Assembly (NCBI RefSeq): GCF_007279655.1 | Contig: NZ_QKWN01000002.1 | Location: forward strand, 434,001-498,000 | DNA from: Robertkochia solimangrovi | GTDB taxonomy: Bacteria > Bacteroidota > Bacteroidia > Flavobacteriales > Flavobacteriaceae | DNA length: 64,000 nt | Direction: 5' to 3' | Shown here: positions 1-64,000 of the stretch, piece after piece | Layout: every line of letters begins with the position of its first letter | Position numbering within the stretch: position 1 is the first letter of the stretch | Translations under genes and position numbers: made by a program | Notes under the pieces: generated by a model | What the model was told of the DNA's origin: nothing | Seen by the model: only the letters and a program-made list of their open reading frames with translations | Database searches by the model: none

Positions 1-1
1 A

Positions 2-145
2 GAACATTGTTTCGAGTTTCTCGATGCGCCCGTTAAGAGACTGGGAGCCCTGGAAACACCGATACCCTTTGCCAAAGTATTGGAGAATCAATACCTGCCT
101 GTTAAAAAAATTGTAAATGCAATTCAGGAATTATTGAATTATTAA
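2..145 (+). CDS. 2-oxoacid dehydrogenase E1, beta-type C-terminal end (partial)
   Basis: Only the last 47 codons are inside the window; the gene begins upstream. The peptide contains a DAPVKR segment followed by LETPIPFA and a short helical tail ending in a TAA stop. This is the typical end of the transketolase C-terminal domain in pyruvate/2-oxoisovalerate dehydrogenase E1 beta chains. In many Bacteroidota the alpha and beta parts are fused in one polypeptide; whether that is so here cannot be seen. The enzyme would decarboxylate a 2-oxoacid with thiamine diphosphate and pass the acyl group to lipoyl-E2. Substrate is not decidable from this fragment. Confidence 0.75.
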   Translation, partial: EHCFEFLDAPVKRLGALETPIPFAKVLENQYLPVKKIVNAIQELLNY

Positions 146-315
146 CATTCAAGCCTTAACGACATACGTATTTCCTGTAAGTAACGGAAGTTCAAATCTT
201 CAGAGGGAAGTAAGACAATCTTACCTTCACTAAAGTTGTTAAATACGTCTTAATCATAATTCAAAAAATTATCATAAAATTAACAGGATTTGTCTTTCCT
301 GAACAGATTAAGTGT
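146..315. other. Intergenic stretch after the E1 fragment
   Basis: No open reading frame of note. A weak imperfect inverted repeat (about 206-228) has no T-run, so it is not called a terminator. The rest is AT-rich leader for the following lipoprotein operon. Confidence 0.4.
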
Positions 316-346
316 TTTGTTCTTGATTGGTAATAGTTTAACTTTA
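316..346 (+). promoter_or_regulatory. Bacteroidota-type promoter for the lipocalin-like/OmpA operon
   Basis: TTTG at 316-319, a 19-nt spacer, and TAACTTTA at 339-346 match the flavobacterial -33/-7 pattern TTTG...TAnnTTTG at all but the last base. It lies 22 nt upstream of the ATG at 369. Assignment is by consensus only. Confidence 0.45.
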
Positions 347-368
347 TCCTACTGATAATCTTTACATT

Positions 369-860
369 ATGAAAAAACATTTTAAAACTTTAATGGCTGT
401 GACAGTGTTGTTTACAGTCTTGTCATGTGGCTTAAGCAAGGATAATCGTTCCTCCAGAGACACCATAAACGGAACCTGGGAATTAGCCAGTATTTCCTAT
501 CAGGGAAATGAAGGATATTTCAAGTCTGAATTGTTCGGAATGGCAACTTCCAAATGCTTTAAGAATTCCGAATGGTTTTTCCGTTCCAATAATAGTACCG
601 GCTACTATACTTTGCCGGCGGGAGAATGCGCAGGAGGGACCCAAAATATCCGATGGTCAGTACAGGATGATGCCAATGGACAACCTTCAAAGTTCACCTT
701 TAAATATATAGATGAGAAAAAGAATGATCTGTATGGCGGTGTCGGTTATGTGTTAGACATTACTTCCTTGAGCGAAAACAGCATGACATTAACAAGTAAC
801 GAAAATGTGGATGGTGAATCCATTCAGCTAGTATACCAATTCAACAAAAAAACGTATTAA
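369..860 (+). CDS. Lipocalin-like lipoprotein
   Basis: This 163-residue protein has a lipoprotein signal peptide with lipobox VLSC and Cys20 as the lipidated residue, so it should sit in the envelope. After the signal comes a GTWELASI segment, the usual first strand of lipocalin-like domains in Bacteroidota, and then alternating beta strands with a Cys pair (SKCFKNSEW, AGECAGG) that may form a disulphide. It ends with strands typical of a small barrel. It is separated by 4 nt from the OmpA-family lipoprotein at 865 and must be co-transcribed with it, from the promoter at 316-346. Ligand and exact function are unknown; a hydrophobic ligand or a structural role next to OmpA is inference. Confidence 0.7.
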   Translation: MKKHFKTLMAVTVLFTVLSCGLSKDNRSSRDTINGTWELASISYQGNEGYFKSELFGMATSKCFKNSEWFFRSNNSTGYYTLPAGECAGGTQNIRWSVQDDANGQPSKFTFKYIDEKKNDLYGGVGYVLDITSLSENSMTLTSNENVDGESIQLVYQFNKKTY

Positions 861-864
861 GATC

Positions 865-1554
865 ATGAAGAAAATATTAAGTATAGGGTTAGCACTGGCA
901 GTATCAACCATGATGTTTACCGGTTGTGAAGCTATCAAGAATTCCAATAACACACAAAAAGGTACCGCGATCGGGGCATCCTCCGGTGCTGTGATCGGGG
1001 GAATTATCGGTAATAATGTAGGGGATAAGAACAATTCCGTTCTCGGTGCGATAATCGGTGCAGCCGTAGGTGGTGCCGTAGGTAATCGAATCGGTAATAA
1101 AATGGATCGTCAGGCGGAAGCTATTTCTGAAGCAGTACCTGGAGCAGAAGTACAGCGAATAGGAGAGGGGATCAATGTTACCTTTGATGAGAACAGCGGT
1201 GTACAATTTAAAATTAATTCTGCTGACCTTACTACGGAAGGTAAAGGAACCCTCGATAAAATGGCTGAAGTTTTCAGAGAATATGATGATACGAACATTC
1301 TCGTAGAAGGACATACCGATAGTTCAGGGGCAGCGGAATATAATATGTCGCTATCCCAAAAACGCGCGCAATCAGTATCGAACTATCTACAGTCAAAAGG
1401 TGTAGCTTCGAGTAGGCTAACCACCAAATGGTATGGTGAAACTCAACCTAAATATGATAATGGAACCGAAGAAGGACGTATTAAGAACAGAAGGGTTGAA
1501 TTAGGTATCGTTGCCAGTCAGGAAATGATCAACGAAGCTAAGAACGAACAATAA
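865..1554 (+). CDS. OmpA-family lipoprotein with glycine-zipper segment
   Basis: The 229-residue protein begins with a lipoprotein signal (FTGC, Cys21). Residues about 33-80 are a glycine zipper, with repeated GxxxG-type spacing in two halves, which can insert in or line membranes. Residues about 115-220 are an OmpA C-terminal peptidoglycan-binding domain with the VEGHTDSSG motif and the NRRVEL ending. This is the architecture of YiaD/YfiB-like proteins that tie the outer membrane to peptidoglycan. It is the second gene of the operon starting at 369 and is closed by a strong terminator at 1573. Family assignment is firm; the exact orthologue is not. Confidence 0.88.
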   Translation: MKKILSIGLALAVSTMMFTGCEAIKNSNNTQKGTAIGASSGAVIGGIIGNNVGDKNNSVLGAIIGAAVGGAVGNRIGNKMDRQAEAISEAVPGAEVQRIGEGINVTFDENSGVQFKINSADLTTEGKGTLDKMAEVFREYDDTNILVEGHTDSSGAAEYNMSLSQKRAQSVSNYLQSKGVASSRLTTKWYGETQPKYDNGTEEGRIKNRRVELGIVASQEMINEAKNEQ

Positions 1555-1572
1555 AAATCAAGTGAATATTTT

Positions 1573-1603
1573 AAAAAGCCCGAATCATTTCGGGCTTTTT
1601 TTG
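1573..1603 (+). terminator. Rho-independent terminator after the OmpA lipoprotein
   Basis: AAAAGCCCG and CGGGCTTTT form a 9-bp stem around an 8-nt loop, followed by a run of T. Confidence 0.9.
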
Positions 1604-1629
1604 TCTAATAAATTTTAAAACCTTTTCAT

Positions 1630-2475
1630 ATGAAGACAAGTAAAAATTTCATGATACTATCACTGTTATTTCTTTGTTTTATCGCATGCAAGCAGGAGAA
1701 AAAAGAAAGTTCAGCAGTGAGTGAACCCAACGATATCCAAAAGGAGACGCCGGATATTCGTTCCAGAGAAGTAACTTATTCAGCGGATACAACAGAACTG
1801 AAAGGATATCTTGTATGGGATGAAAATAAAAAAGGAAAATCGCCGGGCATTCTGGTAGTTCATGAATGGTGGGGGCATAATGATTATAGCCGGCAAAGAG
1901 CGGAAATGCTTGCAGAACTTGGTTATGTTGCCTTTGCTCTGGACATGTATGGCGATGGTAAACAGGCAAAACACCCGGATGAAGCCGGTAAATTTGCAGG
2001 TATGGTCATGAAGAATATGGAGGAAGCAGAAGCCCGGTTCAATGCCGCGATGGAAGTTTTGAAGAATGACGCTCATGTTGACCCTCAAAAGATCGCAGCC
2101 ATCGGTTATTGTTTCGGTGGTTCCGTAGTATTGACTATGGCCGATGCAGGTGCTGATCTCGCTGCTGTTGCTGCATTTCACAGTGGGGTTCAACTGCCGA
2201 TCATGCCTAACGAAAAACTCAAAGCAAAGGTCCTGGTTTGCAACGGTGCTAACGATTCCTTCATTCCTCCGGAAACCGTAACTGCCTTTAAAAAAGCCAT
2301 GGATAGCATACATGCCGATTATAAATATATCGCATATGAAAATGCAGTGCATTCCTTTACCAGTAAGGCTGCAGATTCACTAGGCAAAAAGTTCAATATG
2401 CCACTGGCCTATAATCAGGAAGCCGATGAGAAATCATGGGAAGCATTAAAAGAATTGTTACGATCGGTTTTCTGA
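1630..2475 (+). CDS. Dienelactone hydrolase family lipoprotein
   Basis: This is an alpha/beta hydrolase of 281 residues with a lipoprotein signal (FIAC, Cys20), so it acts in the envelope rather than in the cytoplasm. The nucleophile motif IGYCFGG places Cys161 at the elbow, as in dienelactone hydrolases, which use Cys instead of Ser. The acid is probably the Asp of GANDSF and the base the His of NAVHSF. The segment HEWWGHNDY near residue 80 is the usual oxyanion/substrate loop. The family hydrolyses lactone or ester bonds; the true substrate here is unknown. It is a single-gene unit between two terminators. Confidence 0.88.
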   Translation: MKTSKNFMILSLLFLCFIACKQEKKESSAVSEPNDIQKETPDIRSREVTYSADTTELKGYLVWDENKKGKSPGILVVHEWWGHNDYSRQRAEMLAELGYVAFALDMYGDGKQAKHPDEAGKFAGMVMKNMEEAEARFNAAMEVLKNDAHVDPQKIAAIGYCFGGSVVLTMADAGADLAAVAAFHSGVQLPIMPNEKLKAKVLVCNGANDSFIPPETVTAFKKAMDSIHADYKYIAYENAVHSFTSKAADSLGKKFNMPLAYNQEADEKSWEALKELLRSVF

Positions 2476-2496
2476 ACCTTCTTAAATTTTCTATTC

Positions 2497-2523
2497 AAGG
2501 TGCCTGCGGGCGCCTTTTTTTGT
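2497..2523 (+). terminator. Rho-independent terminator after the dienelactone hydrolase-like gene
   Basis: AAGGTGCC pairs with GGCGCCTT (one G-T pair) around a 4-nt loop, followed by seven T. Confidence 0.8.
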
Positions 2524-2629
2524 TAATACAATTTAAAATACGCGTTAAATACTCTAAAACAGGCTTTAGTTCCGTATTTGGATTTGTAACTTATAAAGAA
2601 CTGATTATCCTAATTTAAAATCACTGTTC

Positions 2630-4603
2630 ATGCAAAGCAATTTTCCAAGAAACGTAACTCAAAAGCTGATCGAATCACATCTTTTGCAAGGTGAAATGAT
2701 TCCGGGTAAAGAGATAGGAATTCATATCGATCAGGCATTACTTCAGGATGCGACAGGAACGCTTGTTCAACTGGAACTTGAAGCCATGGGAATAGATCAG
2801 GTAAAAACAGAAGTCGCAGTACAGTATGTTGACCACAATCTTTTACAAACCGATTATAAAAATGCGGATGATCATGAATTCCTTAGGACTGCAGCTGCCC
2901 GGTTCGGTTTATGGTTCAGCAGACCTGGTAATGGGGTAAGCCATCCTGTTCATATGGAGCGTTTTGGAATCCCCGGTAAGACCATGGTCGGTTCTGATAG
3001 TCATACTCCGGCCGCAGGTTCTCTGGGTATGCTGGCGATCGGTACGGGTGGATTAGATGTGGCTGCAGCTTTAGCAGGAAAGCCATATTTTGTAAAAATG
3101 CCGCTGATAATGGGCGTTGAACTAAAGGGAAAACTCCCGGAATGGGTAAGTGCGAAGGATGTTATCCTGGAAATGTTAAGGAGATATGATGTTAAGGGAG
3201 GTGTAGGTAAGATCATTGAATATTATGGGGAAGGGCTTCGTCATTTATCGGCAATGGACCGACATGTGATCGCTAATATGGGCGCCGAACTCGGGGCTAC
3301 AACCACCGTTTTTCCGAGTGATGAAGAAACCAGGAAGTTCCTCAGGTCTCAGCACAGAGAACATGACTGGATTGAACTAAAAGCCGATCCGGGCTGTAAC
3401 TATGACCTTCAGGAAGTAATTGTTCTTGATGATCTGGTACCCCTGATCGCAAAACCCACCAGTCCGGGTAATGTTGTGCCAGTTTCTGAGGTGTCCGGAA
3501 AATCTATCAGTCAGGTTGTTATCGGTTCATCAGCGAATCCAGGGCTTAGAGATTTCTGGATCGCCGGTGCGATCGTAGCCGATAAAAATATAGCTCCGGA
3601 AGTTTCCTTTGATATCAATCCGACTTCCCGACAGATCATACAGAACATGATTAAAAACCGGGCATTTGCCAACCTCATCAAGGCAGGCGCACGTTTTCAC
3701 CAGTCCGGTTGCATGGGTTGTATAGGGATGGGACAGGCACCAGCAAGCAATACGATAAGTCTCAGGACAATGCCCAGAAACTTCCCGGACCGATCGGGAA
3801 CCAAAGATGATCAGGTTTATCTCTGTAGTCCGGAAACCGCTGCGGCTTCGGCTTTAACCGGAAAGATCACTGATCCCCGTAAGCTTGAATCACTGTACGG
3901 AATGGCCTACCCTCAGTTCAAAGCAGCAGCGCGAGATCTTATCAAAGATGAACTCCTTATAAAGCCTGCTGAGGATGCCAAAGTAGCTTTAAAGAAAGGA
4001 CCTAACATAAAATCACTGCCTGATTTTGATGCTATGACCAATAAATTCAATGTTCCTGTACTTTTAAAAATGGGAGATAATATATCCACTGATGAAATTC
4101 TTAAAGCAGGAGCTGAAGTTCTACCATATCGCAGTAATATTCCTGCCATAAGTAAATATGCCTATACCGTAATAGATGAAACTTTCTATGACAGGGCCTT
4201 GCAGGCAAAAGAGCAATTTGGAGGTCATGTAGTGGTTGCCGGTGATAATTATGCTCAGGGAAGTAGCAGGGAACATGCTGCCCTTGCACCAAAATATCTT
4301 GGACAGATCGCTGTACTCGCGAAAAGTTATGCCCGTATCGCATGGCAGAATTTGGTGAATTTTGGAATAATCCCACTGGAATTCACGAATCCGGATGATT
4401 ATGAAAGAATCGAAAAAGGATACATGATCACCGCGGTCAACCTCAGAGAACATATACACAACAGCAGCACTTTTGATATTGGATTATCTGACGGAAAGGA
4501 CCTGATCACCATATCGGTAAAACACAGTCTGAGTGATCGACAGATCGCGATTCTGTTAAAAGGAGGAATCATTAATACCTATAAAGAAGAATTAACTATT
4601 TAA
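2630..4603 (+). CDS. Aconitate hydratase, Aquifex-type (short aconitase)
   Basis: At 657 residues this matches the short aconitase family rather than AcnA (about 890) or AcnB (about 860). The N-terminal alpha/beta/alpha domains carry MVGSDSHTPAAG and GTGGLDVA, and the CxxC cluster ligands are Cys361 and Cys364 (SGCMGCIGMG). The C-terminal swivel domain holds the catalytic loop QGSSREHAA. The third cluster cysteine, normally in a GSCTN motif about 60 residues before the CxxC, is replaced by serine: Ile298-Gly-Ser-Ser301-Ala-Asn. The reaction would be citrate to isocitrate through cis-aconitate in the TCA cycle. The nitroreductase gene follows after 14 nt and is probably co-transcribed. Whether it is the main aconitase or a side-activity paralogue cannot be told here. 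Confidence 0.85.
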   Translation: MQSNFPRNVTQKLIESHLLQGEMIPGKEIGIHIDQALLQDATGTLVQLELEAMGIDQVKTEVAVQYVDHNLLQTDYKNADDHEFLRTAAARFGLWFSRPGNGVSHPVHMERFGIPGKTMVGSDSHTPAAGSLGMLAIGTGGLDVAAALAGKPYFVKMPLIMGVELKGKLPEWVSAKDVILEMLRRYDVKGGVGKIIEYYGEGLRHLSAMDRHVIANMGAELGATTTVFPSDEETRKFLRSQHREHDWIELKADPGCNYDLQEVIVLDDLVPLIAKPTSPGNVVPVSEVSGKSISQVVIGSSANPGLRDFWIAGAIVADKNIAPEVSFDINPTSRQIIQNMIKNRAFANLIKAGARFHQSGCMGCIGMGQAPASNTISLRTMPRNFPDRSGTKDDQVYLCSPETAAASALTGKITDPRKLESLYGMAYPQFKAAARDLIKDELLIKPAEDAKVALKKGPNIKSLPDFDAMTNKFNVPVLLKMGDNISTDEILKAGAEVLPYRSNIPAISKYAYTVIDETFYDRALQAKEQFGGHVVVAGDNYAQGSSREHAALAPKYLGQIAVLAKSYARIAWQNLVNFGIIPLEFTNPDDYERIEKGYMITAVNLREHIHNSSTFDIGLSDGKDLITISVKHSLSDRQIAILLKGGIINTYKEELTI

Positions 4604-4617
4604 ATCAATTTACAAAG

Positions 4618-5220
4618 ATGAATATTTTAGAACAATTACAACTCGATAAAATTATAAGACCAGATCATGAGATCTATCCGCTGTTAAAGCAACGGTGGAG
4701 TCCGAGGATGTTCAGTGAGCGACCGATTCCGAAGGATGAAATCCATCAATTATTTGAAGCAGCCCGTTGGGCACCGAGTTCATTTAACAGGCAACCATGG
4801 CGTTTCCTGTATGCAAATAAAGGAGAGAAAGCCTTTGACCGGATAGTATCCTGTCTCAGTGATTTTAATAAAAGTTGGGTGATTCATGCACCTTTGCTGA
4901 TAATCACTGCCTATAAAGAAAAAACAGAAGAAGGACAGGAGAATTTCCATGCATTACATGATCTCGGACTCAGTGTGGGTAATATGACGATTCAGGCACA
5001 ATACATGGGTATCGCACTGCATCAAATGGCAGGAATCGACTGGAAAAAGGCACAGAAAGAATTCGATATTCCACAGGGATATCATGTTGCTACCGCAATC
5101 GCAGCGGGATATTACGGAGGAGATATGGATACTCTTAATGAAGAACTCCAGGAAATGGAAAACTCAGAACGCGTCAGGAAACCACAGAAGGAATTTGTAT
5201 ATCATCAAGAATGGAAATAG
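4618..5220 (+). CDS. Nitroreductase family protein
   Basis: This 200-residue FMN enzyme shows the family's N-terminal RWSPRMFSERPI and ARWAPSSFNRQPWRF segments, which bind the FMN phosphate and ring. It also has a central helix (SVGNMTIQAQYMGIALHQM) and the C-terminal AIAAGYYGG turn. Such enzymes reduce nitro groups, quinones or flavins with NAD(P)H, usually as cytoplasmic dimers. It lies 14 nt after the aconitase gene, so the two are likely one transcript, though no functional link is obvious. Substrate is unknown. Confidence 0.85.
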   Translation: MNILEQLQLDKIIRPDHEIYPLLKQRWSPRMFSERPIPKDEIHQLFEAARWAPSSFNRQPWRFLYANKGEKAFDRIVSCLSDFNKSWVIHAPLLIITAYKEKTEEGQENFHALHDLGLSVGNMTIQAQYMGIALHQMAGIDWKKAQKEFDIPQGYHVATAIAAGYYGGDMDTLNEELQEMENSERVRKPQKEFVYHQEWK

Positions 5221-5228
5221 CGCAGATT

Positions 5229-5630
5229 TCAGGGGATAGGCACCTCTCCTGAATCCGGATCCACCAGTTTTAAAATATCTGTAAATATATGAGCCATAAT
5301 AGCCCTATCACCCCTGATCGCGATCGGATAGACTACGGTTTCAGGGTGCTTTTCCAGAATCTTAAATGCGCTTTCTTCGTCAATATCAACATCAACCCCA
5401 TAAATATTGGTGAAGGCAGGATGTTTGGTCGCAATCAATTCTGGTACTGACAGCCCTAATTTTTGGGCGATCTCAGCCCATTCTGTGGAAGCGATTTTGG
5501 TTTTATTTATGTCAATGGTCAGTAACCTCTTATCTGAGGAGGCTGCATAAGCCTGGCATTCTCTACCCAGTTTGGTAGAAGAATCATATATAAGGGTAAT
5601 TTGTCGGTCGTTCGTTGCGATAATTCCCAT
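5229..5630 (-). CDS. ArsC/Spx-family protein lacking the catalytic cysteine
   Basis: The 133-residue protein has the fold order of arsenate reductase-like proteins: an N-terminal beta strand ITLIYDSS, a helix, TIDINKTKIASTEW, then KHPAF and a late YPIAIRGDRA strand. The last part corresponds to the RPI segment of ArsC. The usual CX5R loop right after the first strand is absent; the sequence there is DSSTKLGREC, with serine where the nucleophilic cysteine belongs. It is therefore unlikely to reduce arsenate and may be a binding or regulatory relative. It follows the ribosome hibernation factor by 14 nt in the same operon, which suggests a stress or stationary-phase role. That last point is inference. 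Confidence 0.6.
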   Translation of the reverse strand: MGIIATNDRQITLIYDSSTKLGRECQAYAASSDKRLLTIDINKTKIASTEWAEIAQKLGLSVPELIATKHPAFTNIYGVDVDIDEESAFKILEKHPETVVYPIAIRGDRAIMAHIFTDILKLVDPDSGEVPIP

Positions 5631-5644
5631 GGGTTTAAAATTGA

Positions 5645-5947
5645 TTATCTCGAATTGAATTTATCTTTTCGCTTGCGTAACTGTATGGCCAGATCATCGG
5701 TGACCTCTGCGATCGAGGTTTCAAAATTCTTTGAATTTGCACTTGCAAAGAGCCTTGGTCCTGGTGCACTTAAACTTATTTTACAAATCTTACCGGAATC
5801 GGTGGAGGAGGTGTTCTCCTTCTTGAAGGCAACGTCAGCACGAACTATAAAATCATACTTTTCAACCAGTTTGTTCAGTTTCTTTGAGACCAGATCCTCC
5901 AGGCGGCTACTTGCAGAAACATCATCATATTCAAAATTATACTGCAT
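5645..5947 (-). CDS. hpf: Ribosome hibernation-promoting factor, short HPF/RaiA type
   Basis: This 100-residue protein has the beta-alpha-beta-beta-beta-alpha pattern of the HPF/RaiA domain. A helix LEDLVSKKLNKLVEKYDFIVRADVAFKKE is followed by a basic C-terminal helix TDDLAIQLRKRKDKF. Proteins of this family bind the decoding centre of the 30S subunit and silence ribosomes in stationary phase. The short length indicates the form without the C-terminal dimerisation domain. It is the first gene of a two-gene unit with the ArsC-like gene. The ATG at 5947 fits the expected domain start. Confidence 0.85.
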   Translation of the reverse strand: MQYNFEYDDVSASSRLEDLVSKKLNKLVEKYDFIVRADVAFKKENTSSTDSGKICKISLSAPGPRLFASANSKNFETSIAEVTDDLAIQLRKRKDKFNSR

Positions 5948-6027
5948 CGTATTCTTTTTTATAAAAATACTGATTATAATTATGATAACTCACTGTTTTT
6001 CAGGATTTTTAAATCTGATTTATACAA

Positions 6028-6069
6028 TAAAAAAAGCCTGTGGAGAAAATTCCCAACAGGCTTTTTTTT
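6028..6069 (-). terminator. Terminator of the M19 dipeptidase gene
   Basis: On the minus strand AAGCCTGTTGGGA pairs with TCCACAGGCTT around AATTT, followed by a T-run. It lies about 50 nt past the dipeptidase stop. Runs of A/T on both sides could make it work both ways. Confidence 0.8.
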
Positions 6070-6120
6070 AAGATTCTTCCTGTGTTCAACCGGGAAGGAC
6101 CTTTACTTTCTATAAAGTCT

Positions 6121-7419
6121 CTATGAAGAGGCCGCTAATTCTTTGGCTACATTCTGAACTTCTTCCATCACTCTGAGAAGGTTATCTCCCCATAATTTTT
6201 TGATCTGTTCTTCTGTGTATCCTCTTTTTACTAATTCAAGCGTTACATTAAACGTTTCAGAAGCATCACTCCACTGATAGATTCCTCCACCACCGTCAAA
6301 ATCAGAACTGATACCTACATGATCTATTCCGATTTTTTCGACAAGATAATCGATATGATCAACAAAATCTTTTACGGAAACCGGATCCGAAACCGCTTTT
6401 AAAGAATCGATTTCCGCAGTTGCTGCACCTCGCATCGCCATGAATTTTTCATAATATGCTTCTTTCTCATCACCTGGTAATTTGTTTACGCTGTCACGAG
6501 GGATCATTTCAAAGCCCATTTCTTTTGCTTTTTTCTCATATACCGATTTGCTCAATTCATTGAATTTTTCAGCCTTTTCGGTATTTAAATAGGAGGTAAA
6601 AGCAACCGTCTGTACGACACCACCATTAGCTTTCATCCATTCGAGTTGTTCATCATCAAGGTTTCTGCTGTGATCGCATAAAGCTCTTGCCGAAGAGTGA
6701 GAAGCGATGATCGGAGCTTTAGAGATCTCCAGCATTTGCTTCATTGCTTCTTTGGATGGATGGGATACATCGATCATCATCCCTACTTTGTTCATCTCTA
6801 CGATTACTTCTTTTCCAAGTTCACTAAGTCCGTTATGTAACCATACATCATCAGCCTCCCCGGTATTTGAATCCGATAATTGGCTATGTCCATTATGTGC
6901 AAGTGACATATAACGTCCACCCAGATCATAGAACTTTTTCACATTGCTGATATCTTCACCGACAGGGTACCCGTTTTCGATTCCTATCATGGCAACTTTT
7001 TTACCTTCAGCATGGATCTTTCGGGCTTCCGCTGGTGTTAAGGCTAGTCCGATCTCTTCCGGAGCGATCTCCTCCGTCAATTTGTGGATCGCTTCAAATT
7101 TACTGATCGCATTCTCATAAGCCTTTTGATAACCTTCCGGAGAAAGTGTGTCCTGGCCGGTATATACGATGAACCAGGCTACATCCAGTCCACCTTCCTT
7201 CATTTTCGGCAAAGTGATCTGTGTATTCAGATCCTGTGTATAATTTATACTGTCTGTAAAATTAGATACATTGATGTCACAATGGGTATCCAGAGTGATC
7301 ACCTTTTCATGAATTGCTTTCGCCTTTGCAACAAGATCGTCTTCTCCGGTCGTTTTAGGTTCTTCTTTACATCCGGTCAGAGCAGCCAGTGCAGAAACAA
7401 AAAAAATAGATTTTTTCAT
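6121..7419 (-). CDS. Membrane dipeptidase (peptidase M19), lipoprotein
   Basis: The 432-residue protein has a lipoprotein signal with Cys17 (LTGC). Zinc ligands of the renal dipeptidase family are visible: His46 and Asp48 in DTHCDIN, Glu in GIENGYPVG, His in IDVSHPS and His in IASHSSARA. DHVGISSDFDGGGG near the C-terminus is the conserved substrate-site segment. These enzymes hydrolyse dipeptides, including D-amino acid-containing ones, in the periplasm or at the cell surface. A long insert around residues 290-350 is common in Bacteroidota members. The gene stands alone, with its own terminator. Confidence 0.92.
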   Translation of the reverse strand: MKKSIFFVSALAALTGCKEEPKTTGEDDLVAKAKAIHEKVITLDTHCDINVSNFTDSINYTQDLNTQITLPKMKEGGLDVAWFIVYTGQDTLSPEGYQKAYENAISKFEAIHKLTEEIAPEEIGLALTPAEARKIHAEGKKVAMIGIENGYPVGEDISNVKKFYDLGGRYMSLAHNGHSQLSDSNTGEADDVWLHNGLSELGKEVIVEMNKVGMMIDVSHPSKEAMKQMLEISKAPIIASHSSARALCDHSRNLDDEQLEWMKANGGVVQTVAFTSYLNTEKAEKFNELSKSVYEKKAKEMGFEMIPRDSVNKLPGDEKEAYYEKFMAMRGAATAEIDSLKAVSDPVSVKDFVDHIDYLVEKIGIDHVGISSDFDGGGGIYQWSDASETFNVTLELVKRGYTEEQIKKLWGDNLLRVMEEVQNVAKELAASS

Positions 7420-7707
7420 TAGTAATTGGATTGGTTTGATTGTTTAGCGGAAAATAAAGAATTTAGTTGAATAAATAAAAATGAACCATAAGGGGAGTCT
7501 GCAGAATTGAATTATTCGTATAAATTTCAATATACTTTTTACGATAATACAAATATTAGTGTTCAGTGAAGCAATTATCGCTTATCCCACCTTTTGGCAT
7601 TATAAACTTTCATTAGGATCGAAATTTAGAGCAGATTGATTTTAAATGTTTTTTTGATATCCATGCTCATTTCAATAACTCACCTTCACCGCGTTTTTCC
7701 AGATATT
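7420..7707. other. Intergenic region between exporter end and dipeptidase start
   Basis: About 290 nt with no credible ORF, hairpin or repeat. Both flanking genes are on the minus strand, so this holds the dipeptidase leader; no clear TAnnTTTG promoter was found. Confidence 0.4.
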
Positions 7708-8910
7708 TCAGCCTTTTCGATAGAGCTTGACATACCAAAAAAGCAGAATAGAAAGAAAACTACATACGGAAAATCCGATGAATAGCGGTAATACCGTATC
7801 ATGAGTGACAAATTTACCGATGTATGTACTGATGGGTACCGCCATTAACGTAGAGATCAAGCCAGTTATTGCTGCACCTATACCTGCGATATGTCCGATT
7901 GGTTCCATAGCCAGAGCCCTAAGATTTCCGAAAAGAAAACCAACTGCAAAGAACTGAATTGCAAAAAATGCAAGTAGAATGTACACAGGAGGATTTGCAG
8001 CATCATGAAACATGATTATGTATAAGCAAGATACCAGAAAATATAGCTTTAGCGCTACCCGAACCAGGTTTTGCATTCCAAACCGAATCACAAGATTTCC
8101 ATTCAGTAAGGTTGCCAAACCGATCGATATTGCCAAACCGGCAAATATAAAGGGAAACTCCTCTTTCAGGCCGTACTGAACCTGAAACACATATTGAGAT
8201 GAGCTCAGATAAACCATAAATGATCCGGTGATGAACCCTGAAATCAAAGTGAATACCATGGTTCTGCGATGGCTCAGGACTTCTCGGGTACCATCGATAA
8301 AAATCCGGTACGTAAGTCGCTTTTTATCCTTTGCATGGAGAGTCTCTGGTTGTCTTTTCCAGAACCACCAACATACCAGCGCACTGAAAAATAGTTGAAT
8401 ATAAAAAATGAACTTCCAGTTCGAATGATCTAAAACAAGTTTTCCGAAAGCCGGTGCTACAATAGGCACCAGGAGAAATACCACTGTGATAAATGACATG
8501 ATTCGCGCCATGAAATCGCCGCTATAACTATCCCTGACCATTGCAATACTGATCGTTCTTGGAGCAGATAATGCAATTCCCTGAAGAATCCTACCTACGA
8601 TCATCACTTCCAGATTGTGCGCGAAAACACAGATGAGACTGGCCACAAAGAAAAGTGCAAAGCCCATAAAAACTACAGGTTTACGTCCAAGGCTGTCTGA
8701 AAGCGGACCAAACACCATCGGCCCCAGACCCAAACCCAGAAATATCATCGTTATAAATAGTTGATTATCTGCGGTATCGGTAACCCCGATGTCTTTACCT
8801 ATCATATCGAGTGCAGGCAATAAAGCATCGATAGCTAAAGCAACGATAGACATCAAAGATGCCATCAGGGTTATAAATTCAAGTTGAGAGGGATTTTTCT
8901 TTAAAAGCAT
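7708..8910 (-). CDS. MFS drug-resistance exporter, Bcr/CflA subfamily
   Basis: This 400-residue protein shows twelve hydrophobic segments and the major-facilitator motif A after TM2 (GPLSDSLGRKPV). The repeated LGLGLGPMVFGPLSD region is typical of the DHA1/Bcr subfamily. TM1 is followed by LPALDMIGKDIGV, another Bcr/CflA hallmark. Such proteins pump out small molecules by proton antiport across the inner membrane. The substrate is unknown. It is a single gene; the stop at 7708 is near a region without a clear terminator. Confidence 0.88.
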   Translation of the reverse strand: MLLKKNPSQLEFITLMASLMSIVALAIDALLPALDMIGKDIGVTDTADNQLFITMIFLGLGLGPMVFGPLSDSLGRKPVVFMGFALFFVASLICVFAHNLEVMIVGRILQGIALSAPRTISIAMVRDSYSGDFMARIMSFITVVFLLVPIVAPAFGKLVLDHSNWKFIFYIQLFFSALVCWWFWKRQPETLHAKDKKRLTYRIFIDGTREVLSHRRTMVFTLISGFITGSFMVYLSSSQYVFQVQYGLKEEFPFIFAGLAISIGLATLLNGNLVIRFGMQNLVRVALKLYFLVSCLYIIMFHDAANPPVYILLAFFAIQFFAVGFLFGNLRALAMEPIGHIAGIGAAITGLISTLMAVPISTYIGKFVTHDTVLPLFIGFSVCSFLSILLFWYVKLYRKG

Positions 8911-9104
8911 CCTGCAAAGTTAAGTCGAATATTCCGTTCCTATATCCGGATCACTATTATTTAAGCATCTGATAATATTGCATAACGATCTATAGGAATT
9001 ATATAAATTTTGTAGTTATGAGTTGAGAGTTTCGCGTAGTAAGCGATGAGTGATTAATGATTAATCATAGTAGACTGCTGTACTATTCACTGCGTTACAG
9101 TCAG
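8911..9104. repeat. Intergenic stretch with degenerate short-word repeats
   Basis: Around 9017-9100 the sequence is built of variants of words such as AGTAAGCGATGAGTGATTAATGATTAATC and TACTATTCACTGCGTTACAGTC split by single-base changes. Similar words occur at 20820-20985 and 27069-27120. No ORF or RNA structure explains them. Confidence 0.4.
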
Positions 9105-9141
9105 ATAAAATCCCCCTCCTGCATACCTGCAAAAGGGGGAT
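9105..9141 (-). terminator. Terminator of the UspA/YoaK operon
   Basis: ATCCCCCT (9110-9117) pairs with AGGGGGAT (9134-9141). On the minus strand the stem is followed by a T-rich stretch, 44 nt beyond the yoaK-like stop. Confidence 0.6.
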
Positions 9142-9184
9142 CGAAGTACAAAACCTAACCAGATAAAAATTATTGTAAAAAAAA

Positions 9185-9937
9185 TTAAAGATTGTTGTAT
9201 TGTGTACGCAGTATTCTGCGCTGGCTTCTCATAAGTTTATTGATCTTTAACTTATAATATTCATAACCGATAATGACCATGATCACACCGCAAACCACAT
9301 AGAATACCAGAAATTCTATTTTGAGATAAATGATCCCGGCAATAATCCCTCCACTTAAATAAGAAGCTACTATCGAAAGGAGAATTTTCCCTTTCGCTAC
9401 CAAATGTGGATTTTCGCGATATCTTCTTTTGGTATACATGGAGGCCAGTATGCCTACATCGGTCGTCAACCCAGTAAGGTGTGTGGTTTTAACGGAAAAA
9501 TTGGAAATACTTGCGGTTAAGCCATTCTGCAGTCCCATCGCAAACAACATCAGTCCTACCATTACCTCGGTTTCCCAAAGGGATTCGGCATAAAAGAAAG
9601 CCCCATAAGTCCCTACTGAAAAAAGGCAAAGTATTTCAAGTAGCAATGGGAGAGCGTGTGCAACATAGGAATTCCTATCGAAATTGATAATGATCTGATT
9701 AGATACAAAATTCCCCATAAAGAATAAAAATATCCAGGTCATAACCACCATCACCTCATTCCAGTTTCCCTTGGCGATCTCCTCGGCGAGAATTGCATAA
9801 TGCCCGGTGACATTAGATGTAAAGGCAAAGAAAATGATCACAGAGGTAACGTTCACCATCCCTGCAGAAAAGGCAGAAAGGGCTCCCAACTGTATATTAT
9901 CTTTAAGCGTTCGGTTATTATCAAATTTTCTGAGCAT
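9185..9937 (-). CDS. YoaK/DUF1275 family membrane protein
   Basis: This 250-residue protein has six hydrophobic segments and the DUF1275 pattern. Early on it has GALSAFSAGMVNVTSVIIFF and SNVTGHYAILAEEIAKG, and later MGLQNGLTASISN and TTHLTGLTTDVG. The start is placed at the ATG at 9937. A longer frame to 10021 exists but would overlap the upstream gene by 101 nt and adds a non-membrane, charged head. With the ATG at 9937 the overlap is 17 nt, typical of translational coupling. The family's function is unknown; it is a polytopic inner-membrane protein. It is the last gene of the operon with the UspA-like protein. Confidence 0.82.
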   Translation of the reverse strand: MLRKFDNNRTLKDNIQLGALSAFSAGMVNVTSVIIFFAFTSNVTGHYAILAEEIAKGNWNEVMVVMTWIFLFFMGNFVSNQIIINFDRNSYVAHALPLLLEILCLFSVGTYGAFFYAESLWETEVMVGLMLFAMGLQNGLTASISNFSVKTTHLTGLTTDVGILASMYTKRRYRENPHLVAKGKILLSIVASYLSGGIIAGIIYLKIEFLVFYVVCGVIMVIIGYEYYKLKINKLMRSQRRILRTQYNNL

Positions 9938-10391
9938 AACTAATCTTTTCTTTTTTCTTAAAAACCAGTTTAACGATGCCCCTTGCTTCAATATCGGAAT
10001 GAAAGTGAAGCTCCATCTCATTAGGGTTCAGCCTGTGGAGTGTGTAATGCTCCCGACGCTTATCCGGGTATTCTATTTTCAATATATGTCCGCGACCCTT
10101 TAAAGTCCAGTTGAGTTTTTTACTGGTTTCTCCATGTAACGTTAAGGTACCGTTGGGATGGATCTCCCAGATTTCCGCTTTATGGATAATCAAGTCTTTG
10201 GTGATGCGTTCCTTTGTTCTTAGATCGAGGTTGGGGGTATCCTTATCCGGGAATTTTTCATAATTCCATTCACTTTCAACCCAAACACCCAGAATGTTCT
10301 GACCGGGGGCCTCAGACCGGGTGAAGGTGAAATAGACAAGTACTGACATCACCAAAAATCCTGATAGGTACAAGACAAGTATCCTGTTCAT
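9921..10391 (-). CDS. Membrane-anchored protein of unknown function
   Basis: I do not recognise the family. The 156-residue protein has one N-terminal hydrophobic segment (about residues 4-23) that is a signal anchor or uncleaved signal. The rest is a soluble, beta-rich, very charged domain with many His and Glu residues (GETSKKLNWTLKGRG, HRLNPNEMELHFHSD). The pattern of a strand starting GVWV and alternating strands recalls small lipocalin-like stress proteins, but that is only a resemblance. It sits 4 nt downstream of the UspA-like gene and overlaps the yoaK-like gene by 17 nt, so the three are one operon. Confidence 0.7.
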   Translation of the reverse strand: MNRILVLYLSGFLVMSVLVYFTFTRSEAPGQNILGVWVESEWNYEKFPDKDTPNLDLRTKERITKDLIIHKAEIWEIHPNGTLTLHGETSKKLNWTLKGRGHILKIEYPDKRREHYTLHRLNPNEMELHFHSDIEARGIVKLVFKKKEKISYAQKI

Positions 10392-10395
10392 GTTT

Positions 10396-10872
10396 CTAAT
10401 TAGTTTTAGAAGTCATGAGTTTGGCGAAAGATCCGGAAGTCTGATATACTACTTCCATAGGAAGTGCGACCTCACAGACCGGAAGTTTTGATTTTTTTAT
10501 AGAAGAGATCAACCGGGAGTTTTTAGCTCTCGAACTCTTATCCAGGGGAATATAGGCATCGGTAATGCCATGTGCGGTTATATAATTTTCGAAGGCATTT
10601 CCTGAATATCCATGATAGATATCCATGCAAACACCATTGATTACAGAGGCATGTTTATTTTTCAGTATGTTTAGGGATTCCAGGAAATTTGGTTCCAGTA
10701 ATTTGTCGATCTGCTCGGTACGGGTATAAAAAAGCATATCTACCGTGCAGTCCGACAGATTGGTTCCATAAACCAATACAATATTTACTTTTTCGGTCTG
10801 ACGAGCTATGGTTTCCCGGAGCAATGACAACGACTTTACGGTAAAGTCGGTTGGTACTAATATCTTATTCAT
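10396..10872 (-). CDS. Universal stress protein (UspA)-like, single domain
   Basis: The 158-residue protein starts KILVPTDFTVKSLSLLRE, the normal first strand and helix of the UspA fold, followed by VNIVLVYG. Near the C-terminus the usual ATP loop (G-x2-G-x9-G-S/T) is replaced by IPLDKSSRAKNSRLISSIKKS, which lacks the glycines. ATP binding is therefore doubtful, and it may belong with the ATP-independent Usp types. It is the first gene of the three-gene unit to 9185, under a promoter at 10894-10923. The neighbour at 10942 is a histidine kinase in the same orientation but separated by this promoter. Confidence 0.78.
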   Translation of the reverse strand: MNKILVPTDFTVKSLSLLRETIARQTEKVNIVLVYGTNLSDCTVDMLFYTRTEQIDKLLEPNFLESLNILKNKHASVINGVCMDIYHGYSGNAFENYITAHGITDAYIPLDKSSRAKNSRLISSIKKSKLPVCEVALPMEVVYQTSGSFAKLMTSKTN

Positions 10873-10893
10873 AGTCTTTGATCAATTTTTAAC

Positions 10894-10923
10894 CAAAACT
10901 ATTTTTCCGATTTTAGAACCGAA
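10894..10923 (-). promoter_or_regulatory. Promoter of the UspA/YoaK operon
   Basis: On the minus strand TTCG (3 of 4 bases of TTTG), an 18-nt spacer and a perfect TAGTTTTG (TAnnTTTG). The ATG follows about 21 nt later. Confidence 0.5.
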
Positions 10924-10941
10924 TTAAAATAAGATTAGAAT

Positions 10942-12309
10942 TTAATTAGAATTTATAGGAAGAGAGATCTCAACAGTTGTTCCTTCATTTTCCTTAGAAC
11001 TGATGATCAGTCTTCCCCGGTGTAGTTTTACTATATTTCTGGTGATAGGAAGACCGATGCCATATCCCGAATAATCCATGGTATTCGAAGCTCTGTAGAA
11101 AGGGTCGAAAATATAAGGTTGATCTTGTTCCGGTATGCCGATCCCCTGATCCTTAACCACCAGGATCACATTCTCATATGAAGCTCCGAGAACTACATCA
11201 ACCTGCTTGTTACCCGAATATTTACAGGCATTCATAACTACATTTGAGATCGCAAGATAGAGTAATTGTTCATTTCCTTTGACCTTAAGATTATCCGGAT
11301 TCTCCGGGAGAAGATTAAAATCCAAATGAATGACCGATTCCGGGTATAATTTGGTGACCGTTGCTTTAACTTCGATCACTAATTCATCCATTCGTAATAT
11401 GGAATTCTGATCGATCATTCCATTATAACCGGTTTGTGCCAGTAATAATAGGGCATGCGTCTTTCTATTCAGTTTTTCAGCTTCTTCCAGAATGGTTTGT
11501 AATGATTGGGTATACACTTCAGCTGTTCTGGGTTTCGATAAAGTAACCTCCGCCTCTCCGATGATGGAGGTTAGGGGAGTATTCAATTCGTGAGAAGCAT
11601 TGCTGATAAAATTATTCTGAGATTCGAAAGAAGTTTCCAGGCGGTTCAGCATATCGTTAAACGTATTCGTCAGACTACGCATATCATCATTATGCTTGGA
11701 TTCCTCGATCCTGTAGTTAAGACTCTCTGTGCCGATCTTTTTAACACCATCGATGATGCGCTGCAAAGGTTTCATCACCATTTTAGAAAAATAGAATTCA
11801 ATAAAGGCGATGAAAAGAACCGATATGATCAGCGAAATAAACAACAGGTTTCTCAATTTGATCAGCTGGTTTTGAGACGCATAATTTTCAGCAGAAACGA
11901 TCACAACATGATTCTTATTCGACTGTACATAATGGATTCCGGAATAGAATGTATTCTGTTTTTTATAAAAGGCACGGTCCTTTTGTTTGACCTCCTCGAT
12001 AAAATCATCCGGAATATTATATTTTAAACGAACCATTTCTGCCTCATCCCGGTCATCAAGGTCGATAACGATGATCTTTTCATTAGGCAGGTGTTCCAGA
12101 AAGTCCTGTCTGATCTCTTTTACCACATCGAGATCCTCATCCTTTTCGAGCTCTAGCTTTGCCATGGTGATCGCACGAATTTCTAACCGTTTATAGAAAT
12201 CCGTGTATCGGTAATTATTGATGAAAAAATAGACGAACCCTCCAAAACCAAGAAGCATGAGAAAAAAGAGTCCGGTTAGCAGTAATATGATCCTATTGGG
12301 TGTCTTCAT
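10942..12309 (-). CDS. Sensor histidine kinase (HAMP-HisKA-HATPase)
   Basis: The 455-residue protein has TM1 at about residues 8-31, a periplasmic sensor of about 120 residues, and TM2 at about 153-173. A HAMP linker follows (KPLQRIIDGVKKIGTESLNYRIEESKHNDDM). The H-box is SNASHELNTPLTSIIGE, the N-box NVVMNACKYS, and the G boxes VVKDQGIGIPEQ and YGIGLPI. It overlaps the response regulator gene by 17 nt and is its obvious partner. The layout resembles CusS/CpxA-type envelope sensors. The divergent Spy/CpxP-like gene at 13158 suggests it watches envelope stress or metal, which is inference. Confidence 0.92.
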   Translation of the reverse strand: MKTPNRIILLLTGLFFLMLLGFGGFVYFFINNYRYTDFYKRLEIRAITMAKLELEKDEDLDVVKEIRQDFLEHLPNEKIIVIDLDDRDEAEMVRLKYNIPDDFIEEVKQKDRAFYKKQNTFYSGIHYVQSNKNHVVIVSAENYASQNQLIKLRNLLFISLIISVLFIAFIEFYFSKMVMKPLQRIIDGVKKIGTESLNYRIEESKHNDDMRSLTNTFNDMLNRLETSFESQNNFISNASHELNTPLTSIIGEAEVTLSKPRTAEVYTQSLQTILEEAEKLNRKTHALLLLAQTGYNGMIDQNSILRMDELVIEVKATVTKLYPESVIHLDFNLLPENPDNLKVKGNEQLLYLAISNVVMNACKYSGNKQVDVVLGASYENVILVVKDQGIGIPEQDQPYIFDPFYRASNTMDYSGYGIGLPITRNIVKLHRGRLIISSKENEGTTVEISLPINSN

Positions 12310-13012
12310 CGCCGTCTTTTAGAATATAACCCATTCCGAAAACGGTTTGTATCACCCTTTCACTATGGCCTTTTTCGAGTTTCTTCCGTAAATAGTTCAC
12401 ATAAACATCTACCACATTGGTTCCTATATCATAATCCACACCCCATACTTTTTCCAGTAGTTCTGCTCTTGATAGTACAATACCCGGAGCTTTTATAAAT
12501 GCCAGTAATAATTTATATTCTGTACTGGTTAGATTGAGTTTAATCCCGCTCTTAGTAACCGTCTTTGCAGCATCATTTACAAGGATATCCTGAAACTCAT
12601 ACTGATCGTTGGTTTGCGATGGAACGGATCTGTATTGCTTATACCTTCGTAGTAAACTATTGATTCTTGCGATCAATTCGATAAACTTAAAAGGTTTAGT
12701 GAGATAATCATCGGCGCCACTATTCAGTCCCATAGCTATATTTTCACTACTTCCCAGCGCGGTTAAGAAAAGAATGGGGATATCCGATTTACGTTCTCGT
12801 ATCGCTTTACAGATATCGAGTCCGTTCATTTCAGGCAACATGATGTCAAGAATGAGCAGATCAAAATCGCCAGTGGCGGCCATGGCATAACCTTGCTGAC
12901 CGTTCAGTGCGATAGTGATTTCAAACCCTTCTTCGGTTAGTCCGGTATTGATAAAGGAGCAAACGCGAGTGTCGTCTTCGACTAATAATATTCTGATCTT
13001 TTTCTTTTCCAT
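12293..13012 (-). CDS. OmpR-family response regulator
   Basis: This 239-residue protein has a receiver domain with acid pair EDD in LLVEDDTRV, phospho-acceptor Asp in LLILDIMLPEMNG, and switch residues LFLTALG and LTKPFKF. A winged-helix DNA-binding domain (about residues 135-232) ends in VDVYVNYLRKKLEKG...TVFGMGYIL. It is first in the operon, with the histidine kinase overlapping its end. A 145-bp divergent region separates it from the Spy/CpxP-like gene and probably contains its operator. Confidence 0.94.
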   Translation of the reverse strand: MEKKKIRILLVEDDTRVCSFINTGLTEEGFEITIALNGQQGYAMAATGDFDLLILDIMLPEMNGLDICKAIRERKSDIPILFLTALGSSENIAMGLNSGADDYLTKPFKFIELIARINSLLRRYKQYRSVPSQTNDQYEFQDILVNDAAKTVTKSGIKLNLTSTEYKLLLAFIKAPGIVLSRAELLEKVWGVDYDIGTNVVDVYVNYLRKKLEKGHSERVIQTVFGMGYILKDGDEDTQ

Positions 13013-13157
13013 TTTTTCACGGCTTGCTAAAATACAGAATAAAAAATTATAAGGATGACCGCATGAAATGTTCGAATCCTAAAAATTTTGTTAATAAATA
13101 TATCGTCCGAATCAATTCCTATAACTTTACTTTAATCAATATGTTAAACAGCTAAAA

Positions 13158-13505
13158 ATGAAAAGAATATTATTTATTATGGTACTGCTTATACAAGGGG
13201 TGGCCATAGCACAGCAAAGGGGAGGCGATCCTCAGGAACGATTCAATAAAATGATCGAAGAACAGGTTACCACTCTCGGATTGGAAGGGGAGACCAAAGA
13301 TCAGTTTATTGCTATCCAGGAAAAATATCATAATCAAATGATGGAACAACGCGGTTCCCGTGATTTCGATAAAATGCGTTCCATGATGGAAGCAAGGGAT
13401 GAGGAAATTAAGGGAATACTGGACGAAAACCAGTTCGCTAAATACCAGGAATTACAGGAACAGAACCGTAAACGTATGCGGGAAGGCATGAAGAACAGGC
13501 AATAG
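13158..13505 (+). CDS. Small periplasmic Spy/CpxP-like protein
   Basis: The 115-residue protein has a signal peptide (cleavage about residue 18, after AIA), then a helix-rich, Met/Glu/Arg/Gln-rich domain. The FNKMIEEQVTTLGLEGETKDQF and ILDENQFAKYQELQEQNRKRM segments match the LTxxQ-like helix pattern of Spy, CpxP and Bacteroidota relatives. Such proteins act as periplasmic chaperones or as inhibitors of the sensor kinase. The gene is divergent from the two-component operon at 10942-13012, the same arrangement as cpxP against cpxRA in enterobacteria. A terminator follows at 13532. The two-component link is inference from position. Confidence 0.7.
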   Translation: MKRILFIMVLLIQGVAIAQQRGGDPQERFNKMIEEQVTTLGLEGETKDQFIAIQEKYHNQMMEQRGSRDFDKMRSMMEARDEEIKGILDENQFAKYQELQEQNRKRMREGMKNRQ

Positions 13506-13531
13506 CCTCCTAAAATATCACATATTTACCG

Positions 13532-13563
13532 AGCCGGATTTTGAAAAGAATCCGGCTTTTTTC
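13532..13563 (+). terminator. Terminator after the Spy/CpxP-like gene
   Basis: AGCCGGATT pairs with AATCCGGCT around an 8-nt loop, followed by a T-run. Confidence 0.88.
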
Positions 13564-13723
13564 TTATCTTAATATCAGATTACCGCCATTTCTCTCCATT
13601 GTTTGAATAGTATAATTTCTAACTTGAATAGTATTATCCTCTGCAGATCGTTACACTTACTTTTGTATGGTATAGCTCATACTCCTTTGGCTATCTTTTA
13701 TTAATAACTAAATCACAAGAACG

Positions 13724-14785
13724 ATGAAAGTCACGAATGTAAAAGCTTATGGAACGGAAGCTCCTGAAAAAGATCTCGAGCAGATGCAGATCGATCGGAG
13801 AGAACCCACACCGGATGATGTGGAGATCGATATTCTCTATTGCGGAGTCTGCCATTCAGATCTCCATACGGCGAGGAATGACTGGGGAGGAACCAGATAT
13901 CCTTCAGTACCTGGTCATGAGATCGTCGGTAGGGTCTTACGAACCGGAGACAAGGTATCCCGATTCAAAGAAGGCGAACTGGTTGCAGTAGGCTGTTTAG
14001 TGGATTCTTGCGGAACTTGTCCGAATTGTAAAAAGGATCTTGAACAATATTGTGAAAATGGATTTGTAGGCACCTACAATGGAAAGGATAAACACCTGAA
14101 CACCCACACTTTCGGAGGGTATTCTGAACGTGTGATCGTCGACCAGCATTTTGTACTAAAAGTACCGGAAAATCTGGATCCCGCAGGAGTTGCTCCTGTT
14201 TTATGTGCCGGGATCACTACATGGTCACCCCTGCGTCATTGGAATGTAGGTCCGGATAGTAAGGTTGCTGTGGTAGGTCTGGGCGGATTAGGTCACATGG
14301 CCATCAAACTGGCAAAGGCACTGGGAGCCCATGTAACACTCTTCTCCAGATCTCCCGGAAAGACCCAGGATGCCTTGGATTTGGGAGCCGATCAGGTGAT
14401 CATTTCCACAGACCCTGAAGAAATGAAGAAAGTAAATGCATATTTTGACCTGATCGTGGATACGGTTCCTTATGTACACGATATCAATCATTACATCCCA
14501 ACGCTGAATGTCAGTGGTACCATCGTACTGGTAGGATACCTAGGTCCCCTGGATCCTTTATTGAATACAGCTCCGATGGTCATGGGACGTAAATCAGTTG
14601 CCGGTTCACTTATCGGTGGAATAGCAGAAACTCAGGAACTTCTGGATTTCTGTGGTGAACATAATATTACCTCAGAGATCGAATTGATCGATATCCAGAA
14701 TATCAACACGGCTTACGAACGTATGTTAAAAAGTGATGTACGATATCGTTTCGTCATCGATATGGCTTCCCTCAAAAAAGCCTGA
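13724..14785 (+). CDS. Zinc-dependent alcohol dehydrogenase, YahK/cinnamyl type
   Basis: This is a 353-residue medium-chain dehydrogenase. The catalytic zinc site is formed by Cys in YCGVCHSD, His-Glu in PGHEIVG and Cys in LCAGITTW. The structural zinc has four cysteines in DSCGTCPNCKKDLEQYC. The NAD(P) site is GLGGLGHMAIKLAK, followed by LFSRSPGK, where Ser/Arg after the second strand suggests NADPH preference. It should reduce aldehydes to alcohols in the cytoplasm. A perfect TACTTTTG box at 13658-13665 may be its -7 element, though no clear -33 element was seen. The AraC-type regulator is next on the same strand after a strong terminator. Confidence 0.92.
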   Translation: MKVTNVKAYGTEAPEKDLEQMQIDRREPTPDDVEIDILYCGVCHSDLHTARNDWGGTRYPSVPGHEIVGRVLRTGDKVSRFKEGELVAVGCLVDSCGTCPNCKKDLEQYCENGFVGTYNGKDKHLNTHTFGGYSERVIVDQHFVLKVPENLDPAGVAPVLCAGITTWSPLRHWNVGPDSKVAVVGLGGLGHMAIKLAKALGAHVTLFSRSPGKTQDALDLGADQVIISTDPEEMKKVNAYFDLIVDTVPYVHDINHYIPTLNVSGTIVLVGYLGPLDPLLNTAPMVMGRKSVAGSLIGGIAETQELLDFCGEHNITSEIELIDIQNINTAYERMLKSDVRYRFVIDMASLKKA

Positions 14786-14808
14786 TCAAAAGATTTTAAA
14801 ATTTTAAA

Positions 14809-14849
14809 GGATCGTTCGGATTAGAGATTAATCCGAACGATCCTTTTTT
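14809..14849 (+). terminator. Strong terminator after the alcohol dehydrogenase
   Basis: A 15-bp stem, GGATCGTTCGGATTA against TAATCCGAACGATCC, with a 5-nt loop and a T-run. It is the longest perfect stem in the window. Confidence 0.93.
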
Positions 14850-14869
14850 AGATTTAGAAACCTCATCTT

Positions 14870-14877
14870 TATGTTTG
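14870..14877 (+). promoter_or_regulatory. Possible -7 element of the AraC-type gene
   Basis: TATGTTTG matches TAnnTTTG fully, 20 nt before the ATG. The -33 region is only T-rich (TTTA), so the assignment is weak. Confidence 0.35.
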
Positions 14878-14896
14878 ATTTTATTAACTTGTACCC

Positions 14897-15778
14897 ATGA
14901 GCAAATTGGAAAAGAAGAAGGCTTCTGGTACAGGACAACAAGAGCAGCAGTTAAAGGGTTTTAAAGTTTACGAGATCGGTAGTAAAATCTGTTCAGTTCC
15001 CAACTACAGTAGAAGAGATTTCTATAAAATATGTATGAATACCGGTGAAAACCGGATACATTATGCGAACCGTGGAATTGAAACTACCGGAAGTATCCTG
15101 TTTTTTGGAAACCCTTACATTCCTTATTCCTGGGAAGTAATCTCCAGTGATTACAATGGTTATGCCTGTGTTTTTACGGAAGATTTCCTAAAGATCTCCG
15201 ACAGGTCTGAAAGTGTACAAGACTCTCCGCTATTCAAGATTGGGGGAACGCCTATTTTTCAGATCGATGAAGAACAACGCATATTTTTGACTTCCCTTTT
15301 TAAAAAGATGCTCGATGAGCAGAATGGTGATTATCATTATAAGGATGAGTTTATTCGGAATTCCATCGGACTTATCATTCATGAAGCTATGAAAATGGAA
15401 CCCTCTGATCAGTATTTTAAACACCGTAATGCCTCTTCAAGGATTACCTCCTTATTTATGGAATTACTGGAACGTCAATTTCCGATTGATAATCTTACAC
15501 AGCCCTTAGCCATCCGGACTCCAAAAGATTTTGCCAATAATCTTTCCATACACGTGAATCATCTGAACAGATCAGTAAAGGAGATCACCGGACGATCGAC
15601 CTCTGAATTGATAACCGAACGAATAATCACTGAAGCAAAAGCACTTTTACAGCACACCGACTGGAGTATCAGTGATATCGCTTATGCACTTGGATTTGAA
15701 TATGCCACTTACTTCAACAATTACTTTAAGAAAGCCACCGGAAACACTCCCAGAGCAGCAAGACTAGACCTTGCCTGA
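14897..15778 (+). CDS. AraC-family transcriptional regulator
   Basis: The 293-residue protein has an N-terminal sensor region with a cupin-like pattern (GSILFFGNPYIPYSWEV). Two AraC helix-turn-helix motifs lie at residues about 195-290. The second is clearly seen in WSISDIAYALGFEYATYFNNYFKKATGNTPRAAR, and the first in LAIRTPKDFANNLSIHVNHLNRSVKEITGRSTSELI. This is the common Bacteroidota type of AraC activator for oxidoreductase genes. Its targets may include the adjacent alcohol dehydrogenase, by position only. Confidence 0.9.
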   Translation: MSKLEKKKASGTGQQEQQLKGFKVYEIGSKICSVPNYSRRDFYKICMNTGENRIHYANRGIETTGSILFFGNPYIPYSWEVISSDYNGYACVFTEDFLKISDRSESVQDSPLFKIGGTPIFQIDEEQRIFLTSLFKKMLDEQNGDYHYKDEFIRNSIGLIIHEAMKMEPSDQYFKHRNASSRITSLFMELLERQFPIDNLTQPLAIRTPKDFANNLSIHVNHLNRSVKEITGRSTSELITERIITEAKALLQHTDWSISDIAYALGFEYATYFNNYFKKATGNTPRAARLDLA

Positions 15779-15846
15779 AACTAATACATTACCTGTTTTT
15801 CAAATCATTCAAATTCAGTAATTTAACAGCTTGAAGAAACGTATGT

Positions 15847-17982
15847 ATGAATTTGAACCGGAAAATTATTTCTATCATTTTGATAGGTACACCGATAATA
15901 CTCTGGTGTTACTCATGTAAAGAAAAACTTCATGAAAATAATTCCTGGACTGTTTATAATGCAGATCGGGAAAACTCTAAATATTCTTCTTTAGACCTAA
16001 TCACCTCAGAAAATGTAGATTCACTGCATAAGATCTGGGAATTCACAATGGACGATCTGCCCAAGGGAAAGAAGTCCGGGATGAGTCAAAGTAACCCCAT
16101 TATAATTGGTAAAATCCTCTATACTCTATCTGCTAATGCTGTGGTTTATGCCATCGATATTACTTCAGGCAAGCGGTTATGGACCTTTGAAGGAGGGGCG
16201 GGTAGTGGTGTAAACCGGGGGGTCACCTATTGGGAAAAGAAATCTGATAAACGTATTCTTTTTGCCGGAGGCAACCAGCTTTATGCACTGGATGCCATCA
16301 CCGGAAAATCCATTTCTTCCTTTGGAAACCAGGGTAAAGTTGACCTCAGGATCGGATTACGAGATGATCCGGATAAAATGTTTATGACCGTATCAACACC
16401 CGGAATCATATATAAAGATCTGATCATACTCGGAAATCGTCTGCAGGATAAAAAGGGAGCACCACCGGGTTATATCCGGGCCTACAATTGCCTGACCGGG
16501 AAGCTTGAATGGACTTTTCATACGATCCCTTTACCCGGTGAACCGGGAAATGAAACCTGGCCGGAACATGCCTGGAAGACTTCCGGAGGCGTCAATAACT
16601 GGGCTGGAATGAGCCTCGATGATGAATTGGGAATAGTCTATATTCCATTGGGCTCTCCTACCTATGATAATTATGGAGCCGACAGGAAGGGAGCGAATCT
16701 CTACGGAAACTCATTACTGGCACTCGATGCAGCCACCGGATCCTATAAATGGCATTTTCAGGTCGTACACCATGACTTGTGGGATTATGATCTGCCGGCA
16801 GCGCCCAATCTGGTCACTGTTGTTAGAGACGGGCAGGAAATCCCGGCTGTCGCCCAGATCACCAAACATGGTTTCATCTTTATCTTTGATCGCAAAACCG
16901 GTGTCTCTTTATATCCAATTCATGAAAGATCGGTTCCTTCCTCAAATTTGCCGGGAGAAGAAGCCTGGCCTTCACAACCCTTTCCGGAAAAACCAGATCC
17001 GTTTGTTAAACAAGGAATCAGGGAAACAGATCTTCAAAATTCAACGGCGATTTCATTTGATTCCCTACTTCAAAAGTTCAGGAGTTACCGACATGAAGGG
17101 TTGTTTACCCCTCCGGATCTAAAAGGTACGCTTTCGTTACCGGGAAGCCTTGGCGGGGGTGAATGGGGTGGTGCTGCCTATGACAAAGAGACCGGGATCT
17201 TATATATAAGAGGTAATAATGCACCGGAACTGATCACACTGGTCAGACAACCAGTTAAAAACGATAAAAATACTCCCCCCGACAAACTGGCAAGTGAAAT
17301 CTATCAATGGCATTGCGCGAGTTGTCACGGACTGCAAAAACAGGGGGTAGGTACTACGACCCCAGCCCTTACTGGAATCCATAGCCGCCTTTCCAGAGAG
17401 GAGGCCAAAAAACGGATCGAAAATGGAAGTGGGATTATGCCCGCTTTCGGAAATGTATTTTTAGAGGAGGAATTAGACGCTTTGCTCGATTTCGTTTATG
17501 ATGACCGCCGTGTGATCAGCGAAACACAATCAAAAGAACACGAGGTAGCCACTTCTGGTGAAAATTTAAACTTCATCAATAAGACCGCATATAGAATATG
17601 GACGGATGATAAAGGGAACCGAACTATTAAACCACCCTGGGGCACTTTACAGGCGCTAAATGTCGCTACCGGTGAATACCTCTGGAAAGTACCGGTAGGT
17701 TCCATTGATTCCTTACAAACTGGTACAACTGCGACCGGACTGGAAGGAAGGCCAGGACCCATCGTTACCGCTGGCGGACTTATATTTATCAGTGGGGGTG
17801 AGGATCGGAAATTACAAGCGTATGATAAACGCAGCGGCGAAATGCTATGGGAGTATCCCTTACCGGCCATCGCAAATGCTACGCCATCTACCTATGAATG
17901 GGACGAAAAACAATATGTCGTAATTAGTGTGGGGGGTACCGATGTCCATCCAGCCGGAAGTATCATGGTATTCGGACTCTGA
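15847..17982 (+). CDS. PQQ-dependent dehydrogenase with internal cytochrome c domain
   Basis: At 711 residues this quinoprotein has an N-terminal signal ending in CYSC, so it is probably a lipoprotein. Its beta-propeller has repeated tryptophan-docking segments (YALDAITGKSISSFG, LLALDAATGSYKWHFQ, LQALNVATGEYLWKVP). A c-type cytochrome is inserted near residues 475-550, with the haem motif Cys490-Ala-Ser-Cys493-His494. Sequence order resembles membrane glucose dehydrogenase-like PQQ enzymes of Bacteroidota. It would oxidise a sugar or alcohol in the periplasm and pass electrons through the haem to the respiratory chain. No PQQ synthesis gene is in the window. It is next to, and convergent with, the LytTR system at 17999-19709. 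Confidence 0.88.
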   Translation: MNLNRKIISIILIGTPIILWCYSCKEKLHENNSWTVYNADRENSKYSSLDLITSENVDSLHKIWEFTMDDLPKGKKSGMSQSNPIIIGKILYTLSANAVVYAIDITSGKRLWTFEGGAGSGVNRGVTYWEKKSDKRILFAGGNQLYALDAITGKSISSFGNQGKVDLRIGLRDDPDKMFMTVSTPGIIYKDLIILGNRLQDKKGAPPGYIRAYNCLTGKLEWTFHTIPLPGEPGNETWPEHAWKTSGGVNNWAGMSLDDELGIVYIPLGSPTYDNYGADRKGANLYGNSLLALDAATGSYKWHFQVVHHDLWDYDLPAAPNLVTVVRDGQEIPAVAQITKHGFIFIFDRKTGVSLYPIHERSVPSSNLPGEEAWPSQPFPEKPDPFVKQGIRETDLQNSTAISFDSLLQKFRSYRHEGLFTPPDLKGTLSLPGSLGGGEWGGAAYDKETGILYIRGNNAPELITLVRQPVKNDKNTPPDKLASEIYQWHCASCHGLQKQGVGTTTPALTGIHSRLSREEAKKRIENGSGIMPAFGNVFLEEELDALLDFVYDDRRVISETQSKEHEVATSGENLNFINKTAYRIWTDDKGNRTIKPPWGTLQALNVATGEYLWKVPVGSIDSLQTGTTATGLEGRPGPIVTAGGLIFISGGEDRKLQAYDKRSGEMLWEYPLPAIANATPSTYEWDEKQYVVISVGGTDVHPAGSIMVFGL

Positions 17983-17998
17983 TACACACGATTCATGG

Positions 17999-18691
17999 TC
18001 AGGACTGAATGCGTTCAAAGAAACCATCTTTATAACTGTCTCCGATCGGAATGAGATGCGTCAATTTCGTAGTGATACGATGCCTTTCAATCGAAATGAT
18101 ATGCTTTAAATTAATGATATAGGATTTATGGATTCGATGGAAATTTTCAGGCAAGCGGCCCTGAACATCCTTTAAATTATCCAGACTTAAAATCTTTTTT
18201 TGATCGGAAAGATAATATTCGATATAATCACTGGCTGCCTTGATATAAACAATATCCTGAGTACTGATCTTTAAGGTTATATAACCGGTTTTCACAAAGA
18301 TGAAATCAGCATTGTTCCCTGCGACAGACTGAGACCGACCAACAGGATTGATCCTGTCGATCGCTTTCACAAAACGATCATAGGATATAGGTTTTAAAAG
18401 GTAATCGATCACATTGAATTCATAGCCATCTAACGCATATTCCGAATAGGCTGTGGTTAAGATCACAGCACACTTATCGCCGATGATCTTCATAAACTGA
18501 ATACCTGTGAGTTCAGGCATCTGAATATCCAGAAGCACCAGATCGACCTTATTATTCTGAACCAATTCGAGAATTTCAAAAGCATCCGTTTGAGCAGCAA
18601 CCAATTCCAGTGCGGTAGTCTTCTCCACATAGTCCTTTAATATTTCTAAGGCTATGGGCTCGTCATCCAGTATGGCGGTTCTAATTTTCAT
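17999..18691 (-). CDS. LytTR-family response regulator
   Basis: The 230-residue protein has a receiver domain with an acidic pair in AILDDEP, phospho-acceptor Asp in VLLDIQMPEL, and Lys in LLKPISYDRF. A LytTR DNA-binding domain lies at about residues 130-225 (IVYIKAASDYIEYYL, FHRIHKSYIINLKHI). Its start overlaps the stop of the sensor gene by 11 nt, so the two are translationally coupled. LytTR regulators bind direct repeats upstream of their target genes. No target is proven here. Confidence 0.93.
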   Translation of the reverse strand: MKIRTAILDDEPIALEILKDYVEKTTALELVAAQTDAFEILELVQNNKVDLVLLDIQMPELTGIQFMKIIGDKCAVILTTAYSEYALDGYEFNVIDYLLKPISYDRFVKAIDRINPVGRSQSVAGNNADFIFVKTGYITLKISTQDIVYIKAASDYIEYYLSDQKKILSLDNLKDVQGRLPENFHRIHKSYIINLKHIISIERHRITTKLTHLIPIGDSYKDGFFERIQS

Positions 18692-19709
18692 TCCCTTGTA
18701 ATGTTAAGTCGATTTTATAAAACGCTTCCGATTGGTCTATCTTCAAGGTATGACGATTCGGATATAATAGCTCCAACCTCTTTTTAATATTGTCCAATCC
18801 GATTCCTTTTTGTTCATCCTTGTTGATCTTGCCATTACTATTCTCAGAAATAAAGTGGACATTATTATTTTTAACTTCCAGTAATATTTTAAACGGCATA
18901 GCTGTCCCGGTTAATTTCCCGTGCTTGAAAGCATTCTCAACAAAGGTGATCAGGAGATAGGGGGGTACCATGATCGGAGAAGTATCTCCATTTTTTTGAA
19001 TATCCAGCTGTAATGGGAGATTCAGGCGAATAGCCTGAAGCGCAATAAAATCTTCGAGCATTTCCCATTCCTTATCCAGGCTGACCATTTGATTCTTTTC
19101 ATAGAGCATATACCGCATTAAATTACTCAATTGAAGAATAGCTTCATGGGTATGATCTGATTTTTTGTAAGCCAGTCCGTAGATCGAATTCAATGCGTTG
19201 AAAAGAAAATGCGGACTCACCTGTAATTTCAGAAAATCGAGTTCAGCATTTTTGGTAGTGATCTCCAGTTCAGCTTTCTCCTTTTGCAACCTTATCTGAT
19301 AATCGAGTAGAAACAGTAAAAACCCAACCACGATATAGATGCTGGCATAGTAAAGATTATCACTGACATAATACTGGAAGGAAACACCCTCAAAATAATT
19401 TCCATGACCGAGAACTAACGGACTTATCACTTCTTCAATAACATACCGAAAGCTTATAAAGAACGTAAAGAGAAATAGGATCACCCCAACGATTTTATAC
19501 CATTTTCGCCGCGGCCAGACGTTATTCCAAAGCATATAGCTCAACCAAAAGATGGCGGAAATATAGAGGAGTTGCGTTAGTATGAAATAGTTAAATATTC
19601 GAGTCCAAACAATAGGTTTCCCCGAATTTAAGCTATTCAACAGATCGAATCCGAAAAGGAAAAGCAGAATACAGATACTGTAAAGGACGATTCTTTGATT
19701 TTTGGTCAT
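18681..19709 (-). CDS. LytS/YehU-type sensor histidine kinase
   Basis: This protein has four hydrophobic segments in its first 145 residues (TM helices) and then a coiled linker. The His_kinase box is LQVSPHFLFNALNSIYGL, followed by a short HATPase domain (VENAFKHGKL, GIGLDNIKKRLELLYP). The start is set at ATG 19709, giving 342 residues; a TTG 27 nt further upstream is the alternative. It is first in the operon and overlaps the LytTR regulator gene by 11 nt. The signal it senses is unknown. Confidence 0.9.
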   Translation of the reverse strand: MTKNQRIVLYSICILLFLFGFDLLNSLNSGKPIVWTRIFNYFILTQLLYISAIFWLSYMLWNNVWPRRKWYKIVGVILFLFTFFISFRYVIEEVISPLVLGHGNYFEGVSFQYYVSDNLYYASIYIVVGFLLFLLDYQIRLQKEKAELEITTKNAELDFLKLQVSPHFLFNALNSIYGLAYKKSDHTHEAILQLSNLMRYMLYEKNQMVSLDKEWEMLEDFIALQAIRLNLPLQLDIQKNGDTSPIMVPPYLLITFVENAFKHGKLTGTAMPFKILLEVKNNNVHFISENSNGKINKDEQKGIGLDNIKKRLELLYPNRHTLKIDQSEAFYKIDLTLQGNEN

Positions 19710-19893
19710 AACCCTAAAAATAAGGGGTGAGGTCAAATTAAACTAATAAAATCTGTAAACCCTGAAAATCGGTCGGTGAATCCGGAAATAGCGAGTTTTA
19801 AGGTTTACAGGGTAGTTTAATGGTTATACAGAACTTATTTGATAATGATAAGAGTTTGTGACAGCTTGCAGTATCAATTAAAATAATCGAACT

Positions 19894-20805
19894 ATGAAAC
19901 ATCATTTAATTATTATCAGTTTAGCCATGTTACTTACTGCGAGCCTTTGCGCTCAGAATGTCAACTGGGAAAAGATTGAAAATGCGGATCCGGACAAAAT
20001 TTTAGTAGCAGGAACAAAACCTACGGAGGTACTGTTATTAGGAACTTTCCATTTTAACTATCCCGGCCTGGATTCCCATAAAACAGCCGAAGAAGATAAA
20101 ATGGATATCCTTTCAGACCAAAAGCAAAAGGAATTAAAAGAGATGCTGGAGGTGATCGAGAAGTTCAAACCCACAAAGATCTATATCGAATCTTTTAAAC
20201 AATCGTATCATGATTCATTGTATGCAGCATATTTGAATGGAAATTTTGAACTGAAAAGAAGTGAAGTATACCAGGTTGCCTATCGCTTAGGTGCAGCATT
20301 GGGACATAAAAAGTTATATGCCGTAGATGCTTCGAATCTGATTTCAGCATTCAGTAATAATCTGACCAAGGAGGAACAGGCATCTTTTACGGAAAAATTA
20401 TATGGAACCACTTCAGAATCGGTTAATGATGACTCCGATATATTCTGGAACGCCAGATACCGAAAACTTTATGATGCCAGTGATGAAATGGAAAAGAACA
20501 TGTCTCTGCTGGAAACATTCTTGATGATGGCCAAGCCAGACGTACTTACACGTATGCATGGTCATTATCTATCATCTGGTTTCAATACCACAGATGACCA
20601 GGGTCCCGATGCATTGGCCATGTGGTGGTACAGCCGTAATCTCAGGATCTTCAACAATATTCTGAAAACACAACCCACAGAGAACGACAGAATCCTGGTC
20701 TTATTCGGAAACGGTCATATGTCGATCTTAAACCAATGCTTTAAAGCCGCACCGAAATTCAAAGTAGTAACGCTGGAATCGTTGGTAAAGGAATCTTATA
20801 ATTAG
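19894..20805 (+). CDS. DUF5694-like secreted protein (TraB/TIKI-related fold)
   Basis: The 303-residue protein has a signal peptide (cleavage after about residue 20, LCAQ). It contains LLGTFHFNYPG near residue 50, FKPTKIYIESF near residue 110 and GNGHMSIL at the C-terminal end. GTFHF and GNGH are the paired metal/active-site-like motifs of the TraB/TIKI/EreA-like superfamily. I assign it to DUF5694 from memory of this pattern. A hydrolytic role in the envelope is likely but unproven. It is a single gene; a region of degenerate repeats follows. Confidence 0.6.
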   Translation: MKHHLIIISLAMLLTASLCAQNVNWEKIENADPDKILVAGTKPTEVLLLGTFHFNYPGLDSHKTAEEDKMDILSDQKQKELKEMLEVIEKFKPTKIYIESFKQSYHDSLYAAYLNGNFELKRSEVYQVAYRLGAALGHKKLYAVDASNLISAFSNNLTKEEQASFTEKLYGTTSESVNDDSDIFWNARYRKLYDASDEMEKNMSLLETFLMMAKPDVLTRMHGHYLSSGFNTTDDQGPDALAMWWYSRNLRIFNNILKTQPTENDRILVLFGNGHMSILNQCFKAAPKFKVVTLESLVKESYN

Positions 20806-21130
20806 GTAAACAGTAACGCAGAAAACTGTTTTCTGAATTACTTGTTACAGTGTGAAATAGTGACATAGTGAAGCTGTTTTCTGAATTCAATTCACATTTC
20901 TCAATTCTCAATTCTCAATACATGTTATTTAAGGCAGTGAGCAGTGATGCAGTAAACAACTTTCTGTTTTCTGCATTTCTGTTTTCGAACAATTATTAGT
21001 GGTATTTGAGGGATTATTGTTTTGTCCTATAATTTATATTATGTAAAATAGAAAATTTAGAAAGTAACGGAAATAACACCCTTCCTTCACCATTGTCACC
21101 AGTATCCTTATTGTAATTCGTATCAATAAA
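20806..21130. repeat. Repeat-rich intergenic region
   Basis: Convergent-gene spacer of 325 nt. It holds two copies of CTGTTTTCTGAATT (about 20828 and 20873), a related TTCTGTTTTCTGCATT, and a tandem run of the 7-mer TCTCAAT/TCTCAAT (20899-20919). CAGTGA/GTAACGCAG words also recur. No ORF or terminator-like hairpin was recognised. Related words appear at 9017-9100 and 27069-27120. Confidence 0.55.
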
Positions 21131-21820
21131 CTAAAGATCAGTTTTAAAATACCAGATCGGACTTTTGTTTTCTGCACCGTCAAGATCTTTTGCGACTACG
21201 CGCCAATAATACACCGGTTTGCTTTCCAGACTTAAATGTAAACTCGTACCGCTTTGTCCGGTGCTTATCAGATAATCCGGCGGATAATTCTCTGAAAGAA
21301 ATATATCGTACGTCAGCGGATCATCATCGATATCATAACAACTCCATTGTAACAATACAGCATTTGAACTAAGCGTATCATTTAAAACCGGACTTATCAA
21401 TTCCGGTGCAAATGGCTTATAGTTCGCTAAAGTCGGATCATCGAGATAGATTTGCCGGTAGCCTGAAAAATCGCTGGTGTTGCGCATTTGATCCATGGCA
21501 CGAACACGCCAGTAATACGGAACTCCTCGTTTCAGTTCTGTTTCATAGGAATTTGTTTCAGATCGATTTGAATAAAACAGATCCGTGAAGTCAATATTTC
21601 TGGATATCTGTAGATTGTAAGAAACACTCTCATGCTCCGGGTCTAACGACTCATCCCAACTGAATTCGACATTACCCCCTTTGATAAGCTCATAGTTATC
21701 AGGAGTGTTCAATTCTGGGATCGCTGGTGGTAAATTTTCCACCACTCCCGTATTGCCATCATCCGCACATGAAAAAAGCATGGCAGAAATTACCAGGTAT
21801 AGTAGTTTAGGTTGTTTCAC
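21131..21820 (-). CDS. Lipoprotein with two fibronectin-III-like domains
   Basis: The 229-residue protein has a lipobox with Cys18 (LFSC). Two repeated modules of about 100 residues follow, each with PxIPELNTPD or PFAPELISPV at the start. Next come a FSWDESLDPEHESVSYNLQIS / LQWSCYDIDDDPLTYDIFLS core and YYWRVRAMD / YYWRVVAKDLDG at the end. These are Fn3-type beta-sandwich repeats that often hold Ca2+ between D-rich loops. It is probably exposed at the cell surface, where such proteins mediate binding to polysaccharide or protein. No enzyme domain is present. Confidence 0.8.
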   Translation of the reverse strand: MKQPKLLYLVISAMLFSCADDGNTGVVENLPPAIPELNTPDNYELIKGGNVEFSWDESLDPEHESVSYNLQISRNIDFTDLFYSNRSETNSYETELKRGVPYYWRVRAMDQMRNTSDFSGYRQIYLDDPTLANYKPFAPELISPVLNDTLSSNAVLLQWSCYDIDDDPLTYDIFLSENYPPDYLISTGQSGTSLHLSLESKPVYYWRVVAKDLDGAENKSPIWYFKTDL

Positions 21821-22229
21821 TTTGATTGGTATAATGCTTTTACACAGCTTTAAAGTGACTTATTTCCAGCAAAATAAACATTCAGTACGCGATTGCCATA
21901 AATTTCAGTCAAAATGCATTAAATCCGGAATAAACTGATATTTAAAGCATTACAAAGTCTTCCATTAATGTGTCAACCTTCCCTCCTGTTCGCACTATTT
22001 TTAAGGTATATTTTCTGTACCAAATGACGTTTATCGGCTATACATAACACTTAATCGATGAAATTTTATAAAAATTTTAACACCTCAATCAAACGCCGTA
22101 GAACTTTGATTATAATAGTGTTATCGGTGGATTAATCTGACAAAACCCCATATAATCCGGGATTTTGGACTTTCAATATGATCTGATCTTCCGATTTGAC
22201 CGTAAGTATAACAAACTATAAATATCATT
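21821..22229. other. Divergent regulatory region between Fn3 lipoprotein and OmpA
   Basis: 409 nt with no credible ORF. It should hold both promoters. GAACTTTG at about 22107-22114 is near the TAnnTTTG pattern but 116 nt from the OmpA ATG. An imperfect inverted word pair (AATGCATTAAAT and ATTTAAAGCATT) lies around 21915-21953. Nothing is certain. Confidence 0.35.
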
Positions 22230-23063
22230 ATGAAAAAACTATCAATCTCATTGCTTGCAGTTGTTTTGCTAGCATCTTGTGTATCGAAGAAGAAATACGT
22301 GGCCCTTCAGCAGGAAAACGGTGAAATTAAAAGTGAATTGACTAAAACCACCGTTGAAAAAGAAGAACTGGAACGTAAATTCGAAGCAATTCAGGCTCGT
22401 GTAGATGACTATAACTCTCGTATCAATTCCCTTACTGAAGAAAAGAACGGAATGCTTGTATCTGTTGAAGATGTAGCCGTGATGTCTGAAGACGCTAAAA
22501 AAGGAATGCGAGAGACTCTTAAAAACGTAGATCCTGCTGCGCTTAGTCAAGCTAAAACTCTTAAAGATTCTATGAATCTTGCTGTTTCTTATAACCTCCA
22601 GAAAAGTATCGATAGCAATGAACTTAATGAAGATGAGGATATCGCTATCAATATCGAAGAGACCGTAGTAATGATCTCTATTTCTGACAAGCTGCTTTTC
22701 AATACTGCCAGCTACAGAGTTAGTAATAAAGCTGATGATATCTTGAAGAAACTTGCTGACGTGATCAACTCTGAGCCAAGTGTTGAAGTAATGGTTGAAG
22801 GGCATACCGATGCCCGTACTATCCACAATGAAAAAGTTTCTGATAACTGGGATCTAAGTGTTCTTCGTGCGACTTCTGTAGTTCGTAAGTTGCAGAATGA
22901 GTTCGGTGTTGACCCGGCTAAACTGATCGCTTCTGGTCGTAGCAGCTACCATCCGGTTGCTGACAATGAAACCAAAGAGAATCGTTCTAAAAACAGAAGA
23001 ACTCGTATCGTGATCCTTCCGAATATCGATAAGTTCTTTGCGCTTATGGCTTCAAACGAATAA
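22230..23063 (+). CDS. OmpA-family lipoprotein with coiled-coil stalk
   Basis: The 277-residue protein has a lipobox with Cys17 (LASC). A coiled coil over about residues 20-75 (alternating E/K-rich heptads, LQQENGEIKSEL) lifts a peptidoglycan-binding OmpA domain at about residues 150-265. That domain has EGHTDARTIHNEK and RSKNRRTRIVILP. Its codon use looks biased toward a small set of codons, as in highly expressed genes; that is a visual impression. It is a single gene with a terminator. Role: an anchor from outer membrane to cell wall. Confidence 0.9.
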   Translation: MKKLSISLLAVVLLASCVSKKKYVALQQENGEIKSELTKTTVEKEELERKFEAIQARVDDYNSRINSLTEEKNGMLVSVEDVAVMSEDAKKGMRETLKNVDPAALSQAKTLKDSMNLAVSYNLQKSIDSNELNEDEDIAINIEETVVMISISDKLLFNTASYRVSNKADDILKKLADVINSEPSVEVMVEGHTDARTIHNEKVSDNWDLSVLRATSVVRKLQNEFGVDPAKLIASGRSSYHPVADNETKENRSKNRRTRIVILPNIDKFFALMASNE

Positions 23064-23091
23064 GTATTTTATTGATTTTGATTATATGTCA

Positions 23092-23125
23092 GGGCTGTCT
23101 TCTATTTGGAAGGCAGCCTTTTTTT
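23092..23125 (+). terminator. Terminator after the coiled-coil OmpA gene
   Basis: GGGCTGTCTTC and GGAAGGCAGCC form an 11-bp stem with two G-T pairs and a 5-nt loop, followed by a T-run. It runs into the 3' end of the convergent sigma-like gene (stop at 23124). Confidence 0.85.
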
Positions 23126-23813
23126 ATTCCAGATTCTTCCGAAAGCTCTTCCGTACCGACATCATGATCTCCCGAATCTCATCGATGGTTACTTTTTGTA
23201 CCAATGCGATCTCCTCGAAGTCCATTTTGCCGAACAAATAAAGATCCAGAATATTAGAAGTTTTTCTGGGCAACCATTTATACACCCGATGAATCGCGAG
23301 TCGCTTTTCAGTATCAAGTTTGATCGTATGATCTTTTTCGGCGATCATACTGACGATGTTCTTTTCGGTGTCATCATACAGAAATACTGGGCGCTCCCCT
23401 CCTTCCTGATGGTATGAGATATCATCGAGTTCATCCTTCATCACTATATCCTCCTCTGCATCCAGAAAATATTGTTCATCCATCATCTGCAGTTCTTTTT
23501 TGAGGATTTTACTGGTACTGACCGTGTCCTTGTGAAAGGATTCCTGTTTGTAAAGTTTGTTCAGCCGTTTTTCAACACAGGTAAATAACAGGATCTTAAG
23601 TTCCTTAAGGTTATTTACGGTTTCTCTTTTTTCATATAATCTGAGGATTGCATCATCCAGGAGTCCGCCTGCCTTATACATATTCTTTGGCACCACTCCA
23701 GAAGTCTCTGCAAGGAAAAGACGATGTTTGATATAAGGATAGATATCAGGTACTACACGTAATACCATCTTGCCGAAATCCACATCACTTAATTGCTTGA
23801 AATCAGTCTCCAT
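23124..23813 (-). CDS. Sigma-70-like (ECF-like) protein, divergent
   Basis: The 229-residue protein starts at the ATG at 23813. A longer frame exists to 23951 but would begin inside the terminator stem of the upstream metalloprotease, so it is rejected. The N-terminal part is all-helical with a LLDDAILRLYEKR segment that resembles region 2 of ECF sigma factors. The C-terminal part (FGKMDFEEIALVQKVTIDEIREIMMSVRKSFRK) reads as a region 4 helix-turn-helix. A charged insert of about 60 residues lies between them. The usual region 2 DNA-melting motifs are not clear, so sigma activity is uncertain. It is convergent with OmpA. Confidence 0.5.
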   Translation of the reverse strand: METDFKQLSDVDFGKMVLRVVPDIYPYIKHRLFLAETSGVVPKNMYKAGGLLDDAILRLYEKRETVNNLKELKILLFTCVEKRLNKLYKQESFHKDTVSTSKILKKELQMMDEQYFLDAEEDIVMKDELDDISYHQEGGERPVFLYDDTEKNIVSMIAEKDHTIKLDTEKRLAIHRVYKWLPRKTSNILDLYLFGKMDFEEIALVQKVTIDEIREIMMSVRKSFRKNLE

Positions 23814-23895
23814 TTTTAAGTGTATTTGAGTGTTTATGCGGTATAGCAAGGGAAAAATCGCTATACGTAAGATACATAATTTTGAGGACATTCCG

Positions 23896-23930
23896 GAAAA
23901 AAAGAAGCCCGGAAGCATTACTTCCGGGCT
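23896..23930 (-). terminator. Terminator of the large zinc metalloprotease gene
   Basis: AGCCCGGAAG and CTTCCGGGCT form a 10-bp stem around five bases; on the minus strand a T-run follows. It lies just past the metalloprotease stop. Confidence 0.9.
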
Positions 23931-23961
23931 CTGAAATTTGAATCTTTTCAAGAAGACTTAC

Positions 23962-26433
23962 CTATCCCTGAGGATTAAGAATAAGATCGATTCGCTCTTT
24001 AAGGTCTTGTAAATGATACTTGCTCATTCTGTCGGAAGTACGAGCGATACCTGAAGAAACCTGTCTGTTAAGGTTATTCAGTTCTGCTCTTACCACCGCT
24101 TTGATATCCGATTGACTTACGTCAACTTTACTGGATGAAAAACGTAAATCCTTCTGAGCTAAAAGCGCTCCTAATTCATCCACGTAGGCACGTTGAAGGT
24201 TTCTTCTATACGTGTCTATCGCACTTCCTCTGCTGAGTTCACTGAAGATACCCCCTCTAAGATCACTCATCATCTCGATCAGAGAATAAGCTTCTTTTCC
24301 GTTCAACGTTTCGTTTTCAATAATTCTGGCAAGACGACCCGGCTCTAAAAGATTACCAAGGGTACGTACCTGAAGCGTACGAATTCTTTCCACACTACCG
24401 TCGTGCTCGATCTTATCGGTGATATCCTTAACGATCATCCATTCCGGAGTTTTGAACAATTCATCCTGAAGGAATTCCATACATTTCTCCTGGTGTTCCT
24501 TAGGTACATGCGTATATACTGCACCATCCTGATCATAAGTCTTATAATACTCATAAACACCACCTATATTACTGGAAACATGTCCCATATAACGGTTATA
24601 CTGCGCAAATACCTGCTCATATAGAGCCGCAAGATCATCATAGTTCTTTCCGTCTTCCTTCGTCCATTCGATAAGGTTCGGAACAATTCTCTTCAGGTTT
24701 GCAATACCGTATTCACTTGCTTTTACCGCATCGTCACCCAGATCCTCGGTCTGTGAGCTTGGATCGATTACGAAACGCTGCTGTCTTCCAAAACGATATA
24801 ACGGATCGCCGTTGTGTTCCATGATCCAGCTGTCAAGAACCGGTTTTTCTTCTGTAGGTGATTTATCCAGTATCGGACGATACCCCCAACTGATTGCATA
24901 TTTATCATAGATACCGATATTTGGCATCATCGAAACTCCTTCGTCACCTGGTTGTGCCACATAGTTAAAACGTGCGTAGTCCATGATCGATGGTGCAGTT
25001 CCGTACTTATTGGTAAAGGAAGCTGATCTTAGGCTGTCAACAGGATAAGCAACACTACTTCCCATATTGTGAGGCAGACCCAGTGTATGTCCTACTTCGT
25101 GTGAAGAAACGAAACGGATCAAACGCCCCATGATCTCATCTTTAAATGCCACACCTCTGGCATCAGGATTGATCGCAGCAGTCTGTACAAAATACCAGTT
25201 ACGCAATAAGGTCATTACATTGTGGTACCAGTTGATATCTGACTCGATGATCTCTCCACTTCGCGGGTCACTGGTGTGTGGACCGTTCGCATTTGGGATT
25301 GGTGATGCGAGGTACCGTACTACTGAATAACGTGCATCTTCCGGAGACCAGTCAGGATCTTCTTCTGCAGTTGGAGGATCCTTAGCTAAAATTGCATTTT
25401 TGAATCCGGCAGCTTCAAAAGCAACCTGCCAGTCTTCGATACCTTCTTTGATATATTTTCTCCATTTTTCAGGAGTTGCTCTGTCGATATAATAAACGAT
25501 CGGTTTAACCGGCTCTACCAGTTCTCCCCTTTTGAACTTTTCAATATCCTCTGGCTTTACCTCCAGTCTCCATCTGTCCAGATAGGTGATCGTTTTACTT
25601 TCCTGAGCCTCCAGACCGTAATCTACCTGTCCTCTGGCAAACCATCCAACACGCTGATCGAAATAACGTCTTTTCATCGGCTCTTTTGGAAGCAAAATCA
25701 TAGAGTTACTCATTTCAATAGTAATAGATCCAACACTTGAATTGCTAGGAGGATTTCTGGATTCATAAGTCAGTACCTGACGCATTTCAACGTTGATCGG
25801 ATAAGAACTTACTCTTTCGACATAACTTCTGTTCTTATCAAGACGGGTTACTTTGAAATTCTCACGGTAGTAACCCGGCATACCCAATGCCTGAACGTCG
25901 TCATTTAGGAAAGGAGTTGCCTCAACTACAGTACTTGTAGAATCCTTACCCAGCGCTTTGATATCAAAACTGTAAAGGATCGGCGCAAAGTTAGAATTGT
26001 TCACCGCTTCGTGGATAGGAAGTGAATCTGCCGCATAGACATTATAAGAAATCACCTTTAGGTTAACTTTCTTATTTTTCTTTTCCCATCTCAAGACCTG
26101 TGTGTTGGCCTTACCTCCACCGAAACCAAGGTTACTCGCAGTCTTGGCTATACGGCTTACCATCAGCATATCTCTGTTGAATAAGCTGTCCGGAATCTCG
26201 TAGTAGTATTTATCCTTTACTTCATGAACGGTGAAGAGTCCGTCATCACTTTTTGCATCTTTCGTAATGACCTGACCATAAGGTAGAATTCCGTCTTTTG
26301 GAGGTTGTTTTTTTTGTTCTGATTTTTCGGCTTCTTTCTTTTTCTTCTTCCCGAACAACTGAGCATGTGCATCAGGAGTAGCAGCTAAAAGAAAACAAAC
26401 CATAAAAAACACATAGTGTAGATTTCTTTTCAT
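23962..26433 (-). CDS. Zinc-dependent metalloprotease (DUF5117/DUF5118/DUF4953 type)
   Basis: This 823-residue secreted protein has a signal peptide (LLAATPDAHAQ). A lysine-rich linker follows, then a beta-rich domain to about residue 270 and the catalytic zinc site. His445-Glu-Val-Gly-His449 followed by TLGLPHN is the extended HExxHxxGxxH motif of metzincins. A helical C-terminal region follows. The order fits the Bacteroidota DUF5117-DUF4953 proteases. It is transcribed alone and has its own terminator. Substrate is unknown; envelope or extracellular protein turnover is likely. Confidence 0.88.
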   Translation of the reverse strand: MKRNLHYVFFMVCFLLAATPDAHAQLFGKKKKKEAEKSEQKKQPPKDGILPYGQVITKDAKSDDGLFTVHEVKDKYYYEIPDSLFNRDMLMVSRIAKTASNLGFGGGKANTQVLRWEKKNKKVNLKVISYNVYAADSLPIHEAVNNSNFAPILYSFDIKALGKDSTSTVVEATPFLNDDVQALGMPGYYRENFKVTRLDKNRSYVERVSSYPINVEMRQVLTYESRNPPSNSSVGSITIEMSNSMILLPKEPMKRRYFDQRVGWFARGQVDYGLEAQESKTITYLDRWRLEVKPEDIEKFKRGELVEPVKPIVYYIDRATPEKWRKYIKEGIEDWQVAFEAAGFKNAILAKDPPTAEEDPDWSPEDARYSVVRYLASPIPNANGPHTSDPRSGEIIESDINWYHNVMTLLRNWYFVQTAAINPDARGVAFKDEIMGRLIRFVSSHEVGHTLGLPHNMGSSVAYPVDSLRSASFTNKYGTAPSIMDYARFNYVAQPGDEGVSMMPNIGIYDKYAISWGYRPILDKSPTEEKPVLDSWIMEHNGDPLYRFGRQQRFVIDPSSQTEDLGDDAVKASEYGIANLKRIVPNLIEWTKEDGKNYDDLAALYEQVFAQYNRYMGHVSSNIGGVYEYYKTYDQDGAVYTHVPKEHQEKCMEFLQDELFKTPEWMIVKDITDKIEHDGSVERIRTLQVRTLGNLLEPGRLARIIENETLNGKEAYSLIEMMSDLRGGIFSELSRGSAIDTYRRNLQRAYVDELGALLAQKDLRFSSSKVDVSQSDIKAVVRAELNNLNRQVSSGIARTSDRMSKYHLQDLKERIDLILNPQG

Positions 26434-26568
26434 TTATACTTTAAATTTTAGTTATTCAAATAACTTCTTTTTTACGGAAAAAAATTGTTAATATCTTCTT
26501 AACTTATTAATATTTAAGAAATATAAATCCGTTACTCTTAACGTTATATAGGACATATAACCATAATA
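26434..26568. other. Upstream region of the metalloprotease gene
   Basis: AT-rich leader. No clear TAnnTTTG box with -33 partner was seen. Confidence 0.35.
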
Positions 26569-26640
26569 CTACGCACCCATCACTAAGTCACAATATCACC
26601 GTCGCACAGAATTAGCTCACTACTAACCCAGTGTGGATCC
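26569..26640 (+). repeat. Left terminal inverted repeat of the 500-bp element
   Basis: Pairs with 26998-27068. The outer core is CACCCATCACTAAGTCACAA at 26575-26594, found exactly reversed and complemented at the far end. Confidence 0.75.
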
Positions 26641-26671
26641 CGCCTTCAGCCTGCGGCGAAGGGGGAATGTC

Positions 26672-26689
26672 TCCCGATAGCAATCGGGA
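26672..26689. repeat. Internal palindrome TCCCGATAGCAATCGGGA
   Basis: 8-bp arms around AG/CA-type centre. Closely similar palindromes (CCCGATAGCTATCGGG) are, from general experience, common between genes in flavobacterial genomes. Confidence 0.6.
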
Positions 26690-26997
26690 CTCCTGCTTGC
26701 AGCGGTGTCGGGTTCTTCGCTATTCAGGCCCTTTAGCCTTCGGCTATAAGTTTGATCAACTTTGTGTATCTATTATGTTACCAAAGGCAACATTTTGAAA
26801 AAATCAAAAAAATACTATAAATAGCGATCCTTGCATCGCAATTTATAATAAGTTTTAGTCAGCATGTCCCAACATTAATAAATTTACATAACAAAAAACG
26901 TCACTCAAGCATCATCGTGCGTCAGCACTATGATCGCGGCGACACTTCTCGCGGGCGAAGCCAGAGAATCGACACTCGACGAATGCGCAGCAAAGGA

Positions 26998-27068
26998 GAT
27001 CGACACTGGGTTAGTTGTGACACAGTTCTCTGCAACGTCAACATTGTGACTTAGTGATGGGTGTGTAG
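26998..27068 (-). repeat. Right terminal inverted repeat of the 500-bp element
   Basis: Inverse complement of 26569-26640. A direct 9-mer ATCGACACT also occurs twice nearby (26968 and 26999). Confidence 0.75.
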
Positions 27069-27139
27069 AAACCTGATAGTGCTAGTCAGTGATAAAGTAA
27101 GTAAGTGATGAGTGGGGAGTGATCGAAGAAGCGACTATA

Positions 27140-27772
27140 TTAATTATCTTTTACGATGATCATTGTGGCCTTTACGCCGGTAGAAAGATTCCATTCATTA
27201 GCGGAAATCAGTTGTCCCTGGTCATCGAAGACGGCCAATGCAGCAGTATTTGGACCCGAGCTTCCCTGATTGAGCGCCTGGAATTCTATTTTATTGAATC
27301 CTTTTTCAAGATCGACATAAATGCCACGATAGGTAGCATCGAGCAATACGTTTGGTTGTACGACTATATCATTGACAATGATACGGACCCGGTCACCATC
27401 GACATACTGGTGATCACGACAAACTATTTTGACGAACTTACCATTATTTCTAAAATCACCCAGGAACTGAGTGGTCGTGGCACCCATTTTCTTTTCCTCT
27501 TCAGGATTACCGGTATTACCTCTTTTTTTGAATTTACGATTTGCATCCAGAAATTCTTCTACTTTCATAAATTCATCGGCATCATCCATGGAAAATAAAG
27601 AAGTTGCATTGGAATTGTTATTTCTACTGAGCAGGTCAGTATTGAACATACTTTTTTCGGTTCCGGTACTATTACTTCCTCCTTCAATCTTTATGGGAGT
27701 TTTAGGCATTTCAACCTGTCCCCACATAAAAGTGGCAGATAATAATACGATGATGGAAAATATTTTTTTCAT
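27140..27772 (-). CDS. Secreted protein of unknown function
   Basis: I do not recognise the family. The 210-residue protein has a signal peptide (cleavage after MWGQ, about residue 19) and a low-complexity Ser/Asn-rich segment. A charged region EFMKVEEFLDANRKFKKRGNTGNPEEEKK follows. The C-terminal 110 residues form a beta-rich domain (FVKIVCRDHQYVDGDRVRIIVNDIVV, GFNKIEFQALNQG, KATMIIVKD) that looks like an Ig-like or jelly-roll fold. It is 117 nt downstream of the CarboxypepD_reg-like protein and may share its transcript. Confidence 0.7.
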   Translation of the reverse strand: MKKIFSIIVLLSATFMWGQVEMPKTPIKIEGGSNSTGTEKSMFNTDLLSRNNNSNATSLFSMDDADEFMKVEEFLDANRKFKKRGNTGNPEEEKKMGATTTQFLGDFRNNGKFVKIVCRDHQYVDGDRVRIIVNDIVVQPNVLLDATYRGIYVDLEKGFNKIEFQALNQGSSGPNTAALAVFDDQGQLISANEWNLSTGVKATMIIVKDN

Positions 27773-27889
27773 TGTTTGTATGTTCAGTACTTACTGGTGG
27801 TTCATAAAAATACGCACCATAATTATGCCAAAACCATTAAGGTTTGTTAAAATCGCTCTAAAGCTACAAAAAAAGGAAGAATACACTAG

Positions 27890-29182
27890 TTACCCTTCCT
27901 CTCTTTTGAGTTGACGTTGAATTTTATTGATGGCCGACTCTATTGACTTTTCAGGCTCAATCACATTATACGCACCCCAGAATTCCGGATCAGAGAAGCC
28001 TGCTGCCTCATCGGATATAATGACAGTAGGACTCAGACGATCTCTGGGTTTCACTTCCCTTCCGGTGCCATCGACCTCCCAGTCTGTGACCGCCATTTCA
28101 CTACTCACATAATATTTCGAATTGAAAAGCTTGCCTTTTTTATCCACAACAAATGCCAGTTGTACATTTGCGTATCCGAAGTACCATTTACCATCCTTTA
28201 TTCTATAATCGACACGATAAGCTGCTTCCGTTGGATAAACATCTGTTCTCGGCGGTTTTCTGGCAACCAGTAATTCACTGGCGAGTTGTCGATTCTCCAG
28301 ATTCAGATTGAAAACTGCACTGGTAAGAGCGGTAGACTCTGCATCGATATAAAGTTTGCCATAGAAAAGCGGATCGATGATATTTTCCCGCTGCCTAAAA
28401 TTAACCACATAAACGGGTTTATCATTGATAAGCGTGGATTGATCAAAACTAAAAGTGTAATTATCGATAAGCTCATCGGTAAAAATATAATCGGTATATT
28501 TCATCACGTCGATATACAATGGTGTAAAAGGTCCTCCCTGTAATTTTAACGCAACGGTATCCAAACGACTGTAATTGGTGCTCTTTCTGGATTTAAAGAG
28601 TTGTATGATATCTCTACGGGCCGAAGTATATGGCTGCTTGTAGATATACGCTACTGCTTCCGATAATGAAGCATCCCTCCTTCTTTTCTTGATAGTTTCC
28701 CGGTAAAAAGCGGTCATTTTCACAGGTACATCGAGATAGTTACTGCCTTTATTCTTCAGCATCTTTCGGACAAGTCCTATAGCATCTTTTGGGGTTGAGA
28801 GACTCACCTCCTCCAACTCGATGGTAGAGGGTTCCAACTCGATAAGATTTCCGTTCCTTTGGAATTTATTCAGACTTAGCGTCTTGGACTGATAGCCGAG
28901 AAAATTGATCAGTACATTACCTTCCGACATATCTACCGGAACTTTAAGCGAGAACTCCCCCTCGGTATTGGTAATCGTACTGATATTGGTGTTCATAACG
29001 GTAAGTGTAGCAAAGACCAATTCCGTGCCAGTCGCACTATCGACGATCTTTCCTTTGAACTCCTTGAACTTTAAAGTATCCACATCGGTATCCTGAGGAA
29101 ATACGAACATTGGAAACAGCATAGTAAAACATAACAAACATGAGATCATCGTTTGTTTAGTAAGTGACGCCAGCGAATTCAT
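27890..29182 (-). CDS. CarboxypepD_reg-like domain outer-envelope protein
   Basis: The 430-residue protein has a signal peptide (about residues 1-30). A carboxypeptidase-D regulatory-like Ig fold follows at about residues 38-110 (KGKIVDSATGTELVFATLTVMNT, FLGYQSKTLSL). Then comes a long domain rich in beta strands to the end (DVYPTEAAYRVDYRIKDGKWYFGYANVQLAF). This layout matches Bacteroidota proteins placed next to or below TonB-dependent systems, but no SusC/D pair is here. Role unknown; it is probably attached to the outer membrane. Confidence 0.75.
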   Translation of the reverse strand: MNSLASLTKQTMISCLLCFTMLFPMFVFPQDTDVDTLKFKEFKGKIVDSATGTELVFATLTVMNTNISTITNTEGEFSLKVPVDMSEGNVLINFLGYQSKTLSLNKFQRNGNLIELEPSTIELEEVSLSTPKDAIGLVRKMLKNKGSNYLDVPVKMTAFYRETIKKRRRDASLSEAVAYIYKQPYTSARRDIIQLFKSRKSTNYSRLDTVALKLQGGPFTPLYIDVMKYTDYIFTDELIDNYTFSFDQSTLINDKPVYVVNFRQRENIIDPLFYGKLYIDAESTALTSAVFNLNLENRQLASELLVARKPPRTDVYPTEAAYRVDYRIKDGKWYFGYANVQLAFVVDKKGKLFNSKYYVSSEMAVTDWEVDGTGREVKPRDRLSPTVIISDEAAGFSDPEFWGAYNVIEPEKSIESAINKIQRQLKREEG

Positions 29183-29253
29183 AATTATTAATCAGTTAAA
29201 AATTGTATAGAAAAGATACAAAATTTTCAATAAATTAAGTACTTTACTGACAA

Positions 29254-29287
29254 TAAAAAAACCCCGCTGACATACCTTCAGCGGGGT
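29254..29287 (-). terminator. Terminator of the Hpt-like/pseudo-receiver cassette
   Basis: On the minus strand AACCCCGCTGAA pairs with TCAGCGGGGTT, followed by seven T. It lies 41 nt after the stop at 29328. Confidence 0.9.
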
Positions 29288-29327
29288 TAATTCCAAAAAC
29301 TAATCTCAAAAGTTACTCTCCCGATGC

Positions 29328-29729
29328 CTAACAGGCAACCGGATTGTGCTGCAGCCTGCTTTGCTGCATTTCTATTGACCGGATCACCAGTGGGTATTCA
29401 GAAACGAACAGGTTGAACAGCTTGATAATGTTGCCCATGTTCTCCTTGTAGTAGCTTAATTGCTCCATTTGAAGCACCAGCTCCAGGAGGCCAAAGGCAC
29501 GCATTAACTCGAGTCCGACCTTAACCTTGTGGGATGTCATATAAATACCGGTAAAGTCATAAGAGGAAATGAAAAATGCCGTTTGTTCGACATATTCAGC
29601 GATACTCTCTTTGAACAATGTGATGATCTCGTTCAGGTATTCGATTTCACCATAGCAATCTTCCAGAACGATACTCATATCCGGAAGCTTTGTTTTAAAG
29701 GTAGGTTCAGGTAAGATTTGCAGGCTCAT
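29328..29729 (-). CDS. Hpt-like phosphotransfer protein with histidine kept
   Basis: This 133-residue all-helical protein has the centre pattern of a histidine phosphotransfer helix. His67-Lys-Val-Lys70 and GLELMRAFGLLELVLQMEQL parallel the H-x-L-K-G...LG..L...LE pattern of Hpt domains. It is a paralogue of the protein at 30203: DC.G..E....I..F.ES..EY is shared in the first helices. It is last in a three-gene unit with a pseudo-receiver in the middle, 109 nt after it, and ends at a strong terminator. The function is not established, and an Hpt role is an inference from pattern. Another reading is a helical adaptor that has kept the fold only. Confidence 0.55.
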   Translation of the reverse strand: MSLQILPEPTFKTKLPDMSIVLEDCYGEIEYLNEIITLFKESIAEYVEQTAFFISSYDFTGIYMTSHKVKVGLELMRAFGLLELVLQMEQLSYYKENMGNIIKLFNLFVSEYPLVIRSIEMQQSRLQHNPVAC

Positions 29730-29838
29730 TTAATTTATTATTTAGGTTAAGTAGTGAGTGGATTTGGGGATTCACTCACTTTATTTCTATCCTAAAATTA
29801 GGTCTATTTTTTAGTTCGAAAAATTAATTGTTGTGTAT

Positions 29839-30210
29839 TCACGAATTCTGTATGTGAAATTCAAATGCTACAGTTTCAATCATTTCCAAACAAACATTCG
29901 GTTCAACAGGCTTCCAAAGAACACCTGAAACCTTCTCTTCTGAAAGGATAAAATTCACAGGTTGTTCCCGGCTGTCTCTGATAAGAATCACAGGGATATT
30001 CCCTGCCCTTTCAGCAAACCGATCTGGGGTCATGTAGGGTAAGCGGTTACTCAGTAAAATAAGATCGGGGCTGATCTCCTTTAAATATTCCATAGCTTGT
30101 TTTCCATTTCCGGCGGTGACCACTTTGTACCCGGAGTTTTTAAGTCTAAAAGCCAACAGGGTAGCTTGCATTCGGTCTTCATCCGCCAGTAAGATAATTT
30201 TTTTAGCCAT
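29839..30210 (-). CDS. Stand-alone receiver domain without phospho-acceptor Asp
   Basis: The 123-residue protein is a whole CheY-type receiver. The acid pair is Asp10-Glu11 (LLADEDRM) and the helix-strand order is complete (GYKVVTAGNGKQAMEYLKEISPDLILL). Lysine is kept in LWKPVEP. The phospho-acceptor position after LILL is Ser54 instead of Asp (SNRLPYM), and the Thr/Ser switch is RDS. It should therefore not be phosphorylated in the normal way, so it is a pseudo-receiver. It overlaps the upstream Hpt-like gene by 8 nt, so the two are translationally coupled. It is likely to act by binding the Hpt-like partners. Confidence 0.75.
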   Translation of the reverse strand: MAKKIILLADEDRMQATLLAFRLKNSGYKVVTAGNGKQAMEYLKEISPDLILLSNRLPYMTPDRFAERAGNIPVILIRDSREQPVNFILSEEKVSGVLWKPVEPNVCLEMIETVAFEFHIQNS

Positions 30211-30571
30211 GTAGTTTTTCCACTTGTTTTTTTAATTCATCCCGCACATGCAGGTATTCTCCTTTAAAATCTGATATCAATGTTTCAACATAGATCAATG
30301 CGTCGAGTTGCTGACATTCGTAATCGATCATATCCAGATAATCGAGTAAGCTGTTCGCTTCGATCATCAACAGACCAGTCTTCAGTTTACCACCGGCTCT
30401 TACAATCGAAAACCGGTCTTTTGCCTTGATATACATCGCTACTGAAGCAAGGTACTCTTCAACACTCTCGTTGAATATTTTTATCAGCTTTTCAATATGT
30501 TCCAGATCTCCAAGACAATCATCGCGGAGTCTGGAAATATTAGCGCTTAAAACCTTCGATCTCGTACTCAC
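30203..30571 (-). CDS. Hpt-like protein without the histidine
   Basis: The 122-residue all-helical paralogue of the 29328 protein. The helix that carries His67 there reads Gly61-Lys-Leu-Lys64 here (AGGKLKTGLLMIEANSLLDYLDM), so the phospho-acceptor is lost while the flanking Lys, Gly and leucines are kept. It is first in the operon and its stop overlaps the receiver start by 8 nt. A binding rather than transfer role is likely. The paralogy is visible by eye, but the Hpt family call needs a profile search. Confidence 0.55.
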   Translation of the reverse strand: MSTRSKVLSANISRLRDDCLGDLEHIEKLIKIFNESVEEYLASVAMYIKAKDRFSIVRAGGKLKTGLLMIEANSLLDYLDMIDYECQQLDALIYVETLISDFKGEYLHVRDELKKQVEKLHG

Positions 30572-30657
30572 TTATATCGTTTTTATTGGTAACCGTTTGG
30601 GGTCGGTTGCGTTAAACTATAAGACAGGCACTAAAGGAACGTTGTTCAATCTTCCGG

Positions 30658-30735
30658 TTACATCATAAAAAAACTTCCGGATTTTAGCCCGGAAGCTTTC
30701 TCTAAGTAGGATTCAGGTAAGATTTGTAGGTTCAT
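30658..30735 (-). pseudogene. Decayed copy of the Hpt-like gene start (25-codon remnant)
   Basis: From ATG 30735 the frame reads MNLQILPES, matching MSLQILPEP of the gene at 29328-29729. It then runs through a hairpin and stops after 25 codons at 30658. The DNA around the start (about 30709-30738) matches 29704-29733 at nearly all positions. The body of the gene is gone. It could instead be a short leader peptide containing an attenuator-like terminator upstream of the operon. Confidence 0.5.
30667..30695 (-). terminator. Hairpin with T-run upstream of the Hpt-like operon
   Basis: CTTCCGG (30674-30680) pairs with CCGGAAG (30689-30695), and on the minus strand seven T follow. It lies within the 25-codon remnant and about 100 nt upstream of the first Hpt-like ATG, so it may be an attenuator or an old terminator. 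Confidence 0.75.
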
Positions 30736-30927
30736 TTAGTTGGGGTTAAAAAACTCCACATCGCTGTGTAGTTTCATTTTGTTAGACTAAAAATATAGGG
30801 TTAAAACGGGATGAAAAATATTTTGTTGTGTACACCTCATTTTTGTATGTCAAAACAGTTCGGATTGAAGAATAGAAGCGAACCAGTTTTCAAAAAACCT
30901 ACATTAGTAAAATCGTATTAATAAAAT
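30736..30927. other. Spacer upstream of the decayed cassette head
   Basis: AT-rich. TTGTTGTGTA at 30823-30832 also occurs at 29829-29838, at a similar distance from the intact copy's start (106 against 118 nt). That suggests the duplication extends this far. No ORF. Confidence 0.4.
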
Positions 30928-30960
30928 AAAGCGATGAAAGATAAGGCCTTCATCGCTTTT
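30928..30960 (-). terminator. Terminator of the dicarboxylate/amino-acid symporter gene
   Basis: AAAGCGATGAA pairs with TTCATCGCTTT around GATAAGGCC-type loop bases; T-rich on the minus side. It lies 41 nt beyond the stop at 31001. Confidence 0.75.
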
Positions 30961-31000
30961 AAGATTTATTGCAAGCTGATTATCAGCTAAATATGATTTT

Positions 31001-32440
31001 TTAAGCAGGATTCTTCACCTTCTCTGGTTTTCCGGGATACTTAAACATTCCTTCACTCTTTGCGATCACTGAAGAAACCGTTGCATCTCCCGTAACGTTT
31101 ACAACCGTACGGCACATATCCAGGATTCGGTCTACCGGAAGAATAATCGCGATCCATCCCGGATTTAGTCCAACCGATTGCAGCACAATAATGAGCATTA
31201 CCAGTCCGGCACTCGGTACCGCTGCAGACCCGATCGAAGCCAGGGTAGCTGTAAGAACGATCGTTAGCTGTTGTGCCAGGGTAAGGTCGATCATATGTAA
31301 TTGTGCAAGGAACACAACCGCTACCGCCTGATATAAACAGGTACCATCCATATTAACTGTTGCCCCTATAGGAAGCACAAAACTTGTGATCTTATTATCA
31401 ACACCGAGATTATCTTCTACACATTCCATCGTAACCGGAAGGGTTGCCGCACTGCTAGAAGTAGAGAACGCCAATGCCTGTGCCGGACTTATTGCCTTGA
31501 AAAAACCGGTATACGAAACCGCTCTGACGAAAATTTTAAAAATCAAAGGATAAACGATGAAGATCATCAGTACCAACCCTAAGAAAACCGTAAGTGAATA
31601 CCAGCTCAAACCTTTAAAGATCTCTACGACTTTCCCCAGATCATCCCCCGCCATCTTACTAACTACACCTGCAAGTAAGGCGAATACAAAAAATGGTGCG
31701 GCTCGCATAACGATATCAACCATTTTGAGGAAGATCTCCATAACTCCTTCGATAAAGGCATTTACAGGCGCTGCTTTTTCTGCGGGTATGAACAACAGGC
31801 TAATGCCAAAGAACAAGGCAAAGAATATCACTTGAAGCATGAGTCCGTTGTCTGCCAGGGAAGTGAAAATGTTTACCGGAACTATATCCACCAAAGGCTG
31901 TAAAGGTCCCGCATCTTTGGTTTCGCTGGCGGTTTCCATCTTCTCGCTTACCGTGGCATTATGCAGTTCCGCTCTGGAAAGATCGGAGATTTCCTGAGCC
32001 CTTTCCATAAATGCAGGATCCTTTAGGTAGTTGATACCATCTTTAATTTCCAGATTTTGGGAAGCTGCCCAGAGTTCATAGCTAATGCGGTTATCGATAC
32101 GGCTTTGTTCATCGATCAGTTTACCCGGTTTGATCACATTTACCAGTAACAATCCGAGTCCTACAGCAAAGATTGTAGTCAGAAGATAGGCCAGTAAGGT
32201 CTTACCTCCCATTCTTCCGAGACTTGATGGGTCTCCAATATTCGCAACCCCGTTGATAATAGAGAACAATACCAGTGGTACTGCGATCAGCTTTAACAGG
32301 TTGATGAAGATCGTCCCGAAAGGTGCTATCCAGTTCACAGTGAATTCGCTCCAGCCAAAAAGACTGGATATAACTGCCCAGATAATACCCAAAGCGAGTC
32401 CGATGATAATTTGCCAGTGTAAAGCGATCTTTAATTTCAT
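31001..32440 (-). CDS. Dicarboxylate/amino acid:cation symporter (DAACS, SLC1-like)
   Basis: This 479-residue membrane protein has eight to ten hydrophobic segments. The SLC1 hallmarks are the serine-rich re-entrant loop SSSAATLPVTMECVEDN and the sodium/substrate motif NMDGT in GATVNMDGTCLYQ. The last helix contains RTVVNVTGDATVSSVIAK. It takes up glutamate, aspartate or C4-dicarboxylates with Na+ or H+. A longer hydrophilic loop (about residues 115-185) is common in Bacteroidota members. It is a single gene with its own terminator. The exact substrate cannot be set from sequence. Confidence 0.93.
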   Translation of the reverse strand: MKLKIALHWQIIIGLALGIIWAVISSLFGWSEFTVNWIAPFGTIFINLLKLIAVPLVLFSIINGVANIGDPSSLGRMGGKTLLAYLLTTIFAVGLGLLLVNVIKPGKLIDEQSRIDNRISYELWAASQNLEIKDGINYLKDPAFMERAQEISDLSRAELHNATVSEKMETASETKDAGPLQPLVDIVPVNIFTSLADNGLMLQVIFFALFFGISLLFIPAEKAAPVNAFIEGVMEIFLKMVDIVMRAAPFFVFALLAGVVSKMAGDDLGKVVEIFKGLSWYSLTVFLGLVLMIFIVYPLIFKIFVRAVSYTGFFKAISPAQALAFSTSSSAATLPVTMECVEDNLGVDNKITSFVLPIGATVNMDGTCLYQAVAVVFLAQLHMIDLTLAQQLTIVLTATLASIGSAAVPSAGLVMLIIVLQSVGLNPGWIAIILPVDRILDMCRTVVNVTGDATVSSVIAKSEGMFKYPGKPEKVKNPA

Positions 32441-32469
32441 GTAGTTCAGGTTTAGTCAGGTTAAATACT

Positions 32470-33534
32470 TTATAATTTATTGGTTCGTTTGATCAGCAAG
32501 TGATCTGCGAGTACCAATGCTGCCATTGCTTCCACAATAGGAACAGCTCTGGGCACAACGCAAGGGTCATGTCTTCCTTTTCCGGTCATCTCCACCTCAT
32601 TACCCTGATTATCGATAGTAGGCTGTGTTTGCATGATTGTAGCTACTGGCTTGAAAGCAACACGGAAATAGATGTCCATACCGTTACTGATCCCACCCTG
32701 AATACCCCCGGAATAATTGGTTTGGGTACTACCATCCGGGTTGTAACGGTCATTATGTTCACTACCTTTCATTTTGGATCCGGCGAAACCACTTCCATAT
32801 TCAAAGCCCTTCACGGCATTGATCGACAACATTGCCTTTCCCAGATCGGCATGCAACTTATCAAAGGCCGGTTCTCCGAGTCCGACTTCCAGGTTCCTGA
32901 TCACACAGGTCACGACCCCTCCAACGGTATCTCCCTGTTTACGGATCTCTTTGATATATTTTTCCATTTTATTCGCCATCTCAGGATCAGGACAACGAAC
33001 GATATTATTTTCTGCTTCTGAAATCGTCAACTCCTGATACGGGGTTGTAAGTTCTAAATCTCCTACGGAAGAAACAAAGGCCTCTACAGTTACACCTTTT
33101 AGCACCTGCTTGGCAATAGCCCCTGCGACCACCCTGCTGGCAGTTTCTCTGGCAGAACTTCTCCCTCCCCCGCGATAATCGCGGAAACCATATTTCTGAT
33201 CATAGACATAATCCGCATGAGAAGGACGGTAGCTATCTTTAATATGTGAATAATCATGGGATTTTTGATTTGTATTTTCAATAACAAATCCAATAGGAGT
33301 TCCTGTCGTCTTCCCTTCGAATACACCGGAAAGTACTCTCACTTCATCCGGTTCTTTTCTTTGAGTCACGATCGCAGACTGCCCCGGTTTTCTTCGGTCC
33401 AGATCTTTTTGAATTAAGCTAAGGTCCAGTTCCACACCGGCCGGACAACCGTCTATTACTCCACCAAGTGCCTCACCATGCGACTCTCCGAAAGTTGTAA
33501 GCGTAAATAGGGTTCCGAAGGAATTTCCTGCCAT
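32470..33534 (-). CDS. aroC: Chorismate synthase
   Basis: This is the last common step to aromatic amino acids: EPSP to chorismate, using reduced FMN. The start is set at the ATG at 33534, giving 354 residues beginning [20 protein letters not shown]; a frame to 33579 adds 15 residues that do not belong to the family. [10 protein letters not shown] near the N-terminus, the [20 protein letters not shown] segment and the [11 protein letters not shown] loop are the family's FMN and substrate signatures. A very good promoter (33551-33580) lies just upstream. It is a single gene. Confidence 0.96.
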
Positions 33535-33550
33535 GAAATATGATTTTGAA

Positions 33551-33580
33551 CAAAAATATATTTTAATGCCTATAAACAAA
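33551..33580 (-). promoter_or_regulatory. Consensus promoter of aroC
   Basis: On the minus strand TTTG, an 18-nt spacer and TATTTTTG fit TTTG-N17-19-TAnnTTTG fully. The aroC ATG lies 17 nt downstream, so the leader is short. This also supports the 33534 start. Confidence 0.75.
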
Positions 33581-33719
33581 AATTAATTTCAGCTAAAGAT
33601 CACTTAATATGAAAGTTGATCTCGTTAAGTTTTTTTAACGTTCTTCTCATCTATATTTAATTCACAGGTAATACTCTCCTAACAAAGGTTCCTTTCTTTA
33701 GCTAAAAGATTCTTAGACA

Positions 33720-34550
33720 TTGAGAAAACGAAAAGTTGAAGTCGTAGTAATTTCGGATGTACACCTCGGTACCTATGGTTGTCATGCCGGTGAACTACTC
33801 TCCTATTTAAACAGTATAAACCCGGAAAAACTGGTATTGAACGGTGATATCATCGACATCTGGCAATTTCGTAAACGCTTCTTCCCGAAAACACACCTGC
33901 AGGTCATCAAAAAGATCATCGACCTTTCCACAAAAGGCACGGAAGTATATTATATCACCGGTAATCATGATGAGATGCTGAGAAAATTCAGTGATGTATC
34001 TATGGGAAATATCCATATCGTCGATAAACTCATCCTTAAAATGAATGGCAGCAAGGCCTGGATCTTTCACGGTGACGTATTCGATGCTTCCATACAACAT
34101 ACCAAATGGATCGCTAAGCTTGGCGGATGGGGCTATGATATGCTGATCCTGTTGAACAGAATGATCAATTGGGTGCTAGTTCGGATGGGAAGAGAAAAGT
34201 ATTCCCTTTCTAAAAAGATAAAGAACAGCGTTAAAAAGGCTGTGAAATACGTGGCAGACTTCGAAAAGGTAGCTGCAGACCTCGCCATTGATAATGGTTA
34301 TAAGTTTGTGATCTGCGGTCATATTCATCAGCCACAGATGGTTCGGAAGGTCAACAAACAGGGCACCTGCTTATATATGAATTCCGGTGACTGGATAGAA
34401 AATCTTACCGCTCTTGAATATCAGAACAAGAGATGGGAACTCTATCATTTTCATGAAGATAAACTGACTCCCTTTTACAGCGATGAAGATCTGAAAGGAA
34501 TGAATTACAAGGAATTGCTTGCAGCAATAACTATAACCGGTAAGAAATAA
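33720..34550 (+). CDS. UDP-2,3-diacylglucosamine diphosphatase-like metallophosphoesterase (LpxH family)
   Basis: The 276-residue calcineurin-like phosphoesterase has the motif set VISDVHLG, GDIIDIW, GNHDEML, HGDVFD and CGHIHQP. All the two-metal ligands are present. In the lipid A path it would cleave UDP-2,3-diacylglucosamine to lipid X and UMP at the inner membrane. The start is a TTG codon at 33720: an in-frame TAG lies 6 nt before it and no ATG or GTG occurs in the first part of the domain. It is separated from the lipoprotein gene at 34588 by 37 nt, and both may be one transcript. Confidence 0.88.
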   Translation: MRKRKVEVVVISDVHLGTYGCHAGELLSYLNSINPEKLVLNGDIIDIWQFRKRFFPKTHLQVIKKIIDLSTKGTEVYYITGNHDEMLRKFSDVSMGNIHIVDKLILKMNGSKAWIFHGDVFDASIQHTKWIAKLGGWGYDMLILLNRMINWVLVRMGREKYSLSKKIKNSVKKAVKYVADFEKVAADLAIDNGYKFVICGHIHQPQMVRKVNKQGTCLYMNSGDWIENLTALEYQNKRWELYHFHEDKLTPFYSDEDLKGMNYKELLAAITITGKK

Positions 34551-34587
34551 GCCGTTTTTTTATTACCTTAACGAAAAATAATTACTT

Positions 34588-35391
34588 ATGAACCAAAGTG
34601 TTAGATTTTTCGTTATCGTGATCTCCCTTACGCTCTTCGCCTGTTCAGATAGTGATGATGGTAGCACACCCGAAACTCCGGAACCCAAAGGAGATTATTT
34701 TCCTCTGTCCGTAAATAATTACTGGACCTATGATGTAGAAGCAAACGAACCAGGTATAGATAGTCTGTATATTTCCAAGGACAGTACCATAAATAACCTG
34801 TCATATGCAAAATTTGAAGCCCGGGATCCGGATTACGGATACTTCACCAGGGTTTTGAATACGAATTTTGTGAGAACGGAAGATGACAAAGCATATCTCT
34901 ATGGAGAACTTAAAGGGATCATCCCCTATGTGGAAGAATCGAGCATCATGCTGGATAATGTGGTATTATATGACATGGAAATGGAGATCGGTGATGTTAT
35001 GTACGAATCTGAAGGAACCACAAGCGGGGAATATGATGGAAATACGATCGAAATGGAATATAAGGTCACCACGGTACTGGAAAATATCTATAGTTCATAC
35101 ACGGTTAACAATGTAGCTTATGCCGATGTGATGCAAAGCAGGATGACACTTACCGCAAAAGCCGCAGTTGTAACCATAGTAAACGGTGTTCCGGTAACTC
35201 TCCCGGTAATGACCGAACAGGAAATAGCCGATGTCAGTCTGTTCTTTGCCCCTGAGGTAGGAATGATTCGCTCAGACGCAGATATTTCCTGGGAATTGGT
35301 AAATACCGAACTCGTAGACCCCAATCTTTCTTCTAGCTATTCGGAAACTAGCTCACAAACTTTGATCGGTTACATGGTTGCTCCTGATTAA
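34588..35391 (+). CDS. Lipoprotein of unknown function
   Basis: The 267-residue protein has a lipobox with Cys19 (LFAC) and an acidic S/D-rich linker. The rest is a beta-rich domain that opens FPLSVNNYWTYDV, a common start of Bacteroidota cell-surface proteins of unknown role. I see no catalytic motif. Its stop overlaps the convergent oxidase gene's stop by 4 nt. Confidence 0.7.
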   Translation: MNQSVRFFVIVISLTLFACSDSDDGSTPETPEPKGDYFPLSVNNYWTYDVEANEPGIDSLYISKDSTINNLSYAKFEARDPDYGYFTRVLNTNFVRTEDDKAYLYGELKGIIPYVEESSIMLDNVVLYDMEMEIGDVMYESEGTTSGEYDGNTIEMEYKVTTVLENIYSSYTVNNVAYADVMQSRMTLTAKAAVVTIVNGVPVTLPVMTEQEIADVSLFFAPEVGMIRSDADISWELVNTELVDPNLSSSYSETSSQTLIGYMVAPD

Positions 35392-38285
35392 ACAAGTGCT
35401 TCCTTCAGAATTTGTATCGGATGCTTCGCATCCCGAGAGGTTCCATCTTTGATCTGATGACGGCAACTGGTACCATTCGCTGCTATAATCGTTTCAACAG
35501 GTGCTTTACGAACGGCAGGAAACAATCTTTGTTCACCGATCTTCATGCTTACTTCATAATGTTCCGATTCATAGCCAAAAGATCCCGCCATACCGCAACA
35601 TCCGGCATTGATCATCGTAACTTTATAATTTGCCGGCAATGACAAAATATCAAATGTACATTTGATATCAGAAAGCGATTTCTGATGGCAGTGAACATGA
35701 TATTTAATTTCCTTACTGTTGTCGGTAAAAACAGCGGTGTCGATTACACCAGCTTTTTTCTCTGCCGCCAAAAACTCCTCTGCAAGGAAACTGTTCTTCG
35801 CCAGATTTTTGGCAAAGGTCAAATCTTCCGCCATTCTAAGATATTCGTCACGAAAGGTCAGAATCGCAGAAGGTTCCAGTCCGATGACCGGAATCTCATT
35901 CTTTATGAGTTTCTTTAAATTAAGAATATTCTCATCCGCACATTTTTTTGCCTGCTCCAGAAATCCTTTTGAAATAAAACTACGCCCGCTCTCTCCATAG
36001 AATAAGGTGATGGAATATCCTAAACCGGTAAAGAGATCGATTGCATCCTTTCCCAAACGCACATCCATATACCTCGTGAATTCATCGATGTACAATATGA
36101 TCTCCTTTTTCACATATGCACCCACACTTCTGCTTTCCAGGTATTTATCAAAATCAAATCGGTATGTTTTCGGCAGATTTCGTTGCTCTGCTACCCCTAA
36201 AAATCGTTTCAATAAATAGCTGCCTAATTTGTTTTGAACCAATGCTGGTGCAATTAAGCTAATCTTATTCAATTGTGTATTATAAGCAAAGGCCCTGTCC
36301 CGAATACTTGCACCGTTTTCCTTATGATACTGATAGAGTAATTCCGATTTAAATGCCGCTGCATCCACGCCACTGGGACATTCACTTGCACAAGCTTTAC
36401 AACTCAAACACAGGTCGAACACCTGCTTTAGAGATTCATCATTAAATCTATTGGTATGTGTATTGGTCGTCAGTATTTCTCGAAGCGTATTAGCCCTGGC
36501 TCTGGTCGTATCCTTTTCATCCCTGGTAGCATGATAACTCGGACACATGGCTCCGTTCGACAGATGTGATTTTCTGCAATCCCCACTACCATTACAGCGT
36601 TCGGCAGCTCTGAGAACCCCCTCAGAATCTGAAAAATCCAGAAATGTTTCTATTTCAGGTTCGTCCCGGTCGGTTTCATACCTGAGGTCGGCATCCATTT
36701 TAACTGCATGAACGATTTTTCCGGGGTTAAATATACCTTTAGGATCAAAGACCGATTTTAGTCGTTTTAACAATTCAAGATTTTTCGATCCAATCATCAA
36801 TTCGATGAATTCTGAACGAACACGCCCTTCACCATGCTCTCCCGACATAACTCCACCATATTTCTTGACAAGGTTTGCTACATCCGTAGTAATCTGACGA
36901 AACATTTTTACATCGGAGGAAATCTTGAGATCGAGAATCGGACGTAAATGCAACTCTCCTGCTCCGGCATGTGCATAATACACAGCATTCTGCCCATAAT
37001 TGTCCATGATTCCGGAAAATTCCCGAATATAATCACTCAAATCTTTGATATTTACAGCAGTATCTTCTATACAAGCAACTGCCTTTCTATCTCCGACCAA
37101 ATTTCCCAGGAGTCCCAGTCCGGCTTTACGCAATTCAAAAGCCTTTTCAGTGTCCTCTCCATAAAGCACAGGATACGCATAGGCCAACCTTTGTTCTTCC
37201 AGTAATTTTAGCAATGATGCTTTTTGGGTCTCCAAAACATTCAGGTCTTCATTACGAAGTTCCAGCAATAAGATCGCCTGAGGATCACCTTCTATAAAGA
37301 ATCTGTTCGGCAATTGACCTTTATTGCTCTTTGTGCAATCCAGGATCACCTTATCCATCATTTCACAGGCATAGAGATCATGTTGCATCACTTCATATAC
37401 AGCACTGCAACAATCTGCCACACTATTGAAATGAGCCGCAATAACCAGATCATTTACCGGAGGTAGCGCATCGAGCTCAAGGGTTATTCCTGCTATAAAC
37501 CCGAGAGTACCCTCACTACCGGCAAGTAACTTACTCAGATTATATGGAGTTCCATTTCCACTGAAAGGATCCATATCCAATAAAGCATCGATGGCATATC
37601 CCGTATTACGCCGATGGATCTTTGGATCAGGGTATCCGGAACGGATTTCTTTTCGGGTTTCTTCTTTAGATAATTCTGAATCGATAAATCGATAAACCTC
37701 CCCTTCCAGAGAGTCCAAACTCAATTTAGCCTTGTACTCCACAGGAGAAAGATCCTTCAGAGTGATCAGGGAACCATCGGCAAGAACCAGATCCAGAGCA
37801 ATCACCTTATCCCGGGTCACTCCATATTTAATTGAAGTTGAACCGGAGGAATTATTTCCAACCATACCTCCTATCATGCAGCGGTTCGAGGTCGAGGTGT
37901 TCGGTCCGAAGAACAAACCGTATGGCTTGAGGTACATATTGAGTTCGTCCCTGATAATACCCGGTTCGACCTTCACCGTCTTTGCCTGAGTATCGAGGCT
38001 CAACACATTCGTGAAATATTTAGAAATATCGATAATCAGTCCTTCCCCCACACATTGCCCGGCCAGGGAAGTTCCTGCTGCTCTTGGGATGATTGGAATT
38101 TCATGAAGATTACAATAGGAAATTATTTTCTTAAGATCCCCGATGTTTTTTGGGTAAGCGACTCCCAGCGGTAATTGTCTGTAAACCGAAGCATCCGTAG
38201 CATACAAAATCTGATGAAGCTTATCAGTTAATAATGAGCCATCCAAAGAATTTTTCAGACGATTCAGGTTTACTTTAGTAATCAT
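35388..38285 (-). CDS. FAD-binding/Fe-S D-lactate dehydrogenase-like oxidoreductase
   Basis: At 965 residues this is a fusion of a GlcD/Dld-type flavoprotein and a GlpC-type iron-sulfur part. FAD_binding_4 lies at about residues 25-215 (IIPRAAGTSLAGQCVGEG, IGGMVGNNSSGSTSIKYG). The oxidase C-terminal domain is at about 280-510. Two CxxCxxxC-type ferredoxin motifs lie near residues 560-645 (CNGSGDCRKS, CLSCKACASECPSG), and a CCG motif (GCCGMAGSFG) is near the end. It probably oxidises D-lactate or a related 2-hydroxy acid and passes electrons to quinone. It is a single gene convergent with the lipoprotein. The precise substrate is uncertain. Confidence 0.88.
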   Translation of the reverse strand: MITKVNLNRLKNSLDGSLLTDKLHQILYATDASVYRQLPLGVAYPKNIGDLKKIISYCNLHEIPIIPRAAGTSLAGQCVGEGLIIDISKYFTNVLSLDTQAKTVKVEPGIIRDELNMYLKPYGLFFGPNTSTSNRCMIGGMVGNNSSGSTSIKYGVTRDKVIALDLVLADGSLITLKDLSPVEYKAKLSLDSLEGEVYRFIDSELSKEETRKEIRSGYPDPKIHRRNTGYAIDALLDMDPFSGNGTPYNLSKLLAGSEGTLGFIAGITLELDALPPVNDLVIAAHFNSVADCCSAVYEVMQHDLYACEMMDKVILDCTKSNKGQLPNRFFIEGDPQAILLLELRNEDLNVLETQKASLLKLLEEQRLAYAYPVLYGEDTEKAFELRKAGLGLLGNLVGDRKAVACIEDTAVNIKDLSDYIREFSGIMDNYGQNAVYYAHAGAGELHLRPILDLKISSDVKMFRQITTDVANLVKKYGGVMSGEHGEGRVRSEFIELMIGSKNLELLKRLKSVFDPKGIFNPGKIVHAVKMDADLRYETDRDEPEIETFLDFSDSEGVLRAAERCNGSGDCRKSHLSNGAMCPSYHATRDEKDTTRARANTLREILTTNTHTNRFNDESLKQVFDLCLSCKACASECPSGVDAAAFKSELLYQYHKENGASIRDRAFAYNTQLNKISLIAPALVQNKLGSYLLKRFLGVAEQRNLPKTYRFDFDKYLESRSVGAYVKKEIILYIDEFTRYMDVRLGKDAIDLFTGLGYSITLFYGESGRSFISKGFLEQAKKCADENILNLKKLIKNEIPVIGLEPSAILTFRDEYLRMAEDLTFAKNLAKNSFLAEEFLAAEKKAGVIDTAVFTDNSKEIKYHVHCHQKSLSDIKCTFDILSLPANYKVTMINAGCCGMAGSFGYESEHYEVSMKIGEQRLFPAVRKAPVETIIAANGTSCRHQIKDGTSRDAKHPIQILKEALV

Positions 38286-38354
38286 TTAACAGGAATTCTA
38301 AGATTTAACCAGTACTTTAGTGTTACAAATAACTTAAAACTAAATTTAAATTTA

Positions 38355-38846
38355 ATGAAAAAACTGATCTTATTTAGTGTTATTCTATTAGGTTTCACAG
38401 CAGCAGGATTTGCTCAAACCATCTCTAAAAATGCGCTTGGACTACGTCTTGGAGATAGTGATGGATTTGGAGCAGAGATCTCTTACCAACGTGGAATCTC
38501 ATCAAACAACAGACTAGAATTTGATCTTGGTTGGAGAGACAGTAATCACTATGATGCCTTTAAATTAACCGGTCTTTACCAATGGTTGTTTCCATTAGAT
38601 GGAAACTTCAACTGGTATGTTGGTGCCGGTGGTGGTATTGGAAGTTATGATTACGACAATGATTACAATCAATTAGGTGTCGATGACAGCGGTACGTTTG
38701 TAGTTGCTGCGGGTGATATCGGAATTGAGTACAATTTCAATATTCCTTTATTGTTGTCTTTGGATTTTCGTCCGGAACTAGGATTTGGTGATTTTAATGA
38801 TGATCTTGATTTCGATATCGCATTAGGTATCCGTTATCAGTTCTAA
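38355..38846 (+). CDS. Small outer-membrane beta-barrel protein
   Basis: The 163-residue protein has a signal peptide (cleavage after GFAQ, about residue 20). Alternating strands with aromatic girdle residues follow, ending in LGIRYQF. A C-terminal Phe and amphipathic strands are typical of OMP barrels of 6-8 strands. D/N-rich turns (DYDNDYNQLGVDDSG, FGDFNDDLDFD) fit surface or periplasmic loops. Function unknown. A terminator follows. Confidence 0.78.
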   Translation: MKKLILFSVILLGFTAAGFAQTISKNALGLRLGDSDGFGAEISYQRGISSNNRLEFDLGWRDSNHYDAFKLTGLYQWLFPLDGNFNWYVGAGGGIGSYDYDNDYNQLGVDDSGTFVVAAGDIGIEYNFNIPLLLSLDFRPELGFGDFNDDLDFDIALGIRYQF

Positions 38847-38866
38847 ACCTCACAAAACAATAGATA

Positions 38867-38902
38867 AAGCCTCTGTTTCACAAAAACAGAGGCTTTTTTG
38901 TT
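38867..38902 (+). terminator. Terminator after the small beta-barrel gene
   Basis: AAGCCTCTGTTT and AAACAGAGGCTT form a 12-bp stem around five bases, followed by a T-run. Confidence 0.92.
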
Positions 38903-38910
38903 AATTCTCT

Positions 38911-38939
38911 TTTGTGTTAAAGTCGAAATTTTAACTTTG
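38911..38939 (+). promoter_or_regulatory. Consensus promoter of the TlpA-like gene
   Basis: TTTG (38911-38914), a 17-nt spacer and TAACTTTG (38932-38939), a full match to the Bacteroidota consensus. The ATG lies 33 nt downstream. Confidence 0.78.
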
Positions 38940-38972
38940 TACGAAATACAATAACAGTAAATACAATATTTA

Positions 38973-40103
38973 ATGAAAAAACTCGCAAGTGTTTTTGCCT
39001 TATCGCTTTTACTTTTCTCTTGTAATAAGGCAGCAAAAGATCAGTATCATGTAACTGTAAATATCAATGATATTGAAGATGGTACGAAAGCTTATCTGCA
39101 GAAACCTTCACCAATGGGGCAACCGGAAGCCATCGATACCGCGGAGATCAAACAAGGATCTCTCGAATTCGCAGGTAATGTTACCACTCCGGCGGTACAC
39201 CTTATATATATCGACGGATTGAAAGGAGTTATCCCGTTCGTTCTTGAAGAAGGAGATATCGATGTAACTGCTTATAAAGACAGTTTAAACTATTCTCTCC
39301 TCGAAGGAACCCCTTCCAATGATGACTTTACCTCGTATATGGTAGGTACACGACAATTGAGAAAGAAAATGCAGGATCTGCAAACCCAGGCAATGGACGC
39401 GCAACGAAAAGGCGATACCGTTACCCTTAATGTACTAAAGGAAACCTTTACAGAAGTTCAAAAAGAGGGGCAGGATTACGAAGCTTCTTTCGTTGACGAA
39501 CACCCTAATTCTTTCGTTTCCCTTATGGTACTTCAGCAAATGCTGAATTCCCGTTCTAAAACTCCTGAAGAGATCAATGAGATCTATAGTAAAATGAAAC
39601 CGGAACTCAAAGAGACCGAAATCGGTAAACAACTTGGAGAAGTTCTGGAAAAAGCTACTAAACTTTCTATTGGTGCTAAAGCTCCGGAATTTTCAGGACC
39701 AACTCCTGAAGGAAGTACATTAGCTTTAAGTGATGCCTTAGGGAAAGTCACTATTCTTGATTTCTGGGCAGCCTGGTGTAAACCTTGTCGTGCTGAGAAT
39801 CCTAACATGGTTGCACTTTACAAAAAGTATCATGATAAAGGACTCAATGTTCTTGGAGTTTCTCTGGACAGAACTGCAGATGACTGGAACAAAGCCATCG
39901 CTGAAGATGAATTACCATGGCAACATGTATCAAACCTTAAATTCTGGCAGGATCCGATCGCTCAACTCTACAATGTAAGAGCGATTCCTCAAACTTATGT
40001 GCTGGATGAAAATGGTGTGATCATCGCCAAAAACCTTCGCGGTGAAGAACTACAACAAAAAATAGCTGAAATTCTGGGAAGTGCTGAAGAAAGCATCCAA
40101 TAA
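38973..40103 (+). CDS. TlpA-like thioredoxin lipoprotein with DUF4369 domain
   Basis: The 376-residue protein has a lipobox with Cys17 (LFSC). The N-terminal DUF4369 domain (about residues 25-130) is beta-rich and a helical linker follows to about residue 230. The thioredoxin fold (about 235-370) has the active site WAAWCKPCRAENP and the cis-proline segment VRAIPQTYVLD. It should act as a membrane-anchored thiol-disulphide reductase in the periplasm, possibly for cytochrome c maturation. The gene has its own consensus promoter and terminator. Confidence 0.9.
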   Translation: MKKLASVFALSLLLFSCNKAAKDQYHVTVNINDIEDGTKAYLQKPSPMGQPEAIDTAEIKQGSLEFAGNVTTPAVHLIYIDGLKGVIPFVLEEGDIDVTAYKDSLNYSLLEGTPSNDDFTSYMVGTRQLRKKMQDLQTQAMDAQRKGDTVTLNVLKETFTEVQKEGQDYEASFVDEHPNSFVSLMVLQQMLNSRSKTPEEINEIYSKMKPELKETEIGKQLGEVLEKATKLSIGAKAPEFSGPTPEGSTLALSDALGKVTILDFWAAWCKPCRAENPNMVALYKKYHDKGLNVLGVSLDRTADDWNKAIAEDELPWQHVSNLKFWQDPIAQLYNVRAIPQTYVLDENGVIIAKNLRGEELQQKIAEILGSAEESIQ

Positions 40104-40118
40104 TTTCAACATTATGTA

Positions 40119-40156
40119 ATAAAAAAGGCGATCAATTAGATCGCCTTTTTTTTGTC
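40119..40156. terminator. Bidirectional terminator between tlpA-like and SIMPL genes
   Basis: AAAGGCGATC pairs with GATCGCCTTT around AATTA. A-run and T-run flank both sides, so it can serve both convergent genes. Confidence 0.88.
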
Positions 40157-40168
40157 TTTTATTTCCTG

Positions 40169-40849
40169 TTACAAAAGCTCAAACACCACTGTAATCTTTT
40201 TATCCATCTGCATCTCTCCTACTGCAATAGTTTCCATAGCTGACCCTTCAGCATCAAATGCTACCGCCTTACTTCTAAGTATTGGGGAAGAGCCATCTAA
40301 GGGTTCCGTAATCTGAATCGCGCGTCCAATCTTCTGCCCCAATGCTTCTGCGTAAAGTTCAGCTTTTGCCTTTGCATCAGACACCGCTTTCAATCGTGCC
40401 TCACGAGTAATCTCCTCCATTTTTGAAGACTTAAAATTGATCCCGTCGATCCTGTTTACCCCGGTTTCCAAAAAACCCTGTACCAACGCTGAGTAGCGAC
40501 TCATATCCCTGATCACCACAGAAACAGACTGATTAGCCACATAGCTGTATTGCTTGGTCTGGTAGTTGAAGTTTTTGTTTAAGTTAAGATACTCAGTATG
40601 CACATCCTTAGCTTCTATGCTATTTTTACGGGCATATTTTATGAGACCATCAATAGTCTTATCGTTAGCGGATTTCACCTCCTTCAGATCGTTACCTTCA
40701 TTTTCGACACGAAGCTTAAGCACTACATAATCCGGAGTTACGGAAACCACACCTTCCCCGGTAACTGAAATAAATGGTTGTTCGATTTTCTGGGCTAAGG
40801 CTGGAACCGCCGTCACCATCGTAAGTAATAATACAAGTTTTTTCATCAT
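40169..40849 (-). CDS. SIMPL-domain (DUF541) secreted protein
   Basis: The start is set at 40849 (two adjacent ATGs, 40849 and 40846), giving about 226 residues. The track-like longer frame to 40924 would overlap the rhomboid gene and has a non-signal head. After a signal peptide (TAVPALAQ) comes FISVTGEGVVSVTPDYVVLKLRVENEG, the standard opening of the SIMPL/DUF541 domain, then ARLKAVSDAKAKAELYAEALG and a C-terminal KITVVFEL strand. These periplasmic proteins form oligomers; the best-known relative (BP26) makes channel-like rings. Role in the cell is unknown. Confidence 0.85.
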   Translation of the reverse strand: MMKKLVLLLTMVTAVPALAQKIEQPFISVTGEGVVSVTPDYVVLKLRVENEGNDLKEVKSANDKTIDGLIKYARKNSIEAKDVHTEYLNLNKNFNYQTKQYSYVANQSVSVVIRDMSRYSALVQGFLETGVNRIDGINFKSSKMEEITREARLKAVSDAKAKAELYAEALGQKIGRAIQITEPLDGSSPILRSKAVAFDAEGSAMETIAVGEMQMDKKITVVFELL

Positions 40850-40895
40850 TTGACTTTTTAATTTGTTGAACTTAGAACAAATTAAATGCCAAAAA

Positions 40896-41537
40896 TCAGA
40901 TCTTCCCGAATTTTTCCATCGCAAATAATATAACTATCGGAATAGCAAGTAGTACCACCATTAAAGGTTCCTGAGAAATTAATGACGGACGAAGAAATAA
41001 TGTCATCACATAGCCACCGATAGCGCCACCGAAATGGGCAGTATGTCCGATATTCCCGATTCGGTTCTTCATTCCGTAGATGGAATACAGCAAATAACCA
41101 ATTCCGAAGATAAATGCAGGAATTGGGATGGGTACAAAGAAAAATGCAAGACGCATATCAGGATTCAACAGTATTGCGGAATATAAAATACCGGTCACGG
41201 CACCGCTGGCACCTACTGCACTATAGTGGTATTCATCCTTATGGATACCTAAAGATAAAAGGCTGCCAAACAGAAGGCTGACAAAATAAATGATAAGAAA
41301 TTTAGGGTCTCCGAAAAATCCAACCACGATTGGCGCAAAAAAATACAGCGTGATCATATTAAAGATCAGATGTGTAAAATCAACGTGCAAAAAACCCGAA
41401 GTAATATTACGTATCTGTTCGCCCCTTTTTATGGCGCCTATGTTAAATTTATATTTTTCGAAAAAAGTAAAATCATTAAAACCCTTGATCGAGGCGATCA
41501 CATTGGCGGCAATAATGACAATAGTAGCTATACTCAA
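40896..41537 (-). CDS. Rhomboid family intramembrane serine protease
   Basis: The 213-residue protein has six TM segments. The catalytic serine is Ser111 in VGASGAVTG and the histidine His168 in GHTAHFGGAIGG. His56 and Asn60 in THLIFNM complete the oxyanion set. It cleaves single-pass membrane proteins within the bilayer. It is followed by the SIMPL gene after a 46-nt gap, on the same strand, and may be co-transcribed with it. The natural substrate is unknown. Confidence 0.92.
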   Translation of the reverse strand: MSIATIVIIAANVIASIKGFNDFTFFEKYKFNIGAIKRGEQIRNITSGFLHVDFTHLIFNMITLYFFAPIVVGFFGDPKFLIIYFVSLLFGSLLSLGIHKDEYHYSAVGASGAVTGILYSAILLNPDMRLAFFFVPIPIPAFIFGIGYLLYSIYGMKNRIGNIGHTAHFGGAIGGYVMTLFLRPSLISQEPLMVVLLAIPIVILFAMEKFGKI

Positions 41538-41595
41538 AATTAAAACCTTTTAATCGTTGTATCAAATATAGCTATATTTGCCAAAATTATTTTGA

Positions 41596-42489
41596 ATGCA
41601 ACTACTAATTTATATCCTTGTCTACCCTTTCCTCTGGCTTATTTCCAAACTTCCTTTTCCAGTGTTTTACAAGGTATCAGATGCGATTTGTTTTTTGGTG
41701 TATCGTGTTTTCGGATATCGCAGAAAAGTAGTTCAAAAGAATTTAAGACTTTCTTTTCCCGATAAATCCGAGTCCGAAATATTAGGGATCGAAAAGAGGT
41801 TCTATAGTCACCTTATCGACCTTTTTCTGGAAATGATCAAGTCTCTGGATATGTCGGAAAAGGAGATCAAAAAACGGATGAAGTTCACAAACATAGAACT
41901 TCTTAAGAAATATGAAAAAGAGGGTCGGAGTGTCATGATGGTGGCAGGACATTACGCAAGTTACGAATGGGTGGTCTGCTTAGGGCACTATATCGATAGT
42001 GAAGGAGTCGTGGTCTATGCCCCCCTCTCCAATAAATATTTTGATCGGCTCGTACAGCGAATCCGGTTAAAACACAATATCACCCTGGTCTCCCGCTATA
42101 AAACCCTGGCCGTTATGAAAGAACACCTTACGAATAAGGTGAACGCGATGTATGGTTTTGCAAACGATCAATCGCCACAACCACATAAAGCACACTATTG
42201 GCGTAACTTTATGGGAGTTAAAGTTCCGGTTTTTACCATGGCTGAAAAACTATCCAAAGAAATGGATCTGGTGGTCATGTTTCTCGATATTCAAAAAGTA
42301 AAAAGAGGATATTATGAAACGACATTCCGACTGATCACGGATACTCCCAATGCTCTGCCTAATTACCAGATTACTGACGAATTCACAGAGATCCTTGAAG
42401 ATCAGATCCGAAATAAACCGGAATACTATCTATGGACACACAACCGATTCAAGCATAAAGACAAAGTGCCAGCCGAATTTCAGGACTGA
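41596..42489 (+). CDS. LpxL/HtrB-like lipid A acyltransferase
   Basis: The 297-residue protein has an N-terminal TM segment and a KNLRLSFPDKSESEI segment. The acyltransferase motif is HYASYEW near residue 117, an HX4(D/E) with His and Glu. Later it has NDQSPQPHKAHYWRNFMG. It would add a secondary acyl chain to the lipid A precursor in the inner membrane, using acyl-ACP. TATATTTG at 41573-41580 could be its -7 element. It lies within 10 kb of the LpxH-like gene, but not in one operon. Confidence 0.9.
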   Translation: MQLLIYILVYPFLWLISKLPFPVFYKVSDAICFLVYRVFGYRRKVVQKNLRLSFPDKSESEILGIEKRFYSHLIDLFLEMIKSLDMSEKEIKKRMKFTNIELLKKYEKEGRSVMMVAGHYASYEWVVCLGHYIDSEGVVVYAPLSNKYFDRLVQRIRLKHNITLVSRYKTLAVMKEHLTNKVNAMYGFANDQSPQPHKAHYWRNFMGVKVPVFTMAEKLSKEMDLVVMFLDIQKVKRGYYETTFRLITDTPNALPNYQITDEFTEILEDQIRNKPEYYLWTHNRFKHKDKVPAEFQD

Positions 42490-42541
42490 CACTTTGAAAT
42501 TTTACCTCTGATCAGCGTCAGAGCAATTATATTTTGGTGAG

Positions 42542-43930
42542 TTATTTTTGTGCAAGCGCACTTAATTCCTCGATAAAACGATCTGCTAAAGCATCAGCGG
42601 CTAACTGAGCACCTGCTTCAGTATAGATTCTGATGATCGGTTCCGTATTCGATTTACGAAGATGCACCCAGCTATCTGAAAAATCGATCTTAACTCCATC
42701 GATGGTAGTAACTTCTTCATCAGTATAATGTTTCTCAATTCCTGCCAGAATTGCATCAACATCAAGATCCGGAGTTAATTCGATCTTCTTCTTACTCATA
42801 AAATAAGCCGGATAAGAAGCTCGTAATTCACTGACACTTACCTTTCTTTCTGCCAACAAACTGAGGAAAAGTGCTATACCGACCAGAGCATCACGACCGT
42901 AATGGCTTTCAGGATAGATAATACCACCGTTTCCTTCACCTCCGATCACAGCATTATTCGCCTTCATGGAGGTAACCACATTTACTTCTCCGACGGCTGC
43001 TGCAAAATATTCACCGCCGTGCTTTACTGTAACATCACGTAGCGCACGTGAGGAGCTAAGATTAGAGACTGTATTCCCTTTTTGTTTGCTAAGAATATAA
43101 TCAGCACAGGCTACCAAGGTATATTCCTCTCCGAACATTTCACCGTTCTCACTGATAAAGGCAAGTCGATCAACATCAGGATCAACGACGATCCCAAAAT
43201 CAGCCTCTTCCTCCTTTACCTTTTCCATAATATCCGTAAGATGCTCTTTCAAAGGTTCCGGATTATGTGGAAACTCACCATTAGGCTCGCAATATAATTC
43301 GATCACACGCACACCTAACTCCTTCAATAATGCAGGTACCGCAAGTCCTCCCGAAGAATTCACTCCGTCAACCACTACGGTAAATCCAGCTTCCTTGATC
43401 TTCTCTTTTTCAACCAGATCGAGGTTCAGGACTTCATCGATATGTATATCTATATAGGCATCATGTACCAATACGGTTCCTAATTTATCAACTTCAGCGA
43501 AGTTATAATCATCACTTTCCGCGATCTCTAATATCTCTTTACCATCTGCTCCACTTAGAAATTCTCCCTTTGCATTCAACAATTTCAATGCATTCCATTG
43601 TTTAGGATTATGGCTGGCGGTCAGAATTATTCCTCCATCCGCTTTTTCCATCGGAACAGCGATCTCCACGGTAGGTGTAGTAGAAAGACCGAGATCGACC
43701 ACATCGATACCAAGTCCGCTAAGCGTAGCACTAACCAGATCCTGGATCATCTTACCTGACAACCGGGCATCTCTACCGATCACTACTTTTAAACGGTTGT
43801 TCTCCGATTGTTTTTTCAGCCAGGTTCCATAGGCTGCTGCGAATTTAACGGCATCAAGCGGAGTCAGATTATCGCCGGGACGACCTCCAATAGTACCTCT
43901 GATACCTGAAATCGATTTAATTAATGTCAT
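42542..43930 (-). CDS. glmM: Phosphoglucosamine mutase
   Basis: This is a 462-residue alpha-D-phosphohexomutase with four domains. The active-site serine is Ser106 in LTASHNPKQWNALK, the metal loop is DPDVDRLAF, and the sugar loop is GEGNGGIIYPE. The phosphate loop near the end is RKSNTEPIIRIY. It makes glucosamine-1-phosphate for peptidoglycan and lipid A. The family also includes phosphomannomutases; the EGNGG-type sugar loop supports GlmM in Bacteroidota, but the specificity is inferred. TATATTTG at 43959-43966 (minus) is a possible -7 element. Confidence 0.85.
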   Translation of the reverse strand: MTLIKSISGIRGTIGGRPGDNLTPLDAVKFAAAYGTWLKKQSENNRLKVVIGRDARLSGKMIQDLVSATLSGLGIDVVDLGLSTTPTVEIAVPMEKADGGIILTASHNPKQWNALKLLNAKGEFLSGADGKEILEIAESDDYNFAEVDKLGTVLVHDAYIDIHIDEVLNLDLVEKEKIKEAGFTVVVDGVNSSGGLAVPALLKELGVRVIELYCEPNGEFPHNPEPLKEHLTDIMEKVKEEEADFGIVVDPDVDRLAFISENGEMFGEEYTLVACADYILSKQKGNTVSNLSSSRALRDVTVKHGGEYFAAAVGEVNVVTSMKANNAVIGGEGNGGIIYPESHYGRDALVGIALFLSLLAERKVSVSELRASYPAYFMSKKKIELTPDLDVDAILAGIEKHYTDEEVTTIDGVKIDFSDSWVHLRKSNTEPIIRIYTEAGAQLAADALADRFIEELSALAQK

Positions 43931-44012
43931 ATTTGAATTCCAGTTTGTTTAATCAAAACAAATATACGATTCCATTCGGGCTTTGTTATTTATGAATTTG
44001 TAAATTTAGTCG

Positions 44013-44597
44013 ATGAATTATCTTGCACATATTTATCTCTCAGGTGATAACCCCCGAATCAAGATCGGTAACTTTATGGCAGACAGTATTCGCGGTAAGA
44101 AATACATGAATTATCAGGGAGATTTCAGAAAAGGCATATTACTGCACAGAGCTATCGATACATTTACTGATGCGCACCCGGTTGTACGACAAAGCACAAA
44201 AAAATTACACAATACCTATAGCCACTATAGTGGCGTCATCGTTGATATATTCTATGATCACTTTCTCGCAAAGAACTGGAGCGAGTATTCAAAAATTCCA
44301 CTTGAAAGTTTCACGGAAGATTTCTACGACCTCCTCGGCGAATATTATGCTGTACTTCCCCTAAATATAAAGAAAATGATGCCTTATATGATCGCAGACA
44401 ACTGGTTATATAATTATCGGACCATCGAAGGTATAGGCCGTGTCCTGGAAGGACTAAACCGTAGAACGCATAATCGTTCCGGCATGAACAATGCAACGGT
44501 TGAATTACAGCAATTCTATCAGGAATTTGAACATGAATTCAGAACTTTTTTTCAAGATATTAATGTATTTTGTAGCCTTAAATTAAAAGAACTTTAA
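44013..44597 (+). CDS. ACP phosphodiesterase (AcpH-like)
   Basis: The 194-residue all-helical protein has the conserved start MNYLAHIYLSG. IGNFMADSIRGKKY and GILLHRAIDTFTDAHPV hold the Asp/His metal ligands of the AcpH/HD-like family. It removes the phosphopantetheine arm from acyl carrier protein. It is followed after 13 nt by the gamma-glutamyltransferase gene. Confidence 0.88.
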   Translation: MNYLAHIYLSGDNPRIKIGNFMADSIRGKKYMNYQGDFRKGILLHRAIDTFTDAHPVVRQSTKKLHNTYSHYSGVIVDIFYDHFLAKNWSEYSKIPLESFTEDFYDLLGEYYAVLPLNIKKMMPYMIADNWLYNYRTIEGIGRVLEGLNRRTHNRSGMNNATVELQQFYQEFEHEFRTFFQDINVFCSLKLKEL

Positions 44598-44610
44598 CCA
44601 ATCCACCTTT

Positions 44611-46281
44611 ATGAAAAGAATTTACACCTTACTCCTCTCCTGCCTGCTCTTTATAGCTTGTGACAAACCAGAAAAAGGATTGATCACCGAAAAAGCCATG
44701 GTTGTATCTGCCCGTGAAGAAGCTTCTTCTATCGGTGCAGCGATCATGAAACAAGGAGGAAATGCTTTTGATGCTATGGTAGCTACTCACCTGGCCCTGG
44801 CAGTCGCACATCCTTCTGCAGGAAATATTGGCGGCGGTGGATTTATGGTGTACAGAACTGCAAACGGAGAAACCGGCAGCCTCGACTTTAGAGAAAAAGC
44901 ACCGCTAACTGCACACCGGGATATGTACCTGGATTCTGTAGGTGATGTAATTGAAAATATGAGCCGCCTCGGAGCACCCGCAGTCGGTGTACCTGGTTCG
45001 GTAGCAGGAGTACTGGAGATCTATGAGAAATTTTGCTCGCTCCCCTTGAAAGATCTCATCAACCCTGCGATTGAACTTGCGCGAAAAGGTGTTGTGGTAA
45101 CGGAAAAACAAGCCAGAGCACTTAACGGATATCATGATCTTTTTATTGAAGTGAACGGTGATTCTTCCCTGTTTTCAAATGATTATGCTCAAAAAGATCT
45201 TATCATATATGAAAATCTTGCCCAGACACTGGAAGCTATCCGTGATCATGGAAGAGATGGATTCTATACAGGATCCAATGCTGAAAAACTAGCCGGATTT
45301 ATTCAAAAGAACGGAGGTTTTGTGACCGTTGAAGACCTTGCTGCCTATCAGGCAGTATGGCGACCTGTTTCCAGAATAAACTTCAACGACCTGACTATCT
45401 ATTCCATGGCACCCCCCAGTAGTGGCGGGATTACCATGGGACAAATACTCGGTATGGTTACCGGTTATGATCTGGAATCATTAGGACATAACCAACAACC
45501 TTATATGCAATTGATAACCGAAGCAGAGAGACGAGCTTATGCAGATAGAAATTATTTCCTGGGAGATCCTGACTTTGTAAATATCCCTAAGGAAACCTTA
45601 TTGGATATGACCTATCTGAAAGATCGGATGGCAAGTTTTTCCTTTGAAAAACCCACCCCTTCTTCTGAGATCGCACACGGAAATGCAGTCTATGCTGAAA
45701 GTATGGAAACCACGCATTATTCGATTGTCGACGCGGAAGGGAACGCGGTTTCAGTAACGACAACCCTCAACGGTTCCTTCGGTTCAAAATTATACTGCGA
45801 CGAACTCGGCTTTTTCCTCAACAACGAAATGGATGATTTCAGTGTCAAACCAGGCGTACCCAATATGTTTGGATTAACCGGAAATGAAGCGAACAGCATA
45901 GCTCCCGGTAAACGCATGCTCAGCAGTATGACCCCTTCGATCGCAGAAAAAGACGGAAAACTCTTTATGGTAGTCGGTACTCCCGGCGGAGCCACTATAA
46001 TCACTTCAGTTCTACAAACAATTCTCAATGTGGATATTTTCAACATGGGGATGCAGGAAGCGGTTAATGCTCCAAGATTTCATCACCAATGGTTGCCGGA
46101 CCTGATCACTATAGAAAAGGACGGCTTTGACAACGAAACCATCTCCGGACTTAAAGAAATAGGATATACCATCAAAGAAACCCGCTCAATCGGCCGTGTA
46201 GATGCAATTCTAATCCTTGAAAATGGTAAGCTCGAAGGTGGAGCAGATCCACGGGGAGATGATGCTGCTTCAGGATTTTAA
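44611..46281 (+). CDS. ggt: Gamma-glutamyltransferase
   Basis: This 556-residue protein has a lipobox with Cys17 (FIAC). The Ntn-hydrolase nucleophile is the threonine in METTHYSIVDAEGNAVSVTTTLN, where the chain would self-cleave into large and small subunits. The large subunit has GGNAFDAMVATHLAL and GNIGGGGFMVY; the small one has SSMTPSI and GTPGGATIITSVLQ. It hydrolyses or transfers gamma-glutamyl groups of glutathione and related peptides in the periplasm. It lies 13 nt downstream of the AcpH-like gene and 21 nt upstream of a gene of unknown function. All three are likely one transcript. Confidence 0.95.
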   Translation: MKRIYTLLLSCLLFIACDKPEKGLITEKAMVVSAREEASSIGAAIMKQGGNAFDAMVATHLALAVAHPSAGNIGGGGFMVYRTANGETGSLDFREKAPLTAHRDMYLDSVGDVIENMSRLGAPAVGVPGSVAGVLEIYEKFCSLPLKDLINPAIELARKGVVVTEKQARALNGYHDLFIEVNGDSSLFSNDYAQKDLIIYENLAQTLEAIRDHGRDGFYTGSNAEKLAGFIQKNGGFVTVEDLAAYQAVWRPVSRINFNDLTIYSMAPPSSGGITMGQILGMVTGYDLESLGHNQQPYMQLITEAERRAYADRNYFLGDPDFVNIPKETLLDMTYLKDRMASFSFEKPTPSSEIAHGNAVYAESMETTHYSIVDAEGNAVSVTTTLNGSFGSKLYCDELGFFLNNEMDDFSVKPGVPNMFGLTGNEANSIAPGKRMLSSMTPSIAEKDGKLFMVVGTPGGATIITSVLQTILNVDIFNMGMQEAVNAPRFHHQWLPDLITIEKDGFDNETISGLKEIGYTIKETRSIGRVDAILILENGKLEGGADPRGDDAASGF

Positions 46282-46302
46282 TGGTTCTAAATCAACGAGA
46301 TC

Positions 46303-46995
46303 ATGAAAAGATTCTTAAAAATATCAGCCTTCATACTACTAGGCTTAGTAGTCCTGTCCGGCATTCTGTTCCTTATTTATAACGAACCCTTACCGGACGG
46401 AACACCAGGTCCGGAAGCTGAGGCCATGGCTCAAAAAATGCTGAGAACCCTCAACAACACCAACTTTCAAAAAACCAAAACTATAGAATGGCAGGTTTTC
46501 GAACATCATTATTCCTGGAACAAAGCTGATAACAAAGCAAGTGTCAAATGGAAGGATAATGAAGTGATTTTAGATCTGACAAACTATTCAGAAAGTGTTG
46601 TCTTTGTGGATGGCATCAAAAAACATACGGAACCCAGAGAAGAACTCATAAAGACGGCAGTGGAATATTATAACAATGATTCTTTCTGGCTGGTCGCTCC
46701 TTTTAAAATATACGATCCGGGTACGATTCGTGGTATTGTAAACACAGATGATGGTAAAAAAGGCTTACTTGTAACCTATACCACTGGTGGTTCAACCCCT
46801 GGCGATTCGTATCTGTGGTTCCTGAATGAAGATGGGTTCCCCACCAATTTCAAAATGTGGGTAAGCATTATTCCCCTCGGCGGAGTCAATGCAACCTGGG
46901 AGGATTGGAAATTTACAGAATCCGGAATCTACCTGCCTCAAAAACACAAATTGAGCTTCTTTGATTTTTCGATCAGCAACATCGATACTAACTAG
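46303..46995 (+). CDS. Membrane-anchored protein of unknown function
   Basis: I do not recognise the family with certainty. The 230-residue protein has an N-terminal TM segment (residues about 5-26). A mostly beta domain follows with KTIEWQVFEHHYSWNK, WLVAPFKIYDPGTIRGIV and GDSYLWFLNEDGFPTNFKMW. The pattern resembles outer-membrane lipid-binding or LolA-like folds common in Bacteroidota, but this is only a visual resemblance. It is last of the AcpH-ggt unit and is followed by a terminator-like hairpin. Confidence 0.65.
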   Translation: MKRFLKISAFILLGLVVLSGILFLIYNEPLPDGTPGPEAEAMAQKMLRTLNNTNFQKTKTIEWQVFEHHYSWNKADNKASVKWKDNEVILDLTNYSESVVFVDGIKKHTEPREELIKTAVEYYNNDSFWLVAPFKIYDPGTIRGIVNTDDGKKGLLVTYTTGGSTPGDSYLWFLNEDGFPTNFKMWVSIIPLGGVNATWEDWKFTESGIYLPQKHKLSFFDFSISNIDTN

Positions 46996-47001
46996 AATTT
47001 A

Positions 47002-47038
47002 AGGGTGAATCTAACCGGATTTCACCCTCCTTATTTTT
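47002..47038 (+). terminator. Probable terminator after the AcpH-ggt operon
   Basis: AGGGTGAA pairs with TTCACCCT around an 11-nt loop, followed by CCTTATTTTT. Confidence 0.6.
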
Positions 47039-47101
47039 AAAAATACAATACCCTGACAGCTTCCTATTTAGCTCTTATTATTGTAACTTCGCAATTTTGC
47101 T

Positions 47102-49936
47102 ATGTCAAATCACGAAGAAAATATAGAGGTTCAGGGAGCTCGTGTTCACAACCTTAAAAATATAGATGTCAATATTCCGCGGGAGAAGCTGGTGGTGATC
47201 ACCGGGCTTTCCGGAAGCGGAAAATCCTCTCTGGCATTTGACACTATTTATGCTGAGGGACAACGTCGATATATCGAAACTTTTTCTGCATACGCCAGAC
47301 AATTTTTGGGTGGACTGGAACGCCCTGATGTTGATAAGATTGACGGACTTTCTCCGGTAATCGCCATCGAACAAAAGACCACCTCTAAGTCTCCTCGCTC
47401 CACAGTCGGAACCATCACCGAGATTTACGATTTTCTACGACTTCTCTATGCCCGGGCGGCCGATGCCTACAGTTATAACACTGGAGAAAAAATGGTGAGC
47501 TACAGCGACGAACAAATCAGAGATCTTATCCTTAGTGAATTCGATCAGAAACGAATCAATATTCTGGCTCCGGTGGTGAAGAGTCGTAAAGGACATTACC
47601 GGGAACTATTCGAACAAATTTCAAAACAAGGATTTGTCAAAGTTCGAGTTGACGGGGAAGTTCGCGACCTTGAGAAGGGTATGAAGGCAGATCGCTATAA
47701 GACCCATGATATCGAAATTGTGATCGATCGTTTAAAAGCTGAAGATACCGAAGATACCCGAAAGCGATTGATGGAATCTATCAATACCGCCATGTATCAT
47801 GGTGATGATGTATTGATGGTGATGGACCATGACACCGGCGAAGCCCGGTATTTCAGTCGCAATCTGATGTGTCCGTCTACCGGGATCTCCTACCCTGACC
47901 CCGAACCCAACACATTTTCATTCAATTCACCAAAAGGTATGTGTCCGCATTGTAACGGACTTGGAGTGGTATATGAAGTGAACAGAAATAAGATCATTCC
48001 GGATAATACGCTGAGTATTAAAGGTGGTGGAATCGTTCCGATCGGAGAATATAAAAAGTCATGGATATTCAGACAATTGGAAGTCATCGGTCAACGTTAC
48101 GACTTTGAACTTACCGATCCAATTAAGAATATTTCTGAGGAAGCTATTGGAATGATCTTCAATGGCGGAAATGAAAAATTCTCTATCGAATCCAAGACCC
48201 TTGGTATTACCAGGGATTATAAAATTGAATTTGAAGGAATTACCAATTTCATCAAAAATCAGTTTGATGAAAGCAACTCAACTTCCATAAGAAGATGGGC
48301 CAAAGAATACATGGACAAGATCGAATGCCCTGAATGTCATGGCACACGACTCCGTCAGGAATCTCTTTACTTTAAGATCGGCGAGAAAAATATCGCTGAA
48401 TTATCACAATTGGATATTACCGACCTTAAAAACTTCTTTAAAACACTTCCGGAAAAATTAAGCGATAAACAACTAAGGATCGCTGAGGAAGTTTTAAAGG
48501 AAATAAACGCAAGAATTAGTTTTCTACTGGATGTGGGCCTCGATTACCTGTCTTTGAATCGAAGCTCCAAGTCTTTATCCGGTGGAGAAGCACAGCGTAT
48601 CAGACTAGCAACACAGATCGGATCTCAACTGGTAGGGGTATTATATATTCTTGATGAACCCAGTATCGGACTTCATCAACGGGATAATGATCGCCTGATC
48701 CATGCTTTAGAATCGCTTCGGGATATCGGGAATTCGGTTATCGTAGTTGAACATGATAAGGATATGATCCTGAAGGCTGACCATGTAATCGATATTGGTC
48801 CGCGTGCCGGAAGACATGGAGGCAAGATCATTTCAGAAGGAACTCCGGAAATGATACTCAAAACCCATACACTTACCGCAGATTACCTGAATGGCACCCT
48901 GGAGATTAAAGTCCCTGAAGAGCGCCGAAAAGGGAACGGATCCAGTATAGAATTAAAAGGATGCACAGGAAATAATCTTAAAAATGTCAATGTAACCTTT
49001 CCACTTGGAATGATGATCGGGGTTACAGGCGTTTCAGGAAGTGGCAAATCCACCCTGATCAATGAAACCCTCTACCCTATTCTGAATGCACATTTTTTCA
49101 ATGCAGTAAAGAAACCAATGCCTTATAAAAGCATTAAAGGCATTGAAAATATTGACAAGGTGATCGATATCAATCAATCACCGATAGGCAGGACTCCCCG
49201 ATCCAATCCTGCTACCTACACAGGAGTATTCAGTGAGATACGTCAACTTTTCACCAAAACTCCGGAAGCTATGATCCGTGGTTATAAACCCGGCAGATTT
49301 AGTTTCAACGTTAAAGGCGGTCGGTGTGAAACCTGCCAGGGAGGTGGTGTACGGGTCATCGAGATGAATTTCCTGCCAGATGTCACCGTTGAATGCGAAA
49401 CCTGTCAGGGTAAAAGATTTAATCGTGAAACTCTGGAGATCCGATATAAAGGAAAATCGATCGCTGACGTTCTGGATATGACCATCAATGACGCGGTTGA
49501 TTTCTTTGAGAATATCCCGAAGATTCACAGGAAACTCGAAACCATCAAGCAGGTAGGTTTAGGATATATCACCCTGGGTCAGCAATCCACTACACTTTCG
49601 GGTGGGGAAGCACAACGGGTCAAACTGGCAACTGAACTCTCCAAAAAAGATACAGGCAATACCTTCTACATTCTCGACGAACCCACGACAGGTTTGCATT
49701 TTGAAGATATTCGGGTATTGATGAACGTACTCAATACGTTAACGGATAAAGGAAACACAGTGCTAATTATCGAGCACAACCTCGATGTTATAAAGATAAT
49801 GGATCATATCATCGACATCGGATACGAAGGAGGTAAAGGGGGTGGCAAAGTCGTTGCTGCCGGTTCCCCGGAAGAATTGATCAACAATAAAAAGAGCTAT
49901 ACAGCCAAATACCTCAAAAAAGAATTATTAAATTAA
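47102..49936 (+). CDS. uvrA: Excinuclease ABC subunit A
   Basis: This 944-residue protein has two ABC ATPase units. Walker A motifs are [14 protein letters not shown] near residue 40 and [14 protein letters not shown] near 650, and ABC signatures are [10 protein letters not shown] and [10 protein letters not shown]. The zinc modules are [16 protein letters not shown] and [16 protein letters not shown] with CETCQGKRF. It finds bulky DNA lesions and loads UvrB. It is followed after 6 nt by the LOG-family gene. UvrB and UvrC genes are not in the window. Confidence 0.97.
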
Positions 49937-49942
49937 AATATA

Positions 49943-50632
49943 ATGCGTAACGAAAAACACTATAAAGGGTGGAATGAAATAAAGACGAACGACTCATGGG
50001 CAATTTTTAAGATCATGGGGGAATTTGTAAAAGGATATGAGAAACTGAGTGAGATCGGTCCCTGCGTATCCATTTTCGGATCAGCCCGAACCAAACCAGA
50101 GCATGAATATTATAAACTTGCGGAACGTATCGCTTCCAAGATCGTTGAATCAGGCTATGGGATCATAACCGGAGGAGGCCCGGGAATTATGGAGGCCGGA
50201 AATAAAGGAGCTCATCTGGCCGGTGGAACGTCTGTAGGTTTGAACATCGACCTTCCTTTTGAACAACATGACAACCCTTATATCGATAGTGATAAGAATC
50301 TTGACTTCGATTATTTCTTTGTGCGCAAAGTTATGTTCGTAAAATACAGCCAGGGTTTTGTGGTCATGCCCGGAGGATTTGGTACCCTTGACGAATTATT
50401 CGAAGCGATAACCCTGATCCAGACACATAAGATTGGGAAATTTCCGATCATCCTCGTAGGAACAGAATTCTGGGGAGGATTGATCGACTGGATACGAAAG
50501 ACATTACAGGATGAACACAAGAACATCAGTCCTGGAGATCTGGACCTGATCAGCCTTGTCGATACAGAAGATGAGGTTATCGAGGTACTCAACTCCTTCT
50601 ACAACACTTATAATTTGAGTCCGAATTTCTAA
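49943..50632 (+). CDS. LOG-family protein (TIGR00730 Rossmann fold)
   Basis: The 229-residue protein has GGGPGIMEAGNKGAHLAGG and VVMPGGFGTLDELFEAI, which are the two phosphate/ribose-binding motifs of the LOG family. In plants and several bacteria these enzymes free cytokinin bases from the riboside monophosphate. In others they act as nucleoside-monophosphate glycosidases. It lies 6 nt after uvrA and is likely co-transcribed. The physiological substrate is unknown. Confidence 0.9.
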   Translation: MRNEKHYKGWNEIKTNDSWAIFKIMGEFVKGYEKLSEIGPCVSIFGSARTKPEHEYYKLAERIASKIVESGYGIITGGGPGIMEAGNKGAHLAGGTSVGLNIDLPFEQHDNPYIDSDKNLDFDYFFVRKVMFVKYSQGFVVMPGGFGTLDELFEAITLIQTHKIGKFPIILVGTEFWGGLIDWIRKTLQDEHKNISPGDLDLISLVDTEDEVIEVLNSFYNTYNLSPNF

Positions 50633-50650
50633 GATTCCGATCCTTATAAA

Positions 50651-50682
50651 CTAAAAAAAGCCGGAAATAATCCGGCTTTTTT
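50651..50682. terminator. Bidirectional terminator between the LOG gene and ppc
   Basis: AAAAGCCGGA pairs with TCCGGCTTTT around AATAA; A-rich and T-rich flanks serve both convergent genes. Confidence 0.9.
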
Positions 50683-50700
50683 AATATTGCGATGTTAAAA

Positions 50701-53286
50701 TTATGCTGAGTTCCTGCTGGCATTAATATTACCAAACAAGGAACGTGTCACCATATTTTCAAGTATTTCCTTGCGTTCCGGATCGATCTTTTTAGAAAGT
50801 TCCATCTTCTGAATCTCCAGTAAAGCATATTGTTGTATGGTAAGTAAAGGCAATACAATATTTTCCCTTACCTGAATCGAAGCCCGCATCGAACGGGTAT
50901 CTTCCATCAATTGACTATAACCGGTCACTTCCAGGATCATATCTTTACTACGCTCATATTCCGTATGGATCAATTTCCAGAATTCCCCGAATTCCTTATC
51001 ATCCTGCATATAAGCAGTTAGCTTAAAGAAAGACTTAGTAAGACTCATCATACTGTTTTCAAGAAGGGTCTTAAAGAAAGTGGAATTCTTATACAACGAT
51101 TTAACCTTATCGATCTCACCATTCTTTTTGAACTCCTCAATCGCCAGACCTACCCCGAAGAAACCGGGAACGTTTTGTTTCAACTGGCTCCAGCTTCCCA
51201 CAAAAGGAATTGCTCTCAAATCAGAAAAAACAAGCTTATCCGATTTACCACGCTTAGAAGGCCGGCTTCCGATGTTGGTTTTTGCATAGTATTTCAAGGT
51301 ACTCATTTTCTCCAGATAGGGAAGAAACTTCGGATGATTCTTAAAATCAACATAGGCATCATAACTGATCTCCGCCAGCTTATTCATCGTTTCGCGATCT
51401 TCCTTGTTCAGTGCGAGTGACTTATTCGCATAAATGCCGTTCACCACTCCGGAAGAAAGCAATTGTTCCAAATTATATTGACAGGAATCCTGGGTTCCAA
51501 AGTTAGAACTGATGGTCTGTCCCTGAATGGTCAACTGTATCTCTTCATGTTCGATGGTAGGCCCTAGTGAAGCATAGAACTGGTGCGTTTTTCCACCACC
51601 TCTTGCCGGTGGCCCTCCACGACCATCGAAAAATATTACTTTAACTCCATATTTTCTGGAGATCTTGGTTAGTTCCTCTTTAGCCTTGAAGATACTCCAG
51701 TTCGCCATCAGATAGCCACCATCTTTCGTTCCATCTGAGAAACCGAGCATGATGGTTTGTTTATTCCCTCTTCTCGCCAGGTGGGTTGCATACGACTCAT
51801 TGGTATATAGGGTTTCCATGACCTTATGAGCTACCTGAAGATCATCAACGGTTTCGAACAATGGGATCACATCCAGATCTGGTTGTTCCCAATCACACAT
51901 CCTGATCATCGCAAAGGCTTCCATGACATTCAGAACACTACCATTATTACTGATTATATAACGGTTACATCCCTGCTCTCCATTATTCTTCTGAATAGTT
52001 TTGATCGCATAAATGGACTCCAGAGTAACTCTGGCCATTTCATGCTTAAAGAGTCCGGGATTAACTTTTCCTGTAACTTTACCCAGGACACTGATCTGCT
52101 CCTTCTCCGATAATTTCTCATAGTCTTTCGGAAACATATCCAGACCCATCTCATGAGATTCCTTAACTATATTCTCCAACACATTCGAATGGACTCTGGA
52201 ATCCTGACGAATATCGAGCGATGCAAAATAGAATCCGAATAAATGGATCTTATTGATCAGATCATTCACTTCTTCAACGAACAATGATTGGTGTTTGGTT
52301 TCCAGGATCTCACGGATCTGAACAAGTGTACTCAGCGATTCTTCTGCAGTTATCGTGGTACGACCGCTTTCCAGAAAAATATTCTCATAAAGCTTACCTT
52401 CTAAATCCGTGATCAGTTTATCAACGATCTTAAAAGTGATCCGTCTTCTCAATTTACGCACATCCCGGTAATAATTCTTTAGAATGGTACTTCTCAAACG
52501 ATCAGCTACCTTCAGGGTAATCTCAGTGGTTACGAAAGGATTTCCGTCACGGTCACCACCAGGCCAGAATCCAAGATTGAGAATTTGATTATTCATAGAC
52601 TTACCATCATAGATGTTAGCCTGAATATAATCATAGATACGGCTAATCGTATCGTAAAATACATTTTCAAGATACCAGATCAAACTGACAGCCTCATCGA
52701 AAGGTGTTGGTTTTTCTTTTTTAAAGAACGGAGTTTTCCCTAACTGGGCCAGTAACTTTTTGATGAGTACCAGATCATTTTTACTGATCGCCTCAGCAAG
52801 ATCGGTTATAATTCCCAAAACAGACCCCGGATAGAACTGCGTAGGGTGTGCAGTCAATACCGTACGAACTTTGAAATGATCCAGAAATGCCTTGAGTTCT
52901 TCCGTTTTACTTCTTTCTTCCGCTTCTTCCTTAACATTCCTGAGGGTACCTCTACCGTTCATATTATTCACGATAGGGAATGCCGCGTCTTCGATAGCGT
53001 CGAAAAGCACAACCTGGCGCTCGATATATTGAATGAACCGGAACAAAAGACTCATGCGTTCTTCATCGGACGGCTTATCCATATACTTTTCAAAAAAAGT
53101 ATCAACGATCTGCTCAGGATTCTTATTTTCATCATACCCTTTCTCACACGTCTCCTTAAATAAAGGAAGCATGACTCCGGTATTTGTGATCTCGTCAAAA
53201 GGTAAGGTAATAAAAATGCTGTTGTAAGTCTGATATCGCGATAAAACACTTTCGTTAAATCGTTCAATTCTTGGTTTTCTCAACAT
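50701..53286 (-). CDS. ppc: Phosphoenolpyruvate carboxylase
   Basis: At about 861 residues from the ATG at 53286, this enzyme adds bicarbonate to PEP to give oxaloacetate, feeding the TCA cycle. VRTVLTAHPTQFYP holds the catalytic His; FFDGRGGPPARGGGKTHQF is the PEP/lid loop; GFSDGTKDGGYLMANW is conserved too. A TTG start 27 nt further out is possible but less likely. The C-terminus lacks nothing obvious. It is a single gene on the minus strand. Confidence 0.94.
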   Translation of the reverse strand: MLRKPRIERFNESVLSRYQTYNSIFITLPFDEITNTGVMLPLFKETCEKGYDENKNPEQIVDTFFEKYMDKPSDEERMSLLFRFIQYIERQVVLFDAIEDAAFPIVNNMNGRGTLRNVKEEAEERSKTEELKAFLDHFKVRTVLTAHPTQFYPGSVLGIITDLAEAISKNDLVLIKKLLAQLGKTPFFKKEKPTPFDEAVSLIWYLENVFYDTISRIYDYIQANIYDGKSMNNQILNLGFWPGGDRDGNPFVTTEITLKVADRLRSTILKNYYRDVRKLRRRITFKIVDKLITDLEGKLYENIFLESGRTTITAEESLSTLVQIREILETKHQSLFVEEVNDLINKIHLFGFYFASLDIRQDSRVHSNVLENIVKESHEMGLDMFPKDYEKLSEKEQISVLGKVTGKVNPGLFKHEMARVTLESIYAIKTIQKNNGEQGCNRYIISNNGSVLNVMEAFAMIRMCDWEQPDLDVIPLFETVDDLQVAHKVMETLYTNESYATHLARRGNKQTIMLGFSDGTKDGGYLMANWSIFKAKEELTKISRKYGVKVIFFDGRGGPPARGGGKTHQFYASLGPTIEHEEIQLTIQGQTISSNFGTQDSCQYNLEQLLSSGVVNGIYANKSLALNKEDRETMNKLAEISYDAYVDFKNHPKFLPYLEKMSTLKYYAKTNIGSRPSKRGKSDKLVFSDLRAIPFVGSWSQLKQNVPGFFGVGLAIEEFKKNGEIDKVKSLYKNSTFFKTLLENSMMSLTKSFFKLTAYMQDDKEFGEFWKLIHTEYERSKDMILEVTGYSQLMEDTRSMRASIQVRENIVLPLLTIQQYALLEIQKMELSKKIDPERKEILENMVTRSLFGNINASRNSA

Positions 53287-53313
53287 ATAGTTCAATTTTA
53301 CGTGAAGATACAA

Positions 53314-53510
53314 AAAAGCCCCCTTTTAAGTAAAGGTTCAAGCACTCTTAATGCAATTTCAACAAAATTTCACAGAATGTTAGAATCCTGGGTAAAATCC
53401 CCGCCTTAAACCTAATAACCTAAACAACAGCAACTTGATGAACATATAGCAAAAACAAGCACGGCATATGCTCCCGAATGGTGTCTCATACCGGGTTTAC
53501 GATAGAAAAG
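53314..53510. other. Intergenic region upstream of ppc
   Basis: About 200 nt with no ORF. It contains the ppc leader and a weak inverted repeat (CCTTTTAAGTAAAGG at about 53323-53337). Confidence 0.35.
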
Positions 53511-53562
53511 AAATAAAAAAAACCTTTATATGTCGCTTTACTCAGGCAACATATAAAGGTTT
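53511..53562 (-). terminator. Terminator of the lrp-like gene
   Basis: A 13-bp stem AACCTTTATATGT / ACATATAAAGGTT around 16 bases, followed on the minus strand by seven or more T. It lies 42 nt after the stop at 53604. Confidence 0.8.
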
Positions 53563-53603
53563 CTGATCCCAAAGGATCAATGAGTTATAAGATCTTTCAG
53601 AAA

Positions 53604-54083
53604 CTATAGATCATTGAAGATCGTATGCATAAGACGTTTCTTGTCATTGATGCTTTCTTCAAGAGAAATCATTGTTTCTGTACGACTTACACCATCAATA
53701 TCGTCGATTTTAAAGATAACGTCCTTCGCGTGTTTAGTGTCGCGTGCACGGATCTTGCAAAAGATATTGAACTTACCGGTGGTAATGTGAGCCACAGTAA
53801 TATAAGGTATCTGATTCAGTCGTTCCAGTACGAATTTGGTCTGATGGGTACGTTCAAGGAAAATTCCGACGTATGCGATGAACGAATAGCCCAGTTTGAC
53901 ATAATCAAGAGTTAAGGATGAACCCTTAATAATTCCCGCATCTTCCATTTTCTTCACTCTTACATGTACCGTTCCAGCAGAGATCAATAATTTTTTCGCA
54001 ATGTCTGTGAAGGGAGTACGAGTGTTATCTATCAGCATATCAAGTATTTGATGATCTACCTCGTCTAATTTAAATTTAGCCAT
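53604..54083 (-). CDS. Lrp/AsnC family transcriptional regulator
   Basis: The 159-residue protein has an N-terminal helix-turn-helix (ILDMLIDNTRTPFTDIAKKLLISAGTVHVRVKKMEDAGII) at about residues 8-50. A RAM ligand domain lies at about 65-150 (HITTGKFNIFCKIRARDTKHAKDVIFKIDDIDGVSRTETMI). It senses amino acids or related small molecules and oligomerises on DNA. TGCAA words lie on both sides of its leader (about 54110-54155), which may be its own binding site; that is weak. It is a single gene with a terminator. Confidence 0.93.
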   Translation of the reverse strand: MAKFKLDEVDHQILDMLIDNTRTPFTDIAKKLLISAGTVHVRVKKMEDAGIIKGSSLTLDYVKLGYSFIAYVGIFLERTHQTKFVLERLNQIPYITVAHITTGKFNIFCKIRARDTKHAKDVIFKIDDIDGVSRTETMISLEESINDKKRLMHTIFNDL

Positions 54084-54180
54084 AGTTATTTCATTTATTC
54101 TAAGGAATATGCAAAAAAAATAAAAAAATCTTAATACATCCTAATTTTTGTTGCATTTTTTTATCAACTGAATGAAAATT

Positions 54181-55317
54181 CTAACTAAAACGTTGTAGTA
54201 AATCTCTTATTTCCAAACTCTCGTTTTGATCTATTTTCGTGATATCGACTACCGCTCCCTGAGCATTTAATTCTATATGACCAAACTTAGCAGACAGGTC
54301 ACCATAATCTTCTAATGCCGGTACAAAATCGATATCGCCATTTACGAGTGTCTCCTTATATAGTATACCAAGATCAGCAGCAAGCTCCTTCTCCCCTTCT
54401 GAAATGGTGGTATTTCTTACAATAACATCCAGGAACAATTTATCATTTTCCGGAATCATGAAGTATTCTTCATAATCGAAACGCTCCAGCTCTTCATTCG
54501 CTAACACCTCCAAAGCACGCACAAGTGCTATCGCAATATACATTCGGGTTTTAAGACGTTTATAATCATGCGGATAATGTCCTGATTCAAACAATACGGT
54601 TGGAACACCTGCAGACTGAAAAGTATCGCCCACACAGTTTATATTAAAGGAATCATCATAGCGACCTACCTGTCCGGGAATAAGTGGCTGTAGCACTTCA
54701 TTCATCGCAACGATAAGTTGCATACTTGCCATACGTACGACATTGACAGACCGTTCCTCATCTTTTGCAGGAGACAAAAAAGATACAGTGGCGGGGTGCT
54801 GATATTTACCAGCGCTGAAAATAGTACGCTGATCATGAAGATTAAAACAGAAATCGGGTTCAAATGCAGCAAATACTTCACTAAGAACACGACTTTCGGG
54901 CTGAGATAGATCCTGCGCATCGCGATTCAGGTCTACTTTATTATGATTTACCCGCGTATAGGCCGTCGCCCCGTCAGGATTCAGTACCGGAATGATCTCT
55001 AGCGTAAGATTCTTAAGAACGAACTCCCTGAAAGAATCATTAGAGGCCATAAAATGCAGCAGATCCATCAACGCACGCGTTGTGGTAGATTCATTTCCAT
55101 GCATCTGTGACCACATCAATAATTTCAAATTGCCTGTACCACATCGATAAATATATATAGGTCTGCCTTCAACAGATTCTCCACGGAATTCTTTGGTCAG
55201 CCATCCAGAATAGGTATCAAGCTCCTTTTCTATATCCTGAAACCGTAAATACCGCCCTTCATGGCCAGGCTTATAATATTCAGTGTAGTTTTCTGTGAAT
55301 TCAAGTGTAAAACTCAT
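54181..55317 (-). CDS. M14-family zinc carboxypeptidase-like protein
   Basis: This 378-residue cytoplasmic protein has no signal peptide. The zinc ligands are His and Glu in SQMHGNESTTTRA and His in FNLHDQRT; the catalytic Glu is in PTVLFESGHYP. PDGATAYTRVNHNKVDLNRD is a further family signature. The C-terminal 100 residues are not part of the fold core. It probably removes C-terminal amino acids or works on peptide-like conjugates. It is divergent from the XRE gene and shares a palindrome-rich region with it, which suggests joint control. Confidence 0.85.
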   Translation of the reverse strand: MSFTLEFTENYTEYYKPGHEGRYLRFQDIEKELDTYSGWLTKEFRGESVEGRPIYIYRCGTGNLKLLMWSQMHGNESTTTRALMDLLHFMASNDSFREFVLKNLTLEIIPVLNPDGATAYTRVNHNKVDLNRDAQDLSQPESRVLSEVFAAFEPDFCFNLHDQRTIFSAGKYQHPATVSFLSPAKDEERSVNVVRMASMQLIVAMNEVLQPLIPGQVGRYDDSFNINCVGDTFQSAGVPTVLFESGHYPHDYKRLKTRMYIAIALVRALEVLANEELERFDYEEYFMIPENDKLFLDVIVRNTTISEGEKELAADLGILYKETLVNGDIDFVPALEDYGDLSAKFGHIELNAQGAVVDITKIDQNESLEIRDLLQRFS

Positions 55318-55329
55318 AGCTGTTTATTT

Positions 55330-55344
55330 GTTCACAAATGTAAC
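55330..55344. promoter_or_regulatory. Operator palindrome copy 1 (diverged), M14 side
   Basis: GTTCACAAATGTAAC is the TTTACA-nn-TGTAAA pattern with two changes, 13 nt upstream of the M14 start. Confidence 0.55.
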
Positions 55345-55354
55345 ATTTAAATAG

Positions 55355-55368
55355 TTTACAAATGTAAA
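55355..55368. promoter_or_regulatory. Operator palindrome copy 2, M14 side
   Basis: TTTACAAATGTAAA, a perfect TTTACA-AA-TGTAAA, 38 nt upstream of the M14 start; a G precedes it as in copies 1, 3 and 4. Confidence 0.7.
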
Positions 55369-55575
55369 ATTCAATTAAATAGCAGTATGTTTACACCGCT
55401 AAACAAGCTATTGTTTCCGCAGATTTGCCCTTGTTTTAAAGATTGTATGTTTAAATAAAATCAAATAGCTATTATTATACTGTATATTAGTTAATTATGT
55501 TATGTCATTTAATGTGAATTATTAAACAAATTGCTGTATTTAGAGCTCTGAAGTCGGTTAGGATTGTGAATAGTG
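55369..55575. other. AT-rich centre of the M14/XRE divergent region
   Basis: No ORF. It contains one further half-site (GTTTACACC at about 55388). The two operator clusters are separated by about 207 nt. Confidence 0.4.
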
Positions 55576-55589
55576 TTTACATTTGTAAA
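55576..55589. promoter_or_regulatory. Operator palindrome copy 3, XRE side
   Basis: TTTACATTTGTAAA, the same palindrome read from the other strand, 36 nt before the XRE ATG. Confidence 0.7.
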
Positions 55590-55611
55590 TACATTGAGGT
55601 AAAATATTTTG

Positions 55612-55625
55612 TTTACATTTGTAAC
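55612..55625. promoter_or_regulatory. Operator palindrome copy 4, touching the XRE start
   Basis: TTTACATTTGTAAC with 13 of 14 matches to copy 3; its last base is directly before the ATG at 55626, so a bound protein would also block translation or initiation near the start. Confidence 0.7.
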
Positions 55626-56045
55626 ATGATAAATTCAGTTGACTTTAGTAAACGTTTGGAGCAGGTTCTGGATTATTACGAACTAACCGCTTCAGCTTTT
55701 GCCGACACCATCGGTGTACAACGATCTTCTATCTCACACATTCTTTCAGGAAGAAACAAACCGAGCCTGGACTTTGTCATGAAGATCCTTCAGCATTTTC
55801 CCGATGTGGAATTATATTGGCTCCTGAACGGAAAAGGCAATTTCCCCTTAAAACGGAATTCCACAGCTGCGGTCACTACCCCGAACCTGAAACTTGAATT
55901 TGAAGAACCTGAAACCAAACCACAGGAAAAAACGGTGACTGCACTTACGCAGGAAATCGTGACATCCCAAAAAGAAAAGGAGATCGCCCGTATTGTTATT
56001 TTCTATACGAATGGTACCTTTGAAGAATTCAAAAAACCATCTTAA
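55626..56045 (+). CDS. XRE-family (HTH) transcriptional regulator
   Basis: The 139-residue protein has a HTH_3 domain at about residues 6-65 (FSKRLEQVLDYYELTASAFADTIGVQRSSISHILSGRNKPS, then LDFVMKILQHFP). A WLLNGKGNFP segment follows, common in flavobacterial regulators of this kind, and then a charged C-terminal linker. The start is set at 55626. The longer frame from 55566 would encode the operator repeats as a repeated VYIC peptide, which argues against it. The small lipoprotein gene begins 2 nt after its stop. Confidence 0.85.
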   Translation: MINSVDFSKRLEQVLDYYELTASAFADTIGVQRSSISHILSGRNKPSLDFVMKILQHFPDVELYWLLNGKGNFPLKRNSTAAVTTPNLKLEFEEPETKPQEKTVTALTQEIVTSQKEKEIARIVIFYTNGTFEEFKKPS

Positions 56046-56047
56046 GA

Positions 56048-56425
56048 ATGCTTCGATATCTTCTGGGAATATGCATCGCGATCACTACAGTTTCATGTTA
56101 CAATGCTCAAAGTGACTGCAAGAATTTTAAAACTGGTGAATTTCAATTTAATTATACACTCGACGGTCGTGAAGTCGAAACAACTTTTATCAGAAACGAT
56201 AGCATGGAATATGATATCATCGATGGAAAAACAGATACCAATACGGTGCGATGGATCAACGATTGTGAATTTATTGTGAAGAAAATCAATCCCCAAACAA
56301 TTTCAGAAGGCAAGGCTATCCATATTAAAATCTTGACCACATCAAAAAATTCTTATACTTTTGAGTATTCACTTGTCGGTGATACAAAGAACAAACAAAA
56401 AGGAGTTGCTCATAAAATTAACTGA
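56048..56425 (+). CDS. Small lipoprotein of unknown function
   Basis: The 125-residue protein has a lipobox with Cys17 (TVSC). A beta-rich domain opens CKNFKTGEFQFNYTLDG and later has WINDCEFIVKKINP with a second Cys. In related organisms I recall members of this family carrying the wrong label 'DNA topoisomerase IV', probably copied by genome proximity; nothing in the sequence supports that. It lies 2 nt after the XRE stop and 5 nt before TerC, so the three are one operon. Function unknown. Confidence 0.75.
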   Translation: MLRYLLGICIAITTVSCYNAQSDCKNFKTGEFQFNYTLDGREVETTFIRNDSMEYDIIDGKTDTNTVRWINDCEFIVKKINPQTISEGKAIHIKILTTSKNSYTFEYSLVGDTKNKQKGVAHKIN

Positions 56426-56430
56426 TCAGT

Positions 56431-57246
56431 ATGTTTGAAGTGTTTTCCAGCGCAGATGCATGGGTAGCTTTGTTGACGCTTACCTTTCTGGAGATCGTTT
56501 TAGGCATCGATAATATCGTGTTTATTTCTATTGCCGCAAATAAACTCCCTGAGCACCAGAAAAAGAAAGCCACCAATATCGGATTACTGCTCGCCATGGT
56601 TCAGCGTATTATTCTTTTGATGGCTGTAAGCTACCTGGTCGGACTCAATAAACCCTTTGCTTATATCGACAACAGCTGGTTTTCTGCTGGCATCAGCTGG
56701 CAGGCCGTCATTCTTTTCGTAGGTGGAATTTTCCTGCTCTACAAAAGCACCTCAGAGATCCATGAAAAAGTAGAGATCCCCGATCACGATGTCAACGAAC
56801 TAAAATCAAAGAACCTGTCCACCCTGTCAAAAGCGATCATTCAGATCGTGATCATCGATTTTATTTTCAGTATCGATTCCATACTAACCGCTGTTGGGAT
56901 GACCAACGGCGTGGGATCAAACCCTAATCATTCTCTTGTAATTATGATCATCGCAGTCGTAATCTCTATTCTGATCATGATGCTTTTTGCTAATCCCATT
57001 AGAGAATTTATACATAAACACCCCTCGATGCAACTTCTGGCTTTAGCTTTTCTGATCTTGATCGGCTTTATGTTGATCACGGAAGCGGCACACCTATCCC
57101 ATACTACTATATTCGATCAATCGATCGGTGCAATACCTAAAGGTTATCTTTATTTCGCTATTGCATTTTCCTTACTCGTTGAATTCCTAAACATGAAGCT
57201 GAGGAAAAAGATCGAAGTTACCAATGATGATAATGAGAATGAATAG
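56431..57246 (+). CDS. TerC family membrane protein
   Basis: The 271-residue protein has seven TM segments. The acidic residues in the membrane are seen in FLEIVLGIDNIVFISI (TM1) and VIIDFIFSIDSILTAVGMT. They are the hallmarks of TerC proteins, which recent work links to Mn2+ export and to metalation of secreted proteins. The region between TM3 and TM4 is charged. It is the last gene of the XRE operon. The tellurite-resistance name is historical and is not implied here. Confidence 0.93.
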   Translation: MFEVFSSADAWVALLTLTFLEIVLGIDNIVFISIAANKLPEHQKKKATNIGLLLAMVQRIILLMAVSYLVGLNKPFAYIDNSWFSAGISWQAVILFVGGIFLLYKSTSEIHEKVEIPDHDVNELKSKNLSTLSKAIIQIVIIDFIFSIDSILTAVGMTNGVGSNPNHSLVIMIIAVVISILIMMLFANPIREFIHKHPSMQLLALAFLILIGFMLITEAAHLSHTTIFDQSIGAIPKGYLYFAIAFSLLVEFLNMKLRKKIEVTNDDNENE

Positions 57247-57292
57247 TTAATTTCAAATCTGAAGGGAAGCACCTTCTAAAGACACAGCCGTA

Positions 57293-58396
57293 ATGGATGT
57301 ATGGATGTATGACATCAGGGCAGCGGTATTCGTTTTTCCGTTTATCGCGCTTCTGGCCACCACACCCGTAGTGTGGTATCATTATAAAAAATATGGATAC
57401 CTGCACAACCAGCGGGCAGTGGTAATATATTCCTTTCTGTTCTATTGTATTTGCGCCTATTTCCTGACCATTCTTCCATTGCCAAAAATCACCCCGGATT
57501 TCTGTCTGACCTATCGCGATAAATTCCAACCCATTTTCGTGCCTTTCAATTTCATCAATAACCTGAAAGATGAATTACAGGGACAATACAGCGTTTCACA
57601 CCTTTGGCACAGCTTCACCTTATTGGTGAACGCACTGAATATATTATTGCTTTTCCCATTCGGATTTTTCTTAAGGTATCTATTTAATAGAAGTACCATA
57701 ACGATCATATTATTAAGCTTTTGCGCTTCTTTATTTTTTGAAGTGAGCCAAGTAACCGCCTTGTTCGGACTCTATCCTTGTCCTTATCGCTTATTCGAAG
57801 CTGATGACCTTATGTTCAATACACTGGGAGGTTTTATCGGAGGTGAAACCGCAAGACAACTCACCTTCCTGCCTTCCATGAAACCCATACCGACCAGAAA
57901 TCGCTACCGAATCAATTATACAAGACGATTCCTGTCATTTGCTGTCGACCTGGTACTGATTACCATTTTCGCTTTTATGTCTACAAGATTCCCATGGCAG
58001 GATTTTGTTGACCTTTTGATCCTTATTCTTTATTTCACGGTGATTCCGTTATTATTTACAGGATCCACTCCCGGGAAACGGCTGTTTGGATTTCAACTCG
58101 TCGATAAATATGGTGAGCCTGCTAGCTGGGCACAACTCCTGATCCGGAATTTCATTTTGTATATAATACCGATTTTCGGAACCGATTCACTGAGAAAACA
58201 TTGGGAAATAGACCCGTTCGAACTCAGGTCTCTGATCAACCTTCTTTTCATACCTGCCCTGTATTTTTTGATACTGGTGATCCCTGCTTTACTCCGTAAA
58301 GACAAGAGAGGACTTCATGATATCATAGCTGGCACCCGACAACGATTACGCCCTAAGAGCATTAAACTATCACTTCATCAAAATCATGTTAACTAA
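57293..58396 (+). CDS. VanZ-RDD fusion membrane protein
   Basis: The 367-residue protein has an N-terminal VanZ-like part (about residues 40-190). It includes LLFPFGFFLRYLFN and a helix with SLFFEVSQVTALFG, followed by DLMFNTLGGFIGG. The C-terminal RDD domain (about 205-355) has RRFLSFAVDLVLI, STPGKRLFGFQLVDKYG and KDKRGLHDIIAGTRQ. Each part is a small helical membrane domain of unknown biochemical role. The fusion is seen in Bacteroidota. It starts 47 nt after terC and may be co-transcribed. Confidence 0.85.
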   Translation: MDVWMYDIRAAVFVFPFIALLATTPVVWYHYKKYGYLHNQRAVVIYSFLFYCICAYFLTILPLPKITPDFCLTYRDKFQPIFVPFNFINNLKDELQGQYSVSHLWHSFTLLVNALNILLLFPFGFFLRYLFNRSTITIILLSFCASLFFEVSQVTALFGLYPCPYRLFEADDLMFNTLGGFIGGETARQLTFLPSMKPIPTRNRYRINYTRRFLSFAVDLVLITIFAFMSTRFPWQDFVDLLILILYFTVIPLLFTGSTPGKRLFGFQLVDKYGEPASWAQLLIRNFILYIIPIFGTDSLRKHWEIDPFELRSLINLLFIPALYFLILVIPALLRKDKRGLHDIIAGTRQRLRPKSIKLSLHQNHVN

Positions 58397-58517
58397 TTTA
58401 TTATAAGCTAGTTATGCATTTTGTTTAATGTTGGAAATCATGGTTTTTTTCGAATTTAGGCTTTCATTTCAACACTAAAATAAAAATAGTATCTTAGAAA
58501 TATAAGATTTCAACATC

Positions 58518-58961
58518 ATGGGATTCGATAATTTCTTCAGCGGTGAAATGTTGGTTTTTTGTTTAAAGATATTCTTTGCTTCGATCTCAGGTTTACTGAT
58601 CGGACTCGAAAGGGAGATCAAAGGAAAAAGTGCAGGATTGAAGACCAACGCACTGGTTTCCCTTGGCGCTTGTGTATTTGTAATCGTTTCACTAAAATTT
58701 CAAGGAGAACAATATGCAGATGTTACGAGGGTATTGAGTCAAGTTGTGACCGGGGTAGGTTTTCTTGGTGCCGGAGTGATTCTTCAACAACAAAACAAAA
58801 TAAAAGGATTAACTACAGCGGCCACAATCTGGTGTAGTGCCGGGGCCGGATGTCTCGCGGCCACGGCTATGTATTCAGAACTGATCATTTTCGCAATATG
58901 TGTAATCGTGATCAATATTGTCTTTGGATTTGTCGATGCTAAAATCGAAAACCGGAGGTAG
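58518..58961 (+). CDS. MgtC/SapB family membrane protein
   Basis: The 147-residue protein has five hydrophobic segments. The conserved opening is SGLLIGLEREIKGKSAGLKTNALVSLGACVF, which carries the family's IGLERE and GLKT motifs. GAGVILQQQNKIKGLTTAATIWCSAGAGCLAA follows. It lacks the cytoplasmic C-terminal domain of true MgtC virulence proteins, which is usual for the MgtC/SapB relatives. Function is uncertain; it is linked with Mg2+ and pH stress in other bacteria. Confidence 0.9.
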   Translation: MGFDNFFSGEMLVFCLKIFFASISGLLIGLEREIKGKSAGLKTNALVSLGACVFVIVSLKFQGEQYADVTRVLSQVVTGVGFLGAGVILQQQNKIKGLTTAATIWCSAGAGCLAATAMYSELIIFAICVIVINIVFGFVDAKIENRR

Positions 58962-58983
58962 TAAATAAACTCTGATTCTGCCG

Positions 58984-61596
58984 TCAATCGAGCTCCATGG
59001 AGATCTGACCATCATTCTCGTCAGGATGATCATCGGTGATATCTTCTTCATCTACAACATCCATTTCCTCCGCAGGTAACGGCTCCTCTTCTTCGTAAGG
59101 CAGTGACGCTAATAGATTTACGATCTTTATTTTCTCTGTGGTCAACTGATTACCCAATGCTTTTATGCCTTTTATAGCGATAAATTCTTCCAGGTTTACC
59201 TCCAAATTCGGTTTCGCCTCTTTTCCTCTGGGTTTAGCAAATTCAATATCAGCAACAGGTCGCCAATCTGTTGAAACGATCTCCAGCTGAGATTTCGGAT
59301 GATCTGTAATGAAGGTCTCCTCCTTATTTTCATTTTCAATCAGGAATCGTTTCACATAATAACGCTCCTTTTCACCATCCCAGTAGATCGCAGATATCGG
59401 TTTTTTAGGATTCCATTTTTCAAGTACCACCATGTGGTCATCAAAGTGGGTTGTCAATTCCGGTAATATCGTCTTTACAGATCCATTTGAATGCACTATA
59501 AGCAAACGGTCATCGCCTTTGAAGGCTCCGAGCAATTCACCCCTACCATCGACATTCAGCCTTCTGACGGTTTCGTCGAACCAGATCTTACGAGGTTTAA
59601 GGGTTGACACCCCTTTTTCCTTCAACTCAATGCGTTTAATAGGATATTTGGTGACGATATTCCCTTTGGAATTCCTGCCTTTGATAAGGATATCTGCAAA
59701 ATCCATATCCCACTTCAGCTTTTTAATGCTTCCTTTCTGGCGAAGTAGAATAGTTACGATCTCCGCCTCACCATTAGGGTTAGCGGTAAAATATTGTACT
59801 ACCGAACCTGCAACTCCGTTAGTCAGATCATACTCCCGATCCCTGGTAGTACTGGAAACAAAGAATCTTTTAACATAGGTCGCACCGGCTTTTCCGTCGC
59901 GGTATATCAGATTATAAATCGTTCGTTTATCCTTTTTCTTGAATACGGCCACATGAATGATATCTTTACCTACAAAAGTCTTGGTATCCACTTTGGTAAT
60001 CATCATCTTCCCCTGACGGGTGAATACGATGATATCATCGATATCACTGCAATCGCAAACATATTCGTCTCTCTTCAACGATGTACCGACAAATCCTTCT
60101 TCACGGTTTACGTAAAGCTTGGTATTTCTGATCACCACCTTTGAAGCTTCAATATCATCAAATACCCGTATTTCTGTTTTTCGTTCCCTACCTTGCCCGT
60201 AGTTCTTCTTTAACTGAGTGAAGTAATTGATAGCAAACTCGATAAGGTGCGCCAAATGATCTTTTACTCTGGCTATTTCACCTTCAAGCGCGTCGATCTT
60301 TTGTTGTGCCTTATCGATATCGAACTTAGAAATTCGTTTGATTCGAATCTCAGTAAGCCTTACGATATCATCTTCGGTAACCGCCCTTTTCAAATGACCG
60401 ATAAAAGGCTTTAGTCCGTTATCTATCGCATTGATAACTCCCTCCCAGGTTTCTTCTTCCTCGATCTCACGATAGATCCTGTTCTCGATAAAAATTCGTT
60501 CCAGGGAAGAGAAATGCCATTGCTCTTCAAGTTCACTTAATTCGATCTCTAACTCCTGACGAAGCAATTCCACCGTATTATCGGTAGACCTTCTCAAAAT
60601 CTCAGAAACCCCTATAAACAAGGGTTTATTATCTTCGATCACACATGCCAGCGGTGAAATAGATGATTCACACGCGGTAAACGCATATAAGGCATCGATC
60701 GTTTTGTCAGGCGATATGCCAGCAGGCAGATGCACCAGGATCTCCACGTCTGCCGCGGTATTATCCTCGATCTTTTTGATCTTTATTTTGCCTTTATCAT
60801 TAGCCTTCAGAATAGAATCGATCAAAGATGACGTATTTGTCCCGAAAGGTATTTCATTGATGACCAGCGTGTTTTTATCCAATTGGGAAATCCTGGCCCT
60901 TACGCGTACTTTTCCACCGCGGTTCCCATCATTATAATTTCCTGCATCCATGATCCCCCCGGTAGGAAAATCAGGGAGTATGGTAAAACGTTTACCTTTC
61001 AGGTGTTTGATGGAAGCATCCAGCAATTCATTAAAATTATGCGGAAGCAGCTTCGTTGAAAGTCCTACCGCAATCCCTTCCGCTCCCTGGGCCAGTAATA
61101 ATGGGAATTTTACCGGTAAATTGATCGGCTCTCTTTTTCGTCCGTCATAACTCAGCTGCCAATCAGTGATCTTAGGACTAAAAATTACTTCCAGTGCAAA
61201 TTTAGAAAGTCGGGCCTCGATATATCGGGAGGCTGCCGCACCGTCACCGGTGAGAATATTCCCCCAGTTCCCCTGAGTATCGATAAGAAGATCTTTTTGC
61301 CCGATCTGTACCATAGCATCTGCTATACTCGCATCACCATGCGGGTGATACTGCATCGTATGACCTACGATATTCGCCACCTTGTTGTATCTTCCGTCAT
61401 CCAGGTCCTTCATCGAATGCATGATCCTGCGCTGTACAGGCTTAAAACCATCTTCAATAGCAGGTACCGCTCTTTCCAGAATTACATAAGAGGCATAATC
61501 GAGAAACCAGTCTTTATACATACCACCCACTCGGGTGATTGTATCTTGCTGGTTATCACCAAGATCTTCGGGCAAATTTTGATTTTCTTCAGACAT
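58984..61596 (-). CDS. parC: DNA topoisomerase IV subunit A
   Basis: This 870-residue type IIA topoisomerase A subunit has the active-site tyrosine Tyr125 in AASRYIEARL. The DNA gate is RAVPAIEDGFKPVQRRIMHSM, with YHPHGDASIADAMV near residue 84. The long coiled coil runs to about residue 490, and a six-bladed C-terminal domain lacks the GyrA box (QRRGGKG). That absence, and the pairing with parE just upstream, marks it as ParC. An acidic tail ends the protein. It decatenates daughter chromosomes. It follows parE by 89 nt on the same strand. Confidence 0.92.
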   Translation of the reverse strand: MSEENQNLPEDLGDNQQDTITRVGGMYKDWFLDYASYVILERAVPAIEDGFKPVQRRIMHSMKDLDDGRYNKVANIVGHTMQYHPHGDASIADAMVQIGQKDLLIDTQGNWGNILTGDGAAASRYIEARLSKFALEVIFSPKITDWQLSYDGRKREPINLPVKFPLLLAQGAEGIAVGLSTKLLPHNFNELLDASIKHLKGKRFTILPDFPTGGIMDAGNYNDGNRGGKVRVRARISQLDKNTLVINEIPFGTNTSSLIDSILKANDKGKIKIKKIEDNTAADVEILVHLPAGISPDKTIDALYAFTACESSISPLACVIEDNKPLFIGVSEILRRSTDNTVELLRQELEIELSELEEQWHFSSLERIFIENRIYREIEEEETWEGVINAIDNGLKPFIGHLKRAVTEDDIVRLTEIRIKRISKFDIDKAQQKIDALEGEIARVKDHLAHLIEFAINYFTQLKKNYGQGRERKTEIRVFDDIEASKVVIRNTKLYVNREEGFVGTSLKRDEYVCDCSDIDDIIVFTRQGKMMITKVDTKTFVGKDIIHVAVFKKKDKRTIYNLIYRDGKAGATYVKRFFVSSTTRDREYDLTNGVAGSVVQYFTANPNGEAEIVTILLRQKGSIKKLKWDMDFADILIKGRNSKGNIVTKYPIKRIELKEKGVSTLKPRKIWFDETVRRLNVDGRGELLGAFKGDDRLLIVHSNGSVKTILPELTTHFDDHMVVLEKWNPKKPISAIYWDGEKERYYVKRFLIENENKEETFITDHPKSQLEIVSTDWRPVADIEFAKPRGKEAKPNLEVNLEEFIAIKGIKALGNQLTTEKIKIVNLLASLPYEEEEPLPAEEMDVVDEEDITDDHPDENDGQISMELD

Positions 61597-61685
61597 TAAA
61601 CCGGATTTAATTAACTGATTTTATATTTTGATGTTTTTCAGATTCTATGTTGATCGGACTGGTTATTCATTGAGAGCAGTACACA

Positions 61686-63545
61686 TTACTCTTTCTCTTC
61701 TACCACATCCAGCTCTACTTTCAGATTCTCGATGATAAACTTCTGCCGGTCCGGCGTGTTTTTTCCCATGTAGAACTCAAGAAGACTTTCAATAGACATG
61801 GCCTTATCCAGCATTACCGGGTCGAGACGAATATCATCTCCGATAAAATGCTTGAACTCATCAGGAGAAATCTCACCAAGCCCTTTAAATCGTGTTATTT
61901 CCGGCTTTCCTTTCAATTTATCGATCGCATTGCGACGTTCTTCTTCACTGTAGCAATAGATCGTTTCTTTCTTATTACGAACACGGAATAACGGGGTTTG
62001 CAAGATATAAAGGTGTCCTTCCTTGATCAATTCAGGAAAAAACTGCAGAAAGAAAGTGATCAACAATAAGCGAATGTGCATACCATCCACATCGGCATCA
62101 GTAGCGATCACGATATTATTATATCTCAGGTCTTCCATCGATTCTTCGATGTTCAACGCAGCCTGAAGCAGATTGAATTCTTCGTTCTCATATACGATCT
62201 TTTTACTCATCCCATAGGAATTGAGTGGCTTACCACGCAAACTGAATACAGCCTGAGTATTTACATCACGGGATTTCGTAATCGAACCCGATGCAGAATC
62301 TCCCTCCGTAATAAACAGTGTACTCTCGAGTCTGCGATCCATTTTCATATCTCCCAGATGAATTCTGCAATCGCGAAGTTTCTTATTATGCAGACTTGCT
62401 TTTTTCGCTCTGTCTCTGGCGAGTTTACGAATTCCTGAAAGTTCCTTCCGTTCTCTTTCAGCCTGAAGGATCTTACGCTGGATCTTCTCTGATACTTCCG
62501 GGTTTTTATGCAGGAAATTATCTAGTTGGGTTCCTACAAAATCATTGACATATGTACGTACGGTCGGCAATTCACCTCCCATCTCCGTGGATCCGAGTTT
62601 GGTTTTGGTCTGACTTTCGAAGACCGGCTCCATAACCTTAATAGATACGGCAGCAATGATAGATTTACGTATATCGGAAGCATCATAGCTCTTATTATAG
62701 AAATCCCTGATCGTTTTTACGACCGCTTCCCTGAAGGCCGCCAGATGCGTACCTCCCTGGGTTGTATTTTGTCCGTTTACAAAGGAATGATATTCTTCAC
62801 TGTACTGAGTTTTACTATGCGTGATCGCCAATTCGATATCATCCCCTTTCAAATGGATGATCGGATATAGCATATCCTCTTTATTAGTGGTATCCTCCAA
62901 CAGATCCTTTAATCCGTTTTCAGAATAGAATTTTTCTCCGTTAAAAACAATGGTAAGCCCAGGATTCAGGTATACATAGTTACGGATCATCCGCTCTATA
63001 TATTCATTCCTGAACTTATAGTGTCTGAAGATACTTTCATCAGGCACGAATGTGACTTTCGTTCCTCGTCTTCTAGAAGTCTCCTCCAGTTCCTCTTCAT
63101 TGACCAACTCCCCTTTCTCAAATTCAGCAGATTTAGATTTCCCGTCTCTGTTGGACTCAACTCTAAAAAAGGCGGAAAGCGCGTTCACCGCTTTGGTACC
63201 AACCCCGTTCAGTCCGACCGATTTCTTAAAGGCTCGGGTATCATATTTACCCCCGGTATTCATCTTGGAAACCACATCGACCACCTTACCCAAAGGTATA
63301 CCTCTACCGTAATCACGAATTATGACCTTTTCACCCTGAATAGAGACATCGATGGTTTTTCCGGCCCCCATAACGAATTCATCGATACAGTTATCAAGTA
63401 CTTCTTTGATAAGAATATAGATACCATCATCGGCAGAAGAACCATCCCCTAACTTTCCGATATACATACCGGGACGCATGCGGATATGCTCCTTCCAGTC
63501 AAGTGAACGAATATTATCTTCGGTATACTGAGTAGTTTGCGACAT
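61686..63545 (-). CDS. parE: DNA topoisomerase IV subunit B
   Basis: The 619-residue protein starts with a GHKL ATPase: [13 protein letters not shown] for Mg2+, [10 protein letters not shown], and [14 protein letters not shown]. The transducer domain follows, then the TOPRIM domain with [11 protein letters not shown] and [13 protein letters not shown]. It opens the DNA gate with ParC to unlink chromosomes. At this length and with this partner it is the ParE rather than GyrB form. A promoter (63610-63639) lies 65 nt upstream. Confidence 0.93.
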
Positions 63546-63609
63546 ACTGATTAGAATGGGATTTGATGCTAATATAATGTTTCACGGTCTAAAATGAAAT
63601 ACGTGAACC

Positions 63610-63639
63610 TTAAAGTAATTAACAAGGGAATCCGGTCAA
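63610..63639 (-). promoter_or_regulatory. Promoter of the parE-parC operon
   Basis: On the minus strand TTG, a 19-nt spacer and TACTTTAA, which matches TAnnTTTG except for the last two bases. The parE ATG is 65 nt downstream. Confidence 0.45.
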
Positions 63640-63644
63640 TTGTT

Positions 63645-63713
63645 AAGAACCTGATTATTTGAAAGTTGATTTTTGCAATTTTTGCAAAGCTCACAAACAA
63701 TCAGGTTCAAGGC
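63645..63713. repeat. Large inverted repeat between ychF and parE
   Basis: GAACCTGATT pairs with AATCAGGTTC as a 10-bp stem (with four more pairs in ATTTG/CAAAC), around a loop of about 35 nt. The loop holds a smaller GCAA...TTGC stem. It lies between the ychF stop and the parE promoter and lacks a T-run, so it may be a weak terminator or an RNA-level signal. Confidence 0.55.
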
Positions 63714-63773
63714 CGAATTTTTCGGAATAATGTATGTCGGATACAGGAATTTCTCCTGTAATAAGAAACGCTG

Positions 63774-64000
63774 TTATACGTTGAATCGGAAATGCATAAT
63801 ATCGCCGTCTTTTACTACATACTCTTTTCCTTCCACCCTCATTTTTCCGGCTTCTTTAACCTTGTTTTCACTACCATAGGACACATAGTCATCATATGCG
63901 ATGACCTCCGCCCTGATGAATCCTTTCTCAAAATCGGTGTGTATTACACCTGCTGCCTGCGGAGCACTTGCTCCAACAGGAATGGTCCACGCCCTCACCT
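63774..64000 (-). CDS. ychF: Redox-regulated ATPase YchF, C-terminal part (partial)
   Basis: The window holds the last 75 codons; the gene continues past 64000. The sequence has [36 protein letters not shown] and ends [10 protein letters not shown]. This is the TGS domain end of the YchF/OLA1 family of ATP-binding P-loop proteins, with the very conserved [17 protein letters not shown] core. The frame is open to the edge, and the GTG seen at 63998 is internal. Confidence 0.92.

Follow-up and report, generated by a model that had tools for sequence, protein, structure and literature searches.

In a 64,000-nucleotide stretch of Robertkochia solimangrovi DNA (contig NZ_QKWN01000002.1, hereafter the window), three short genes on the reverse strand encode, in order, an Hpt-fold protein, a receiver-like protein and a second Hpt-fold protein, referred to here as HptA, the pseudo-receiver and HptB (Table 1). 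The genes of HptA and the pseudo-receiver overlap by 8 nt, at 30203-30210, and the coordinates, strand and overlap reported in a first-pass annotation of this DNA were all correct. To these we add two promoter-like sites and an RNA element at the same locus, which that annotation did not contain. Elsewhere in the window, at 17999-19736, a response regulator gene (MKIRTAILDDEPIALEIL..., which looks to be of the LytTR type) adjoins a gene for a membrane protein that could be its partner kinase; it is unlinked to the cassette.

Table 1. Genes and other features of the cassette locus (positions in the window)
Feature	Coordinates	Strand	Description
P1	30824..30851	-	direct-repeat site GACATACAAAAA-N9-CACAACA; TAnnTTTR-type -7 box ~26 nt downstream
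RNA element, copy 1	30667..30763	-	C-rich-loop hairpin, single-stranded box CAAATCUUACCUGAAUCCUAC (30706-30726), intrinsic terminator (~30667-30700)
HptA	30203..30571	-	Hpt-fold protein, 122 aa, GTG start, phospho-His replaced by Gly61
Pseudo-receiver	29839..30210	-	123 aa, PF00072 match, Asp replaced by Ser54
P2	29829..29856	-	CACATACAGAAT-N9-CACAACA; overlaps receiver gene 3' end
RNA element, weaker copy 2	29653..29758	-	forms HptB 5' leader and first codons (MSLQILPE)
HptB	29328..29729	-	Hpt-fold protein, 133 aa, His67 retained

The proposal that the outer proteins are paralogues held up, as HptB used as a query against its own genome matched HptA with an E-value of 1.1e-9 and 26% identity. 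Searched against Pfam, the middle protein matched the receiver family PF00072 (E=1.7e-11), and Ser54 aligned to the phospho-Asp, in agreement with the earlier reading; the conserved Thr/Ser has become Arg, and the acidic pair (Glu/Asp) and the Lys are retained. The Pfam Hpt family PF01627 was matched directly by neither HptA nor HptB of the window; among the 13 aligned family members it was matched by nine, with a best E-value of 3.2e-7. The Hpt fold suggested for both outer proteins was recovered by structure prediction, the AF2 models of HptA (pLDDT 89.6) and HptB (85.7) both being elongated helical bundles of the Hpt type whose best PDB matches in Foldseek were Hpt proteins (probability 1.00, E about 0.01, TM up to about 0.79), the solved structures including Shewanella 3myf, P. 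aeruginosa HptB 7c1i, maize ZmHP2 and ArcB. Gly61 of HptA and His67 of HptB, which had been singled out in an Hpt-like helix, both align to the phospho-His column of related Hpts. Judged from sequence, then, HptA of the window is a pseudo-Hpt with no phosphorylatable His, and the middle protein is a predicted pseudo-receiver that lacks both the phospho-Asp and the conserved Thr/Ser.

The gene order is found elsewhere in the Flavobacteriaceae. Nine genomes, those of all five Robertkochia and of four Galbibacter (among the latter G282, which shares its genus code with G. marinus), have the HptA-receiver pair in the same location, complete with the overlap of 8 nt, and this recurrence across two genera places the pair beyond chance. 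A CarboxypepD_reg-like gene stands 3' of the pair across the cassette loci, and a dicarboxylate symporter gene stands 5' of it wherever the upstream side was read, with one additional gene between them in Galbibacter; no viral contigs were found in this survey. The three genes had at first been taken as one set, and this view stands for the pair but not for HptB, which is present in only two of the nine genomes, those of the window species and Robertkochia sp. 3YJGBD-33. The conserved unit is therefore two genes, HptA and the receiver. HptB is no recent duplicate of HptA; the tree puts it outside the well-supported HptA group.

The origin of the pair can be read from other genera. Of 397 Flavobacteriaceae genomes, about 70 encode a different kind of protein that is matched by a profile of HptA. 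Where these matches were read, the matching part was the Hpt at the C-terminus of a hybrid histidine kinase with HisKA, HATPase, receiver and Hpt domains, or the protein was a version with the Hpt only; a CheY-like stand-alone receiver was mostly encoded next after the kinase or Hpt gene. The operons that were read through continue with a membrane HEAT-repeat protein, a family-2 glycosyltransferase, a sulfatase-domain membrane protein and a TPR-YaiO outer-membrane protein. The glycosyltransferase is PgaC/IcaA-like at 2.6e-43, a score below the equivalog cut-off, and the gene content suggests that the operon is an exopolysaccharide (EPS) system. In the trees the cassette proteins stand apart from the operon proteins (support 94/93 for the Hpt and 86/92 for the receiver), a grouping to be read with caution as several cassette branches are very long. 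These comparisons show that the cassette descends from a phosphorelay of a hybrid kinase-receiver-Hpt and a receiver, which in other Flavobacteriaceae stands at the head of a PgaC-like glycosyltransferase/YaiO operon. The homologous Hpt and receiver genes come in the same order in both, behind a promoter site of equal spacing, whereas the cassette has neither the kinase, nor the EPS genes, nor the receiver Asp, and has its promoter site doubled and an RNA element added. The lack of a kinase gene, which had been pointed out for the window, extends to the related cassette loci: a linked hybrid kinase (HisKA/HATPase) is absent beside the cassette in all of them and present in the homologous operons, and this explains the missing kinase, as HptA corresponds, in other genera, to the Hpt at the C-terminus of a hybrid kinase, the kinase portion of which the cassette lacks. 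The linked HEAT, family-2 glycosyltransferase and YaiO genes are likewise absent at the cassette locus. At a distance, on contig 16 of the same genome (~199-202 kb, locus L136), there is a separate EPS module with a 242-aa receiver-like/Hpt-like protein, an intact 121-aa receiver (ITDLMLPF), a HEAT-type protein and a family-2 glycosyltransferase, and it is here that the cassette might act.

The phosphorylatable residues have been lost to different extents in the two proteins. The Asp is present in none of the nine cassette receivers, being Gly in seven, Ser in the window and Asn in 3YJGBD-33, and in several of these receivers T and D+4 have changed as well; in the EPS operons, all eight scored positions (D,D,D,P,S,A,K,P) are retained in 27 of 27 receivers and the His in 28 of 28 Hpts. 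The His of HptA is kept in seven of the nine genomes and lost in the window species (Gly) and in 3YJGBD-33 (Asn), which are the same two species that possess HptB. In 3YJGBD-33 HptB has Arg at the His position, so that every phosphorylatable residue of this cassette is gone, with the reading frames intact. The phosphorelay-like nature assigned to the locus at first was right as to its origin, a real phosphorelay, while the His/Gly difference between the two Hpts on which it drew turned out to be species-specific.

It could be argued from the seven HptA proteins with a His that, in most species, HptA has a phosphotransfer role with other partners. In its full form the argument would be that HptA and HptB do carry out phosphotransfer, serving a kinase that is not linked to them, and that the pseudo-receiver is switched by a ligand or partner and not by phosphorylation of an Asp. 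Besides these seven proteins and His67 of the window HptB, the basic residues after the His position of HptA would favour this, as they are retained even where the His is lost, and the L136 module with its intact receiver could supply a partner; the 3YJGBD-33 cassette, devoid of phosphorylatable residues in intact frames, speaks against it, and we regard this explanation as unlikely, if worth keeping in sight.

Could the cassette then be a decaying, functionless remnant of the EPS phosphorelay? The lost catalytic residues and the absent kinase would be expected of such a remnant, and the fast evolution of the pseudo-receiver, with branch lengths of up to 10 in the tree compared to ~0.2 for the EPS receivers, also fits a weakly constrained one. 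The codon positions say otherwise. As standard dS estimates are mostly saturated, we relied on differences per codon position, which between R. marina CC-AMO-30D and strain 3YJGBD-35 amount to 17/3/44% at positions 1/2/3 in HptA and 19/6/53% in the receiver, the figures for the symporter in the same comparison being 11/2/54%; for HptA, dN is 0.07 and dS 0.81. Under a neutral simulation, 3-5 stop codons were expected per cassette gene. Because the changes fall mostly at third positions, HptA and the pseudo-receiver are clearly held by purifying selection. With this strong bias, the receiver included, with all nine copies intact in the two genera at a synonymous divergence that is high or saturated, and with the overlap and the promoter sites conserved, we consider a functionless remnant very improbable.

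In the window and in Galbibacter the locus has two copies of the promoter-like site CACATACAAAAA-N9-CACAACA, or of a close form of it; elsewhere in the genome of the window there is no such site at up to two mismatches. The second copy (P2) is degenerate in R. marina, strain 3YJGBD-35 and R. sediminum, and the first (P1) in 3YJGBD-33. Robertkochia and Galbibacter retain the Hpt and the pseudo-receiver, the overlap of 8 nt between their genes and, usually in two copies, a promoter site of equal spacing. The EPS operons have an element of the form ACCTACAAATAAAGCA-N-TTTGACAACA, followed by TAGGTAACATTTAATTG, upstream in 25 of 28 Flavobacteriaceae loci, with the spacing of the cassette sites, and it was found 0 times in the reversed-pattern control and in shuffles. 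In full it is a conserved 27-bp ACCTACAAATAAAGCANTTTGACAACA with the downstream TAGGTAACATTTAATTG (e.g. L067:3020, L171-L184, L186, L095 and L110); the core and the spacing are common to the cassette and EPS sites, the whole element is not. A repeat spacing of ~20 bp would suit a dimeric response regulator. A similar site, AACACACAAAAAATGGCGTTTCACAACA, precedes a TPR histidine kinase gene that adjoins a bshB1-like gene in five other genera (L043, L049, L051, L124, L125); it is missing in Robertkochia and Galbibacter, and this kinase was rejected as a linked regulator.

The RNA element starts with a hairpin, its loop rich in C (CCCCAA or similar) and its stems differing between species. A single-stranded box (CARRUCUUACCUGAAYCCURC) follows, which is near-invariant and better conserved than any other part of the locus, and then an intrinsic terminator, which has different stems in Robertkochia and Galbibacter. 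Four Robertkochia have the element below P1, between that site and HptA, and four Galbibacter have it below P2, where it stands by itself after the receiver gene and before the following one; the copies outside the window include those at L080:5876-5970 and L076:4857-4955. In R. sediminum no such box can be recognised upstream of HptA. A second copy occurs at the start of HptB in the window and in 3YJGBD-33. In the window, hairpin 1 of this copy (AGUGAGUG/CACUCACU, with CCCCAAA in the loop) lies directly upstream of it, and none of 500 shuffles was equally stable. Compared to shuffled flanks, the hairpin reached significance at p<0.05 in nine of 11 tested copies with loop and box, the exceptions being P2 of 3YJGBD-33 (0.11) and P1 of strain 3YJGBD-35 (0.46); the eleven are related, and so these are not nine independent tests. 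A covariance model, in which only the terminator is paired, gave 87.4 bits for copy 1, itself among the eight copies from which the model was built, and 39.9 bits for copy 2; since background matches reach ~35 bits, only matches of 70-90 bits were trusted. High scores were confined to this locus among the sequences searched, as was the zero-mismatch box among the 397 family genomes, and Rfam held nothing near the gathering score. A genome-wide repeated element was rejected, no convincing additional copies having appeared in the searches. One 19-nt match to the box (95%) at 5782-5800 of the window, antisense to a ribosome hibernation factor-like gene, has E=0.27 and is probably due to chance.

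A 25-codon open reading frame upstream of HptA (MNLQILPESYL...) was considered as a leader peptide and rejected: its frame is shifted in 3YJGBD-33 and it has no ATG in Galbibacter. As the frame through the box is not conserved, and the promoter-like site, the terminator and the box are, we prefer an RNA, which would be a candidate small RNA or terminated leader. The locus could even be mainly one for a small RNA, the promoter sites driving a regulatory RNA to which the proteins are accessory or on whose promoter they feed back. The conservation of the box over stems that vary, the solitary position of the element in Galbibacter and its restriction to this locus outside any Rfam family would all agree with such an RNA. 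Against it stand R. sediminum, with no box upstream of HptA, the hairpin that is not significant in every copy, and a target search with the 12-nt complement, in which there was neither a shared 5'-region target nor a conserved one; we find it quite unlikely that this is the main purpose of the locus. The same complement has a match in the coding region of EF-G common to two Robertkochia, which may be mere coding conservation. In a limited search of the literature and Rfam, we met no prior description of the RNA element or of the EPS-operon promoter element.

As the receiver has no Asp in every species, a binding role is the natural inference. The interpretation we lean towards, with moderate confidence, is that the cassette is a reduced and mostly phosphate-dead descendant of a multistep phosphorelay, in which HptA and the pseudo-receiver form a non-catalytic binding pair. 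The pseudo-receiver would occupy the docking face of the Hpt, where the basic residues beside the His position have been kept, and the pair would titrate, block or gate phosphorelay proteins that are encoded elsewhere and still active in the cell. HptB of the window, with its His, may still carry phosphate, gated by the pseudo-receiver, and the inherited promoter sites would set the dosage of the pair and of the small RNA from the same locus. A more far-reaching version, which we offer tentatively as a possibility, is that a phosphate-free Hpt/pseudo-receiver pair has replaced the phosphorelay as a dosage-controlled regulator, and that the inherited promoter switch also drives a new small RNA, making this a mixed protein-RNA locus.

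Pseudo two-component proteins are already known. The His is absent from 0.9% of Hpt domains and the Asp from 2.0% of receivers, pseudo-receivers have been proposed to work by binding other parts of two-component systems, and a 2025 review calls the way in which bacterial pseudo-receivers are switched a mystery (PMC12632262). The cassette receivers resemble pseudo-receiver response regulators in having a receiver fold without the phospho-Asp and, in several copies, changes at T and D+4, but they are single-domain proteins with no output domain, and the overlapping Hpt gene loses its His in two species. On the Hpt side, Arabidopsis AHP6 is a pseudo-HPt in which Asn has taken the place of the His, and it may be a competitor of functional Hpts for the kinases (PMC7402358). 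A parallel to HptA may be drawn by residue identity, the HptA of 3YJGBD-33 also having Asn for His, whereas HptA is bacterial and gene-paired with a pseudo-receiver.

What is new here is that a pseudo-Hpt and a pseudo-receiver are paired as genes, that their evolution can be followed through a clear series, and that a candidate RNA accompanies them. A His-less Hpt and an Asp-less receiver are combined in one overlapping gene pair that has intact relatives in many genera, and the order of events is visible, the Asp being lost in nine of nine genomes and the His in two. With one species in which all the phosphorylatable residues of the cassette are gone, with the intact relatives and with this order of loss, the locus is a natural setting in which to ask whether signalling can work by binding alone.
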